A program made the position numbers and the translations under genes. The notes under the pieces are model-generated. The model made no database searches, was not told the DNA's origin, and was given only the letters and a program-made list of their open reading frames with translations. DNA of 46,653 bases from Candidatus Aminicenantota bacterium (GTDB lineage: Bacteria > Acidobacteriota > Aminicenantia > Aminicenantales > Aminicenantaceae). Where the stretch lies: the NCBI GenBank assembly GCA_011772475.1, contig WVZK01000015.1, forward strand, positions 16,875 through 63,527, given 5' to 3'. Below, piece after piece: positions 1 through 46,653 of this stretch; the first letter of the stretch is position 1, and every line of letters begins with the position of its first letter.

Positions 1-1281
1 AGGGCTTATCTGGGCCAGAAGTTTATAGGTTTCCTCTGCTTTTTCATATTGTTTTGCTTGCTCAGAGGCCTGAGCTAAATAATAATTTGTCTTTATATCC
101 TTAGGCTTCTCTTTTGCGGCTTCAACAAAGGCCGTGATGGCTTCCTCAAACTGTTTAAGCTCTATCCTACATAAGCCAAGACGATAATAACCTTCCCAGG
201 GCTCTTCAGGTTTTAAGTCGAGGTAGTTTTGGTAAGCTTCAACAGCCTTGTCAAGCTCCTTAAGCTCTGTAAAGGCATTTCCCGTATAAAAATGAGCATC
301 TTTATAGTCAGGATTGAGTTCGACTGCCTTTTGCAGCGGTGGGATTGCCTCTTTATACTTCCCTAGCCTTAGATAAACGATTCCTAATTGATAATGAGCA
401 TCATCCATGTTGTTATCTAATTCGATCACTTTTTGGTAGGTTGATGCTGCCTTTTCATAATTTCTTTGCCTATTGTAGACAGATGCCAAAAGAGAGACAG
501 CTTCTATATTCATAGGGCTTAATTCGATAACTTTTTCCAGATAAATTTGTGCTCTCCCAGTCTCATCGAGTAAGGAAGCGACTTTTCCAGCAAGAAAGGC
601 ACCTTCAAAGGTTGCCAGGTAATCCTCATGCTGATAATCTTTGAATTTGATAACGCTTTTTTTCTGCACCCCTTTCATCAAGTTAGAAGGAAGGATGAAT
701 TTCAACCTTCTTTCTAGAAAAATGATCATACCCAGGACATTCCCGTTTACATCAATCAGCGGCGCTCCGTTAAAACTTTGGGGGATAGAGAGAGAAGTTT
801 CTGCAAACCTTTTTGTAGGTTCAATCTCGAGAATATTTCTGACTGTTCCTTCTGAGGCTCCTATCTCTCCTGTTTCATCACCTCCTACCGCATATACTTT
901 TTTTCCTATGTTCAGTTCGTCTGAATTCCCCAAACTGAGAGCAGGAGTTTTGCCCTTGATCTTTAATAAGGCTAAATTCAAGTTTTTATCAACTGCCAAA
1001 ATTCCTTCAATTTTTACCTTCTTCCCTTTAAAATTCTTTCCTTCCATGGATTTTGCTTGACTGACCAACAGATAACTTGTTGCCACAACTCTTTGCTCTA
1101 CTACGAATCCTGAACCTTCAGCGACGGTTTCTTTTTCGTCCCCGAGGACCTTGAGATAAACAACTCCTGTTTGATTTTTTTCAAGTATTTGTTGGGCTTG
1201 TTCAGTTTGAGAAAAGATAAGAGCAGACGTAAAAAAGATAAAAATGAATAAAATTAGCCATTTTGTTTTATTTCCCCTCAC
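1..1281 (-). CDS. Exported trypsin-fold pseudoprotease with TPR repeats (partial at window edge)
   Basis: The reading frame is open from a GTG at 1281 to the window edge (427 codons seen). The GTG has a perfect AAGGAGG six bases upstream. Residues 1-25 form a signal peptide (LILFIFIFFTSALIFSQ). Residues about 38-190 follow the HtrA/trypsin-like fold (GSGFVV, LNLALLKI, FNGAPLIDVNG). The three catalytic positions are replaced: His by Leu71, Asp by Asn102, Ser by Asn171, so it should not cleave. From about residue 215 there are at least five TPR units (for example DAHYQLGIVYLRLGKYKEAI), which normally mediate protein binding. It is probably a periplasmic scaffold or binding protein. The C-terminus is outside the window. 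Confidence 0.85.
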   Translation of the reverse strand, partial: MRGNKTKWLILFIFIFFTSALIFSQTEQAQQILEKNQTGVVYLKVLGDEKETVAEGSGFVVEQRVVATSYLLVSQAKSMEGKNFKGKKVKIEGILAVDKNLNLALLKIKGKTPALSLGNSDELNIGKKVYAVGGDETGEIGASEGTVRNILEIEPTKRFAETSLSIPQSFNGAPLIDVNGNVLGMIIFLERRLKFILPSNLMKGVQKKSVIKFKDYQHEDYLATFEGAFLAGKVASLLDETGRAQIYLEKVIELSPMNIEAVSLLASVYNRQRNYEKAASTYQKVIELDNNMDDAHYQLGIVYLRLGKYKEAIPPLQKAVELNPDYKDAHFYTGNAFTELKELDKAVEAYQNYLDLKPEEPWEGYYRLGLCRIELKQFEEAITAFVEAAKEKPKDIKTNYYLAQASEQAKQYEKAEETYKLLAQISP

Positions 1282-1338
1282 TATGACCTCCTTGTTGAAA
1301 TCATGAGCTTTATATATGAAAGAAAAAAGCCAAAGATA

Positions 1339-1367
1339 AATTTACACATTGAGGAATATTCTGTCAA
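1339..1367 (-). promoter_or_regulatory. Sigma70-type promoter for the TPR pseudoprotease gene
   Basis: On the minus strand TTGACA (1362-1367) is followed after 17 bases by TAAATT (1339-1344). This gives a leader of roughly 50 bases to the GTG at 1281. Assigned by consensus only. Confidence 0.5.
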
Positions 1368-1502
1368 ATCTTATCTGTTGAATTGACAAAATTTTAACAC
1401 TCGAGTAGCCTGAAAAAGTGAAATTGCTGTGAAAATAATCCAAATGAAGCATTTTGCTACACTGCTTTGTTTTGCCTTCTCTGCTTTTGTAACTTCAATG
1501 AT

Positions 1503-2003
1503 ATGAAAAATACTAGAAAAATTCTTCTCGTATATTTGCTAATTCTCTTCGGGATTATCGTTTGGCTCGGGATTATTTTCCTGGCTCCCTATTTGAAAAG
1601 CCAATCTTCTGGTTTGCAGGCATTTTGCTATGGCATTTTCTCTCCCCTTTGTCATCAAAACCCAACGCGCTCTTTTATCTTCCTAGGTTACCCTCTTGGC
1701 GTATGCGCTCGTTGTCTAGGTATCTATTTTGGGTTCTTGGCAGGAACCGGGCTCTATCCCTTCTTGAGAAAGTTCTCAAATCTTACTCTGCCCAGAGCTA
1801 GAATTTTTATCTTGATATCGCTACCCATAGTAATTGATGCCACAGGAAATTTCCTGCGTCTCTGGATGACACCCAACTGGCCGCGCTTTACGACAGGGTT
1901 CATCTGGGGAACCATCTTACCATTTTATTTCATAACTGGCTTAGCAGATTATTTTGTCAGAGAAAAGCGGACAGAAGATTTTTCACCTGAAAATATCTCT
2001 TGA
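1503..2003 (+). CDS. DUF2085 family membrane protein
   Basis: A small integral membrane protein of about 166 residues. It carries the DUF2085 signature: CHQNPTRSF, then GYPLGVCARCLGIYFG, with the paired cysteines of that family. An N-terminal membrane segment (LLVYLLILFGIIVWLGIIF) and three further hydrophobic stretches are visible. The function of the family is not established; its conserved His/Cys residues suggest metal binding (inference). The frame also opens at a TTG at 1467, but the extra residues are Cys/Phe rich and unlike the family start, so I place the start at ATG 1503. Neither start has a clear Shine-Dalgarno site. It is followed 55 bases later by another membrane protein gene on the same strand. 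Confidence 0.8.
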   Translation: MKNTRKILLVYLLILFGIIVWLGIIFLAPYLKSQSSGLQAFCYGIFSPLCHQNPTRSFIFLGYPLGVCARCLGIYFGFLAGTGLYPFLRKFSNLTLPRARIFILISLPIVIDATGNFLRLWMTPNWPRFTTGFIWGTILPFYFITGLADYFVREKRTEDFSPENIS

Positions 2004-2058
2004 AAATAAAACATGAATCAAAATAGAATTAGGAAGAGCAAACTGAGAAGGAGGAAGG

Positions 2059-2583
2059 ATGGATAATCAAAAATCAGCAATGTTTTCCTCAGCTTTGATC
2101 GCTGGTGCTGCCGCCGGCGTTCTCTCTGGAATCCCGTTTATTAATTGTCTTTGCTGCCTCTGGATAATAGGAGGAGGCATGCTCGCTGCCCATCTGCTTG
2201 CCAAAAGTTCCTCTGTTGTTTTGAGTGCCGGCGACGGAGCAATTGTGGGTGTTTTTACAGGAATAGTGGCTGCTGTGGTCAGAGCGTTCGTTAACATACC
2301 TTTTCACTCTTTCAACATAGAATTTTTTAAGAAAATGGCTGAAGGTCTTGCCGATTATGGAGGCGAAATGCCTTCTGGATTTGAGGGTTTTTTTGAAAGT
2401 GGAGCCACTCAATTAACCGTTGCAGGATTTTTAATCGGGCTTATGGTCTCAGCTGTCATTCTGTCTGGTTTAGGTGCGTTAGGCGGGATCATCGGGGTTT
2501 CTCTTTTCGGGAAAAAACCTAAACTAGACAAAATTGAAGGAGTCATAGATGTTCCTAAAGACACAGGTGATAGTCAATCCTGA
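2059..2583 (+). CDS. Small Gly/Ala-rich integral membrane protein
   Basis: A 174-residue protein with about four hydrophobic segments (near 9-30, 34-49, 61-78 and 117-148) that are rich in Gly and Ala. It has a short charged C-terminal tail. The start is supported by GGAGGAAGG just before ATG 2059. The overall look resembles small bacterial DUF-type membrane proteins, but I cannot name the family. The last 35 bases overlap the start of the downstream lipid kinase gene, so the two are very likely translationally coupled. That context hints at a membrane or lipid-related role; this is inference only. Confidence 0.75.
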   Translation: MDNQKSAMFSSALIAGAAAGVLSGIPFINCLCCLWIIGGGMLAAHLLAKSSSVVLSAGDGAIVGVFTGIVAAVVRAFVNIPFHSFNIEFFKKMAEGLADYGGEMPSGFEGFFESGATQLTVAGFLIGLMVSAVILSGLGALGGIIGVSLFGKKPKLDKIEGVIDVPKDTGDSQS

Positions 2584-3484
2584 ATCTAATCAAGGCAAGA
2601 CAAGAAAACACTGGAAGCAGATTAAGGAAGGCCTGAAGAGTTTTCTAAAAGAATTTAAATACGAATTCACCGAAAAGCCATTACAAGCAACTGAAATATC
2701 AAGGGAGGCCATTAAAGAAGGCACAGAATTGATTGTTGGAGTCGGTGGCGATGGAACCATGAATGAAATCGCCAATGGTTTTTATGAGAATCAAAAAATT
2801 ATAAATCCAGTAGTATCTCTGGGGATCGTGCCTTCTGGGAGTGGGTGTGATTTTACCAAGAGTTTGAATATTCCTCATGGATTCAAGAATGCCTTGAAAG
2901 TTATAACCCAAGCTCCTTCCTCTTTGATAGATGTGGGAAGTGCGAAGTTTAAGGGTCATTCTGGAAAAGAGGAAGAAAGATTTTTTGTCAATGTCGCTGA
3001 TTTTGGGATAGGTGGAGAAGTAGTCAGAAAGGTGAATCAGAGCAGAATGAGGCGTAAGGCGTCTTCTTACCTGAGATGCCTAATCTCCACCTTCATCGCT
3101 TACAAAAACAAAAAGCTGAGGTTAAAGATAGATGATGAGGAACTTCCTATCGATGAATACATGATCGGAGCGATTTCAAACGGGAGGATTTTTGGCAAAG
3201 GAATGAAAATAGCCCCAAATGCTAAGCTGGATGATGGGTTTTTTGATATTGTTCTGGTGAAAGGGATGAAGATGTTAGAATTTTTCAGGAATGCCTGGAA
3301 GATCTATACTGGAACTCACCTGTCCCATCCCAAGATATCGTTGATTCGCGGCAGAAAAATAGAGGCTTTTGCTGAAGATGATAAGAATGATGTCCTTATA
3401 GAGATTGACGGAGAGCAAGTGGGTATCTTACCGGCAACGTTTGAAATTATCCCGCGAAATTTCCTGGTCAAAGGCTATTTGTAA
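2549..3484 (+). CDS. Diacylglycerol kinase family lipid kinase (YegS/DgkB-like)
   Basis: This 311-residue enzyme has the DAGK catalytic domain: an N-terminal VIVNPESNQG, the ATP-binding GGDGT at 66-70 followed by MNEIANG, and PSGSGCDF at 95-102. The C-terminal lobe has the family FGKGMKIAPNAKLDDGFFD motif. Members phosphorylate diacylglycerol, sphingosine-like or related lipids at the inner membrane using ATP; the exact substrate cannot be read from sequence. Length is typical. ATG 2549 is preceded by GAAGGAG and lies inside the 3' end of the upstream membrane protein gene, so the pair forms a coupled transcript. Confidence 0.92.
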   Translation: MFLKTQVIVNPESNQGKTRKHWKQIKEGLKSFLKEFKYEFTEKPLQATEISREAIKEGTELIVGVGGDGTMNEIANGFYENQKIINPVVSLGIVPSGSGCDFTKSLNIPHGFKNALKVITQAPSSLIDVGSAKFKGHSGKEEERFFVNVADFGIGGEVVRKVNQSRMRRKASSYLRCLISTFIAYKNKKLRLKIDDEELPIDEYMIGAISNGRIFGKGMKIAPNAKLDDGFFDIVLVKGMKMLEFFRNAWKIYTGTHLSHPKISLIRGRKIEAFAEDDKNDVLIEIDGEQVGILPATFEIIPRNFLVKGYL

Positions 3485-3515
3485 AAAAGCAACCTGTACC
3501 CTTTTATTTGCTTTT
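3485..3515. terminator. Bidirectional terminator-like hairpin between convergent genes
   Basis: AAAAGCAA (3485-3492) pairs with TTGCTTTT (3508-3515), with an A-run before and a T-run at the end of the stem. It sits exactly between the ends of the lipid kinase and the lytic transglycosylase genes and touches the latter's stop codon. Confidence 0.5.
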
Positions 3516-4116
3516 ACTTATCGGATTTATCCGATGTCTTGTTGGACGAATAAAGATAATGACAGTTTGTAAAAACTACTCTTCCTGAAGAATCTTGATA
3601 TTTATAGACTTTCGTTTTTGTTTTTATGATTGACTTTGGGTATGAAGCCATCACTTTTTCAATATAATTTCTTGTCTCTGGATAAGGAGGAATTCCTCCG
3701 TACCTTTTTACTGCTGTTTGACCGGCGTTATAAGCTGCCAGGACAAACCTTGTTCTCCTGTTATAAAGGTTAATCAAATCCTTAAGGTATCTTACCCCGC
3801 CTTCGATATTATCTCGAGGCTCAAACGGATTTCCTACACCATATACTCTAGCTGTTTCAGGCATTAATTGCATAAGCCCTAAAGCTCCTTTGGAGGAGAC
3901 ACAGTAGGGATCATAATCTGACTCGGTGCGAATTATGGAATGAATAAGAGAGGCTTCCAAACGGTATTTTTCAGCAATCTCTTTGATTATTTTATCAAAT
4001 TTTTTATTTTGTCGAGGCTTTTCCTGAGAATCCGCTTCTAAAGGAAACAAAAAAATAATCAGCAGGATTATGAAAGACGCAAAAATCTTCGATTTAAAGT
4101 GTTTTTGCTGTTTCAT
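3514..4116 (-). CDS. Lytic transglycosylase (SLT/GH23 domain)
   Basis: A 200-residue exported murein hydrolase that would cleave glycan strands with formation of 1,6-anhydro-muramic ends. Residues 1-30 form a signal peptide. The SLT domain (about 40-155) shows the catalytic Glu65 in IIRTESDYDP, then SSKGALGLMQLMPETA, and AYNAG at 128-132, all in family order. After the domain comes a short VYKYQDSSGRVVFTN stretch like the DUF4124 motif, and a Ser/Lys-rich tail. It is a small single-domain member, shorter than Slt70. The 177-base gap from alaS holds an inverted-repeat element, so it may have its own transcript. Confidence 0.92.
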   Translation of the reverse strand: MKQQKHFKSKIFASFIILLIIFLFPLEADSQEKPRQNKKFDKIIKEIAEKYRLEASLIHSIIRTESDYDPYCVSSKGALGLMQLMPETARVYGVGNPFEPRDNIEGGVRYLKDLINLYNRRTRFVLAAYNAGQTAVKRYGGIPPYPETRNYIEKVMASYPKSIIKTKTKVYKYQDSSGRVVFTNCHYLYSSNKTSDKSDK

Positions 4117-4200
4117 AATTCTTTTTTAACCTGCAGGAATACTTATAATGTCAAAATCCTAAGATTATTTCAATCCTCTTTCGGGATGATATTTCTTGCT

Positions 4201-4290
4201 AAAAGGGGGGTAGACCACTTTTTCTGCAAGAAAGAGGACAATTTCAACTCGACGACAACATGCAAGAAAAAAGTAACCTGTCCCCTTTTT
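4201..4290. repeat. Imperfect inverted-repeat (REP/MITE-like) element
   Basis: Arms at 4201-4228 and 4261-4290 are inverted copies sharing AAAAGGGG, ACTTTTT and TGCA blocks, with a 32-base centre. The arms resemble those of the element at 9205-9340 (GGGG, A/T, CAGGT, then a T-run and TGC). No coding capacity. Confidence 0.55.
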
Positions 4291-4293
4291 CAA

Positions 4294-6999
4294 CTATTTG
4301 ATCTTCTTATCCAGGATAGAATAACTCTTTTTTAAGGCATCGTCCAATTTCTTGGTCTTTGCACCTCCTGCTTGAGCAAAATCAGGACGGCCTCCCCCGC
4401 CACCGCCTATGACAGAAGCTATCTCCTTGATTAATTCATTCGCTTTAACTCGCTCTGTTAAATCCTTGGTCACCGCAATTACCATAAAAGCCTTTTGCCC
4501 TGATTCAGTTCCCAGGATTATAATCCCTGAGCCTATCTTCTGCTTAAGGGAATCAGCCAGCCCTCTGAGCTCGGATGTATTTAAACCGTCCGCCCTTCTA
4601 GCAAGGACGGATATTCCTTTTACTTTTCTAACATCTCGGACCTTAACCTCCGCTTTATCTCGCTCTTTTATCTTCGCTTTGCCCTTTATTTTTTCCTCTT
4701 CGAGTTCTATCTTTCCGTATTTTAGGTGAGCAAATTTTTGCCGAAGCTGCTTGTTTTCCTTCTCTTTTTCTTTTAGGGAATCCATAAGTTTTCCAATCTG
4801 AGTGAGCACCTCTTTTTTAGGGGAACTTAAGACTTTCTGCACTTCGTCCACGAGCTCTTCAGTTTCCTGGACGTGCTTCAATGCTTCTTCTCCTGTTAAC
4901 GCCTCAATCCTTCTCATGCCAGCAGCAATACTGGACTCTGAGATAATCTTGAACAAACCTAGTTGAGCAGTTGAGTGGACATGAACCCCACCGCAGAGTT
5001 CCTTGCTGAAATCGTTAATTACGACCATTCGCACCCGTTCACCGTATTTTTCTTCAAAAATGGCCACTGCACCCTCTTTTAATCCCTGCTCGATGGTTGT
5101 TATTTTTGTTTTCACTTCGATGTTTTCTCTTATTTTTTCGTTGACGAGTTGCTCAATTTGTTTCAATTCAGAACTGCTTAGAGGAGCAAAATGTGTAAAA
5201 TCGAACCTGAATCTTGCGTCTGAAACGAGTGATCCCGTCTGTTTAACGTGATCACCCAAAATTTGTCTTAAAGAAGCGTGAAGAAGATGGGTAGCTGTAT
5301 GATTATTGCTTATGGCCTTGCGCCTCGAAACGTCTATGGCTGCTTCCACGCTATCATTTACCTTTATTCTCCCCGAAATAACTTTTACTTTATGGGCTAT
5401 GAGTTCGGGAATCGGACAGTATGTATCCTCTACTACAGCTGAAAAATGAGGATTCTTTAAGATTCCTGAATCGCCAATTTGTCCGCCGGCCTCTGCATAA
5501 AAGGGTGTCTGATTGAGAAAGGTTTCTCCTTGTTCACCTTGGCTAAGTTCTTGGACTTTCTCACCATTTTTTATAAGAGCAATGGTCTTGGCCTCTAAAA
5601 CTTTCTCCTTTTCATACCCAACGTAGCGAGGGCTCAGGTCTTTCAGCTCTTCGTATATTTTCACTCCCTTCTGTTGTGCCTCACCTTTCCACGCCAGGCG
5701 TGCTCGCTGGCGCTGCTCGTTTAATTCCTTGTAAAAACTCTTCTCGTCAACACTCAAGTTTTTCTCTTCTGCTAGTTCTTTAGAAAGATCGAGGGGAAAG
5801 CCAAAAGTGTCATAAAGCTTGAAGACCTTTGATCCAGGGAGCTTTATTTTTCCCTCCTTCTTAGCTTCTTCGATGTATTGGTTGAAGGTCCGGAGTCCAG
5901 AGGAAAGGGTCAGAGAGAAGCGGTTTTCTTCTGACTGGCAGACTTTTGAGATAAAATTTGTAGATGCAAGGAGCTCGGGGTAGGAATCTTTCATGATATC
6001 ACTCACAATCCCCACAAGCTTATACAGGAAAGGTTCTTGTATTCCTATTAAATTCCCGTGGCGAAAGGCTCTACGAATCAATCTCCGCAGTACGTATCCT
6101 CTCCCCTCGTTAGAGGGCATTATGCCGTCTGCGACTAAAAATGTTAATGCTCTTACGTGGTCAGCAATTATTCTTACAAATATATCTTCTTCATCGTGAG
6201 AGGGATATTCTCTTTGGGATCGATTGGAGATTGCTTCGATAAGGGGAAGGAAGAGGTCTGTATCGAAATTATTCTTTTTTCCGAGAAGAGCTGTAGCTAC
6301 TCTTTCAAGCCCCATCCCTGTATCAATCGACGGGGAAGGCAAAGGATGTAGCTTTCCTTTTTCGTCTTGGTCGTACTGCATAAAAACTAAATTCCACAGC
6401 TCTAAAAAGCGGTCGCTCCCCTTCTCTATCAGCGTAGATGGCTCCCCTTTTTCGAGCTCAGGACCCAAGTCATAATGAATTTCTGAACAGGGGCCGCAGG
6501 GGCCTGTATCTCCCATGGCCCAATAATTATCTTTCTTCCCGAAGCAAAATATCCTGTCAGAGGTAAGCCCGATATCCTCCTTCCAAATCTTATATGCTTC
6601 GTCGTCCTTCTCGTATACCGAGACATAGATATCATCCTTTTTTAATTTGAAAACCTCTGTGATGAGTTCCCATGCATATTCTACGGCTTCTTTTTTGAAA
6701 TAATCCCCAAAAGAAAAATTTCCCAGCATCTCGAAAAAAGTATGGTGCTTGTTTGTTTTTCCTACCTGCTCCAAGTCATTGTGTTTTCCGCTTACTCGCA
6801 AGCACTTTTGAACAGAAGCTGCTCTCTTGTAGCTTCTTTTCTCGAGTCCCAGGAATATATTTTTAAATTGGTTCATTCCGGCATTGGTAAAAAGAATTGT
6901 AGGATCGTCCTTAGGAAGGAGAGAAGAACTCTTGATTATTTTATGTTTCTTTTTGGCGAAGAAGTCTAGAAAGGCTTCTCTTATCTGCTGAGCCTTCAT
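4294..6999 (-). CDS. alaS: Alanine--tRNA ligase
   Basis: A full-length 901-residue class II synthetase that charges tRNA-Ala in the cytoplasm. The N-terminal catalytic core is clear (IREAFLDFFAKKKHKII, TNAGMNQFKNIFLG, GDTGPCGPCSEIHYD, DTGMGLERVA). It is followed by the editing domain with the zinc motifs NHTATHLLHA and CGGVHVHST, a coiled-coil linker (about 715-765) and the C-Ala domain ending in the Gly run GGGGGGRPDFAQAGG. It starts 8 bases after the pilT stop, with no obvious Shine-Dalgarno site, so it probably depends on coupling to pilT. No T-box leader was seen. Confidence 0.98.
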   Translation of the reverse strand: MKAQQIREAFLDFFAKKKHKIIKSSSLLPKDDPTILFTNAGMNQFKNIFLGLEKRSYKRAASVQKCLRVSGKHNDLEQVGKTNKHHTFFEMLGNFSFGDYFKKEAVEYAWELITEVFKLKKDDIYVSVYEKDDEAYKIWKEDIGLTSDRIFCFGKKDNYWAMGDTGPCGPCSEIHYDLGPELEKGEPSTLIEKGSDRFLELWNLVFMQYDQDEKGKLHPLPSPSIDTGMGLERVATALLGKKNNFDTDLFLPLIEAISNRSQREYPSHDEEDIFVRIIADHVRALTFLVADGIMPSNEGRGYVLRRLIRRAFRHGNLIGIQEPFLYKLVGIVSDIMKDSYPELLASTNFISKVCQSEENRFSLTLSSGLRTFNQYIEEAKKEGKIKLPGSKVFKLYDTFGFPLDLSKELAEEKNLSVDEKSFYKELNEQRQRARLAWKGEAQQKGVKIYEELKDLSPRYVGYEKEKVLEAKTIALIKNGEKVQELSQGEQGETFLNQTPFYAEAGGQIGDSGILKNPHFSAVVEDTYCPIPELIAHKVKVISGRIKVNDSVEAAIDVSRRKAISNNHTATHLLHASLRQILGDHVKQTGSLVSDARFRFDFTHFAPLSSSELKQIEQLVNEKIRENIEVKTKITTIEQGLKEGAVAIFEEKYGERVRMVVINDFSKELCGGVHVHSTAQLGLFKIISESSIAAGMRRIEALTGEEALKHVQETEELVDEVQKVLSSPKKEVLTQIGKLMDSLKEKEKENKQLRQKFAHLKYGKIELEEEKIKGKAKIKERDKAEVKVRDVRKVKGISVLARRADGLNTSELRGLADSLKQKIGSGIIILGTESGQKAFMVIAVTKDLTERVKANELIKEIASVIGGGGGGRPDFAQAGGAKTKKLDDALKKSYSILDKKIK

Positions 7000-7007
7000 T
7001 TATAAAT

Positions 7008-8141
7008 TTATTCGTCTGGTTCAACTTTTGTCATTTCTTTTTCCATTTCTTCGAGGGCAACATCTCCAGTAGATTGGACTCCAGCAGCTCTTAGTTTAAA
7101 GTCATTCGGACTTGAGGAATACTGCAATCCCAGGTCAAAAGTGATAAGGTTGTCCTTATATAGTTGATATATAGATTGGTCGAATGTTTGCATCCCATAC
7201 TGAGAAACTCCGGCTGCAATAGCCTCCCTTATTTGACCAATTTTTTCCTTTCTTGTAATGCATTCCTGAATAAAAGGAGTATTTATCAGTACTTCTACTG
7301 CTGGTACTCTTCCCTTGCCATCTGCTCGAGGAATAAGTCTCATAGAAATTACCGCTTTTAAGATGCTTGCGAGCTGAAACCTGACTTGCTTCTGGCTATA
7401 AGGAGGGAAAATTGTGACTATGCGGTTTATCGTTTCTGGCGCGTCCAGAGTGTGGAGAGTACTGAAAACCAGGTGCCCTGTTTCGGCGGCAACAAGAGCA
7501 GTTTCTATCGTATCTAGGTCTCTCATTTCTCCCACAAGAATTACGTTAGGGTCTTCCCTCAGAGCAGCCCTGAGGCCTCTGGCAAAGCTCGTTACATCTA
7601 CCCCAACTTCTCTCTGACTGATCGTGCATTTTTTATCTCTATGCAGATATTCTATAGGGTCTTCTATGGTAATAATATTTTCTGATCGGTTCGTGTTGAT
7701 GTGGTCAATCATTGCTGCCAGCGTAGTTGTTTTTCCGCTTCCAGTAGTCCCAGTTGCAATAACCAACCCTCGCTGTTCCATTGAGATATCCTCCAAGACA
7801 TCAGGCAATAACAGGTCCTTAATAGATCTTGGTTCTAAAGGAATGATTCTCATGGCAATAGCCAAGGATCCTCTTTGTCTAAAAATGCTTCCCCTGAATC
7901 TACCAAACCCAGGAAAACTATAGGCCAGATCTATGTCTAAATTCTGTTCCAAGGCGGCCTTCTGAGCGCCTGTCGTGATTTGCTCGCAAAGGTCTTTAGT
8001 GTGCATTGGGGTTAATCTCGGGAATTGACTCAGAGGTTTTAGAACTCCGCTGACTCGAAGAATGGGATGATTTCCTGGCTTCAAGTGAAGGTCAGAAGCG
8101 TCGCTTTCAATCGCAATTTTTAGCAGCTCATCTATTTTCAT
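7008..8141 (-). CDS. pilT: Type IV pilus retraction ATPase PilT
   Basis: A 377-residue hexameric secretion-type ATPase that powers pilus retraction at the inner membrane base. Visible are Walker A GTTGSGKT (131-138), the Asp box (IITIEDPIEY), Walker B ILVGEMRD (201-208) and the His box STLHT (227-231). The N-terminal PAS-like region begins DELLKIAIESDASDLHL, as in PilT. The C-terminal stretch after about 345 is an acidic tail. GGAG stands before ATG 8141. It lies between the aminotransferase and alaS in one likely operon; no other pilus gene is in the window. Confidence 0.95.
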   Translation of the reverse strand: MKIDELLKIAIESDASDLHLKPGNHPILRVSGVLKPLSQFPRLTPMHTKDLCEQITTGAQKAALEQNLDIDLAYSFPGFGRFRGSIFRQRGSLAIAMRIIPLEPRSIKDLLLPDVLEDISMEQRGLVIATGTTGSGKTTTLAAMIDHINTNRSENIITIEDPIEYLHRDKKCTISQREVGVDVTSFARGLRAALREDPNVILVGEMRDLDTIETALVAAETGHLVFSTLHTLDAPETINRIVTIFPPYSQKQVRFQLASILKAVISMRLIPRADGKGRVPAVEVLINTPFIQECITRKEKIGQIREAIAAGVSQYGMQTFDQSIYQLYKDNLITFDLGLQYSSSPNDFKLRAAGVQSTGDVALEEMEKEMTKVEPDE

Positions 8142-8171
8142 TTTCCGTACTCCTTAAATATTTAGTTTTGC

Positions 8172-9098
8172 TTACACATACGTTAGCCAATTATATTTAT
8201 CTTTCCTTTCTCCATTAATATAAGCGAAAAATTCATCCTGGAGCCGTTTGACTACTGGGCCTCTTTTGCCGCTTCCGATGGTTATTTTATCTACGGATCT
8301 AATGGGCGTTATTTCCGCCGCTGACCCAGTGAAAAAAACTTCATCAGCGATATAGAGCATCTCTCTCGGAATGGTTTCTTCAACTAGGGTAATGCCTAAA
8401 TCCTTGGCCAGGCAGATTACCGTATCCCTTGTGATGCCAGGCAGAATGGAAGAAGATAGAGGCGGAGTGTGAATTTTCCCATTCATCACGATGAATATAT
8501 TCTCTCCGCTACCCTCAGAAATGTGCCCCCTTACGTTGAGCGCGATTCCCTCTACATAACCCTCTAACAGGGCCTCCATTTTTATCAGCTGAGAGTTCAT
8601 GTAGTTTGCTCCGGATTTTGCTAGGGCTGGAAAGGTATTAGGGGCCATCCTCTGCCATGTAGAAACTTTAACGTCTACGCCGTTCTCTAAAGCTTTCTCG
8701 CCTAAATATTGTCCCCATTCCCAGACAAGTATAGCACAGTCAATCGGATTGGGGAAAGGATCCACTCCTAAGGTACCATATCCTCTGTAGACAACCGGCC
8801 TGATATAGCAAGCCTTAAGCTTATTTGCCCTTATCGTTTCAATAACAGCTTTTTCGAATTCTTCCTGAGTAAACGGGATTTCCATGCGGTACATTTTACA
8901 GGAGTTATAAAGCCTTTTTATGTGAGCGCTATTCCGAAGAATAGCGGGCCCTTTAGGAGTATCATAGGCTCGGAACCCTTCAAAAAGAGAGCTTCCATAA
9001 TGAATAACATGGGAAGCGATATGAATATTAGCCTCTTTCCAGGGAACTATTTTGCCGTTCATCCAAACCATACCATTTTTTTCATTAAAAGGGCTCAT
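8172..9098 (-). CDS. ilvE: Branched-chain amino acid aminotransferase (class IV PLP)
   Basis: A 308-residue fold-type IV aminotransferase, expected to interconvert Val, Leu and Ile with their 2-oxo acids using glutamate and PLP. It shows the N-terminal [29 protein letters not shown], Arg in FRAYD, the PLP lysine K161 in [12 protein letters not shown], and the C-terminal cofactor region [27 protein letters not shown]. This matches the IlvE type I pattern. A good Shine-Dalgarno AAAAGGAG precedes ATG 9098. It is the first gene of a minus-strand run with pilT and alaS, with a promoter candidate upstream. Confidence 0.94.
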
Positions 9099-9167
9099 GC
9101 ATTACTCCTTTTAATAATTACGTTATGATATTTAATTGATGTGCCTGCAGTTTGAATTAGCGACTTC

Positions 9168-9196
9168 ATCTTATCCTAACCATTGACCTAAGTCAA
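9168..9196 (-). promoter_or_regulatory. Promoter with a palindrome over the -35, upstream of ilvE
   Basis: Minus-strand TTGACT (9191-9196), a 17-base spacer and TAAGAT (9168-9173). The -35 lies inside the perfect palindrome TTGACCTAAGTCAA (9183-9196), a possible operator. Confidence 0.4.
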
Positions 9197-9204
9197 ACCA
9201 ATTA

Positions 9205-9340
9205 GGGGTCAGGTCTTGTTTTTTGCCTGCTTGGAAAAATTAGTACGAACTCACAAAGCAATAGCTGAATCTACCTGTAGAAATGCAAAAAACAGGACTT
9301 GTGACTACCTCTATAAAAGCAAAAAACAAGACCTGACCCC
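9205..9340. repeat. 136-bp element bounded by perfect 22-bp inverted repeats
   Basis: Positions 9205-9226 and 9319-9340 are exact reverse complements of each other (outer bases GGGGTCAGGTCTTG). The interior holds another near copy of the arm (GCAAAAAACAGGACTTG, about 9288-9304). There is no open frame of note. The size and ends are like REP/RAYT-associated or MITE elements. Confidence 0.75.
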
Positions 9341-9346
9341 ATTATT

Positions 9347-10291
9347 TTAACTCCAGACTCCTTCCCCGCAGTGCGGGCAGTTTTTTTCCTTGTGAGGTAA
9401 TGGCCGGTGGCAGTTCCAGCACAAAGTTGTTATCCTTTTTTCCCTAGCTTTGATCCTCCCCCATATATCTTCTATTTCAGATTTTTCTGATGTTTTACCT
9501 TTGAATGCGGAGAGATGTCTGATAATCTCTGAAGCTTTTTGATATCTTTCTTCAACTTTAGCTGAGAGGCATTGCATTATAATATCACTAATCTCTTTAG
9601 GAATTTTGTTATTCATTAATCGAGGGGGTTTAATTTTCCCTTTTTGAGCTCTTTCTAGGATTTTAAACGGATCAGCATCAATAATCGGAGTTTGGCCCAA
9701 TACCATTTCATAAAATATGCAGCCTAAAGAGTAAATATCTGAGCCATAGGTTGACTTACCCAAGAATTGTTCTGGCGCCATATAAGGGGGAGAGCCAATT
9801 CTTGTCGAGGCATAAGGTACATTCTCCAGCCAAGCAGAAGTTCCGAAATCTGTGATTTTTGCTGTCCCGTCCTCTGAAATTATGGTGTTTGATGGTCTTA
9901 AATCTCTATGAACTATCTTATTTTTATGGGCATGATCAATGCCATAAGAGATCTGAGTAATGTAATCAATGGCCTTTTCTAGTTCTAACACTTTTTCTTT
10001 ATCTAAGATTTTCTCCAGCGTTTTTCCTTTAACATATTCCATCACCATAAAGAAGATTTTATTTTCCTTCTCAGCTGCAATCATACGGACGATATTCGGG
10101 TGATTCAGTGCAGCTTGAAGCCTTGGTTCTTTAAGAAGCTTGAAGAGTTCTAAGGATTGCTTATGGGGAACTTTGATAGCTACCTTTATATTGAGCCAGG
10201 TATCCTTCGCCAGAAAAACCGAGCCAAAGCCACCGCTGCCCAAGGAACGCAATATCTCGTATTTGCCTACTTTTTGACCTTGGAGAAACAT
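9347..10291 (-). CDS. Cytoplasmic Ser/Thr protein kinase with C-terminal zinc ribbon
   Basis: A 314-residue Hanks-type kinase. The kinase domain (about 10-265) has the glycine loop LGSGGFGSV, Lys40 in VAIK, the catalytic loop HRDLRPSN (Asp130, with Arg in place of the usual Lys of HRDLKP), Asp148 in DFG and the APE motif MAPEQ. All residues needed for phosphotransfer seem present. There is no transmembrane segment or extracellular sensor. The C-terminus has a zinc-ribbon pattern, Cys291/294 and 305/308. It begins 1 base after the rsmE stop, so it belongs to the heat-shock operon transcript. Its substrates are unknown. Confidence 0.93.
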   Translation of the reverse strand: MFLQGQKVGKYEILRSLGSGGFGSVFLAKDTWLNIKVAIKVPHKQSLELFKLLKEPRLQAALNHPNIVRMIAAEKENKIFFMVMEYVKGKTLEKILDKEKVLELEKAIDYITQISYGIDHAHKNKIVHRDLRPSNTIISEDGTAKITDFGTSAWLENVPYASTRIGSPPYMAPEQFLGKSTYGSDIYSLGCIFYEMVLGQTPIIDADPFKILERAQKGKIKPPRLMNNKIPKEISDIIMQCLSAKVEERYQKASEIIRHLSAFKGKTSEKSEIEDIWGRIKAREKRITTLCWNCHRPLPHKEKNCPHCGEGVWS

Positions 10292-10292
10292 C

Positions 10293-11045
10293 CTATAAAT
10301 TCCAAAAATGAGAAATCAATACCAGGCTACAAAGAGCAGCTGTCTCTGCTCTTAGTGTTTGTTCGCCTAAGCTGACTGCTTCATACCCATTGTCTAAAAT
10401 AAATTTCTCTTCTTCATCAGTCCAGCCACCCTCTGGTCCGATGAGAATAAGAACAGAAGAAGGAAGTTTCGGAATCTTAAGCTCAGAGCCTGAGCTTTTG
10501 ATTAAAATATCTCTTAAATATTTCCCTTTATTCTCGCTTAAAAGAAGCTTTTTTTCGTCCCCTTTTCGTTTAACAAGTTTTTCGAGAGGGGTTGGAAATG
10601 ATATGGAAGGCATAAAAGACCTCTGACTTTGTTTGACCGCTTCCAGAGCAATTTTTTTCCATCTTTCTATTTTTTTCTGAATTTTTTCCTCAATTTTTAC
10701 GATAGTCCGAGCCGTAATAACCGGGATAATATTTGTAACAGCTAGCTCTGTAGATTTCTGGATGATAAGATCCATTTTTTTTGACTTAAGAAGAGCTTGA
10801 GCCAGTGTAATCTTAATCTTGGGTTTATTTTTATCTAAGGTTTGAAGGATAGACACGCGGGTCATATTTTTTCTTATTTCTTCGACCTTTGCCAGGTAGT
10901 TTGTGCCTTGCTCGTCAAAGAGCCAGACTTTCTCCTCTGGTTTTACTCTGGCTACCCGGCTCAAGTGATGATGTTCGTCCCCATAAAGAAGGAAAGTGGG
11001 GAACTTGATGTCGCTTTTTTTGACGAAGAAGCGATTTGAAGTCAA
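10293..11045 (-). CDS. rsmE: 16S rRNA m3U1498 methyltransferase RsmE
   Basis: A 250-residue SPOUT-class methyltransferase that modifies U1498 of 16S rRNA using SAM. It has the N-terminal PUA-like segment (RFFVKKSDI, GDEHHHLSRVARVKPEE). The SPOUT knot motifs lie at the C-terminus: LIGPEGGWTDEEEKFI and SLGEQTLRAETAA. The first possible start is TTG 11045; the preceding in-frame codons lead to a stop, and no ATG comes before the conserved N-terminus. It lies 8 bases after dnaJ, the common hrcA-grpE-dnaJ-rsmE order. Confidence 0.95.
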   Translation of the reverse strand: MTSNRFFVKKSDIKFPTFLLYGDEHHHLSRVARVKPEEKVWLFDEQGTNYLAKVEEIRKNMTRVSILQTLDKNKPKIKITLAQALLKSKKMDLIIQKSTELAVTNIIPVITARTIVKIEEKIQKKIERWKKIALEAVKQSQRSFMPSISFPTPLEKLVKRKGDEKKLLLSENKGKYLRDILIKSSGSELKIPKLPSSVLILIGPEGGWTDEEEKFILDNGYEAVSLGEQTLRAETAALCSLVLISHFWNL

Positions 11046-11053
11046 ACTTTACT

Positions 11054-12187
11054 CTAGTGAACTATATTTTTTGTTTTATCGATAATGCTTTTGTACACAG
11101 CTTTTAAATCCTCTCCTGCGGATTCCGCAAATTTTTGGAGCAGCGCTTTTTGCTCTTTGGTCAATTTTTCAGGGATTTTAACGTTAACTTTAACAAATAA
11201 GTCTCCTTTTCTGTAACCTCCAAGGGATTTTATGCCTTTTCCTTTTAATCTGAAAACCTCACCCGGTTGGGTGCCAGCAGGAATTTTAATAACCTCATTC
11301 CCTTCGAGGGTTGGAATTTCTGCTGTTGCGCCCAAAGCGGCCTGGATAAAGGATATTGTAATTTGACAGAAAAGATTATTTTCTTCTCTTTCAAAAATCT
11401 CGTGTTTTTTTACACGGACGACAACATAAAGATCTCCCCTTGGAGCTTCTCTATCTCCCGCTTCTCCTTCTCTTTCCAGTCTGAGCCCCATGCCGTCTTT
11501 TATACCTAGTGGAATTTTCACCCTTAAATCTTTCTTTTTTCTCATTTTTCCGGAGCCGCGACATTCCTTGCAGGGTGTGGTTATAATTTCGCCTGATCCA
11601 CCGCAGTGGGAACATGTTCGTGAAATTGCAAAGAATCCCTGCTGATAGCGAACCTGTCCCCTGCCCTGGCATTGTCGGCAGACAGTTTTCTGAGTGCCCG
11701 GTTGCAGTTTCGAGCCATGGCAGACAGAGCACAGCTCGACTCTGTCAAGTTTGATTTCTTTTTCTGCCCCAAATGCAGCTTCTTCTAAAGAGATTTCAAG
11801 ATCCAAAGAAAGATCTCTCCCTCTTTGGGGATAATGGGCTCTTGCTCTACGCTGAGTCCCGAATAAATCTCCAAAGCTGAAGCTAAAGAAATTGCCTAAT
11901 ATATCTTCAAAGTCTTCAAAGATTGAAGAATTAAACCCGGAAAAGCCGCTAAATCCTTCTGCTCGTAATCCATCATGCCCAAATCTGTCATAGGTTGACC
12001 TTTTTTCAGGATCAATGAGCACACTGTAAGCCTCGGCAGCCTCCTTGAACTTTTCTTCAGCCGTTTTATCGCCAGGATTCCTGTCAGGATGGTATTTAAG
12101 AGCCATCTGACGGTAGGATTTTTTTATCTCCTCTGATGTTGCATTCCGTGGTAGATCTAGAATTTCATAAAAATCTTTTTTTGTCAT
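11054..12187 (-). CDS. dnaJ: Chaperone protein DnaJ
   Basis: A 377-residue type I Hsp40 that stimulates DnaK ATPase and binds unfolded clients. The J-domain carries HPD at 33-35 ([17 protein letters not shown]). A Gly/Phe region follows ([11 protein letters not shown]). Next come four zinc-finger repeats ([31 protein letters not shown]) and the C-terminal substrate-binding domains. The first repeat has Ser where the usual second Gly stands. The gene follows grpE after about 66 bases; dnaK is not in the window. Confidence 0.97.
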
Positions 12188-12253
12188 TTTCTGTGTTAAG
12201 TAGGAAAGAATTTTTCTTTATAAACTCGTTCCCGATACTGTAATCCATATTTG

Positions 12254-12814
12254 TTAGCTTTTTTTGGGAACTGCGACTTTTACAAGGGCTGGACGAAGAA
12301 GCCTGTTATGTAGAGTGTAGCCCCTCTGCAATTCCTCGATAACCTCGGGCTCTTCAACCTCATCTGATTCTTCAGTTATAAAAGCTTGGTGAAGATGAGG
12401 ATCAAATTTTTTCTCTTTGATTTCTATGGGTTTAACACCTTGCTTCATCAGTAGGTCTTGATACTGTTTGTATATCATCTCAATGCCCTCTCGGAAGCTC
12501 TTGCCGTTTCCTTTGCTTTGAGTTTCTAAAGCTCTTTCAAAATTGTCTAGAACATCAAATAGCTCTTTTAATAATTCAGAAAGGGCATATTGATAGAACT
12601 CACCTTTCTCTCGCTCTACCCTCTTCCTTAGATTTTCCATTTCAGCTAATTTTCTCATGTATTCTTCTTTCAGTTTTTTATTTTCTGTTTTAAGAAGTTT
12701 GATTTCTGATTCTCTCTTGTTGAGTTTATCCTTTAATATCTTGTCTTTGTCTTGTCTTGCTTTATGATCTTTTTCTTTGGTCTCAGTAGGTTTTACTTCA
12801 ATTTTTTTTACCAT
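12254..12814 (-). CDS. grpE: Nucleotide exchange factor GrpE
   Basis: A 186-residue protein that releases ADP from DnaK. The first ~60 residues are a highly charged Lys/Glu stretch. A long coiled coil follows (KTENKKLKEEYMRKLAEMENLRKRVEREK), then the beta-domain with the conserved FDPHLHQAF and GYTLHNRLLRPALVKVA. ATG 12814 has AAGGAG upstream. It sits 9 bases after hrcA. Confidence 0.96.
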   Translation of the reverse strand: MVKKIEVKPTETKEKDHKARQDKDKILKDKLNKRESEIKLLKTENKKLKEEYMRKLAEMENLRKRVEREKGEFYQYALSELLKELFDVLDNFERALETQSKGNGKSFREGIEMIYKQYQDLLMKQGVKPIEIKEKKFDPHLHQAFITEESDEVEEPEVIEELQRGYTLHNRLLRPALVKVAVPKKS

Positions 12815-12823
12815 ATCTTCTCC

Positions 12824-13867
12824 TTACTGGCTGAAGCTTATTGTCTGGCTTAGACTTTTCGCAATACTATCCACAAGGGGTATGATTTTTTTATATTGAA
12901 TTCTTTTGGGTCCTATTATGCCTAAGGAACCCAGGACTTGGCTATGGTAGCCATAGTGAGAAAGAATAAGAGAGCAATCTGATATATCGGGAATTTCCAA
13001 TTCAGAGCCAATCATCACTTTTACTCTTTCAAGACTGATGAAGTCAGAAAGAAGTCTGGCAAGTTTTGCTTTTTCTTCGAAATTTTGAAAAAGAGACTGT
13101 AACTTTTCCATTTCAAAAAGATCATGCTTCTCTAAAAGCTTTGGCGTACCTTGGAAGAAAATCTGGTTTTCGCTCTCTTCCTGAGAAATATAAGCTTTCA
13201 ATAGAGTAGTTAATCTATCAATTATAGTTTCATATTTTAGCTTATATTTGGGAAGTTCATGAAGTAAGTAATCCCGAACGAAATGTAAGTTCTTATTCCT
13301 GAAGCTCTGGTTGATATACTGAGAGGCTTTGTCAAGCTCGGCCTGGGTAAAGTAAGAATCTGTCTGGACAATCTCAGTCAGGACGAAGTTTGAAGGCGTA
13401 ACTAAGATGATCATTATTTTGACTTCAGATATTTTAATAAAACGAATATGCTTAAAATTTACTTTTGAAATCCTCGGAGAAAGTACAAAACCTAAGTTAT
13501 CAGAATAGTCAGCCAGGATCCCGGACACCTGGTTGAGGAAAGAGTGGAAATCACCTTTCTGAAGGACAAGATTTTCTGAAAGAAGGTCGATCTTTTTTTC
13601 AGGGATAATGACTTCGTCAAACAGGCTGTTTACGTAGTGTCTTAAGCCTTTATCCGTTGGAACACGTCCTGCAGAGGTGTGAGGTTGAGAGAGAAAGCCG
13701 CGTTCTTCTAGTTTTGACATTATGTTTCTTACCGTAGCAGACGAAACAGACAGAGGGCTCCTTTGAGCAATATACCCAGAGCTTATAGGCTTTCCTGTCT
13801 TTAGATAGCTCTCAACTATCAAGTTGAGAATTCGCCTGTCTTTCTCTCTCAAAATGCTAGCTCGCAC
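12824..13867 (-). CDS. hrcA: Heat-inducible transcription repressor HrcA
   Basis: A 347-residue repressor of class I heat-shock genes. The N-terminal winged helix is typical (DRRILNLIVESYLKTGKPISSGYIAQRSPLSVSSATVRNIM, here abbreviated as DRRILNLIVESYLKTGKPIS and the SSATVRNIM helix). The GAF-like middle and the C-terminal GSLGIIGPKRIQY motif follow. Translation most likely starts at GTG 13867, with GGAG eight bases upstream. It heads the operon. The expected operator (CIRCE, TTAGCACTC-N9-GAGTGCTAA) is not present upstream or anywhere I looked in the window, so the regulator may act elsewhere or through a divergent site. Confidence 0.95.
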   Translation of the reverse strand: MRASILREKDRRILNLIVESYLKTGKPISSGYIAQRSPLSVSSATVRNIMSKLEERGFLSQPHTSAGRVPTDKGLRHYVNSLFDEVIIPEKKIDLLSENLVLQKGDFHSFLNQVSGILADYSDNLGFVLSPRISKVNFKHIRFIKISEVKIMIILVTPSNFVLTEIVQTDSYFTQAELDKASQYINQSFRNKNLHFVRDYLLHELPKYKLKYETIIDRLTTLLKAYISQEESENQIFFQGTPKLLEKHDLFEMEKLQSLFQNFEEKAKLARLLSDFISLERVKVMIGSELEIPDISDCSLILSHYGYHSQVLGSLGIIGPKRIQYKKIIPLVDSIAKSLSQTISFSQ

Positions 13868-13884
13868 TGATTTACTCCAAAAAA

Positions 13885-13914
13885 TTTATAGCATTAAATC
13901 TAAAATATTGTCAA
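13885..13914 (-). promoter_or_regulatory. Strong sigma70 promoter of the hrcA operon
   Basis: Minus-strand TTGACA (13909-13914), an 18-base spacer and TATAAA (13885-13890), a few bases upstream of the hrcA Shine-Dalgarno. No CIRCE overlaps it. Confidence 0.65.
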
Positions 13915-14093
13915 ATTACACGCAATCTGTAACGGACTGTCGTGAATGGTTAATGATTTTATAATTTATTTTATATGTATAACTTACATGAATTAAGCTT
14001 TTCTTAACGAGCAGTGGATGTAAATGTCTTTTAAATCAGCATGCTGCTCTGTGATTTGGTTACGCGTTAGCTGAAAAAGATAGGTTTTAAACG

Positions 14094-14134
14094 GGATCAG
14101 GCTTTGAAAGTTTGCATTTTTTAGGTCTGATCCT
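14094..14134. repeat. Short inverted repeat downstream of the Memo-family gene
   Basis: GGATCAGGC (14094-14102) and GTCTGATCC (about 14125-14133) are inverted copies with one mismatch. The CAGG/CTGATCC ends and the T-run between them recall the GGGGTCAGG arms at 9205. It lies in the 279-bp gap between hrcA and the Memo-family gene; the rest of that gap is AT-rich with only the hrcA promoter recognised. Confidence 0.4.
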
Positions 14135-14146
14135 GGATTCGAAACT

Positions 14147-14953
14147 TCAGTTTATCTTTATTCCGGCATAGCCGACGACTTCATCATAATTTCCCGATGT
14201 ATCTCCAGATGTTTGGTATTTTACAAGAGTTGCTTTCTCTGCGCCTAGCTCCTTTGAGGCAACAATGGCTGAAGTGGTAGGCTGAAAGCCACACATACTG
14301 ATGTCTTCTTTCTGCACAATGTCATAAAGTCCCTTGGCGTCAAGGTTTAGCATCTTATCAATGGCTAAAAAGTCCTTTTTCTTCGCCACTTCATGTTCTA
14401 CATAGTGGCTCATATCCGTACTGGCTACAATCATCACCTCTTCCTTGAACTCTTTGATACCTGAGGAGATAGCCTTCCCCAACTCTTCCAGCTCTACGAA
14501 CGAAACAAAATAAGAAATACAGATTGGAACGATTGAGATATCTTTCTTAAAGTACTGAATAAACGGAAGCTGGACCTCAAGAGAATGCTCGTTTAAATGG
14601 GCAACTTCATCTTCAGTGATAAGCGCAGATGGTTTCAGGATAAGCTCTGCCAGTCGAGATTCAATCTTGACCAAACCCAGAGGAGTTTCCCAATCCCCTT
14701 CTTTCATTATTGCGATACGAGACTGGATTGATCTGTGACTGGGCCCCAAGATAACGAACTTATCTGGAATCTGGACCGATGAGAAAACAGCACCAGCAAC
14801 CGGCCCAGAATATTCGAATCCTGCGTGCGGGGAGACAACACAGATGGCCTTTTCTTTTTCTTTTTCTGGTTCGACCATCCTCTCGATCATACTTCGAAGA
14901 TCTTTTTCTCGGTCAGGATAAAAATAGCCGCTCACTGCAGGTTTTCTTCTCAA
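14147..14953 (-). CDS. amrB: Memo-family protein (AmmeMemoRadiSam system protein B)
   Basis: A 268-residue Memo/MEMO1 protein. It shows RKPAVSGYFYP at the start, SPHAGFEYSGPVAGAVF, LGPSHRS, LNEHSLEVQLPFIQYF and STDMSHYVEH, which carry the family's His/Cys-type metal site residues. The enzymatic role of the bacterial family is not firmly known; members often sit beside an AMMECR1 protein and a radical SAM enzyme, and neither is here. The start is TTG 14953, with AGGAGG six bases upstream. It follows the saccharopine dehydrogenase gene by 50 bases and may be co-transcribed with it. Confidence 0.9.
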   Translation of the reverse strand: MRRKPAVSGYFYPDREKDLRSMIERMVEPEKEKEKAICVVSPHAGFEYSGPVAGAVFSSVQIPDKFVILGPSHRSIQSRIAIMKEGDWETPLGLVKIESRLAELILKPSALITEDEVAHLNEHSLEVQLPFIQYFKKDISIVPICISYFVSFVELEELGKAISSGIKEFKEEVMIVASTDMSHYVEHEVAKKKDFLAIDKMLNLDAKGLYDIVQKEDISMCGFQPTTSAIVASKELGAEKATLVKYQTSGDTSGNYDEVVGYAGIKIN

Positions 14954-15003
14954 TTTATCCTCCTAGTATAAAAAGTAAGCGTAACCCGCGTTCTTGTCAA
15001 TTC

Positions 15004-16326
15004 TTACATTTCTTCCTTTTTTTCTTTAAAGGCTATACCTAGCTCTTTTAATTCTTTCAGGATGGGAATATAAATTTCAGGTTGAACAGGAATATGAACT
15101 CCGGTCTTTTCTATTTTACCTTCAAGGATAAGCTTGGTGCTTATAGCCGCGGGCAATCCCACTGTTCTGGCCATTGAAGTATCGCCATCGGGGATACCAA
15201 AATCGATAAGAGTTGATGTGATCTTCTCTTTTTTATCTCCAGGATAAGAAGCTATAAACTGATGCTGGAGTATAATCATATCTCTCTCCCCCTCTTCGTA
15301 CTGAAGCTTTTCCAGCATTTTTGTACCAAGAATATTCAAAGCTGAGTCTTTCTCTGAAGGGAGGGATTCATCGCCCAGGAGGCCAAGCCATTCAAACCTC
15401 TGGATAATATCAGAGTTTTCCTCGATATTTAAATGAGCAGCAAGGGCTTTTTTGATGTCTTCTTCTTCAGGATCATTCATCAATTTCCTGAGAAAGCCTT
15501 TGTAGGTTAAGCCAGTCCAATCCTTTTCTTCTTCTTCAAGGAGCCCCAGGTCCACGATTTTCTTAATAGTTGAACACCAACCCTTATTCCTGAGTGTTCC
15601 CCTAAGCATTGTCTTTGTTGATTTAATGCCGTAAAGCTCGATATAAGGAAGTGAGTCTCGGTTAGGATATCCTTCAAACTCACCCAGCCCTTCTATGTTG
15701 ATCATCAGGTAATTATCAAAAAGGTCTTGGGGAGGAATGAATATTTGTTGACCGTCTTTTAGATATTGGGCTGAATTTTTCCCGGCAAGTAGAACTCCTA
15801 TCGGACTCCAGGAGAATTTATACCCGAAAGGATTTGTGTTTGCTTCAGGAGCTGGCAAACCGCCGCAATAAGAGGTAAAACTCGTGATTTCTCCTTCTTT
15901 CTCCTCGACTTCGTGAATGATTCTCATTGCTTCCATGTGGTCTATCCCTGGATCTAATCCGACTTCATTAAGGATCAAAATCCCTGCTCCTTTTGCCTCT
16001 GTGTCGAGATTATGCATCACTTCGCTCACATAAGAAGTTGTGACCATATGCTTTTTATGATCAATACAGTATTTAGCGACCTTAGGATGGAAAGTATAAG
16101 GAACCATACTGATAACAAGATCTGCTTTAGAGATCTCATCTTTTAGGCCTTCTTCATTCTTGAGATTCAGTTCGCTAGCTTTGCCTTGGGGATGGTTATC
16201 AATGAGTTTCACCGCTTTGCTCACCGTTCGGCTGGCTACTTCAACCTCAAAGTCTGGCTGGTCAAGGAGGTACCTGACCAATGGCCTGGCCACTAGGCCC
16301 GCTCCAAGAATTAGTATTTTTTTCAT
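15004..16326 (-). CDS. Saccharopine dehydrogenase (glutamate-forming, LYS9/SDH type)
   Basis: A 440-residue NAD(P)-dependent enzyme. In the catabolic direction it oxidises saccharopine to glutamate and aminoadipate semialdehyde. The N-terminal Rossmann motif is KKILILGAGLVARPLVRYL. Conserved SDH blocks follow: ADLVISMVPYTFHPKVAKYC, LNEVGLDPGIDHMEAM, FTSYCGGLPAPEANTNPFGY and the C-terminal DGDTSMARTVGLPAAI. It matches the SDH half of eukaryotic aminoadipate semialdehyde synthase and yeast Lys9. Its ATG shares four bases (ATGA) with the stop of the LKR gene upstream, so the two subunits are made together. Confidence 0.94.
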   Translation of the reverse strand: MKKILILGAGLVARPLVRYLLDQPDFEVEVASRTVSKAVKLIDNHPQGKASELNLKNEEGLKDEISKADLVISMVPYTFHPKVAKYCIDHKKHMVTTSYVSEVMHNLDTEAKGAGILILNEVGLDPGIDHMEAMRIIHEVEEKEGEITSFTSYCGGLPAPEANTNPFGYKFSWSPIGVLLAGKNSAQYLKDGQQIFIPPQDLFDNYLMINIEGLGEFEGYPNRDSLPYIELYGIKSTKTMLRGTLRNKGWCSTIKKIVDLGLLEEEEKDWTGLTYKGFLRKLMNDPEEEDIKKALAAHLNIEENSDIIQRFEWLGLLGDESLPSEKDSALNILGTKMLEKLQYEEGERDMIILQHQFIASYPGDKKEKITSTLIDFGIPDGDTSMARTVGLPAAISTKLILEGKIEKTGVHIPVQPEIYIPILKELKELGIAFKEKKEEM

Positions 16327-17657
16327 TGTGTCTCTCCTTTAAATTGATTTATAAAATTCTTCATGTATTCGTAATCAGGGGTAAACTTCCCTTTATATAA
16401 AATAACAGCTTTTTTAACAGCATCTGGAAGATTGCAATCTGCAAAATCTGCAGAAAAGTCTGCTTTAGCAATAGCTGGAACCAGAGGCATAAGTGCATTG
16501 CTAAAGAAGATCGAAGATTCAAGAGATATCTCTGCCGGCAAATTATCCGTTGCCATAGTGACAATTCCTCTCCCCTCTACCCCATCTCTTGTTTTCTCTT
16601 CTATAGGGTCGTAGACAAAAACAGGGTTGTCAGGAGTTGTAGCTCGTAGGGTGCATTCCACAGAACCTTCAATGTCGCAAGAAATATCTCCGATTACTCG
16701 CAGACGAGGTTTATCGCTTTTCATAAAAAGCTGCTTCAAACTTTTTTTTGTCGCAAATCTTGGATATTTAGGGGTCCAGAAAATACAATTGACCAATACT
16801 GTAAGGAAAGATAGATAAGAATCAAAAATCGATTTATACTTTTGAGGATTATCGTAGTAATCTTGGAGGTCAAATTTTTGATCAGATTTGATGGGCTTGA
16901 CCATGTGTTCTTCTTTAAAGACAACCTTGTAAATACTACTAGCTGAATAATTCTTCCTCTCAAAAAAAGAGGAGATTTTCTCGGGTTCAACCTTTTTATA
17001 GGGCAAGAGATCGAGTATCTCCTGAGCTCCCTGGGAGACATTTCCGTATCCTGCAAAACCAAAGACCAAGGGAACAAGAGAAAGGTCAAGGCCATCATCG
17101 TGGATCTTCCATCCTGCTTTTTTTATCGCCTCCTTTGCTGCAACCAGGCTCCCGTATTCATGAGCCAGTTTTATCGAAGAGAAGGGATTTTTTATATTTT
17201 CATGATTCAGCCTCTGTCCTAAAGCCCAAAGAGTATCGATCATTCCTGCCTGTCCTGCCTGTAATCCAAAAAACAGAAGCCTTTGTCCTTTCTCGTTAAT
17301 AATTCTTTCATAGTCGATCAAAGTACACTCGAGGTCTATCATTCTTTGAAGCATGGGCATATTGTGAGTTTGTCCCTTTATAGTGTGGGAAAAGAATATG
17401 TATACTTTCTCCTTTTTGAAAAATGAAAGAGGGATTTCTTTTATAGCAAAGATAATCGAACATGGAGCAAGGTCCTCTTCTATCCTGGCTCCTTCTTGAA
17501 GATAGTCGTTGTCGGAGAAGATGCGGATTGATGACGGTTGAATCCAGACCTCTATTGGATTATTTTTGACCATTTCACGAACATGAACAGGAATCAAAGG
17601 AGTCCTTCTTTCCCATGGATTTTTTTCTTCTCTCCTAATCCCAATCCGAATCTTCAT
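16323..17657 (-). CDS. Lysine-ketoglutarate reductase-like protein (LKR domain, AlaDh/PNT fold)
   Basis: A 444-residue protein matching the LKR half of the bifunctional animal/plant aminoadipate semialdehyde synthase. LKR joins lysine and 2-oxoglutarate into saccharopine with NADPH. Visible motifs: GIRREEKNPWERRTPLIPVH, the FSHTIKGQTHNMPMLQRM substrate segment, LIDYERI, FFGLQAGQAGMIDTLWALGQ and a glycine motif FGFAGYGNVSQGAQEIL. The C-terminus has GDISCDIEGSVECT and TMATDNLPAEISLESS as in AASS. It is the first gene of the operon with SDH; a promoter stands 30-60 bases upstream. The Shine-Dalgarno is weak (TTAGG). Confidence 0.92.
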   Translation of the reverse strand: MKIRIGIRREEKNPWERRTPLIPVHVREMVKNNPIEVWIQPSSIRIFSDNDYLQEGARIEEDLAPCSIIFAIKEIPLSFFKKEKVYIFFSHTIKGQTHNMPMLQRMIDLECTLIDYERIINEKGQRLLFFGLQAGQAGMIDTLWALGQRLNHENIKNPFSSIKLAHEYGSLVAAKEAIKKAGWKIHDDGLDLSLVPLVFGFAGYGNVSQGAQEILDLLPYKKVEPEKISSFFERKNYSASSIYKVVFKEEHMVKPIKSDQKFDLQDYYDNPQKYKSIFDSYLSFLTVLVNCIFWTPKYPRFATKKSLKQLFMKSDKPRLRVIGDISCDIEGSVECTLRATTPDNPVFVYDPIEEKTRDGVEGRGIVTMATDNLPAEISLESSIFFSNALMPLVPAIAKADFSADFADCNLPDAVKKAVILYKGKFTPDYEYMKNFINQFKGETQ

Positions 17658-17685
17658 GACCTAAGACGCCTTTTTAAGTTTGAAG

Positions 17686-17714
17686 ATTATTGCATAAAAA
17701 CTAATCCCGGTCAA
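17686..17714 (-). promoter_or_regulatory. Promoter of the saccharopine operon
   Basis: Minus-strand TTGACC (17709-17714), exact 17-base spacer, AATAAT (17686-17691). It is back to back with the cysS promoter; the two -35 boxes are 14 bases apart. Confidence 0.55.
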
Positions 17715-17728
17715 TCTCGGAATAAATA

Positions 17729-17758
17729 TTGACTCGGCTGATTGTTATCTTTAATAAT
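17729..17758 (+). promoter_or_regulatory. cysS promoter giving a near-leaderless transcript
   Basis: TTGACT (17729-17734), 18-base spacer and AATAAT (17753-17758). The ATG of cysS lies at 17767, only eight bases after the -10, and no Shine-Dalgarno is present. Confidence 0.5.
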
Positions 17759-17766
17759 AGTGTATC

Positions 17767-19170
17767 ATGATTCGATTCTTTAACACTCTAAGCGGGAAAT
17801 TAGAGCCTTTTAAGCCAATTGTCGAAGGAGAGGTCAAGCTTTATACCTGCGGACCTACAGTCTATGATTTTGCGCATATCGGCAACTTCCGTGCTTATAT
17901 TTTTGAAGACTTGCTCAAGAGATTCCTCATTTTCAAGGGCTATAAAGTCACGCATGTGATGAATATCACAGACGTGGATGACAAAACCATAAAAGGAGCT
18001 AATGCTGAGAAAGTAGAACTTCAAGAATTCACCAAAAAATATACTGATGCTTTTTTTGAAGACATCCAGAAATTATACATCGCAAAGGCTGATTATTATC
18101 CGCGGGCTACAGATCATATCCCGGATATGATAATGATCATAAAGGGCCTTCTCGAGAAGGGATATGCATATAAAAAGAATGGTTCTGTTTACTTCAATAT
18201 ATCAAAATTCCCAAATTATGGACGTCTCTCGAAGATCGACCTAAAAGAGCTCAGGCCAGGAAAAAGAATTGAGTCAGACGAGTACGATAAGGAGAGCGCA
18301 AATGATTTTGCCCTCTGGAAAGATAAAAAGGAGGGGGAGCCTTTCTGGGAAACTGAAGTGGGGCCAGGGAGACCGGGCTGGCATATCGAATGCTCAGCAA
18401 TGAGCTCTAAATACTTGGGTCAAACCTTTGATATTCACTGCGGAGGCGTGGACAATATTTTCCCTCACCATGAGAATGAAATCGCCCAGTCTGAAGCGTT
18501 TTTTGGGAAAAAATTTGTCAACTACTGGCTCCATTGTCGCCATCTCATCGTTGACGGGGAAAAGATGTCGAAGTCCAAAGGTAACTTTTACACTCTGCGT
18601 GACCTTTTAGCCAAAAATATAGATACCTATGGCCTGCGCTTTCTCCTCCTTTCCACGCACTACAGAAAAATGCTTAATTTTACATTCGAGGCTCTTGAAC
18701 AGGCCAACTCTTCATTGAAGAGGATAAATGATTTTCTTTATGAGCTAAGGAATCGTCAGTTTGAAGAAGGAGAAAATAAGGACATCTTGCGGCTTGTTGA
18801 TGAGGCGAATAAAAAATTCATAGCTGGACTCGATGATGATTTAAACATCTCTATTGCTCTAAGAGCGCTGTTTGAAATGATTAGAAAAGCTAATACCTTG
18901 ATCTCTCAGGGAAAAGTCCGCAAAAAAGATGCAGAAAGGCTGATATCTTCTGTACGTTCTTTTGACACTGTTTTAGCGGTTCTCCCCGAAGAGGAAGAGG
19001 AGGCTTTATCCTCTGAGATCATGGAAAAAATAGAAGAACGAGAGAAGGCCCGGGCAGATAAAAACTATAAATTGGCAGATCAGATACGCAAGGAGTTGCT
19101 CAAGAAAGGAGTCATATTAGAAGATACAAAAGACGGAGTTAGATGGAAAATTGTTAAGAATAAGAAATAA
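17767..19170 (+). CDS. cysS: Cysteine--tRNA ligase
   Basis: A complete 467-residue class I synthetase that charges tRNA-Cys. It has YTCGPTVYDFAHIGNFRAY (zinc Cys and the HIGH-type motif), the zinc ligands GWHIECSAMS and HCGGVDNIFPHHENE, and the KMSKS loop EKMSKSKGNF. The C-terminal anticodon-binding helices end at EDTKDGVRWKI. The start at the conserved MIRFFNTLSGKLEPF is firm although there is no Shine-Dalgarno; the promoter nearly abuts the ATG. The 3' end overlaps yraN by 20 bases. Confidence 0.98.
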   Translation: MIRFFNTLSGKLEPFKPIVEGEVKLYTCGPTVYDFAHIGNFRAYIFEDLLKRFLIFKGYKVTHVMNITDVDDKTIKGANAEKVELQEFTKKYTDAFFEDIQKLYIAKADYYPRATDHIPDMIMIIKGLLEKGYAYKKNGSVYFNISKFPNYGRLSKIDLKELRPGKRIESDEYDKESANDFALWKDKKEGEPFWETEVGPGRPGWHIECSAMSSKYLGQTFDIHCGGVDNIFPHHENEIAQSEAFFGKKFVNYWLHCRHLIVDGEKMSKSKGNFYTLRDLLAKNIDTYGLRFLLLSTHYRKMLNFTFEALEQANSSLKRINDFLYELRNRQFEEGENKDILRLVDEANKKFIAGLDDDLNISIALRALFEMIRKANTLISQGKVRKKDAERLISSVRSFDTVLAVLPEEEEEALSSEIMEKIEEREKARADKNYKLADQIRKELLKKGVILEDTKDGVRWKIVKNKK

Positions 19171-19525
19171 ACAGACTCCTCACGATCTTGGTAAGTTGGG
19201 CGAAAAAACTGCTCTCAATTACTTAATAGATAATAAATACAAGATTGTAACCAGAGGCTTCCGTTTGTTCAGGGGCGAAATTGATATTATTGCCTATGAC
19301 CAGAAAACTTTGGTCTTTGTAGAAGTGAAAGCCAGGAGAAGCACAGATTATGGTTTTCCTGAGGAATCAGTAACGCCTTCTAAACAGCGACAGATTAGAA
19401 AGATAGCAGAAGGTTTTATGGCGAAAAATAGTCTTCAGGACTTGGAGTGTAGGTTTGATGTAATATCTTTGTCCTTCGATGAAAAAGAAGGATACTCCAT
19501 TCGCCACTTTAAGGATGCGTTCTAA
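19151..19525 (+). CDS. yraN: YraN/UPF0102 family endonuclease-fold protein
   Basis: A 124-residue protein of the YraN family. The pattern is LGKLGEKTALNYLIDNKYKI, then the PD-(D/E)XK nuclease-like core FRGEIDIIAYDQ and LVFVEVKARRS, and the C-terminal KQRQIRKIAEGF. The cellular role is not well defined; the fold suggests DNA cleavage or processing. The only start before the conserved region is TTG 19151, inside the end of cysS, so translation is probably coupled. The next gene starts 12 bases downstream of its stop. Confidence 0.9.
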   Translation: MLRIRNKQTPHDLGKLGEKTALNYLIDNKYKIVTRGFRLFRGEIDIIAYDQKTLVFVEVKARRSTDYGFPEESVTPSKQRQIRKIAEGFMAKNSLQDLECRFDVISLSFDEKEGYSIRHFKDAF

Positions 19526-19537
19526 AAGGAGGGATTG

Positions 19538-22147
19538 ATGAAAGCGCTAAAAAACATGAAACCTTTAATGTTCGTCATTATCATCATGATTTTTTCTTTT
19601 CTTGGTTTCAGTCAGAGTGTCCCAGAGCCTGAAGAGGTTCTTGGTTTCAAAGTTGGGGCTGATTATCATTTGGCTACCTATACTCAGGCCATAGAATACT
19701 TTAAAAAAATCGAGCAAAACTCCAGCAAAATCAAACTGTTTGATGAGGGAAAAACATCAATGGAACAGACTATGACTTATGCTGTCATCTCGTCTGAAGA
19801 AAATTTGGCTAACCTTGAAAAATATAAACAGATAATCAAAAGACTCTCTTTGGTCAAAGGTCTTTCTGACGCTGAAGCCAGAAGGCTTTCCAAGGAAGGG
19901 AAGGCAATCGTCTATATCGATGGGGGTCTCCACGCATCTGAATGTGCTCCTGCTCAACACAATATTCAGCTTGCCTATGATTTGGTGACGGCAAAGGACG
20001 CGAAAACACTCAAGATTCTAAATGATGTTATTGTCGTTCTTGTTTTTGCTAATCCGGATGGGATGAATCTTTTGGCTGAATGGTACCATCCTAATGTTGG
20101 GACTCCTTTTGAAGTCTCCCGCATGCCATGGCTATACCACATATACGCAGGACACGACAATAACCGAGACTCCTATATTGCCAATTTAGTTGAAACACAA
20201 CATCTGACAAGGTTGGCTAATAAAGAATGGTATCCGGTTATTCTGTATAATCATCATCAAACAGCTCCTTTTCCTGCTCGAATCTGGACTCCTCCCAACT
20301 CAGAGCCAACCAATCCTAATGTTCATCCTCTCATCGTCCGCTGGCAAAACCTGGTTGGTTCTGCCATGGGGGCGGCGTTTGACGAAGAAGGCAAAGAAGG
20401 AGCCATATCCAGAATCATTTTTGACACATGGTATCCCGGTTATGTGACTCAGGTGGTGGATTCCCATAATATCGTATCCATTCTCACTGAAACCGCTCTT
20501 TATCGTTATGCAACGCCTTATTTTTACACTCTCCGCGATTTTCCCGCACAGTATCGTGATTTAACTATGTCTGCCTTTTACCCGAATCCCTGGAAAGGAG
20601 GCTGGTGGCGCCTTAAGGATGCTGTGGACTACTGCCTGACGGCATCCATGGCTGTTCTTGATGTTGCTTCCAAGTATCGTGAGGAGTTACTTTTCAACAA
20701 GTATAAGATGGGAAAAGATGTAATAAATAGATTTACTAAAGAGCCACCTCATGCCTGGATAATTCCCGAAAATCAACGCGACCCGGCAACCGCTTCTCTT
20801 CTTCTCAACCGAATGATTTTGCTCGGAATCGATGTCTACAAGAGCGATGAATCTTTTACATGTGATGGAATAAAGTATCCAGCTGGAACATACGTCATTC
20901 CTATGACGCAGCCTTTTGCCCTATTCATAAAAAATGTGTTTGAGGAACAGAACTATCCTGACCTGAGGAAATACCCGGATTTGTGGCAGGGACTCGTTGA
21001 TCCTGTAAAATTCGAAGGAACACCGTTTGAATCTTACGACATGATGGGCTGGACCCTTCCCTACCAGTTTGGGATGAAGGTCTACTCAGCAAATTCGCTA
21101 ATTACGTCAAAAATGACCAAAGTAAAAGATGTCAAGCTTCAGAAAGGCAGCATTGTAGGCAAGTCTGGATATTCTTATCTTATTCGCCACGAAGACAATA
21201 ATAGCTTCACAGCAACGAATAGAATTCATAAACAGGGAGGAAAAGTTTTCTGGGCAAAAGAGCCATTTTCAGCTAATAACACACGTTTTCCTGAAGGCAC
21301 GATTATCGTTCCTTCAACAAGCTTTAAAGGGTCTTTCATGGGTGATTTGGCTAAAGACCTTGACCTTAAGATTACGGGCATTTCTCATGATCCTAAAGTG
21401 AAGACTTTAAGTGTCAAGCCAGTTCGGCTGGGGATGTATAAGTCCTGGCTTGCGAGCGCAGACGAAGGCTGGACAAGGTTAATCTTGGAGAAGTACGAAT
21501 TCCTGTATTCTAGTATACATGATGCGGATATCCGCGCGGGAAATCTTAATGCGAACTACGATGTCATTATTATGCCCGACACTTACAGGCCAGAAGCGGT
21601 GATAAACGGGCATGCCAAAGGAACCATGCCACCGAAGTACGTAGGGGGAATCACTCCCGGAGGTCTTCGCAATTTAAAATCGTATGTCGAGAACGGTGGG
21701 ACGTTAATTTTCATTAATGCTTCGTGCAACCTGGCTGTTGAACATTTCGGCGTTCCTGTCAGGAACGTTTTAAAAAAAGTAAAAAGTGGTGATTTCGTTT
21801 GCACCGGGTCAATCCTTCGGATGGAATTTGATACCAGCCACCCCTTAGCCTACGGCATGCCCAAAGAAGCAGCCACAGTATTTGATAATAGCTGTGCTTT
21901 TGATGTTATGCCTTCATTTGAGGCAAAAAAGGAACCTAAAAGTATCTCCAAGTATCCCGAAGAGAATCCTCTGATGAGCGGTTGGATCTATGGTGACAAA
22001 ATAATTCGCCAAAAAGCAACGATCCTGGATATTCCCTACGGAAAGGGCAAGATAATTCTTCTGGGCTTCCCGGTGCAGTTTAGAGCGCAATCCTACGGAA
22101 CGTTCAGGCTCCTCTTTAACTCAATTTTTTACGCGGGAATTAAATAG
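19538..22147 (+). CDS. Exported M14 family zinc carboxypeptidase-like protein
   Basis: An 869-residue exported peptidase. A signal peptide covers about residues 1-27 (FVIIIMIFSFLGFSQS). The M14 domain shows zinc ligands His132 and Glu135 in IDGGLHASECAP, the later YNHHQ ligand (about 235) and the catalytic Glu in SILTETAL. The C-terminal third (from about 640) has DADIRAGNLNANYDVIIMPD, like the class I glutamine amidotransferase-type domain found in large M14 proteins. It is probably periplasmic and trims peptides. ATG 19538 with AAGGAGG upstream is preferred over the TTG one codon earlier. Its stop directly abuts the stop of the convergent S9 peptidase. Confidence 0.93.
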   Translation: MKALKNMKPLMFVIIIMIFSFLGFSQSVPEPEEVLGFKVGADYHLATYTQAIEYFKKIEQNSSKIKLFDEGKTSMEQTMTYAVISSEENLANLEKYKQIIKRLSLVKGLSDAEARRLSKEGKAIVYIDGGLHASECAPAQHNIQLAYDLVTAKDAKTLKILNDVIVVLVFANPDGMNLLAEWYHPNVGTPFEVSRMPWLYHIYAGHDNNRDSYIANLVETQHLTRLANKEWYPVILYNHHQTAPFPARIWTPPNSEPTNPNVHPLIVRWQNLVGSAMGAAFDEEGKEGAISRIIFDTWYPGYVTQVVDSHNIVSILTETALYRYATPYFYTLRDFPAQYRDLTMSAFYPNPWKGGWWRLKDAVDYCLTASMAVLDVASKYREELLFNKYKMGKDVINRFTKEPPHAWIIPENQRDPATASLLLNRMILLGIDVYKSDESFTCDGIKYPAGTYVIPMTQPFALFIKNVFEEQNYPDLRKYPDLWQGLVDPVKFEGTPFESYDMMGWTLPYQFGMKVYSANSLITSKMTKVKDVKLQKGSIVGKSGYSYLIRHEDNNSFTATNRIHKQGGKVFWAKEPFSANNTRFPEGTIIVPSTSFKGSFMGDLAKDLDLKITGISHDPKVKTLSVKPVRLGMYKSWLASADEGWTRLILEKYEFLYSSIHDADIRAGNLNANYDVIIMPDTYRPEAVINGHAKGTMPPKYVGGITPGGLRNLKSYVENGGTLIFINASCNLAVEHFGVPVRNVLKKVKSGDFVCTGSILRMEFDTSHPLAYGMPKEAATVFDNSCAFDVMPSFEAKKEPKSISKYPEENPLMSGWIYGDKIIRQKATILDIPYGKGKIILLGFPVQFRAQSYGTFRLLFNSIFYAGIK

Positions 22148-24241
22148 TTATTTAAGAAAGCGGTTGAAAAAGTCTGCAGTGGCTTTGTAGACCGTTAGCC
22201 ATATATCATGCCGTAAAAAACCATGCACTTCATCAGGGAATACGAGAATTTCAACATGGGCTTTGCCCAATTTTCTCAAGCGCTGAACCAGGTCTGTTGT
22301 TTGGATGAAATCTACGTTCCTGTCGTCATCTCCATGAATAAAAAGCACCGGAGAACTCCAAAAATAAACATCGGCAACCGGAGAAGATTGATAGGCAGAA
22401 GCCATGAGATCCTCTCCGCTAATCCCCCAGCCTCCTCCATCGCGTCGTCTCCCTCTGAGAGACCAATCATGGACACCGTGTAAATCTACGCCTGCAGCAA
22501 AGAGCTCTGAATCCCTAGCAAGTCCTAGGGCAGTTAGATATCCTCCGTAAGACCCTCCCCAGAGGCCAATCTTACTGGGGTCAACTTCAGGATGCTTCTT
22601 CAAGTAACGGCCTGCGGCCACGATATCCTGATATTCAGATGCACCTCGAGGTCCCTGATCAGGAGCGCGACGGAAATCATAACCGTAGCCTATGCCCGAG
22701 CGGAAATTCACGGAAAGGACAATAAATCCTTCATGAGCTAGGTACTGATTCATGGCGTAGGCTCCGTGGTAATAGCCCCGGTAATGCCAGCCCAGAAGCA
22801 TCTGGCGAATCGGTCCGCCATGCATGAAGATAACTGCGGGTCGCTTATCTCCGGACTTTGCGCCTTTAGGGAGAAAAAGCTGCCCATGAATCTTAAGCCC
22901 ATCAGGAGCCTTGAATATTACCTGTTGAGGTGTGACCAAATCTTTCCCAGGAAACTCGGCAGGGATGGCTTCAGGGGCGATAAGGCGCCTTTTCTTACCC
23001 TTAAGGCTCATAACAGCAGGAGCAGCGGGTTGTGAAGCAGTTGAGCAGAAGAACACCAAGTCGTTTCCACCGGAAGCAAGGACTGGAGACCATTCAATTC
23101 CTTCTCCAGCCGTTAGAAGTTTAGCCTTCCCTCCTGAGGACGGAACAGACCAGAGGTGTCTACGGTCTATATCACCAGAGTTTGAGTTGAATATTAGAGT
23201 TTTTCCATCAGCTGATAAGAAACTATCTTCTGCTTCGCATTCTCCTGGAGTGAGGCAAATAATTTTCTTGTCTTTTACAGATATGGAGTAGAGGTGCATC
23301 CATTTTTCATGCTCAGAGTAAAAGACCAAACGGTCGCCGGCTGCCCAGCGCAATGTTTTTGATGGATAATACTGAGAAAAGCCTCCGGTTTCATTCGGGC
23401 ATTCCCATATCTCTTCTGCCTTCCCGCTGTCAACGTCTGCAACCAATATAGAAAATTTTGCTCCTCCTCTGAAAGATGGCCTTCCCATGGCTCCAGCAAA
23501 ACGAATAAAAGCGATGTTTTTTCCATCTGGAGACCAAACTGGGTATCCATCCCTGTCCACAGAAGGAGAAATCCAGCTTATGGAGTTTCCCTTAAGGTCA
23601 TAAATCCCGATAAAACTGTGATCTTCTCTGGAGCTTACAAAGGCAATTTTTGAACCGTCTGGTGACCACGTAGGTGAACCATTCCTCCCGCGAGCTTGAA
23701 ACAGGGGTTTTGGCTTCGAAGATTCATCCAAGGAAGTCAAGAATATTTGCCCTCTTAAAGTGAAAGCCACAGAATTTCCGATTGGGGAAAGCACGGGATT
23801 GCTTCCTTTTCCGAGTCGCCATGGTTCTCCTCCTTCAATCTTTATGGCCCAGACGGCCTGCTCTGTTCCTTCAGGATTGGAAGTGGGATTGGGATATTCG
23901 CCGGCCCGATTAGCAGATCCTCCTTTAACATAGACGATGATCTTTCCTTCTGAATCGAAGGCAAGCTTTCCTAACTCCTGGCCATCGTCAAGGGGATATG
24001 CTGTAAGCTGGCTAGCTTTGTATTCTGGTGCCCTGGCTAGCCATATATTTCTCTTTCCTTGCCAGTTAAACACCCAAGCCACAAGATCTCCTTTGGGAGA
24101 TACCACCAAGCTTGAGGGGAAAGCAGAGCTCAGGATGTTTTCAAGGGTAAACGACTGAGCCTGCTGAGACATAAAAAATACAGACAAAAGAATGAAAACA
24201 CAGAAAAGGCCTGACCTTTTCTTGAATATTGATGAGTTCAT
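22148..24241 (-). CDS. S9 family peptidase (prolyl oligopeptidase/acylaminoacyl-peptidase type), exported
   Basis: A 697-residue serine peptidase. The signal peptide is VFILLSVFFMSQQAQS. The N-terminal beta-propeller has PD40/TolB-like repeats (SPTWSPDGSKIAFVSS, GYPVWSPDGKNIAFIR). The C-terminal alpha/beta hydrolase domain carries the triad Ser564 (GLWGGSYGGYL), Asp640 (HGDDDRNV) and His673 (PDEVHGF). It should release dipeptides or acyl-amino acids from short peptides in the periplasm. A GGAGG site precedes ATG 24241. Together with the convergent M14 peptidase and the nearby receptor it suggests peptide use. Confidence 0.95.
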   Translation of the reverse strand: MNSSIFKKRSGLFCVFILLSVFFMSQQAQSFTLENILSSAFPSSLVVSPKGDLVAWVFNWQGKRNIWLARAPEYKASQLTAYPLDDGQELGKLAFDSEGKIIVYVKGGSANRAGEYPNPTSNPEGTEQAVWAIKIEGGEPWRLGKGSNPVLSPIGNSVAFTLRGQIFLTSLDESSKPKPLFQARGRNGSPTWSPDGSKIAFVSSREDHSFIGIYDLKGNSISWISPSVDRDGYPVWSPDGKNIAFIRFAGAMGRPSFRGGAKFSILVADVDSGKAEEIWECPNETGGFSQYYPSKTLRWAAGDRLVFYSEHEKWMHLYSISVKDKKIICLTPGECEAEDSFLSADGKTLIFNSNSGDIDRRHLWSVPSSGGKAKLLTAGEGIEWSPVLASGGNDLVFFCSTASQPAAPAVMSLKGKKRRLIAPEAIPAEFPGKDLVTPQQVIFKAPDGLKIHGQLFLPKGAKSGDKRPAVIFMHGGPIRQMLLGWHYRGYYHGAYAMNQYLAHEGFIVLSVNFRSGIGYGYDFRRAPDQGPRGASEYQDIVAAGRYLKKHPEVDPSKIGLWGGSYGGYLTALGLARDSELFAAGVDLHGVHDWSLRGRRRDGGGWGISGEDLMASAYQSSPVADVYFWSSPVLFIHGDDDRNVDFIQTTDLVQRLRKLGKAHVEILVFPDEVHGFLRHDIWLTVYKATADFFNRFLK

Positions 24242-24344
24242 TTTTTCCTCCTCTTCTCTTAAAGTCGATTTTTTTATTCGTATTTATTAATCAATTATGG
24301 TTTTTTCAATTGAGTTTTTCAATCTGTTGCAGATAACTAAATGT

Positions 24345-24370
24345 GCGGGTTTGATAAATCAAACCCCTAC
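24345..24370. repeat. Palindromic repeat, copy 1 (GGGTTTGAT family)
   Basis: GGGTTTGAT, two bases, ATCAAACCC, flanked by GC and CTAC. It lies between the S9 peptidase and receptor genes. It is one of five copies; see 37811, 39939, 40485 and 40546. Confidence 0.8.
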
Positions 24371-24376
24371 GAATAA

Positions 24377-26581
24377 TTAGAAAGAGTAACTTAGTCCAAA
24401 TATAAAATTTCTTCCAGGCTCTTCAACGCTTTCAGGATCCGGCCTTGCTAGATAATTCTTGTTTAAGAGATTAGATAGGAGAAGATAGATGCTAAAGGAT
24501 GAATTATACAGATAACTGGCTTTGAAATTAACCACTCCGTAGCCTGGTATGGCGATTTCTGCAGGACCGGGCCTTTTTTTCTCCTGTTGGAGAGTTGTGT
24601 TTATTTCGAAAGAGAGCCGTTTAATCCAGAGCCGTGTTCCCAAAAAAAGACGAGAAGGGGGGATATCATTCAAGTCGTCTTGGGTTATCTTGCTTTTGCC
24701 TCTAAAAGAGAAAAAATTGCCGAATATTTTCCACCCAGGGAAGGGATAATATTCTATTTCCAGCTCATATCCGCTGATCTTTCCCCTGTTAACATTCCCA
24801 TATGTGTAAATTCTTTCATTTGGATTAATTAGGTAGCGTTCTATCAAGTCGTCTATTTCATAATAGAAAGAGTAAATGCCAGCAAAAAATCTCTTGAGGA
24901 TAAGTTTTAAGCCTGCATCAATATTGAAGCTCGTCTCTGGATTAAGATCGGGATTAGCATTGATGAATCCCCTGCCCGTGATGCCCGTATAAAACATCTC
25001 GTTCAGGCCTGCAGCCCGGTAGGCTCTTGATAAATTGCTAAAGAGTACGATTTGCTCATATATCTTGGCTGAACAGCCCAGAAAACCAGTCCAAGCGTAA
25101 TATCCTCTTTTCTCAGGGTAGGCGGCGCCTCCTGGCAGGGCCTGCATCTGGAGGTAATCCCAACGAATCCCGCCCACGAGATCGAGATTTTCTATACCAG
25201 AGTAATCAAGCGAAAAAAAGAAGCCAATATCTTTCCTACTCCCATCCTTGAAAGGCCATTGCTCAAGCTCCCCGATGATATTGCCGGCTGAATCGAAACT
25301 CTTGTCTATGTTATAAGCTTTTACTGAGGATCTGCCATAAAAGTCTGTTCCTCCTTTTAGCCGGAGGTGTTTTCCGATTTTGTTCCCGTATGAAAGATGA
25401 AATCCGTAATCCAAACTCTGTGTTTTGCTGTATGACTCCTCTGTTATCAAGGAATTTTCTTTAGTTTCTTTTATTGTCTCTAAGAAATGAGGATTGAAAT
25501 AAGCGTGTACGGATAACTCGCCTCCATTTCCTAATCCTCTTTCGTTCCAATGAATTTGGATAAGATTTTGGCTTTCCTGGGGATACCAGGTTGGTTTGGT
25601 CAAACTGTCTTGATTTGCTTTTCCAATATCGTATCCTCGTGACCCAAGAAAGCTCAAATGAATCTCTCTTTTTTCGTTTATATAAGAGGCTTTAGTGAAT
25701 AAGCTTGCTTGCGTGAATTGAGACTGGAGGATTTCGCCTGAAGGAGAGGAATAGTTCTCAGCATCATTCCCCTGAAAAGAGAGGAGAAAACCTGTATTTT
25801 TTTTGCTGCCTTCAACAGAAAATCCAAGTCCTTTTTCCTTGTTGATCGAGCCGTATCTTGCGCTTATTCTCCCGCTAATTCTTTCCTGCGTTGATGGTTT
25901 TTTTGTAAGAATATGAATGACTCCGCCTATTGCATCAGAACCATAAAAAACTGAAGAAGGGCTTCTAAGAACCTCGATCCTCTCGATATTTTTGGGATCG
26001 ACAAAGGAAGCGTTTGGCCCTGTGCGCCTATCGCTTGTCACGCGAGCATTGTCGATCATAATAAGCACTCGTCTTCTTGCAAGTCCGCGGATATTGGGAA
26101 CCAGAGAAAAACCGCCTGCCCCGATATTAGATACTCCAGGCATGTTCGAAAGGCTCTCCGTGATGTTTGAAGACATTTTTTCCTCGAGAGCTTCCTTGGG
26201 AATGACCGTTTCAGCGGCTGGAACGCTTGCGGATGATTCAGGATATCTCAAGGCAGTTACGACAATTTCTTCTCTCTGCATAATATATGGGATAAGTCTT
26301 ACAATGACCTTTTTTGAAAGCTCTTGGGAGGTGAGGACAATTTCTTGTTCTATGTAATCTGGATGAATGATCTCAAGGCGGATCTTTTCTTCATCTGGGA
26401 CAGGAAGAGTAAAAAGACCTTTTTCATCTGTCAACACCTTGTTTCCACTCTGGCGGTGAAGGACCACAGCTTCTACGACAGGTTTCCCCTCAAGGTTTAA
26501 CACCTCTCCCTTTATTTCAAAGGCAAAAGATTGGATGGCCAAAAGTGAGGGCATTAGGAAAAGAAAAGCAAGTTTTCGCAT
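24377..26581 (-). CDS. TonB-dependent outer membrane receptor
   Basis: A 734-residue receptor. Signal peptide at 1-20, then a carboxypeptidase-like regulatory domain (about 22-100, IKGEVLNLEGKPVVEAVV). A TonB-box-like EEIVVTALR lies near residue 105, then the plug (SSNITESLSNMPGVSNIGAG, RGLARRRVLIMIDNAR, SPSSVFYGSDAIGGVIHI) and a large beta-barrel ending in the aromatic FGLSYSF. It takes up a substrate across the outer membrane with TonB energy. The ligand is unknown; barrel features resemble catecholate-siderophore, cobalamin or heme types. The promoter nearly abuts the ATG and no Shine-Dalgarno is seen. Confidence 0.96.
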   Translation of the reverse strand: MRKLAFLFLMPSLLAIQSFAFEIKGEVLNLEGKPVVEAVVLHRQSGNKVLTDEKGLFTLPVPDEEKIRLEIIHPDYIEQEIVLTSQELSKKVIVRLIPYIMQREEIVVTALRYPESSASVPAAETVIPKEALEEKMSSNITESLSNMPGVSNIGAGGFSLVPNIRGLARRRVLIMIDNARVTSDRRTGPNASFVDPKNIERIEVLRSPSSVFYGSDAIGGVIHILTKKPSTQERISGRISARYGSINKEKGLGFSVEGSKKNTGFLLSFQGNDAENYSSPSGEILQSQFTQASLFTKASYINEKREIHLSFLGSRGYDIGKANQDSLTKPTWYPQESQNLIQIHWNERGLGNGGELSVHAYFNPHFLETIKETKENSLITEESYSKTQSLDYGFHLSYGNKIGKHLRLKGGTDFYGRSSVKAYNIDKSFDSAGNIIGELEQWPFKDGSRKDIGFFFSLDYSGIENLDLVGGIRWDYLQMQALPGGAAYPEKRGYYAWTGFLGCSAKIYEQIVLFSNLSRAYRAAGLNEMFYTGITGRGFINANPDLNPETSFNIDAGLKLILKRFFAGIYSFYYEIDDLIERYLINPNERIYTYGNVNRGKISGYELEIEYYPFPGWKIFGNFFSFRGKSKITQDDLNDIPPSRLFLGTRLWIKRLSFEINTTLQQEKKRPGPAEIAIPGYGVVNFKASYLYNSSFSIYLLLSNLLNKNYLARPDPESVEEPGRNFIFGLSYSF

Positions 26582-26593
26582 GGTAGAAAGCTT

Positions 26594-26621
26594 ATTATAA
26601 TGAATTGATTTTTACTGTAAA
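26594..26621 (-). promoter_or_regulatory. Promoter of the TonB-dependent receptor gene
   Basis: Minus-strand TTTACA (26616-26621), 16-base spacer and perfect TATAAT (26594-26599), 13 bases before the ATG. The leader would be only a few bases long. Confidence 0.55.
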
Positions 26622-26636
26622 GAGAATTTATCTTCG

Positions 26637-26668
26637 TAGGCCAGGTCTTACTTTTTATGACCTGCCTA
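26637..26668. repeat. Hairpin over the folK stop codon
   Basis: TAGGCCAGGTC (26637-26647) pairs with GACCTGCCTA (26659-26668), ten pairs with one bulged C. A T-run follows on the plus strand only, so it does not serve folK as a standard terminator. The CAGGTC/GACCTG stem echoes the inverted repeat at 9205. Confidence 0.45.
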
Positions 26669-27148
26669 TTTTTTTATTTGTTTTACTATTGAACGGTTAT
26701 CCGATTTTTTCAGTAAAGTTTTCATATCCTCTTTGAGCACAGGATGAAATGTATGAGGGGATATTTCAACAAAAGGAAGAAGCACAAAGTTTCTTTTCTC
26801 CATCCTGGGATGAGGAACCTTGAGTTCTTTTGTGTGGATAACCTTGTCCTCAGCCAAGATGATGTCTATATCTATTGTTCGAGGTTCTTTTTTTTGCTTG
26901 CGCTTTCTTCCCATTTTGTTCTCGATTTTTTTAATCAGGTCCAAAAAGGCCTCGGGATTTGCCTTTATCCTGACCTCTACAAGCTGGTTATAAAACCATG
27001 GCTGAGCGGAGAAATCAACGGGTTGAGTCTCATAAAGAGAGGATATTTTGAGTATTTCAACTCCTTCCTTCTCCAATAATGCGAGAGCATGGGCTAAGTT
27101 CTTTTCCCTATCTCCAAGGTTGCTGCCGAGGCTTAGAAAATATCTCAT
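26666..27148 (-). CDS. folK: 2-amino-4-hydroxy-6-hydroxymethyldihydropteridine diphosphokinase
   Basis: A 160-residue HPPK that transfers pyrophosphate from ATP to hydroxymethyldihydropterin in folate synthesis. It carries YFLSLGSNLGDREKNL, SSLYETQPVDFSAQPWFYNQ, the PRTIDIDIIL metal-binding motif and VPHPRMEKRNFVLLP. Length is normal. It is alone here, with no other folate gene nearby. Its stop codon lies in a hairpin. Confidence 0.96.
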   Translation of the reverse strand: MRYFLSLGSNLGDREKNLAHALALLEKEGVEILKISSLYETQPVDFSAQPWFYNQLVEVRIKANPEAFLDLIKKIENKMGRKRKQKKEPRTIDIDIILAEDKVIHTKELKVPHPRMEKRNFVLLPFVEISPHTFHPVLKEDMKTLLKKSDNRSIVKQIKK

Positions 27149-27468
27149 CTAAAAGTTAGAATTCAGTGTGGTTGCAAAGATTTCATGTTAGCACCTTTAT
27201 CCTTCCATTTCAAAGGAGGCTCGGCCTAGGGCCCTCAAAAACACACAACTTTTGCCCCAGCGAGGCAAAAGTTGTTCGGTTTCAGGCTTCGCTCCCCTCT
27301 CCTCCAGAGAGGAACCGTGCCCGCTCAGCCTTTCTCTGGGTTTTTTCACCCACCAGCCCTCGCCAAGAAATAAAAGATGAAATGGAGACTGGCCCCATTT
27401 TTTGTGTCTCCATCTTCATAATCCTTCAAATTCTGCTCGATTTTTTATGGCGGTTTTGTCATTATTAA
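27149..27468. other. 320-bp gene-free region with several hairpins
   Basis: The region between folK and the small plus-strand gene is richer in C and G than its neighbours. It holds a perfect 12-bp stem with a 7-base loop (27245-27256 with 27264-27275), a 6-bp stem (27296-27301 with 27307-27312) and a 13-bp bulged stem (27377-27419, core ATGGAGAC/GTCTCCAT). The only frame across it (27166-27468, plus) reads through the hairpins and looks spurious. It may be remnant repeats or a structured RNA. Confidence 0.5.
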
Positions 27469-27825
27469 ATGTCAATGCAAAAGATAGAAAAGTGGCGCAT
27501 AAAGGAGCTTGCTCTTATCCTGAATGAGCTTTCCCTTTTATTAAAAGCTGGCAACACTCGTGATTGGGCGAATGTCTTCTCCCACTTTCATGATGAGTCG
27601 CAGAAGATTATATCTAAAAATGAATTTGACCCAGAATCGCTAAACAAACTAATAAAGAACATAAAGAATTGTTATTTTGGCAGTAGCTCTTTTACAAATA
27701 TTATCCTCTGGCATGAGGATTTTAAAGAAAATGCAAGAATGAATCAGAGCCTTTATCTTACTAGAGCTGGACTTCTAAAAATTCTTATGGAATTGGAAGG
27801 CCGCCTTGTTGATTACGTAAGTTGA
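27469..27825 (+). CDS. Small hypothetical protein, DUF6966-like
   Basis: A 118-residue soluble, mainly helical protein with no signal peptide or membrane segment. The layout ELSLLLKAGNTRDWANVF, then CYFGSSSFTNIILW and a C-terminal helix LTRAGLLKILMELEGRL resembles the DUF6966 family, whose function is unknown. There is no clear Shine-Dalgarno, and a second ATG two codons later is equally possible. It faces the cyclase-fold gene and ends 20 bases from its end. Confidence in coding is moderate: composition looks natural and the frame is full, but support is by eye only. Confidence 0.6.
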   Translation: MSMQKIEKWRIKELALILNELSLLLKAGNTRDWANVFSHFHDESQKIISKNEFDPESLNKLIKNIKNCYFGSSSFTNIILWHEDFKENARMNQSLYLTRAGLLKILMELEGRLVDYVS

Positions 27826-27845
27826 AAGAGGGGCTTTTAGTAAGG

Positions 27846-28844
27846 TTAAAGATCCAGCAATCCGAATCTTTTCAAAACCCTCAGAACCGCAAAGGTCACC
27901 CAGAGATGGTCTTCAATGGTAGATTTCTTGTTTCTAGCTTCCCAATAACCCTGTTTGTTTTGTTTTTCCAGTATCCAGTTTAATCCTTTTTGGATATTTT
28001 CATTCTCCACAGGGAATCCGATCTTGGAGAGAGAATCAAGGCTGCTTAAAATATCAGTGGCCCAGAAAGGATAAGCAAGTTCTTCCCAGAAAGATGGAAG
28101 CCATCGATCATTATACTTATCTGCCTTAAAAAATCTGCTCATCAGTAGCTCTCCTGCTTTCCAGGCCTCTTTACTCTTGCTCCATGTTGGAGATGCTGCT
28201 AAAGCACGCAGTACCATTCCTGTAACAAGATGGGAAAAAGGTTGAGATTTATCAGGCTTAATAGGCTCGAGCTTTAATTGGGCTTCATAATTATATCGAT
28301 TCTTAAGCTGTTCTTGGTCTATAGTCCGATAAGGGATGACCCAGCCTCCATCGTCTTGCCTGTTATTTATAATCCACCGGAATCCTTTTTGGATCTTTTC
28401 ATCTTTATAAAGGCCAAAAAAACACAAGATTTCAAGAGACAGTGCATGATATGTGGGTGCATACTCATTAAGATAAGCTCCGCGAAAATCTCCTGCTGCG
28501 GATTGTGTAGACAGCACGAATTTTATCGCCTTTTTAATCCCTTCTTCCTTCGGAGAGCAACCGAAGTTATATAACTTGAGCATGTTTTTTAGCGTGTCAA
28601 CGATGTAATAGGTCTTTTCCCAGCGAGGGTGACCTTCGTATTTTCTTTTACACCACCCACCGTTTGGCTTTTGGCTTTTCAAGATCCTTATACGGGAAGC
28701 AAATTTTTGTAGATTTTTGAATTCCCTATCCACTGGAACTTCAAGAATGTCCTTTTTTAGCCAGTAAAGGATGGGTAGGTTCCCTCTTGCCAGGAGGAAC
28801 TCGATGGCTCTGTTAGGATTAACCTTCATCTGGGATTTTAGCAA
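27846..28844 (-). CDS. Squalene-cyclase/prenyltransferase-fold (alpha/alpha barrel) protein
   Basis: A 332-residue soluble protein built of repeats with the QxxDGGW-type pattern: SQKPNGGWCKR, STQSAAGDFRGAY, NNRQDDGGWVIP and EKQNKQGYWEAR. These repeats form the alpha/alpha toroid of terpene cyclases and prenyltransferases. The catalytic DXDD of squalene-hopene cyclases is not seen, and the protein is half their length, so it is probably not a triterpene cyclase; the real substrate is unknown. The frame opens at TTG 28844 (12 bases after the cupin stop), with ATG 28829 as an alternative. It is third in a likely operon after the deacylase and cupin genes. Confidence 0.85.
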   Translation of the reverse strand: MLKSQMKVNPNRAIEFLLARGNLPILYWLKKDILEVPVDREFKNLQKFASRIRILKSQKPNGGWCKRKYEGHPRWEKTYYIVDTLKNMLKLYNFGCSPKEEGIKKAIKFVLSTQSAAGDFRGAYLNEYAPTYHALSLEILCFFGLYKDEKIQKGFRWIINNRQDDGGWVIPYRTIDQEQLKNRYNYEAQLKLEPIKPDKSQPFSHLVTGMVLRALAASPTWSKSKEAWKAGELLMSRFFKADKYNDRWLPSFWEELAYPFWATDILSSLDSLSKIGFPVENENIQKGLNWILEKQNKQGYWEARNKKSTIEDHLWVTFAVLRVLKRFGLLDL

Positions 28845-28856
28845 AATAATCTAATC

Positions 28857-29210
28857 TCAGGTCACCCTTTCTGGATTAATGATGATACACAAAAATTCAA
28901 AAGGTTCTTGGAAAGGATTTTTAAACTGATGATTTTTGTTTTTTTCTATTAAAAGACTTTGTCCCTGGTAAACAGTGATGTCCTCTCCGTTTTCGTCGAC
29001 AACCACTCCCCTGCCCTTTTCTATTTTGACAACATGCTCATGCTCATGGCTATGGAAAGGAGTATGACCTTTGGGAAAGATTTTAAAATGCCTCATGACT
29101 ATTTTAGAAGAGCCATCGTCTGGTCCTATGAGGATTTTTCTTGTGACGTTCTTTATTCCTTCTTCCAAAACTGCGCCTTCAGGGACATCATCGTTTTTTT
29201 TAATTATCAT
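28857..29210 (-). CDS. Cupin domain protein
   Basis: A 117-residue single-domain cupin. Motif 1 is HTPFHSHEHEHVVKIEKGRG, with the metal-binding His residues and Glu; motif 2 is LLIEKNKNHQFKNP. Such proteins bind a metal and act as small isomerases, dioxygenases or sensors. The exact reaction cannot be assigned. It starts 11 bases after the deacylase stop in the same operon, which suggests a linked role in modified amino-acid breakdown (inference). Confidence 0.9.
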   Translation of the reverse strand: MIIKKNDDVPEGAVLEEGIKNVTRKILIGPDDGSSKIVMRHFKIFPKGHTPFHSHEHEHVVKIEKGRGVVVDENGEDITVYQGQSLLIEKNKNHQFKNPFQEPFEFLCIIINPERVT

Positions 29211-29221
29211 TATACATCTCT

Positions 29222-30826
29222 CTAATCTTTGCCATATCCGTAAAGAACCATTCCCGGGAGACCGCCGTTGTGCTTTCCTTGTTCTACAACCAACTCTCCG
29301 TTAACAATGACATACATAAGTCCCTGACTGTACTGATGCGGATCGGGATATGTGGCCTTATCCGTAAACAAGTTCTTGTCGAAAATAGTCAAATCTGCAT
29401 ACAGACCTTCTTTAATTATACCTCTTTTGTTAAGCCTCAATGTTTGAGCTGGCAAAGATGTCATCTTTCTCACGGCTTCTTCCAGGGGAATAATTCCACG
29501 TTCTCTTACATAATGGGCGATGACTCTGGGAAAAGTGCCATAGTTTCTCGGATGGGGAGTGCCCTCGCCTTTAATCCGAATCCCACCATCAGAGGCGTGC
29601 ATGTTGTACGGAAGACCCATTAAGCCTTCAACATCCTTTTCATCCATCTGGAAAAAAACGCCTGAAGCTCCTCCGTTTTTCTCGATTTCAACGATTAAAT
29701 CAGCAGCGTTATCTGTAGTTGATTTCTTGCCCAAAGAAAGAAGGATTTCCTGGAGGTTTTTGCCTTCATACTCAGGAAATTTCTCTGAGCGGGCAATATA
29801 AATGGTCTCTGGCTTGTTAATTCCCTTTGTTGAATTAAGTCTTCGTTTGATGACGAAAGATTTTATTTTTTGAAAAGCTTCTTTATCTTCTAATCTTTCC
29901 AGGAATTTTTCCTTCCCACCTTCGAAAGCCCAGGAAGGCAAGCTGCTGGTAAACCCAGAACTTGTGGCAGTATAAGGATATTGGTCGAGGGTGACTTCAA
30001 CACCTCTTTTGCGGGCTTCTTCAACCGGTCCTGTTATCCTTTCCAGCTGAAACCAGACGGCATCATCGGCTAGTTTTATATGAGCAATTTGGACAGGAAT
30101 CTTGTTCCTTTCGCCTATTTCGATTGCTTCCTCAATGGCTTCAGTTATATGACTCCCTTGGTCTCGAAGATGAGTAGCATAGATTCCTCCGTAGCGGGAA
30201 ACAACAGAAGCAAGCTGGACTAATTCCTCTGTCTCGGAATATATGCCTGGAAGATAAGAAAGTCCTGTTGAAAATCCTAGGGCTCCGGCTTTCATCTCCT
30301 CATCAACCAGAGCCTTCATCTTTTCCATCTCTTCTTCTGTAGGTGCCTCCATCTTAAAGCTCATAACTTTTCTTCTAATTGTGTTATGTCCGATAAGGCA
30401 GCCAAAATTTACAGATACTCCTTGATCTTCGATTTTTTTAAAATGCTCTTTCAAGGGAAAAGGATGACCTCCACAGTTTCCACCAATAACAGTTGTTACA
30501 CCCTGATAAATGTAGTTATCGACTGTTGGAACCTCTGCGATTTTGCGGTCACAATGGGTATGGATATCGATAAATCCTGGGCTGACTATTAAGTTCGAAG
30601 CATCAATGCTTTTCTTTGCATGGCTTTCATTAATTAAACCAATCTTGACGATCTTTTTATTCTTCAGGCCAATGTCGCTCTTAAACCATGGATTTCCCGT
30701 GCCATCTATTATGATGCCGTTTTTTATCACAAGATCATAAGGCTTTTCCAGGAAAGCGCAGTTCGAGAGGCATAAAAGAAAAACCAGCCCAATGAAGAAG
30801 TGTAAAAATTTGTAATCCCCTCTCAT
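29222..30826 (-). CDS. N-acyl-D-amino-acid deacylase, lipoprotein
   Basis: A 534-residue amidohydrolase-fold enzyme of the D-aminoacylase family, which hydrolyses N-acyl-D-amino acids. The N-terminus has a lipobox (VFLLCLSNC, with acylated Cys at about 23), so it should be anchored to a membrane on the outside of the cytoplasm. Then come GIIIDGTGNPWFKSDIG, the metal motif FIDIHTHCDRK, GNCGGHPFP, GALGFSTGLSYLPG, YATHLRDQG, PVQIAHIKLAD and ASDGGIR, all typical. AAGGAG precedes ATG 30826. It leads an operon with the cupin and cyclase-fold genes and has a strong divergent promoter. Confidence 0.94.
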   Translation of the reverse strand: MRGDYKFLHFFIGLVFLLCLSNCAFLEKPYDLVIKNGIIIDGTGNPWFKSDIGLKNKKIVKIGLINESHAKKSIDASNLIVSPGFIDIHTHCDRKIAEVPTVDNYIYQGVTTVIGGNCGGHPFPLKEHFKKIEDQGVSVNFGCLIGHNTIRRKVMSFKMEAPTEEEMEKMKALVDEEMKAGALGFSTGLSYLPGIYSETEELVQLASVVSRYGGIYATHLRDQGSHITEAIEEAIEIGERNKIPVQIAHIKLADDAVWFQLERITGPVEEARKRGVEVTLDQYPYTATSSGFTSSLPSWAFEGGKEKFLERLEDKEAFQKIKSFVIKRRLNSTKGINKPETIYIARSEKFPEYEGKNLQEILLSLGKKSTTDNAADLIVEIEKNGGASGVFFQMDEKDVEGLMGLPYNMHASDGGIRIKGEGTPHPRNYGTFPRVIAHYVRERGIIPLEEAVRKMTSLPAQTLRLNKRGIIKEGLYADLTIFDKNLFTDKATYPDPHQYSQGLMYVIVNGELVVEQGKHNGGLPGMVLYGYGKD

Positions 30827-30862
30827 CCATGACTCCTTGGATAATATAAATTCTTTTGAAGG

Positions 30863-30957
30863 AATATAAATTTTATTCCAAGATGAAAATCCCTGTCAAT
30901 TTTTTATAAAAAATAATTTGATTTTACCCTGGAATTTAATATAAATTTTATTTCAAG
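30863..30957. promoter_or_regulatory. Divergent promoter region with paired 20-bp direct repeats
   Basis: The sequence AATATAAATTTTATTCCAAG (30863-30882) recurs at 30938-30957 with one mismatch. The minus promoter is TTGACA (30894-30899), 18-base spacer and TAAAAT (30870-30875). The plus promoter is TTGATT (30918-30923), 16-base spacer and TATAAA (30940-30945). Each -10 lies inside one repeat. The left copy also extends to a palindrome (GGAATA/TATTCC, 30861-30879). Likely operator for both genes. Confidence 0.55.
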
Positions 30958-31003
30958 CTGTTTTCCCTAATAATTAATTTCTGAGCAATTTTGGAGGTAT
31001 AGG

Positions 31004-32164
31004 ATGGACAAACTTATCTTTCTGGATAATGGCGCAACATCCTTCCCCAAGCCTGAGGAAGTCTATACTTTTATGGATAGTTTCTACAGGAATTTTGGAG
31101 TAAATCCTGGACGTTCAGGATATGATCTGTGTATGGAAACCGGAGAACTAGTGGATAGTACCCGAGAAATGCTGACGGGATTTTTTAACGGAAAAGACCC
31201 GAGTAGACTTTGTTTTTCTTATAACTCTACTGACGCCTTAAACCTCGTTATAAACGGAATCCTTAAAGGGGGCGATCATGCGATAACAACCACGATTGAA
31301 CACAATTCGGTGTTAAGGCCGCTTTATCACTTGTATAAATACAACGGCGTTGAAGTCGATTATATTCCTTTTGATAGAAAGGGATTTGTCGATCCTGATG
31401 AGTTCCCAAAGAAATTCAAGAAAAACACTAAACTTGTCATTGTTAACCATGCCTCCAACGTGATTGGGACCATTCAGCCTATAAAAGAGATCGGGAAACA
31501 CTGCAGGGGGAATGGAATACCCTTTGCCATTGATGCTTCGCAATCGGCAGGAAAAATCCCTATTGATATCGAGGAGATGAATGTGGACGTAGTTGTTTTC
31601 ACCGGCCACAAGTCTCTCCTTGGTCCAACGGGGATTGGCGGCCTTTATGTCAGAGAAGGAATTGAGATAAGGCATACCCGAGCAGGAGGGACGGGAGTTC
31701 GTTCTGCAGTCCGCACGCATCTGGAAGAGTATCCCTACAGGCTCGAATACGGCACCTTGAATGTTCTTGGAGTGGCAGGACTTCACGCAGGGTTGAAATG
31801 GATAGAAAAGAAAGGATTGAATAATATTCATGAGCAAGAAATGAAACTAACAGCCATGCTAAGGGATGGGCTTAATGATGTCGAAGATGTGAACCTGTAC
31901 TGCCAGGATGATTTGACCGATCATATAAGCATTTTTCTGTTTAATATTGATGGTTTAGAAGCCCTGAATGCAGCCACTATTCTTGATGTGGACTACAACA
32001 TAGCCTGCCGATCAGGCCTTCATTGTGCCCCGCTCGCCCATGAGCAACTAGGGACGGATAAAATTCGGGGAGCAGTTAGATTCGGCATTGGCCCTTTTAA
32101 TACTGAAGCCCAGATAAGAATAGCGGTAGGGGCAGTAAGAGAGACTGCAAAATCAAGAAAATAA
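31004..32164 (+). CDS. Cysteine desulfurase family (class V) aminotransferase
   Basis: A 386-residue PLP enzyme resembling the SufS/CsdA-like family. It shows LDNGATSFPKPEEV at the start, FSYNSTDALNLVINGIL, TIEHNSVLRP, FAIDASQSAGK and the PLP lysine in VVFTGHKSLLGPTGIG. The catalytic-type cysteine is in ACRSGLHCAPLAH near the C-terminus. It could release sulfur from cysteine as a persulfide; other class V reactions (selenocysteine lyase, other lyases) are not excluded. GGAGG stands before ATG 31004. It converges on the cysteine synthase of the dsrC operon. Confidence 0.92.
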   Translation: MDKLIFLDNGATSFPKPEEVYTFMDSFYRNFGVNPGRSGYDLCMETGELVDSTREMLTGFFNGKDPSRLCFSYNSTDALNLVINGILKGGDHAITTTIEHNSVLRPLYHLYKYNGVEVDYIPFDRKGFVDPDEFPKKFKKNTKLVIVNHASNVIGTIQPIKEIGKHCRGNGIPFAIDASQSAGKIPIDIEEMNVDVVVFTGHKSLLGPTGIGGLYVREGIEIRHTRAGGTGVRSAVRTHLEEYPYRLEYGTLNVLGVAGLHAGLKWIEKKGLNNIHEQEMKLTAMLRDGLNDVEDVNLYCQDDLTDHISIFLFNIDGLEALNAATILDVDYNIACRSGLHCAPLAHEQLGTDKIRGAVRFGIGPFNTEAQIRIAVGAVRETAKSRK

Positions 32165-32165
32165 T

Positions 32166-32212
32166 AAGGCAAAGAAAAAATACTGTTTCTGGTTTTTCCT
32201 CTTGCTTTTTGT
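32166..32212 (+). terminator. Terminator-like imperfect hairpin after the desulfurase-like gene
   Basis: An imperfect GCAAAGAAAAA / TTTTTCCTCTTGC stem is followed by a T-rich stretch (TTTTTG), in the gap between convergent genes. Weak. Confidence 0.3.
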
Positions 32213-32250
32213 GGGGAATTAGCTTTTTATAATTAAGAACAACCTCTTAG

Positions 32251-33309
32251 CTATTCCTCATAGCAAGGTTCAAGGACACAGCATCTAGCTGCTCCTTTCT
32301 TGCATTCCTCGCGCCTCTCTGGTCTTTCTAACGTGCAGCAGTGGATGGTGCAGACTTCAGGACTGTGATGGAAGAGTTCGGTGCTTAAATACTTCATTCC
32401 TGAGTCAGGAATGACTGTTACGATAGTTTTTTCCTCCCGAAGTTCTCTGGCTACCTTAAGGCTGGCAAACGTGTTCGCCCCTGCAGAGTATCCTGCGAAA
32501 ATGCCTTCGAGGCGGGCTAGGCGGCAAGCGGTCGCTTTTGCCTCTATGTCCGATACTTTTATTATTCCGTCGCAATCTTCGTGCTGGTAAAGATCAGGAA
32601 TGAATCCTTCGCCTATCCCCTGGATTCTGTGGTAGCCAGGGCATTCTCCAGATATAACAGCTGAATCGGCGGGTTCAACCACATATATTTTTGTGCTTGG
32701 ATTTTTCTCCTTTAGGCCCTTGCTTACTCCCATAGCGGTCCCAGAAGTCCCTACTCCGGCGATAAAGATATCTATTTTGCCGTTTGTTGCGTCCCAGATC
32801 TCCTCTGAGGTTGTAATCTGGTGAGCAAGCGTATTAGCAGGATTAGAAAATTGATTGGGCATGAAATGGTTTGGTTTTGAGGCCAGCTCCTCTGCCTTGG
32901 CCAAAGTGGCTTCCACATCTTCCTTGGTGAAAGTTCCTGGTTCAGCTTTACTATGGCTGCCTACTAGGACGATTTCAGCCCCAAAAGCAGCCATCATGTC
33001 TTTTCGCTCCTGGCTCATTTGTTCAGGCATAACAGCAATCATGCGATAGCCTTTCAAAGCGCAGACCAGGGCAAGGCTTGTCCCTGTGTTCCCGCTTGTC
33101 GGTTCCACGATGCTATCCCCTCTTTTTATTATCCCCTGTCGCTCAGACTCTTCTATCATGGAGAGGGCAATCCTGTCTTTAACACTTCCGCTCGGATTGT
33201 AATATTCCAGCTTTGCCAATATCGTCGCCTTAATGTCCTTTTTTATTCTGTTAAGGCGGACTAAGGGGGTATGCCCTATCAAATCTAATACGCTATCATA
33301 TATTTTCAT
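32251..33309 (-). CDS. cysK: Cysteine synthase (CysK/CBS family) with Cys-rich C-terminal tail
   Basis: A 352-residue PLP enzyme of the O-acetylserine sulfhydrylase family. It shows IGHTPLVRL, the PLP lysine K44 in NPSGSVKDRIA, VEPTSGNTGTSLALV, the phosphate loop GVGTSGTAMGV and GIFAGYSAGAN. The core ends around residue 315. It then has a tail (319-352) with seven cysteines (320, 324, 325, 336, 343, 344, 349), including two CC pairs, which ordinary CysK lacks. The tail could bind a metal or Fe-S cluster or carry sulfur. AAGGAG precedes the ATG. It is the last gene of the dsrC operon, 17 bases after the DsrK-like gene. Confidence 0.93.
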   Translation of the reverse strand: MKIYDSVLDLIGHTPLVRLNRIKKDIKATILAKLEYYNPSGSVKDRIALSMIEESERQGIIKRGDSIVEPTSGNTGTSLALVCALKGYRMIAVMPEQMSQERKDMMAAFGAEIVLVGSHSKAEPGTFTKEDVEATLAKAEELASKPNHFMPNQFSNPANTLAHQITTSEEIWDATNGKIDIFIAGVGTSGTAMGVSKGLKEKNPSTKIYVVEPADSAVISGECPGYHRIQGIGEGFIPDLYQHEDCDGIIKVSDIEAKATACRLARLEGIFAGYSAGANTFASLKVARELREEKTIVTVIPDSGMKYLSTELFHHSPEVCTIHCCTLERPERREECKKGAARCCVLEPCYEE

Positions 33310-33326
33310 GGAAAATGCTCCTTATT

Positions 33327-34664
33327 TCAGTTGATTATCAGAGCAACTGCTGCGATCTCGCAGATAGTCATAGCCTCGACTCCCAGCTTATAGTGCTTGT
33401 TAAGTTCCATAAGTTGATCAATACAATTGTGACAGGGGGCTGCGACGATCTTGGCGCCGGTTTTTCTGATTTGATCTGCTTTTATTTGGCCTACCTGAAG
33501 TCGCTTCTGGCTGAAACGGGTCATAGCCAGTTGACCGCCTCCTCCCCCGCAACAAAAATTCTTTTCCCTGTTGGGCTTCATCTCGATAAAATGAGAAACA
33601 GCATGTTTAAGTGTAAATCTCTGCTCTTCCACTATTCCTCCAAGGCGTACCTGATTGCAGGGATCATGCAGAGTGACAGGCTCAGAGTTGCGGGATGGGT
33701 CGAGTTTAATTCGACCCTGCCGGATATAGTCTGCAACAATCTCAAGGATACTCTTGACTTCAAAATCATGCTTCTTGTTTAACCATTCTGGGGCTTCCCA
33801 TCTGGCAGAGCTAAAGCCATGGCCACATTCTGCGAGAACAAGCGTCTTACAGCCCAATTTTTCCATAGACTGGACAAGCCTTCTTGACATTGTTGCAGCA
33901 GCTTCGTCATTCCCTGCGAAATAGCCATAATTGGTAACATCGTAGTTATCACTGGACAAGGTCCAGCTCTCCCCTGCTGCATAAAGTATTTTGCCTACGG
34001 CTAGAATAGAAAGGGGAAAAAACATGGGCTCTCGAGGATTGATTGCGTAAAAAATCCTGGCTCCTTTTTTATCCATCGGAAGCCTGGCCTGTTTGTCCCC
34101 TACTTCATCCTGGAGCTCTTCTTCTAACCATTCTACTGTCTCAATCCAGTCCTTCCTCGGGATGCCCATGTTATTCCCTTTCTCCAGAGCAGTATCGACC
34201 GTAGACTGGAGGCCAGGAGGAACAACGCCGATTGACGCCAGGGCACTTCTTGCTTTCCTTATAAGAAGATGAATATTTATGCCCAGGGAACAATTCAAGG
34301 AACATCTGCCGCACATCGTGCACCTTCCAAAAAGGGAGTCAACCCATTCTTTCACCATTGCCTGATTGAATTCTTTCGCCCCTGTCCAGCCGGGAATGTT
34401 TTTCCCGACGAAGCTAAAGTATTTTTTAAATATTCCTTGGGCCAGGTTTAATTTATACGCGGGCAGAGATTGAACATCCTTATCGGCTAAAAAATAATGA
34501 CAGGAATCAGCACATAAGCCGCAATGGACGCAAGAATTGAGGTAAGCGGCATACTCTTGGCTCAGCTTATCTCGAAAAACCTGAAGAGCCTTCACCAGGT
34601 CTTCTGGCTTTACTTGTTTTATCTTTTCTTCCAAGAGGTCCTTTTTCAAAGCTTTCTCACTCAC
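33327..34664 (-). CDS. DsrK/HdrD-like Fe-S subunit
   Basis: A 445-residue cytoplasmic Fe-S protein of the HdrD/DsrK family. Two [4Fe-4S] ferredoxin motifs lie at Cys45/48/51/55 and Cys115/118/121/125. The C-terminal part has the catalytic-cluster type cysteines: ECGHGFSSARW (Cys280), HDPCNQVRLGG (Cys336), CCGGGGGQLA (Cys371/372) and PCHNC (Cys411/414). Such clusters reduce disulfides; DsrK is thought to act on the DsrC trisulfide/disulfide. It is shorter than typical DsrK (about 540). The start is GTG 34664 with a weak Shine-Dalgarno. Neighbours are DsrM-like and DsrC upstream. Confidence 0.9.
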   Translation of the reverse strand: MSEKALKKDLLEEKIKQVKPEDLVKALQVFRDKLSQEYAAYLNSCVHCGLCADSCHYFLADKDVQSLPAYKLNLAQGIFKKYFSFVGKNIPGWTGAKEFNQAMVKEWVDSLFGRCTMCGRCSLNCSLGINIHLLIRKARSALASIGVVPPGLQSTVDTALEKGNNMGIPRKDWIETVEWLEEELQDEVGDKQARLPMDKKGARIFYAINPREPMFFPLSILAVGKILYAAGESWTLSSDNYDVTNYGYFAGNDEAAATMSRRLVQSMEKLGCKTLVLAECGHGFSSARWEAPEWLNKKHDFEVKSILEIVADYIRQGRIKLDPSRNSEPVTLHDPCNQVRLGGIVEEQRFTLKHAVSHFIEMKPNREKNFCCGGGGGQLAMTRFSQKRLQVGQIKADQIRKTGAKIVAAPCHNCIDQLMELNKHYKLGVEAMTICEIAAVALIIN

Positions 34665-34712
34665 GGAATTGGAATTTGATACTCACCATGTTTAGGTTTC
34701 AATATTCATACC

Positions 34713-35342
34713 TTACGTTTTATGTGCTTTTGGAGGGAGAACACCCCTCCTGCCATAAAAAAGCCCAAAGAGAATTCTGGTGTAAAAAAAGAAGAAACAG
34801 TGGCGAATTTTTCCTACTGGGATATATAAAAACATCACCATAGCCAGCATGAAATATAGTGGAGTTACCCTTGCAGAATAAGTATGGACAAGGGCGGAGA
34901 TCAAGAAGAGGTCTACAATGATGTTTGCCGCGAAATCGTCCGGACAACTTATTCTTCTTATATGAGGTAATAAGATTCTTTTTAAAAGGAGAATAAGGCC
35001 GCCCATTGATCCCAGAATTAACAGAAGCCGCAGAATAGAAATAGAAAGAACGGATAATTCTAAGGAAAAAATGAGGGCAAGAAGATAGAATAAAGATGTA
35101 AATACGCCAGCATGATAAAAAATTCCAGCAAAGTACGAGGGAAGGTGCTTGCCTGAGCTTTCTTTCTCCCAGGGCAACAATCCTCGTCCGAAAGCATAAA
35201 AAATTCCCTTTTTTGCATTACATCGAGGCTTTGCATAAAGAGGCTTTTTACCGAAGGAGAAGGTCTTCAGAACAAGGAAGGAAAGAGCTAGAAAAGAAAA
35301 AAGAAAAGAGACGATGATTCCAAATCTTAATAAAGAGAGCAT
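34713..35342 (-). CDS. DsrM/NarI-like membrane cytochrome b subunit
   Basis: A 209-residue membrane protein with about five transmembrane segments (near 6-28, 70-95, 98-121, 139-156 and 160-178). Histidines in or at helices, His77 (IFYHAGVF), His153 (ALVHTYSARVTP) and His181 (GKIRHCF), are candidate heme b ligands as in NarI and DsrM. It would pass electrons between the quinone pool and the DsrK-like partner downstream. Compared with DsrM (about 330 residues) it has only the core domain. AGGAGG precedes ATG 35342. Assignment rests on the gene order and helix/His pattern, not on strong motifs. Confidence 0.75.
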   Translation of the reverse strand: MLSLLRFGIIVSFLFSFLALSFLVLKTFSFGKKPLYAKPRCNAKKGIFYAFGRGLLPWEKESSGKHLPSYFAGIFYHAGVFTSLFYLLALIFSLELSVLSISILRLLLILGSMGGLILLLKRILLPHIRRISCPDDFAANIIVDLFLISALVHTYSARVTPLYFMLAMVMFLYIPVGKIRHCFFFFYTRILFGLFYGRRGVLPPKAHKT

Positions 35343-35396
35343 TGAGGTTTTTCCCTCCTAAAGACAGATAACAGAGAAAGCATAGAATTCTTCTTC

Positions 35397-35714
35397 CTAA
35401 ACGCAGCCATCGGGTTTGGGAAGACCGGCGACCTTGCAGGCTCCTCTTGCAGGGCCCGAAGGGAAGAGTTCAAAGATGTATCTTAACTGAAAACCTGTAT
35501 TTTTACAGAGCTTTCGAACCATAGGGGCCAATTTCTTTTCAAGATAATAGTTTCGGATATAGTTAATTACCGCCCAATGGTCATCCGTCAAATTTTCTAT
35601 CCCTTCTTCTTTGGCTATAAGCTCGGCTACTTCCTTGGCCCAATCCTCATGATTAGCTAAAAATCCTTCTTCATTGACTTCTATCTTTTTCCCTTTTACC
35701 TCGATAAAAGGCAT
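35397..35714 (-). CDS. dsrC: DsrC/TusE family sulfur carrier protein
   Basis: A 105-residue sulfur relay protein. It has the family pattern VNEEGFLANHEDWAKEVAEL, DDHWAVINYIRNYY and GFQLRYIFELFPSGPARGACK. The C-terminal arm has both redox cysteines, Cys93 and the penultimate Cys104, 11 residues apart (CKVAGLPKPDGCV). This is the true DsrC pattern; TusE-like members often lack the first. DsrC carries sulfur as a trisulfide and returns it to the membrane Dsr complex. No dsrAB is in the window. It leads an operon with DsrM-like, DsrK-like and cysK genes, with a TATAAT promoter upstream. Confidence 0.96.
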   Translation of the reverse strand: MPFIEVKGKKIEVNEEGFLANHEDWAKEVAELIAKEEGIENLTDDHWAVINYIRNYYLEKKLAPMVRKLCKNTGFQLRYIFELFPSGPARGACKVAGLPKPDGCV

Positions 35715-35751
35715 TACCGACTCCTCATCATTTTCTTCTTTAAAACGAGGT

Positions 35752-35781
35752 ATTATAGCATATCAAAGATGCATGTTTTAA
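35752..35781 (-). promoter_or_regulatory. Promoter of the dsrC operon
   Basis: Minus-strand TTAAAA (35776-35781), 18-base spacer and perfect TATAAT (35752-35757), about 38 bases upstream of the dsrC ATG. Confidence 0.45.
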
Positions 35782-35885
35782 ATTATTTCTTAAAAGCGGG
35801 AGGAAGCAATTTAAACTTCACTTTTATTATTAGCTCGTTACGGCTATACTAATTGTTCGGATTTAAGAAAGGAGGATTGATAAAT

Positions 35886-36632
35886 ATGAAAAAACATCTT
35901 AATTGGATGTTATCCATTAGCTTGCTTCTTATAGTCGCCTCAGCTCTAACCTACACTATTCATTATTTCATTTTTCGGGACGCGCATCACATCTTCATCT
36001 ATATGATAGGAGATATTGGATTTCTTTTTCTTGATGTGCTTCTTGTAATCTTTCTCATCGAGAGGTTGCTTTCTAGAAGAGAAAAACGGTCTATCATGAA
36101 CAAGCTAAATATGGTTATCGGGACCTTTTTAAGCGAAGTCGGGCTGGAGCTGCTCAGGAAGTTTTCCAATTTTGTCGTTAACTCTCAAAATTTAGAGCGA
36201 CGACTGGAAATGAACACAAACTGGGAAAAGAAAGATTTTAAAAAAGCAATGGCTGCTGTCCAGAAATTTCCTTTCGAGATTAAAATAGATAAAGCTAGCC
36301 TCTCTGAAATTCGGAAATTCCTTACCAGTAAACGTTCTTTTTTGATGCGCCTCCTTGAAAATCCCAACCTGTTTGAGCACGAACGTTTTACTGATTTGCT
36401 CTGGGCTGTTTTCCATTTGACAGAAGAGCTGGTATTTAGAGGAGATCTATTGGAAGACCTTCCAGATTCTGATTATGAGCATTTAAACATAGACCTTCAG
36501 CGTGCATATTCGCAGCTTACAATTGAATGGCTATCTTACACTTCCCATCTAAAAGAGAGCTATCCTTTTCTGTATTCGCTCGCAGCCAGAGTCAATCCGA
36601 TGAATCCTCAAGCCTCGCCAGTTGTAAGCTGA
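35886..36632 (+). CDS. Two-helix membrane protein with a cytoplasmic helical domain
   Basis: About 248 residues. Two hydrophobic helices at the N-terminus (LNWMLSISLLLIVASALTY and IYMIGDIGFLFLDVLLVIF) are followed by a basic stop-transfer patch (RRLLSRREKRS) and a long, mostly helical soluble part with many charged residues. I do not recognise the family. The frame opens at 35853, but GGAGG at 35871-35875 serves ATG 35886 (or a TTG at 35877); I choose the ATG. It is divergent from the dsrC operon, sharing the 170-bp upstream gap, where a TATACT -10 is seen at 35845-35850 without a clear -35. Confidence 0.75.
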   Translation: MKKHLNWMLSISLLLIVASALTYTIHYFIFRDAHHIFIYMIGDIGFLFLDVLLVIFLIERLLSRREKRSIMNKLNMVIGTFLSEVGLELLRKFSNFVVNSQNLERRLEMNTNWEKKDFKKAMAAVQKFPFEIKIDKASLSEIRKFLTSKRSFLMRLLENPNLFEHERFTDLLWAVFHLTEELVFRGDLLEDLPDSDYEHLNIDLQRAYSQLTIEWLSYTSHLKESYPFLYSLAARVNPMNPQASPVVS

Positions 36633-36733
36633 AATTGAATGAATTTGGCTCATCGTTTTTGTTATTGAAGAAAAGGATTGCATCTTTTAAAATAATTCGA
36701 TATGTCCGATAAAAATAATAAAAGGAGGACGGT

Positions 36734-37789
36734 ATGGTTGAACGCCGATTAAGAGTTTTTTTCGTGGGCTTATTTGTCTTTTTGGGTTACTTTCTTCTGT
36801 TGTATTCCCAGGCAGAACTTTCTGTCAAAGACATTATAGAGAAAAACATCCAGGCAGCAGGAGGACACGAAGCGCTATCAAAGGTTAAGAATTATTCTTT
36901 CAAGCATGGTCTTAGAACCTATTATATGGCAGCTTCTGGACTTATGAAGCAAACAGAAGGTAAGGAACCTGTCATCACCGAGATCATACTCGTGGAAGAG
37001 GATAAGGTAAGAAGAAACTGCTTCAATAATATCACTGAATTGGCAGGATTGTTGAAATCTACTTACCAGTGTTTAGCCAAATTAAGAAGTGGATTATTCA
37101 CCCTCGCTAATTTTAAGGGTCAGCTTGAGTTTAAAGGACAGAAGAAGTTTGGACCTGAAAACCTTTATATGGTTACGACTGACATAGGGAACTTAAAAGT
37201 TGAATTTTATCTTGACTCTGATGAATTCACCCTCAAGAGGTTGGTCTTTAAAGGTTTTGACGAGTCTCGAGGCAGATACGCAGTTAACCACGACTTTGGG
37301 CCGTATCAACAGATAGACGGAATCATGATTCCCTCTTCCTGGTATAGCTCCCAGGTAGGAACCCGAGGCAGCAATTTTGGAGTGTCTGATGTGAAAATAA
37401 ATCCCTCCTTGGATAAAGACTTCTTCTCCAGTATCGATGTGAATGTCGGTGATGTGAAGATCGCTGAGGGAGCACTTAGCGGAAGTATCGTGGAATCCAG
37501 TTTCAGGCGAAACATGCTTCTGATATCAACCAACTGGACAGATAAATGCATAGAGGGAGCTGGATTTAAATCAAAAGATAAATTGATTCTTCAGATGGGC
37601 GATAGGGAGATTGAAATAGATTTTTATGAATCATTCCCGCCAAGAGAAACAATTGGACCTGGATCAAAATTCATGGTGCCGAACCGCAGTAGTAAAAATT
37701 ATATCATTTACCTTATATCTCCCGAGTTCAAACAACTCTTGGAAGAACTAGAACCCCTACTGCCAATCCGAGTGAAAAAAATTAAATGA
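36734..37789 (+). CDS. Exported protein of unknown function, LolA-fold-like N-terminal domain
   Basis: 351 residues with a clear signal peptide (VFFVGLFVFLGYFLLLYSQA). The mature protein begins VKDIIEKNIQAAGGHEALSKVKNY, a start common to periplasmic proteins related to outer membrane lipoprotein-sorting LolA. It then shows repeated beta-rich segments (FKGFDESRGRY, VNHDFGPYQQIDGIMIP). The C-terminal GAGFKSKDKLILQMGDREIE looks like a PDZ-type edge (GxKxxDxI) but this is uncertain. AAAGGAGG precedes the ATG. A terminator-type palindrome follows. No pathway can be assigned. Confidence 0.7.
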   Translation: MVERRLRVFFVGLFVFLGYFLLLYSQAELSVKDIIEKNIQAAGGHEALSKVKNYSFKHGLRTYYMAASGLMKQTEGKEPVITEIILVEEDKVRRNCFNNITELAGLLKSTYQCLAKLRSGLFTLANFKGQLEFKGQKKFGPENLYMVTTDIGNLKVEFYLDSDEFTLKRLVFKGFDESRGRYAVNHDFGPYQQIDGIMIPSSWYSSQVGTRGSNFGVSDVKINPSLDKDFFSSIDVNVGDVKIAEGALSGSIVESSFRRNMLLISTNWTDKCIEGAGFKSKDKLILQMGDREIEIDFYESFPPRETIGPGSKFMVPNRSSKNYIIYLISPEFKQLLEELEPLLPIRVKKIK

Positions 37790-37810
37790 AAAAAGGAGAA
37801 ATAACGTCGC

Positions 37811-37843
37811 GTAGGGGCTTGATTTATCAAGCCCGCATTTTTT
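37811..37843 (+). terminator. Palindromic repeat copy 2, acting as a terminator
   Basis: GGGCTTGAT, two bases, ATCAAGCCC (37815-37834) followed by GCATTTTTT. It is a variant of the GGGTTTGAT palindrome family, in opposite orientation to the other copies, and the T-run makes it a good Rho-independent terminator for the upstream gene. Confidence 0.65.
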
Positions 37844-37872
37844 AGTAAAATTCTAAAACAAAGGAGAAAATT

Positions 37873-39057
37873 ATGGCGAATGTAAGTCGACGCAATTTTT
37901 TTAAAACTGTAACTTCTGGAGTGTTAGGCATCAGTCTTGCAAAAAACTTAAAGCCAAGTTCATTGAACGCAGGGGGTACCCAAAGCGAGTCCTCTCCGCT
38001 TAAGATTCAGAAATATAATAATCTGGGAAAGACGGGAATTAAAGTCCCAGATGTTAGCTGTGGCGCAATATCTTTCTTTGAGCCGAATGTTTTAAGGTAT
38101 GCTTATGAATTAGGAGTGACTTATTTTGACACAGCAGAAGGATATATGCGTACACAGAGTGAGACGTTTATCGGACAAGCTCTTAAGGAAATAAGAGACA
38201 AGATAACAATTACGACCAAACATCCTTATTCTTCACGAATGCAAATAACAAAAGAAAATGTCATTAAAAGGTTGGAGGCGAGTCTAAAGCGAATGCAGAC
38301 AGATTATATCGATATTGCCATGGTTCATCAGGCTAATGACTTGGCCATTCTCAAAAATGAAGAAATCCAGGCTGCCTATGCTCAAATGAAAGAAGCAGGA
38401 AAAATTCGGTTCACGGGCTTTTCTACCCACAATCCGACACTCACTTTGAAGCAGGCGCTCGACAATGATTTTGCTCAGGTTATTCTTTTCATCTACAATC
38501 ACATGGAAGGCAAAGAGATCGAGCCTCTCATCGAGCAGGTTCACCAACAAGGGATCGGAACAGTTGCCATGAAGGTCTTTGCCGGCGGAAAGCACGGTAA
38601 TCTGAAATCTCTTATCTCCCAGGAAGTTAGCTATCCTCAGGCGGCAATTCGCTGGGTCATGAGCAATCCTAACATTGACTGCTGCATCCCCACCATGAGC
38701 AGCTATTCCCATGTCGAGGAATATGTGTCTGCATCCGGAAAGCCATTAACCAGGGCTGATTTAAAAATGATTGCCGCCTATCAGCGCCAGGCTAATAATC
38801 AATACTGCAGGGTTAGCTGTCAGGGCTGTGTATCTTCTTGTCCGGATAGTGTTGCTGTTAACGATGTCCTCCGTTACAAAATGTATTTTGAGGACTATAG
38901 GATGGAAAGTGAGGCGATGCGCTATTATGCTGAGATGAGAGAGAGTAAGAAGCCTCTTAATTGCAGCAACTGCTCTGGATACTGTGAAAAAACCTGCCCA
39001 TTCGGCCTTAAGGTAAAAAGCAAGCTTGTTCATGCCCACGAAATTTTATCTGGGTGA
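37873..39057 (+). CDS. Tat-exported aldo/keto reductase with Fe-S C-terminus
   Basis: A 394-residue protein. The Tat signal is SRRNFFKTVTSGVLGISLA. The aldo/keto reductase barrel shows NNLGKTGIKVPDVSCGA, Asp/Tyr in YFDTAEGYMRTQS, Lys in ITTKHPYSS and His in IAMVHQAN, the usual catalytic tetrad. The C-terminus has cysteine groups CRVSCQGCVSSCP and CSNCSGYCEKTCPFG that look like [4Fe-4S] ligands. Family members are found in many anaerobes with unknown substrate. AAAGGAG precedes the ATG. A fully folded Fe-S cofactor protein agrees with Tat export. Confidence 0.94.
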   Translation: MANVSRRNFFKTVTSGVLGISLAKNLKPSSLNAGGTQSESSPLKIQKYNNLGKTGIKVPDVSCGAISFFEPNVLRYAYELGVTYFDTAEGYMRTQSETFIGQALKEIRDKITITTKHPYSSRMQITKENVIKRLEASLKRMQTDYIDIAMVHQANDLAILKNEEIQAAYAQMKEAGKIRFTGFSTHNPTLTLKQALDNDFAQVILFIYNHMEGKEIEPLIEQVHQQGIGTVAMKVFAGGKHGNLKSLISQEVSYPQAAIRWVMSNPNIDCCIPTMSSYSHVEEYVSASGKPLTRADLKMIAAYQRQANNQYCRVSCQGCVSSCPDSVAVNDVLRYKMYFEDYRMESEAMRYYAEMRESKKPLNCSNCSGYCEKTCPFGLKVKSKLVHAHEILSG

Positions 39058-39122
39058 TAAATAGAGCAGGTTTCAAAATTTGTGAGATAATAAATAAGAA
39101 ATTCTGATTAAGGAGGGGAATC

Positions 39123-39857
39123 ATGCCTAAATATTCTCTTTTTATCATCGGTTTTGTGTTCATTTTTATGGCAGTAGTGGCAGCTCATGGGGAGTTTGAA
39201 GCGGATATTATCACTACAACCAAGGGAGATCTGAAGATCATGTTCATAGGCCATGGAACATTGATGTTCACCTTTGATGGCAAAGTTATTCATGTGGACC
39301 CTGTCAGCAGAGAGGCTGATTATTCGAAGCTTCCTAAAGCAGATCTAATTCTTGTAACCCATGAGCACGGCGATCACCTCGATACTAAGGCTATTGACAT
39401 TATCCGCCAAGAAAAGACTGACTTAATCCTGACGGAAAAATGCGCGGGAAAAGCTAAAGGTGGCATTATAATGAAAAACGGTGATGTTAAAACCGTTCAG
39501 GGATTTAAGATCGAAGCTGTCCCTGCCTACAACATCCTCCATAAGCGAGGAAGTGGCGCTCCTTTCCATCCTAAAGGAATGGGCAATGGCTACGTGATTG
39601 CCTTTGCTGACAAGAGAATTTATGTGGCCGGAGATACAGAGAATACGACAGAGATGAAAGCGTTGAAGAACATCGATATCGCTTTCTTACCCATGAATCT
39701 TCCTTATACAATGACTCCGGAAATGGTGGCTGATGCAGCAAAAGCTTTTAAGCCTAGGATACTCTATCCCTATCACTACGGAAATACAGATACCTCAAGG
39801 ATTGTAGAGCTACTGAAAGATGTCAAAGAGATTGAGGTCCGCATAAGAAAAATGTGA
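39123..39857 (+). CDS. Exported MBL-fold metallo-hydrolase (UlaG/UPF0173-like)
   Basis: 244 residues with a signal peptide (LFIIGFVFIFMAVVAAHG) and a metallo-beta-lactamase fold: IMFIGHGTLMFTFDGKVIHVDP, then the metal motif LVTHEHGDHLDTKAID, a later VYVAGDTENT (metal Asp) and YPYHYGN near the C-terminus. This pattern is the UPF0173/UlaG-like group. The substrate is unknown. GGAGGGG precedes the ATG. It is on the same strand as the aldo/keto reductase 65 bases upstream. Confidence 0.93.
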   Translation: MPKYSLFIIGFVFIFMAVVAAHGEFEADIITTTKGDLKIMFIGHGTLMFTFDGKVIHVDPVSREADYSKLPKADLILVTHEHGDHLDTKAIDIIRQEKTDLILTEKCAGKAKGGIIMKNGDVKTVQGFKIEAVPAYNILHKRGSGAPFHPKGMGNGYVIAFADKRIYVAGDTENTTEMKALKNIDIAFLPMNLPYTMTPEMVADAAKAFKPRILYPYHYGNTDTSRIVELLKDVKEIEVRIRKM

Positions 39858-39938
39858 TATAGAATCATCCATTAATATTTTCATCTGGTATTAAAAAGCA
39901 AGGTAGATTTGATAAATAAAGTTCCAAAATATAAAAAA

Positions 39939-39985
39939 GGTGGGTTTGATAAATCAAACCCCTACAGATGAATCAAGCCCCTGCA
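39939..39985. repeat. Palindromic repeat copy 3 plus a degenerate half copy
   Basis: GGGTTTGAT, two bases, ATCAAACCC (39942-39961) followed by CTAC, then the degenerate partner GAATCAAGCCCCTGCAG. Lies between convergent genes (MBL and phosphatase). Confidence 0.8.
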
Positions 39986-40001
39986 GAAGGTAAACCGTCA
40001 G

Positions 40002-40454
40002 TTACAACAAACCAGGTGTAACCATCCAGGCTAATTTCCAAGTATCAGTGTGTTCTAAACAGACAACTCCAGAATTCTTAAAAGAGATAAGCTGATTTGT
40101 CTCTGAACCAGAGAGAAGCAGAGATGCTAATTTCTGCAAAAAGGGTAGATGCCCTATAATCATCAAATTTTTGTTTAAGGACTCTATCTCTTTGGGGAGG
40201 ATTTCTACCGAATCCAAAGGATTTAAATCGTCTCTTTCTTGAATTTCTGAACATGAAATGGAATTAACAATTATTTGAGCTGTTTGAGCTGCTCGCATTT
40301 TTGGGCTGTGCCACACAGCATCAACTTCTATATTTTTTGCCTTGAGGAATTCTGCTATCCCTTGAGTTTCATCTTTTCCCTCCGGGCTTAAAGATTTTTC
40401 AGGGTCTTTCTCTTCAGGCAAGGCTATTCCGTGCTGAATCAAAAAGAGTTTCAT
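40002..40454 (-). CDS. SixA-like histidine phosphatase with QHG motif
   Basis: A 150-residue protein of the histidine phosphatase superfamily, SixA (phosphohistidine phosphatase) type. The N-terminus is MKLFLIQHGIA, where the usual Arg of RHG is Gln7; His8 is kept. It continues DPEKSLSPEGKDETQGIAEF, VDAVWHSPKMRAAQTAQII (second Arg) and MIIGHLPFLQKLASLL with the second His. It could dephosphorylate phosphohistidine in signalling or PTS proteins, but the Arg loss leaves activity open. Compact single-domain protein, length normal. Confidence 0.88.
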   Translation of the reverse strand: MKLFLIQHGIALPEEKDPEKSLSPEGKDETQGIAEFLKAKNIEVDAVWHSPKMRAAQTAQIIVNSISCSEIQERDDLNPLDSVEILPKEIESLNKNLMIIGHLPFLQKLASLLLSGSETNQLISFKNSGVVCLEHTDTWKLAWMVTPGLL

Positions 40455-40484
40455 GCAATCACCTCCTCAAATGAAATAAAAAAA

Positions 40485-40512
40485 GGTGGGTTTGATGAAT
40501 CAAATCCCTACC
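40485..40512. repeat. Palindromic repeat copy 4
   Basis: GGTGGGTTTGAT, two bases, ATCAAATCCCTACC: same family with a small bulge. Just upstream of the phosphatase gene's start. Confidence 0.75.
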
Positions 40513-40545
40513 TAATATGAAATAAATTTCAAAAAAAATATATAA

Positions 40546-40593
40546 GGTGGGTTTGATAAATCAAACCCCTACAAAAACTATCAGGCCCCTACA
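40546..40593. repeat. Palindromic repeat copy 5 plus a degenerate half copy
   Basis: GGGTTTGAT, two bases, ATCAAACCC (40549-40568) followed by CTAC, then a decayed TATCAGGCCCCTAC. It is about 60 bases from copy 4 in the same orientation, forming a tandem pair. Confidence 0.8.
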
Positions 40594-40616
40594 TATTTTA
40601 ACAGAGCAAATAAGAT

Positions 40617-41972
40617 TTAATAGAGCAAATAAGGTCTTCTCAGTTCAGAAAAGTTATCTAATTCTTGTCGATAGCTCTTTATTATATCCTTAACATCACT
40701 CCCCTTTTCGATGGCTTGTCTTACTTTTGATGTTCCCATTATTTTATCGAAGTATTCATCATGGAATTTAAAATGGCTGGGATACATATTCATCACTGTT
40801 TTTATTATGTAAAGAGAAGTTTCAAACGATCTGTACTTTTCTCTGTCGGTGACATGTATTTGAGCTCCCCCACATACCTCTCCCTTGTACTTTGAAAATA
40901 CGGGGGAAAACCAGGCTTCTCTGAACTTTATTCCCTCAAGGCTGAGTTCATTGAGTTTTTTCTCTAATTTATGGCCGTCGATCCAGGGGGCTCCAAAAAT
41001 CTCAAACGGCTTTGTCGTGCCTCGCCCCTCAGATATGTTTGTTCCTTCTAAAAACACCTGTCCTGGATAAACAATTGCGGTATCCAGAGTAGGCATGTTT
41101 GGCGAGGGAATGACCCATGGCAGAGACGTCTCATCATACCACATCTTCCTCTCCCAGCCTTGCATAGGAATAACCTTTAGGTTGACCTTTTTCTCTAAGA
41201 ATTTAGCATTAAAATATTCTGCGAGCTCCCCGGCGGTCATCCCATGTCTTACAGGTATAGGAAAGAGGCCGACAAAGGAGCTGTACTCCGGATATTCCAG
41301 GAGCGGGCCTTCCAAATCTTTGCCGTTTATGGGATTCGGCCTATCTAAGACTATAAAATCAACGTCGTTCTCAGCGCAGGTCTGCATACAGTAGGCCATT
41401 GTCGCAATGTAAGTGTAAATTCTCGTGCCTACATCCTGAATATCAAATATCAAAACATCTGCGCTCTCAACCATTGAGGTTTCAAGAACTTTCCCAGCGC
41501 TGACGGTGTCAAAAGAACGCATGTATTCATCGATGTTTTTAAGCATTCCTGCTTCGGGTTTTCTTGATTGTCCGTATAAGCTGAAGACAGGGATGTTATA
41601 TTTATCATCGATATAGAAGGAAACATATTCACCGGCCTGGGCATTTCCTCTTACTCCGTGCTCGGGCCCATACAAAGCAACAAGGTTTATTTCTTGGTTA
41701 TCATGAAAAAGACCAATTGCACTTTTTAAATTGCTGTCTACGCCGGTCGGATTTGTTATTAAGCCCACTCTTTTTCCTTTCACCAAATCTAAGTGGCTCT
41801 TGAGAAAGACCTCAATCCCGGGTATAACGTTTTTTTGCTCATAGGGAAGAACGATATCTTCTTCGTTCTTACAGGCGGGCGTTAAGATTATGATTGCTAT
41901 AGCCAGGATGGAAATGACTGCTGTGGATTTTGGAATCTTTTTGACAAATTTTTTATTCCTTGTTTCTCTCAT
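40617..41972 (-). CDS. DUF1343/NamZ-family exo-beta-N-acetylmuramidase, lipoprotein
   Basis: About 451 residues from the preferred ATG 41972, preceded by AAGGAAA. The open frame continues to 42083, but the extra N-terminus lacks a signal-like pattern. The protein has a lipobox (IIILTPAC) after a hydrophobic run, so it should be lipid-anchored. The DUF1343 core shows VGLITNPTGVD, LVALYGPEHGVRG, FDIQDVGTRIYTYI, FIVLDRPNPING and WVIPSPNMPTLDTA, matching the NamZ (GH171) muramidase family, which removes N-acetylmuramate from peptidoglycan ends. Likely cell-wall recycling. Confidence 0.92.
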   Translation of the reverse strand: MRETRNKKFVKKIPKSTAVISILAIAIIILTPACKNEEDIVLPYEQKNVIPGIEVFLKSHLDLVKGKRVGLITNPTGVDSNLKSAIGLFHDNQEINLVALYGPEHGVRGNAQAGEYVSFYIDDKYNIPVFSLYGQSRKPEAGMLKNIDEYMRSFDTVSAGKVLETSMVESADVLIFDIQDVGTRIYTYIATMAYCMQTCAENDVDFIVLDRPNPINGKDLEGPLLEYPEYSSFVGLFPIPVRHGMTAGELAEYFNAKFLEKKVNLKVIPMQGWERKMWYDETSLPWVIPSPNMPTLDTAIVYPGQVFLEGTNISEGRGTTKPFEIFGAPWIDGHKLEKKLNELSLEGIKFREAWFSPVFSKYKGEVCGGAQIHVTDREKYRSFETSLYIIKTVMNMYPSHFKFHDEYFDKIMGTSKVRQAIEKGSDVKDIIKSYRQELDNFSELRRPYLLY

Positions 41973-42165
41973 TTTCCTTCCCTCGCTAGGAAATTCATTA
42001 CCTCTATTTGATAACATAATGAAACTTAAGCGACTATACAATAAAAATTTCCTAAATTTTTCGGCTAATATAACTGACAGCATTAGAGGTTTTATATATC
42101 TTTTTAGGGTTCAGAGCAAAAAGACCGGGAATCTTAACAAACCTTTTACAAACTTTTAACATATT

Positions 42166-42189
42166 TTTGACAACTTTTCCTTTGTCAAA
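42166..42189. promoter_or_regulatory. Perfect 8-bp inverted repeat upstream of the 42279 gene
   Basis: TTTGACAA (42166-42173) and TTGTCAAA (42182-42189) separated by 8 bases. About 90 bases upstream of ATG 42279. TTGACA inside it could be a -35, but no good -10 follows. Possible operator. Confidence 0.35.
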
Positions 42190-42278
42190 GCCTAGATTAT
42201 TAGAGAAATATGAGTAACTGATTAAATAAGTAAATAACAAATGAAGCAAAGTCGAATTTTAAAAAGGAGGGAAATGAA

Positions 42279-43226
42279 ATGAAAAAACTGGTTATATTTT
42301 TAATTCTCGTTGTTTTCTCAATGCCTGTTTATGCTCAGGATGAGTCATCATTTTTAGAAAACTTCTCACTAATAAGGGATTCAGGAGATGATAATCAGGC
42401 GCTTTGTAACTCGATGATCTTAGTTCCGACCAATTATCTCTTTCTCCACGAGACTAAAGGATACTCAAAACGGCATCGAGCATTTCAAATATTTAGATCT
42501 CAACGCTCCTCAGATCAGACTTCACTCTCAAGGGTTACTACTGTTAGAGACGGATGGCAGAATTTAGGAAATAAATACGATCTTATATATGGACAAATCT
42601 ATAGACAAGAGCAGAACATAAATTCTGAGGAAAAAACAGAACCTCTGGCTGAAGGCTACTTGAAGCGATTGGCGCATAGGTCTAAAAAAAGCAGGAAAAC
42701 GTGGGGAACCATATGGTTGATTGGTGGAGGGGTTTATTTGGGATTAGGTGTTGCGTTGTTATCTTCAGAGGATGAGGGAGATTGGATTGATCTTTCAGAT
42801 CTTGTCGGTGCTGTGGCAATAGCGTCAGGAGCAGGAATGGCGGGAATTGGAATCTATAAATGGGCTGTTCCGAGCGGTGCGGAAAGGGAATTTGATGATG
42901 TGCTGAACATCTCAGGTGCTGAGCATAGAGAAAGGGCTAGCCACGAAGCTCTATCATCTCTCGCTGCCAGAGGTCGGAGAAGGCGGATTTTTTGGGGCAT
43001 AATATGGACAGGTCTCTCAGCCCTTACTCTTTTTAGTGAAGGAGGAAGTGCTCTTATTGCAGCAGAATATGGAGCTTTTGCGGTATATAATATTATGATA
43101 AAGAGTCGAGCGGAAAGAGCCTTTCAAAGTTACCTGAAAGAGAAAGAGTTCCAGAATAGATTAGAGTTCCGCGTTGGTATTTTGCCTTATGGCGGGGCAA
43201 AGGTAGAGCTCGCCTACTCCTTTTGA
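42279..43226 (+). CDS. Exported protein with duplicated membrane-associated repeat
   Basis: 315 residues, unrecognised. The signal peptide is LVIFLILVVFSMPVYAQ. Two copies of one unit follow: about 122-209 (YLKRLAHRSKKSRKTWGTIW to GAEREFDDVL) and about 223-289 (LSSLAARGRRRRIFWGIIW to SRAERAFQSYL). Each has a basic patch, a hydrophobic helix beginning WGTIW/WGIIW, and an AERxF acidic helix. The C-terminus (FRVGILPYGGAKVELAYSF) looks like a beta-barrel closing strand. AAAGGAGGG stands before ATG 42279. Envelope location is likely; function unknown. Confidence 0.75.
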   Translation: MKKLVIFLILVVFSMPVYAQDESSFLENFSLIRDSGDDNQALCNSMILVPTNYLFLHETKGYSKRHRAFQIFRSQRSSDQTSLSRVTTVRDGWQNLGNKYDLIYGQIYRQEQNINSEEKTEPLAEGYLKRLAHRSKKSRKTWGTIWLIGGGVYLGLGVALLSSEDEGDWIDLSDLVGAVAIASGAGMAGIGIYKWAVPSGAEREFDDVLNISGAEHRERASHEALSSLAARGRRRRIFWGIIWTGLSALTLFSEGGSALIAAEYGAFAVYNIMIKSRAERAFQSYLKEKEFQNRLEFRVGILPYGGAKVELAYSF

Positions 43227-43263
43227 TGAGTTTTTTAGTCTTAAGGGGTAACTTTTTTACCAG

Positions 43264-43842
43264 CTATATTTTGATTCCCACAATAACTACCAGTGACTTT
43301 GTTTTTATTGATACACCTGGAGCTGGGTCTTTTAGTATATTGGCAACCCCAAGATGGTACCTTCCTTCAAAATATAGAGAGGCACCTGGCATCGACATCT
43401 CGTAACCTGCACCAAAGATAAGTCCGTAATCGAAGCTCTTAGTAGTATCTTTTACATCTACATCGTCTAATTTATGAGTAAGAATATACGAAAATTCACC
43501 GCCACCCATAACATAAGGAGATGGACCTGGAAGAATCTTGACTTTGACCAGAGCCGGAACGCTAATCACATCTAAAACATAATCAGCTTCAGCGCCGGCT
43601 TCATCACGTTTACTTCCTTTTCGGAAGTATAATCCTTCAATTTCAAGAGATATGTGTGGAACCGAAAAAAGCTCAATTCCACCGCCAATAAGAAATGCAG
43701 TTTTATTTTTCCACTCAATTCCAGCTACATCAGGCTCTACGGCATACTTTGAGAGATGCCCTCCAACCATTACCTTGAATCCATACGCGTGGGTTGCAGA
43801 AACAAGGATTACAGCTAAAAAGACTAGTAAAAATTTTCTCAT
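43264..43842 (-). CDS. Outer membrane beta-barrel protein (small)
   Basis: About 192 residues from ATG 43842, which has GGAGG five bases upstream; the frame extends four codons further. Signal peptide FLLVFLAVILVSATHAYG. The mature part alternates hydrophobic and polar residues in beta-strands (FLIGGGIELF, ISLEIEGLYF, PYVMGGGEFSYIL, LIFGAGYEM, ASLYFEGRYHLG) typical of a porin-like OmpW/opacity-type barrel. It ends SLVVIVGIKI, without a terminal Phe. No ligand can be named. Confidence 0.8.
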   Translation of the reverse strand: MRKFLLVFLAVILVSATHAYGFKVMVGGHLSKYAVEPDVAGIEWKNKTAFLIGGGIELFSVPHISLEIEGLYFRKGSKRDEAGAEADYVLDVISVPALVKVKILPGPSPYVMGGGEFSYILTHKLDDVDVKDTTKSFDYGLIFGAGYEMSMPGASLYFEGRYHLGVANILKDPAPGVSIKTKSLVVIVGIKI

Positions 43843-43904
43843 CTTTACCTCCAACTTGTTACTATTTGAGAATATTCCTCCTTATTCCCTGATCTGCTCG
43901 ACCA

Positions 43905-45071
43905 TTATATAGTAAACATAACTCCTACTGTTACGGAATTATACTTTCCGATATTATAATCAGCGTTAAAGTTAAATATGAGCAAGCGGACGCTGAGGCC
44001 GAGAGTTAGACGGCTCTTGTTTTCTCCTTCTAGTTTAAAAGCTATGGGTATGACCTGCTCATCTATCGTTCCCTCATCCAAAATAAAATCATATGTAATA
44101 TCTATGTTAGATTTCTCTAACATGAATCCAGCATAGGGAGTAATATTTAAGGGCCCGAGGCCTAATCTTTTGCTTGCATTTAATCCGAATGCGGTCGTTG
44201 TAGCCTCAAAAAGTGTTCCAACCTTAAGGGTTTGGGTAAAAAATCCTACTGCAACATCCACCGGAAGAGGAGTTGGAAGCAGCACCCCTGGATTATGCTG
44301 GATGCCAAAACCAAAATATTCAAACTTTCCGATGTCCTCATCGATAGTAATACTCGGTAAATAGCGGAATGTGGCCCTTGTTCCAAAAACCGTGCCTACA
44401 CTTAATTGAGATGCTATAAGGGGAAGAAAAGAAAGGTCAGAAATGGCTTTAAAGCCACCAATCTCAAGGGTTGTCACATCCGAAGGGACAGATATTGTTA
44501 TTGTTGCTGGTTCTCCAGGGGCACCATATAAAGGATTATCAATTACGATATCCTCTCCTGCGAACTCTATTTCGATATAATCCTCTGGGTCACCGATTAC
44601 TGTTGCACCAGATATTCCCACAGTAATTTCTCTGCCCGTGATTGCATCAATCAAATCTGCTTCTATTTGGGCTCGGAATGGTTCCAATGTTGGGTCCAAA
44701 CTTATGTCTGTTATTATATCTGCTGCCTGGCTCGCACTGAACTGAAAGCCTCCCCTTGTGTCAAAACTCAGGTATTCCGGATCATCTGGATAAAAAGTTC
44801 CCATCCCTACAACACCGACTTCTATATTCAAACCAAAGATCTTTGAACTGGGCACCTTGTGAAACCAACCTCCGTTCAAATTCATTCCAAACGCTGTGAC
44901 AATTGGAGCAACGTACTTTGTTGCAGCATCCTCCGAAAGGCCTTGTAAAAATTCTTCTAGATCCTCGCCGTCGTTGTTTTGTGCTGATGCGGTTGGAGTA
45001 AATGCGAAAAAAAACGCAACCAAGGTAAATGTGGCTATTAATCCGGGAAGAGAAGTTAAATTTCGTTTCAT
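43905..45071 (-). CDS. DUF6588 family outer membrane protein
   Basis: 388 residues. Signal peptide LVAFFFAFTPTASAQ. An acidic stretch (DGEDLEEFLQGLSED) leads into YVAPIVTAFGMNLNGGWFHK, the DUF6588 hallmark, and KIFGLNIEVGVVGMGTF. Later beta-strands (TRATFRYLPSI, FEYFGFGIQHNPGVLLP, GLGPLNITPYAGFMLEKS, RLTLGLSVRLLIFNFNADY) form a barrel ending in VTVGVMFTI. The function of the family is unknown. GGAGG precedes ATG 45071 and a strong promoter lies upstream. Confidence 0.85.
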   Translation of the reverse strand: MKRNLTSLPGLIATFTLVAFFFAFTPTASAQNNDGEDLEEFLQGLSEDAATKYVAPIVTAFGMNLNGGWFHKVPSSKIFGLNIEVGVVGMGTFYPDDPEYLSFDTRGGFQFSASQAADIITDISLDPTLEPFRAQIEADLIDAITGREITVGISGATVIGDPEDYIEIEFAGEDIVIDNPLYGAPGEPATITISVPSDVTTLEIGGFKAISDLSFLPLIASQLSVGTVFGTRATFRYLPSITIDEDIGKFEYFGFGIQHNPGVLLPTPLPVDVAVGFFTQTLKVGTLFEATTTAFGLNASKRLGLGPLNITPYAGFMLEKSNIDITYDFILDEGTIDEQVIPIAFKLEGENKSRLTLGLSVRLLIFNFNADYNIGKYNSVTVGVMFTI

Positions 45072-45115
45072 TTTAATTCCTCCATTTTGTTTTTTTATTT
45101 CTTCTTAAGTCCTAA

Positions 45116-45143
45116 AATATATAGATATAATATTCCTTGTCAA
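45116..45143 (-). promoter_or_regulatory. Promoter of the DUF6588 gene
   Basis: Minus-strand TTGACA (45138-45143), 16-base spacer and TATATT (45116-45121), with a leader of about 40 bases. Confidence 0.6.
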
Positions 45144-45289
45144 ACAATTTTTATTATAGGGCCTTGCGCTTTTAGAATAAGAAGGCATTTTTCAATCTTC
45201 ACTAGTCCATTAATAAAAAGTAATGTCTATATGTATTTTTTTCAGTAAGTAGAAAGAATAAACAATATTAGTTAAAAAAGTAAATAACC

Positions 45290-45324
45290 TTGCGAGGTGG
45301 TTTGCGAGGTGAATTTTTATCACC
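45290..45324. repeat. Tandem TTGCGAGGTG pair with small hairpin
   Basis: TTGCGAGGTG occurs at 45290-45299 and again at 45302-45311 (period 12), then GGTGA/TCACC (45308-45324) forms a small stem. Located after the GGDEF gene, in the 284-bp gap upstream of the DUF6588 gene. Confidence 0.35.
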
Positions 45325-45355
45325 CTTTAAAGCAAATAAAAAATAAAGACAAACC

Positions 45356-46285
45356 TTAAATTTCTGCTTCTGATGAGCAAGTAGTGCAGTTTCTGCCGCT
45401 TTTCTTGGAGCGATAAAGGCAGTTATCTGCAGCATCTATAAAATCTTCGTAACTTCCGAAAAGGCTATTCTCGTCTAAAGTGGCAATTCCAATACTTACA
45501 GTAATATTTATTGCATCACCTTCAAATATAAAAGGTGTTTTAGCAATTTTTTCCCTTATCCTCTCTGCGCAGACGACAGCTCCATCTTCGCCGCCCCCAG
45601 GAAGAATCACCACAAATTCCTCCCCTCCATAGCGAGCGACGATGTCTTCGTCCCTGGTCATGCTAGCAAAAACCTCTGAAATTTTCCCAAGGACAAAGTC
45701 TCCTGCTAAATGACCATAAGTATCGTTTATTTTTTTGAAGAAATCTAAGTCAATCATCATCATGGAAAGCTCAGTTTTATTACGCTTGGCAAGGCTGAAT
45801 TCCTGCTTCAAACGCTCGGTGAAATATCTTTTATTGTAGACATTGGTTACTGGATCCATGACGCCCATACGGTATAGCTCATCATGAAACACCTTTTCGC
45901 TTTCATCAGATAGTATGAATTTAAAGACGGTAGAAGAGCTTATCTGGATCTTGTCTCCATCCTTGAGAACATGCTTGATAATTCGTTTGTTGTTGACAAA
46001 AGTACCGTTTGTGCTTCCCAAATCCTTAATAGTCGCCTTTTCACCTTCTAATCGAATCTCTGAGTGTTCTCGGGAGACACCAGCATCCTTGAGTGGGATG
46101 TCTGCCTGGGGGCTGCGACCGATAACAGTTTTTCCTTGTGTCAGGGTACAAAGCTTGCCTAATAGTTGTCCTTTCAAAAAAAGGATGTAGGCGTTTTTGG
46201 ACTGCAGCTCGACTATTTCAAATATGGGTTTCGTAATTGTTTCATCTATATTTCTTAGCTTGTCTTTTTTCTTTTTAGCCACCAC
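45356..46285 (-). CDS. FHA-GGDEF diguanylate cyclase
   Basis: 309 residues, cytoplasmic. The N-terminal FHA domain (about 45-122) has VIGRSPQADIPLKDAGVSRE, HSEI and DLGSTNGTFVN, which bind phosphothreonine peptides. The GGDEF domain (about 140-300) has DPVTNVYNKRYFTERL, MIDLDFFKKINDTYGH and the active-site GGEEF at 220-224. The inhibitory I-site RxxD is present as RDED (211-214), five residues before the motif. It should make cyclic-di-GMP, controlled by a phosphoprotein partner. The start is GTG 46285 (or the next GTG). The kinase at 9347 is a possible but untested source of the phosphothreonine. Confidence 0.95.
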   Translation of the reverse strand: MVAKKKKDKLRNIDETITKPIFEIVELQSKNAYILFLKGQLLGKLCTLTQGKTVIGRSPQADIPLKDAGVSREHSEIRLEGEKATIKDLGSTNGTFVNNKRIIKHVLKDGDKIQISSSTVFKFILSDESEKVFHDELYRMGVMDPVTNVYNKRYFTERLKQEFSLAKRNKTELSMMMIDLDFFKKINDTYGHLAGDFVLGKISEVFASMTRDEDIVARYGGEEFVVILPGGGEDGAVVCAERIREKIAKTPFIFEGDAINITVSIGIATLDENSLFGSYEDFIDAADNCLYRSKKSGRNCTTCSSEAEI

Positions 46286-46595
46286 GCTTTACCTTATGAG
46301 AATTGATAGTGATCTCAGTAGATAATTAATAGGATGGAAATTTGATTTTTTTATCGACGAAATGTCCCGCTTTTTATTCTTGACGTTCTTCATATATATT
46401 TCTCATAACTCTTAGCATAGAGAAGAATGGTTGTCAATTGAGAGTGAAAATTTTTTAAACTAGGAATAATCTAGACATTAAAAAGAAAAAAATGTGATTC
46501 ATTCTCCATTTCAAATATTAAGGAAGATTTTGTTTATACTCGCTTTATTCCGAAAGTGAAGCTTAAATAAAGGAAAGACTATCTAGTGTAAATAG
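46286..46595. other. 310-bp AT-rich region between tRNA and GGDEF gene
   Basis: No coding frame of note. On the minus strand a TTGACA is found near 46425 but the -10 that follows is weak (TAAGAG). Just after the tRNA 3' end there is a weak ACTAT/ATAGT hairpin. Nothing else recognised. Confidence 0.5.
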
Positions 46596-46653
46596 TGGCT
46601 CCTCGGGTAGGACTCGAACCTACAACCTAGTGGTTAACAGCCACCCGCTCTGC
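46596..46653 (-). tRNA. tRNA-Asn (GTT), partial
   Basis: The window cuts the 5' part. Reading the minus strand, the anticodon stem/loop is GGTGG-CTGTTAA-CCACT, with anticodon GTT (46636-46638 on plus). Then come the variable loop, T-arm GTAGGTTCGAGTCCTAC and acceptor 3' strand CCGAGGA, discriminator G and an encoded CCA (46596-46598). Typical bacterial asparagine tRNA. Confidence 0.93.

Follow-up and report, generated by a model that had tools for sequence, protein, structure and literature searches.

Several described systems resemble the locus reported here in part. The Dsr pathway (DsrABC with DsrMK or DsrMKJOP) likewise combines a two-cysteine DsrC with a membrane pair formed by a cytochrome b (a putative one at the present locus) and a CCG Fe-S protein, and M and K proteins of the same family as ours occur in a dsrA-dsrB-dsrC-M-K-cobB operon (L112, Firmicutes UBA3576), from which csd is absent. 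In contrast to the Dsr pathway, the present locus has a cysteine desulfurase (Csd) instead of DsrAB or a siroheme reductase, and its K protein scores under the NCBIfam DsrK cut-off. The Hmc and Tmc complexes (HmcE/HmcF and TmcC/TmcB) give the top NCBIfam scores for K and M, but K is far under their equivalog cut-offs and the partners here are DsrC and Csd. Mycobacterial EtfD (PDB 9ojn) and the HdrDE-type reductases have a similar NarI-like membrane part with ferredoxin-like and CCG domains; EtfD, however, is a single chain that works with ETF, whereas two chains are found here with DsrC. In the TusE/TusBCD and DsrEFH-DsrC relays, a DsrC-family protein takes sulfur from another protein, as we propose here. 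At the present locus, unlike in those relays, Cys93 is kept, a membrane reductase is encoded, and the adjacent gene is a desulfurase and not TusBCD or DsrEFH. Finally, the TIGR01977 (EF2568) family, to which Csd belongs, has been described in the context of selenium metabolism; its context here is DsrC-M-K.

The dsrC and dsrMK-like genes serve as marker genes for dissimilatory sulfur metabolism. One published analysis, of organisms with the DsrABCMK set, also mentions Chloroflexi DsrM in organisms devoid of DsrAB (PMC10504309). In sediment MAGs, dsrC is common and has been read as a sulfur carrier (PMC12740246). In the open-access papers searched, none combining DsrC, cysteine desulfurase and Bacteroidales was found.

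Organisation of the locus

The window, i.e. the whole stretch of 46,653 nucleotides that was analysed, contains the following features:

35752..35781, minus strand: sigma-70-like promoter candidate, TTAAAA-18-TATAAT, with TG before the -10 element
35397..35714, minus strand: dsrC, 105 aa, sequence GACKVAGLPKPDGCV
34713..35342, minus strand: M, membrane subunit, putative NarI/DsrM/HmcE-like cytochrome b, 209 aa
33327..34664, minus strand: K, HmcF/TmcB/DsrK/HdrD-like Fe-S protein, 445 aa
32251..33309, minus strand: cysK, cysteine synthase A whose C-terminal tail is Cys-rich, accessory at the locus
31004..32164, plus strand: csd, TIGR01977 cysteine desulfurase/selenocysteine lyase family, convergent with the operon

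A first-pass annotation had described a minus-strand dsrC-M-K-cysK operon on which a desulfurase-like gene converges, and all of these ORFs are present, with csd facing the operon and not co-transcribed with it. The promoter candidate, located about 38 bp 5' of the dsrC ATG, matches the consensus at 10 of 12 positions but is no more than suggestive, as the regional match count is within the range of shuffled sequences. Among the window genes scanned, no DsrJOP-like gene was recognised, in agreement with the earlier description, and no further Hmc/Tmc complex subunit was recognised at the locus.

DsrC retains both redox cysteines

The assignment as a true two-cysteine DsrC was borne out by profile, alignment and residue conservation. 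The protein matches PF04358 with 134.7 bits (cut-off 24.9, E=2e-39) and TIGR03342 with 124 bits (cut-off 53.5), and its full length aligns with DsrC/DsvC chains of solved structure. Its cysteines are at positions 70, 93 and 104, Cys104 being the penultimate residue and Cys93 lying 11 positions before it. Both Cys93 and Cys104 are kept in all 31 DsrC rows of the order and in 59 of the 60 rows from cross-collection loci; the sole DsrC devoid of Cys93 (L074) comes from a locus from which csd is likewise missing.

The putative membrane reductase pair

The K protein exhibits two CxxCxxCxxxC motifs (C45-C55 and C115-C125), predicted to bind [4Fe-4S] clusters, and a CCG domain of the non-cubane cluster type (C336, C371/C372, C411/C414). 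All of these motif cysteines are invariant among 12 orthologues, the profile matches are PF02754 and Fer4, and the best fold match in the PDB is EtfD. The motifs announced for a DsrK/HdrD-like protein are thus present, but the DsrK equivalog cut-off is missed (NF045796, 257 bits, cut-off 400), and higher scores are obtained for K with HmcF (299 bits, cut-off 750) and TmcB (281 bits, cut-off 735). As every score is under its equivalog cut-off, a strict DsrK, HmcF or TmcB identity was rejected for K; the K of the true dsr operon of L112 itself reaches only 280 bits with the DsrK profile.

The M protein has no Pfam match, and a PDB sequence search also remained without result. Its AlphaFold2 model (pLDDT 93.6) is NarI-like, and its best PDB matches are all NarGHI (probability 1.00, but E of 0.01-0.07 and TM of about 0.5). 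DSSP gives five to six membrane helices in this protein, which was described at first pass as five-helix and NarI/DsrM-like, and M scores with the HmcE/TmcC profiles. His66, His77 and His181 are invariant and are putative haem ligands. For both proteins, the label 'DsrMK' is best taken as an analogy of fold and operon, short of a strict family assignment.

In the phylogenetic tree of K, the csd-linked proteins fall in one clade (78 rows, SH-aLRT 99), whose sister group contains the dsrAB-bearing genomes (SH-aLRT 90). In G027 and G033, a different M/K pair, with a K that is 40% identical, occupies the slot between dsrC and cysK-csd, which is a displacement at a conserved slot. Since some K orthologues are solitary in rumen and horse Bacteroidales, K may also have other roles.

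csd is the conserved partner of dsrC-M-K

The conserved partner of dsrC-M-K is csd rather than cysK. Csd scores 434 bits with TIGR01977 (cut-off 377), and its catalytic Cys341 and PLP-binding Lys203 are kept in 76 of 76 aligned rows. The gene adjoins dsrC-M-K in 50 of the 80 K loci, being co-directional in 32 and convergent in 18, with a gap to K of less than 50 bp at many loci. The arrangement is found in Aminicenantes, Holophagae, Bacteroidales, Phycisphaerae, Zixibacteria and Eisenbacteria. Most of the Bacteroidales and Holophagae have csd directly downstream of dsrC-M-K and in the same orientation.

As the TIGR01977 family has been associated with selD and its enzymes suggested to be selenocysteine lyases (PMC2276186), the substrate of Csd may be other than cysteine. 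Csd could then act as a selenocysteine lyase at this locus, and the presence of selD in the window genome is consistent with this. However, true selD matches were obtained in 23 of the 60 genomes of the order and are missing from many operon hosts, including the single-contig G016 as well as G015, G017, G030, G040 and G046, and a selenium system was rejected. A related reading, in which Csd and DsrC would form a TusE-like sulfur relay for tRNA thiolation, is opposed by the retention of Cys93 in the operon DsrC, of which TusE is not known to have an equivalent. Furthermore, the window DsrC is below the TusE equivalog cut-off (NF008562, 86 bits, cut-off 191), and a membrane reductase would be superfluous for tRNA thiolation. 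Together, these selenium and thiolation roles appear quite improbable.

With regard to cysK, its product passes the TIGR01139 cut-off (364.7 bits, cut-off 350.95). The first-pass annotation had proposed an assimilation relay, in which the DsrC persulfide is reduced and the adjacent CysK turns the sulfide into cysteine. This proposal could draw on the position of cysK in the window operon and at the same place in about four other members of the order, all encoding CysK proteins with a common Cys-rich tail. Nevertheless, cysK is present at only about 5 of 30 loci of the order, window included, an outcome set beforehand as weakening, and is mostly absent from the loci of other groups. CysK was consequently discarded as a core relay partner, being too rare at the locus both in the order and elsewhere, and sulfur assimilation is a very unlikely function of the system. 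CysK in the window is better seen as an optional add-on that could re-fix part of the sulfide; this would largely be a futile loop, because sulfur, if derived from cysteine, would return to cysteine.

Absence of sulfite reductase

The absence of DsrAB, first observed in the window, extends to the whole genome and the whole order: no siroheme sulfite reductase (PF01077) was found in any of 60 genomes, comprising the window genome and 59 relatives from seven families. Another six hosts of the operon, among them the closed genome CP006772, also lacked it. These six hosts and 50 more genomes were used to compare dsrAB with csd, 40 being of the csd type and 16 having no csd at the K locus. The dsrAB genes were present in 0 of the 40 and in 4 of the 16 (Fisher p=0.005, relatedness ignored), a separation that depends on four dsrAB genomes only. 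Three matches were rejected as dsrAB: that of L100 is an assimilatory CysI beside CysH, that of L128 is a single AsrC-like ORF under the equivalog cut-off, and that of L085 is under the PF01077 cut-off.

Annotations of dissimilatory sulfur metabolism can be misleading in these lineages, because dsrC, M, K and csd form a conserved unit where sulfite reductase is absent. As the csd link spans phyla and sulfite reductase is missing, the earlier idea that DsrC acts without DsrAB and is paired with a two-subunit membrane reductase is supported, the neighbouring desulfurase being its probable sulfur source.

A proposed sulfur and electron relay

Our main reading, to which we assign a probability of about one half, is a DsrC-centred sulfur and electron relay with a cysteine desulfurase as sulfur donor instead of DsrAB. 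The PLP enzyme Csd would use Cys341 to remove sulfur from cysteine, yielding alanine, and the gene association suggests that the persulfide would be passed to Cys104 of DsrC. Attack by Cys93 would then release H2S and leave a DsrC disulfide, which the CCG iron-sulfur site of K would re-reduce with electrons arriving through the M cytochrome b from a membrane carrier, possibly menaquinol where the host makes it. The net reaction would be cysteine + 2 e- + 2 H+ -> alanine + H2S, and could serve fermentative anaerobes as an electron sink; from the gene set we infer this role as well as the electron donor and the direction in which electrons flow.

A further reading would make the DsrC dithiol/disulfide a mere soluble electron shuttle between a cytoplasmic HdrABC/Flx-type complex and M-K, with Csd repairing or priming the Fe-S clusters of K. 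It would fit the interaction of DsrC with FlxABCD-HdrABC in D. vulgaris (PMC10504309) and the HdrB-like genes, all under the curated cut-off, of 41 of the 60 genomes of the order, window genome included. However, an HdrB match is missing from operon genomes of high completeness, namely G043 (97%), G047, G041, G037 and G059; a dependence of the operon on HdrB, not being universal among its hosts, was rejected. Since the shuttle also leaves csd unexplained as a specific conserved neighbour, we consider it unlikely.

The relay could also run in the oxidative direction: a thiol or sulfide would charge DsrC, M-K would send electrons to the membrane pool, and Csd would handle sulfane sulfur. Near-equilibrium energetics allow either sign for the Cys/Ala+H2S couple (E0' of about -105 mV, computed from formation energies), but cysteine desulfuration is one-way in practice, and no known sulfur-oxidation gene was recognised beside the csd loci examined. 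Even with DsrC and DsrMK operating both ways in known organisms (PMC10504309), this direction seems rather improbable.

For the reductive relay, the quinol-linked enzyme suggested at first pass is doubtful in the window organism, as neither MqnA/D (PF02621, 0/60) nor MenD (0/60 above cut-off) was found there or in its relatives of the order. Among 31 other hosts, a menaquinone marker was found in 20 (MqnA/D in 17, MenD above cut-off in 3) and none in 11.

If this chemistry is right, anaerobes would have a way of turning cysteine into H2S that is coupled to membrane electron transfer. This would bear on the sulfur cycle of sediments and on sulfide in the gut, and would suggest that DsrC-DsrMK is compatible with interchangeable sulfur donors. 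We tentatively extend it to a widespread, unnamed 'cysteine respiration', in which Csd would load DsrC and an HdrD/NarI-type pair would reduce it, giving alanine and H2S. This might allow energy conservation in fermenters, e.g. sediment Aminicenantes and gut or rumen Bacteroidales, and would be an unrecognised sulfide source independent of sulfite reductase and of known cysteine desulfhydrases. The relay can be tested directly, since Bacteroidales bacterium CF, whose closed genome is CP006772, and a Butyricimonas relative carry the operon.

Locus structure and absence of sulfite reductase

The source genome (3.14 Mb, 204 contigs, 87.6% complete) has Candidatus Aminicenantes as its nearest named relatives, and the closest K, which is 87% identical, is encoded on WVXO01000005.1. 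Here, M denotes the NarI/DsrM/HmcE-like membrane protein, K the HmcF/TmcB/DsrK/HdrD-like Fe-S protein, and csd the gene of a TIGR01977 cysteine desulfurase/selenocysteine lyase family protein, Csd. The locus is arranged as follows:

Minus strand: dsrC, M, K and cysK (32251-33309), with short spacing
Plus strand: csd, convergent on dsrC-M-K-cysK
27846-30826 and 35853-39857: flanks, likewise conserved in the family
One flank: amidohydrolase, cupin and squalene-hopene-cyclase-like protein
Other flank: two proteins without Pfam match, aldo/keto reductase with Fe-S motifs and metallo-beta-lactamase-fold protein

PF01077, the nitrite/sulfite reductase domain of DsrAB, CysI, AsrC and related enzymes, found no match in the source genome or in any of 60 genomes of its order, which cover 7 families and include 29 genomes at least 90% complete. 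With this completeness and with 11 of 14 control genomes positive, MAG incompleteness does not explain this result, and the lack of DsrAB noted in the first-pass annotation extends to the order.

Catalytic and redox residues

The DsrC of the window is a true two-cysteine DsrC, as annotated. K combines a CCG domain with two cluster motifs of the ferredoxin type, and all of these cysteines are invariant in 12 orthologues. The structures that its predicted model matches are mycobacterial EtfD (E 6e-12, TM 0.69), LutA-LutB and HdrB subunits. Its NCBIfam ranking is HmcF, TmcB, then DsrK, each below cut-off. The predicted fold of M is NarI-like (pLDDT 93.6; best matches all NarGHI, though with E only about 0.01 and TM about 0.5), and the 27 homologues compared all keep His66, His77 and His181; the His66/His77 spacing is similar to that of the haem-ligand pair within a single NarI helix.

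Conservation of the locus

Most K-bearing genomes of the order keep dsrC, M, K and csd together; in some genomes of families f2, f4 and f6, dsrC adjoins csd, with M-K nearby in a different arrangement. The proposal that the adjacent CysK captures the sulfide is not supported as a core step, since no more than about five genomes (the window, G019, G023, G027 and G033) have cysK in the interval from K to csd. In G027 and G033, dsrC, cysK and csd are kept and the same slot holds another M/K pair, whose K is only 40% identical; the slot thus seems to need some M/K pair rather than a particular orthologue.

A search with the K alignment across 84,980 species genomes yielded 80 loci, distributed over Acidobacteriota (Aminicenantes included), Bacteroidota, Planctomycetota, Zixibacteria, Krumholzi-/Eisenbacteria, Gemmatimonadota, Chloroflexota, Bacillota and others. 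csd adjoins dsrC-M-K in 50 of them (32 co-directional, 18 convergent). That these genes stay neighbours in either orientation of csd, and in phyla far apart, is an argument that they are functionally linked. Lys203 and Cys341 of Csd are conserved in 76/76 proteins, and both DsrC cysteines in 59 of 60.

DsrA-DsrB pairs, sought genome-wide in 56 of the K-locus genomes, were found in four (L097, L112, L119 and L146), all with a K locus lacking csd. They are thus present in 0/40 genomes with csd at the locus versus 4/16 others (p=0.005, shared ancestry uncorrected), or 0/40 versus 4/11 when loci cut by contig ends are removed (p=0.001). At L112, the gene row is dsrA (577 bits, cut-off 393), dsrB (540, cut-off 341), dsrC, M, K and cobB-like, so M and K of this family do work with DsrC in an operon for sulfite reduction. 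The K tree (quick method, SH-aLRT support only) places the dsrAB genomes in an eight-row group (support 90), whose sister is a 78-row group (99) holding the csd-linked K proteins of the kind found in the window; the displaced G027/G033 pairs fall outside both. The simplest reading is that one DsrC-reducing M-K pair is common to two alternative sulfur donors.

Proposed mechanism and electron donor

In the Dsr pathway, the DsrC trisulfide is formed by DsrAB and reduced by DsrMK(JOP) (PMC10504309). In the Csd-DsrC-M-K scheme, all of whose chemical steps are extrapolated from known families, Csd would form a persulfide at DsrC Cys104, disulfide formation via Cys93 would release H2S, and the disulfide would be reduced at the CCG site of K (net: cysteine + 2 e- + 2 H+ -> alanine + H2S). 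The midpoint potential of cysteine -> alanine + H2S is estimated from formation energies at about -105 mV; being close to menaquinone, it makes this step feasible at low sulfide. A role as selenocysteine lyase has been proposed for TIGR01977 enzymes (PMC2276186), and the cysteine activity of Csd is putative.

The 60 genomes of the Aminicenantes order encode the NarI-like membrane protein although they exhibit neither menaquinone pathway's marker (MqnA/D 0/60; MenD 0/60 above cut-off). Among 31 genomes elsewhere with csd at the locus, 17 have MqnA/D and 3 others MenD. The quinol link of the first-pass annotation is therefore plausible, with menaquinol as donor, in many hosts outside Aminicenantes, whereas Aminicenantes would need a scavenged quinone, another carrier or a novel pathway.

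Variant loci

The single-contig relative G016 has two locus copies (L032, L037), in one of which the dsrC frame is apparently broken, only the last 36 codons matching in one frame. The C-terminal about 35 residues of the window CysK form a cysteine-rich tail (CTIHCCTLERPERREECKKGAARCCVLEPCYEE), possibly metal-binding, which is common to the same-locus CysK of relatives L042, L046, L060 and L061. The sole DsrC without Cys93 (GAAKIAG; L074, 6962-7318) is encoded at a locus without csd and may reflect natural loss or a changed role. K stands alone, apart from dsrC-M, in some rumen/horse Bacteroidales (L118, L125, L127, L130-L134, L141), dsrC and M of L118 being about 7 kb away. In the Chloroflexi loci L119, L120 and L139, genes for an Fe-S protein, an NrfD-like protein and a CxxCH protein lie upstream of M-K, and CobB/DsrN-like and HemA-like genes then complete the larger cluster, which looks like another DsrMKJOP-like assembly.
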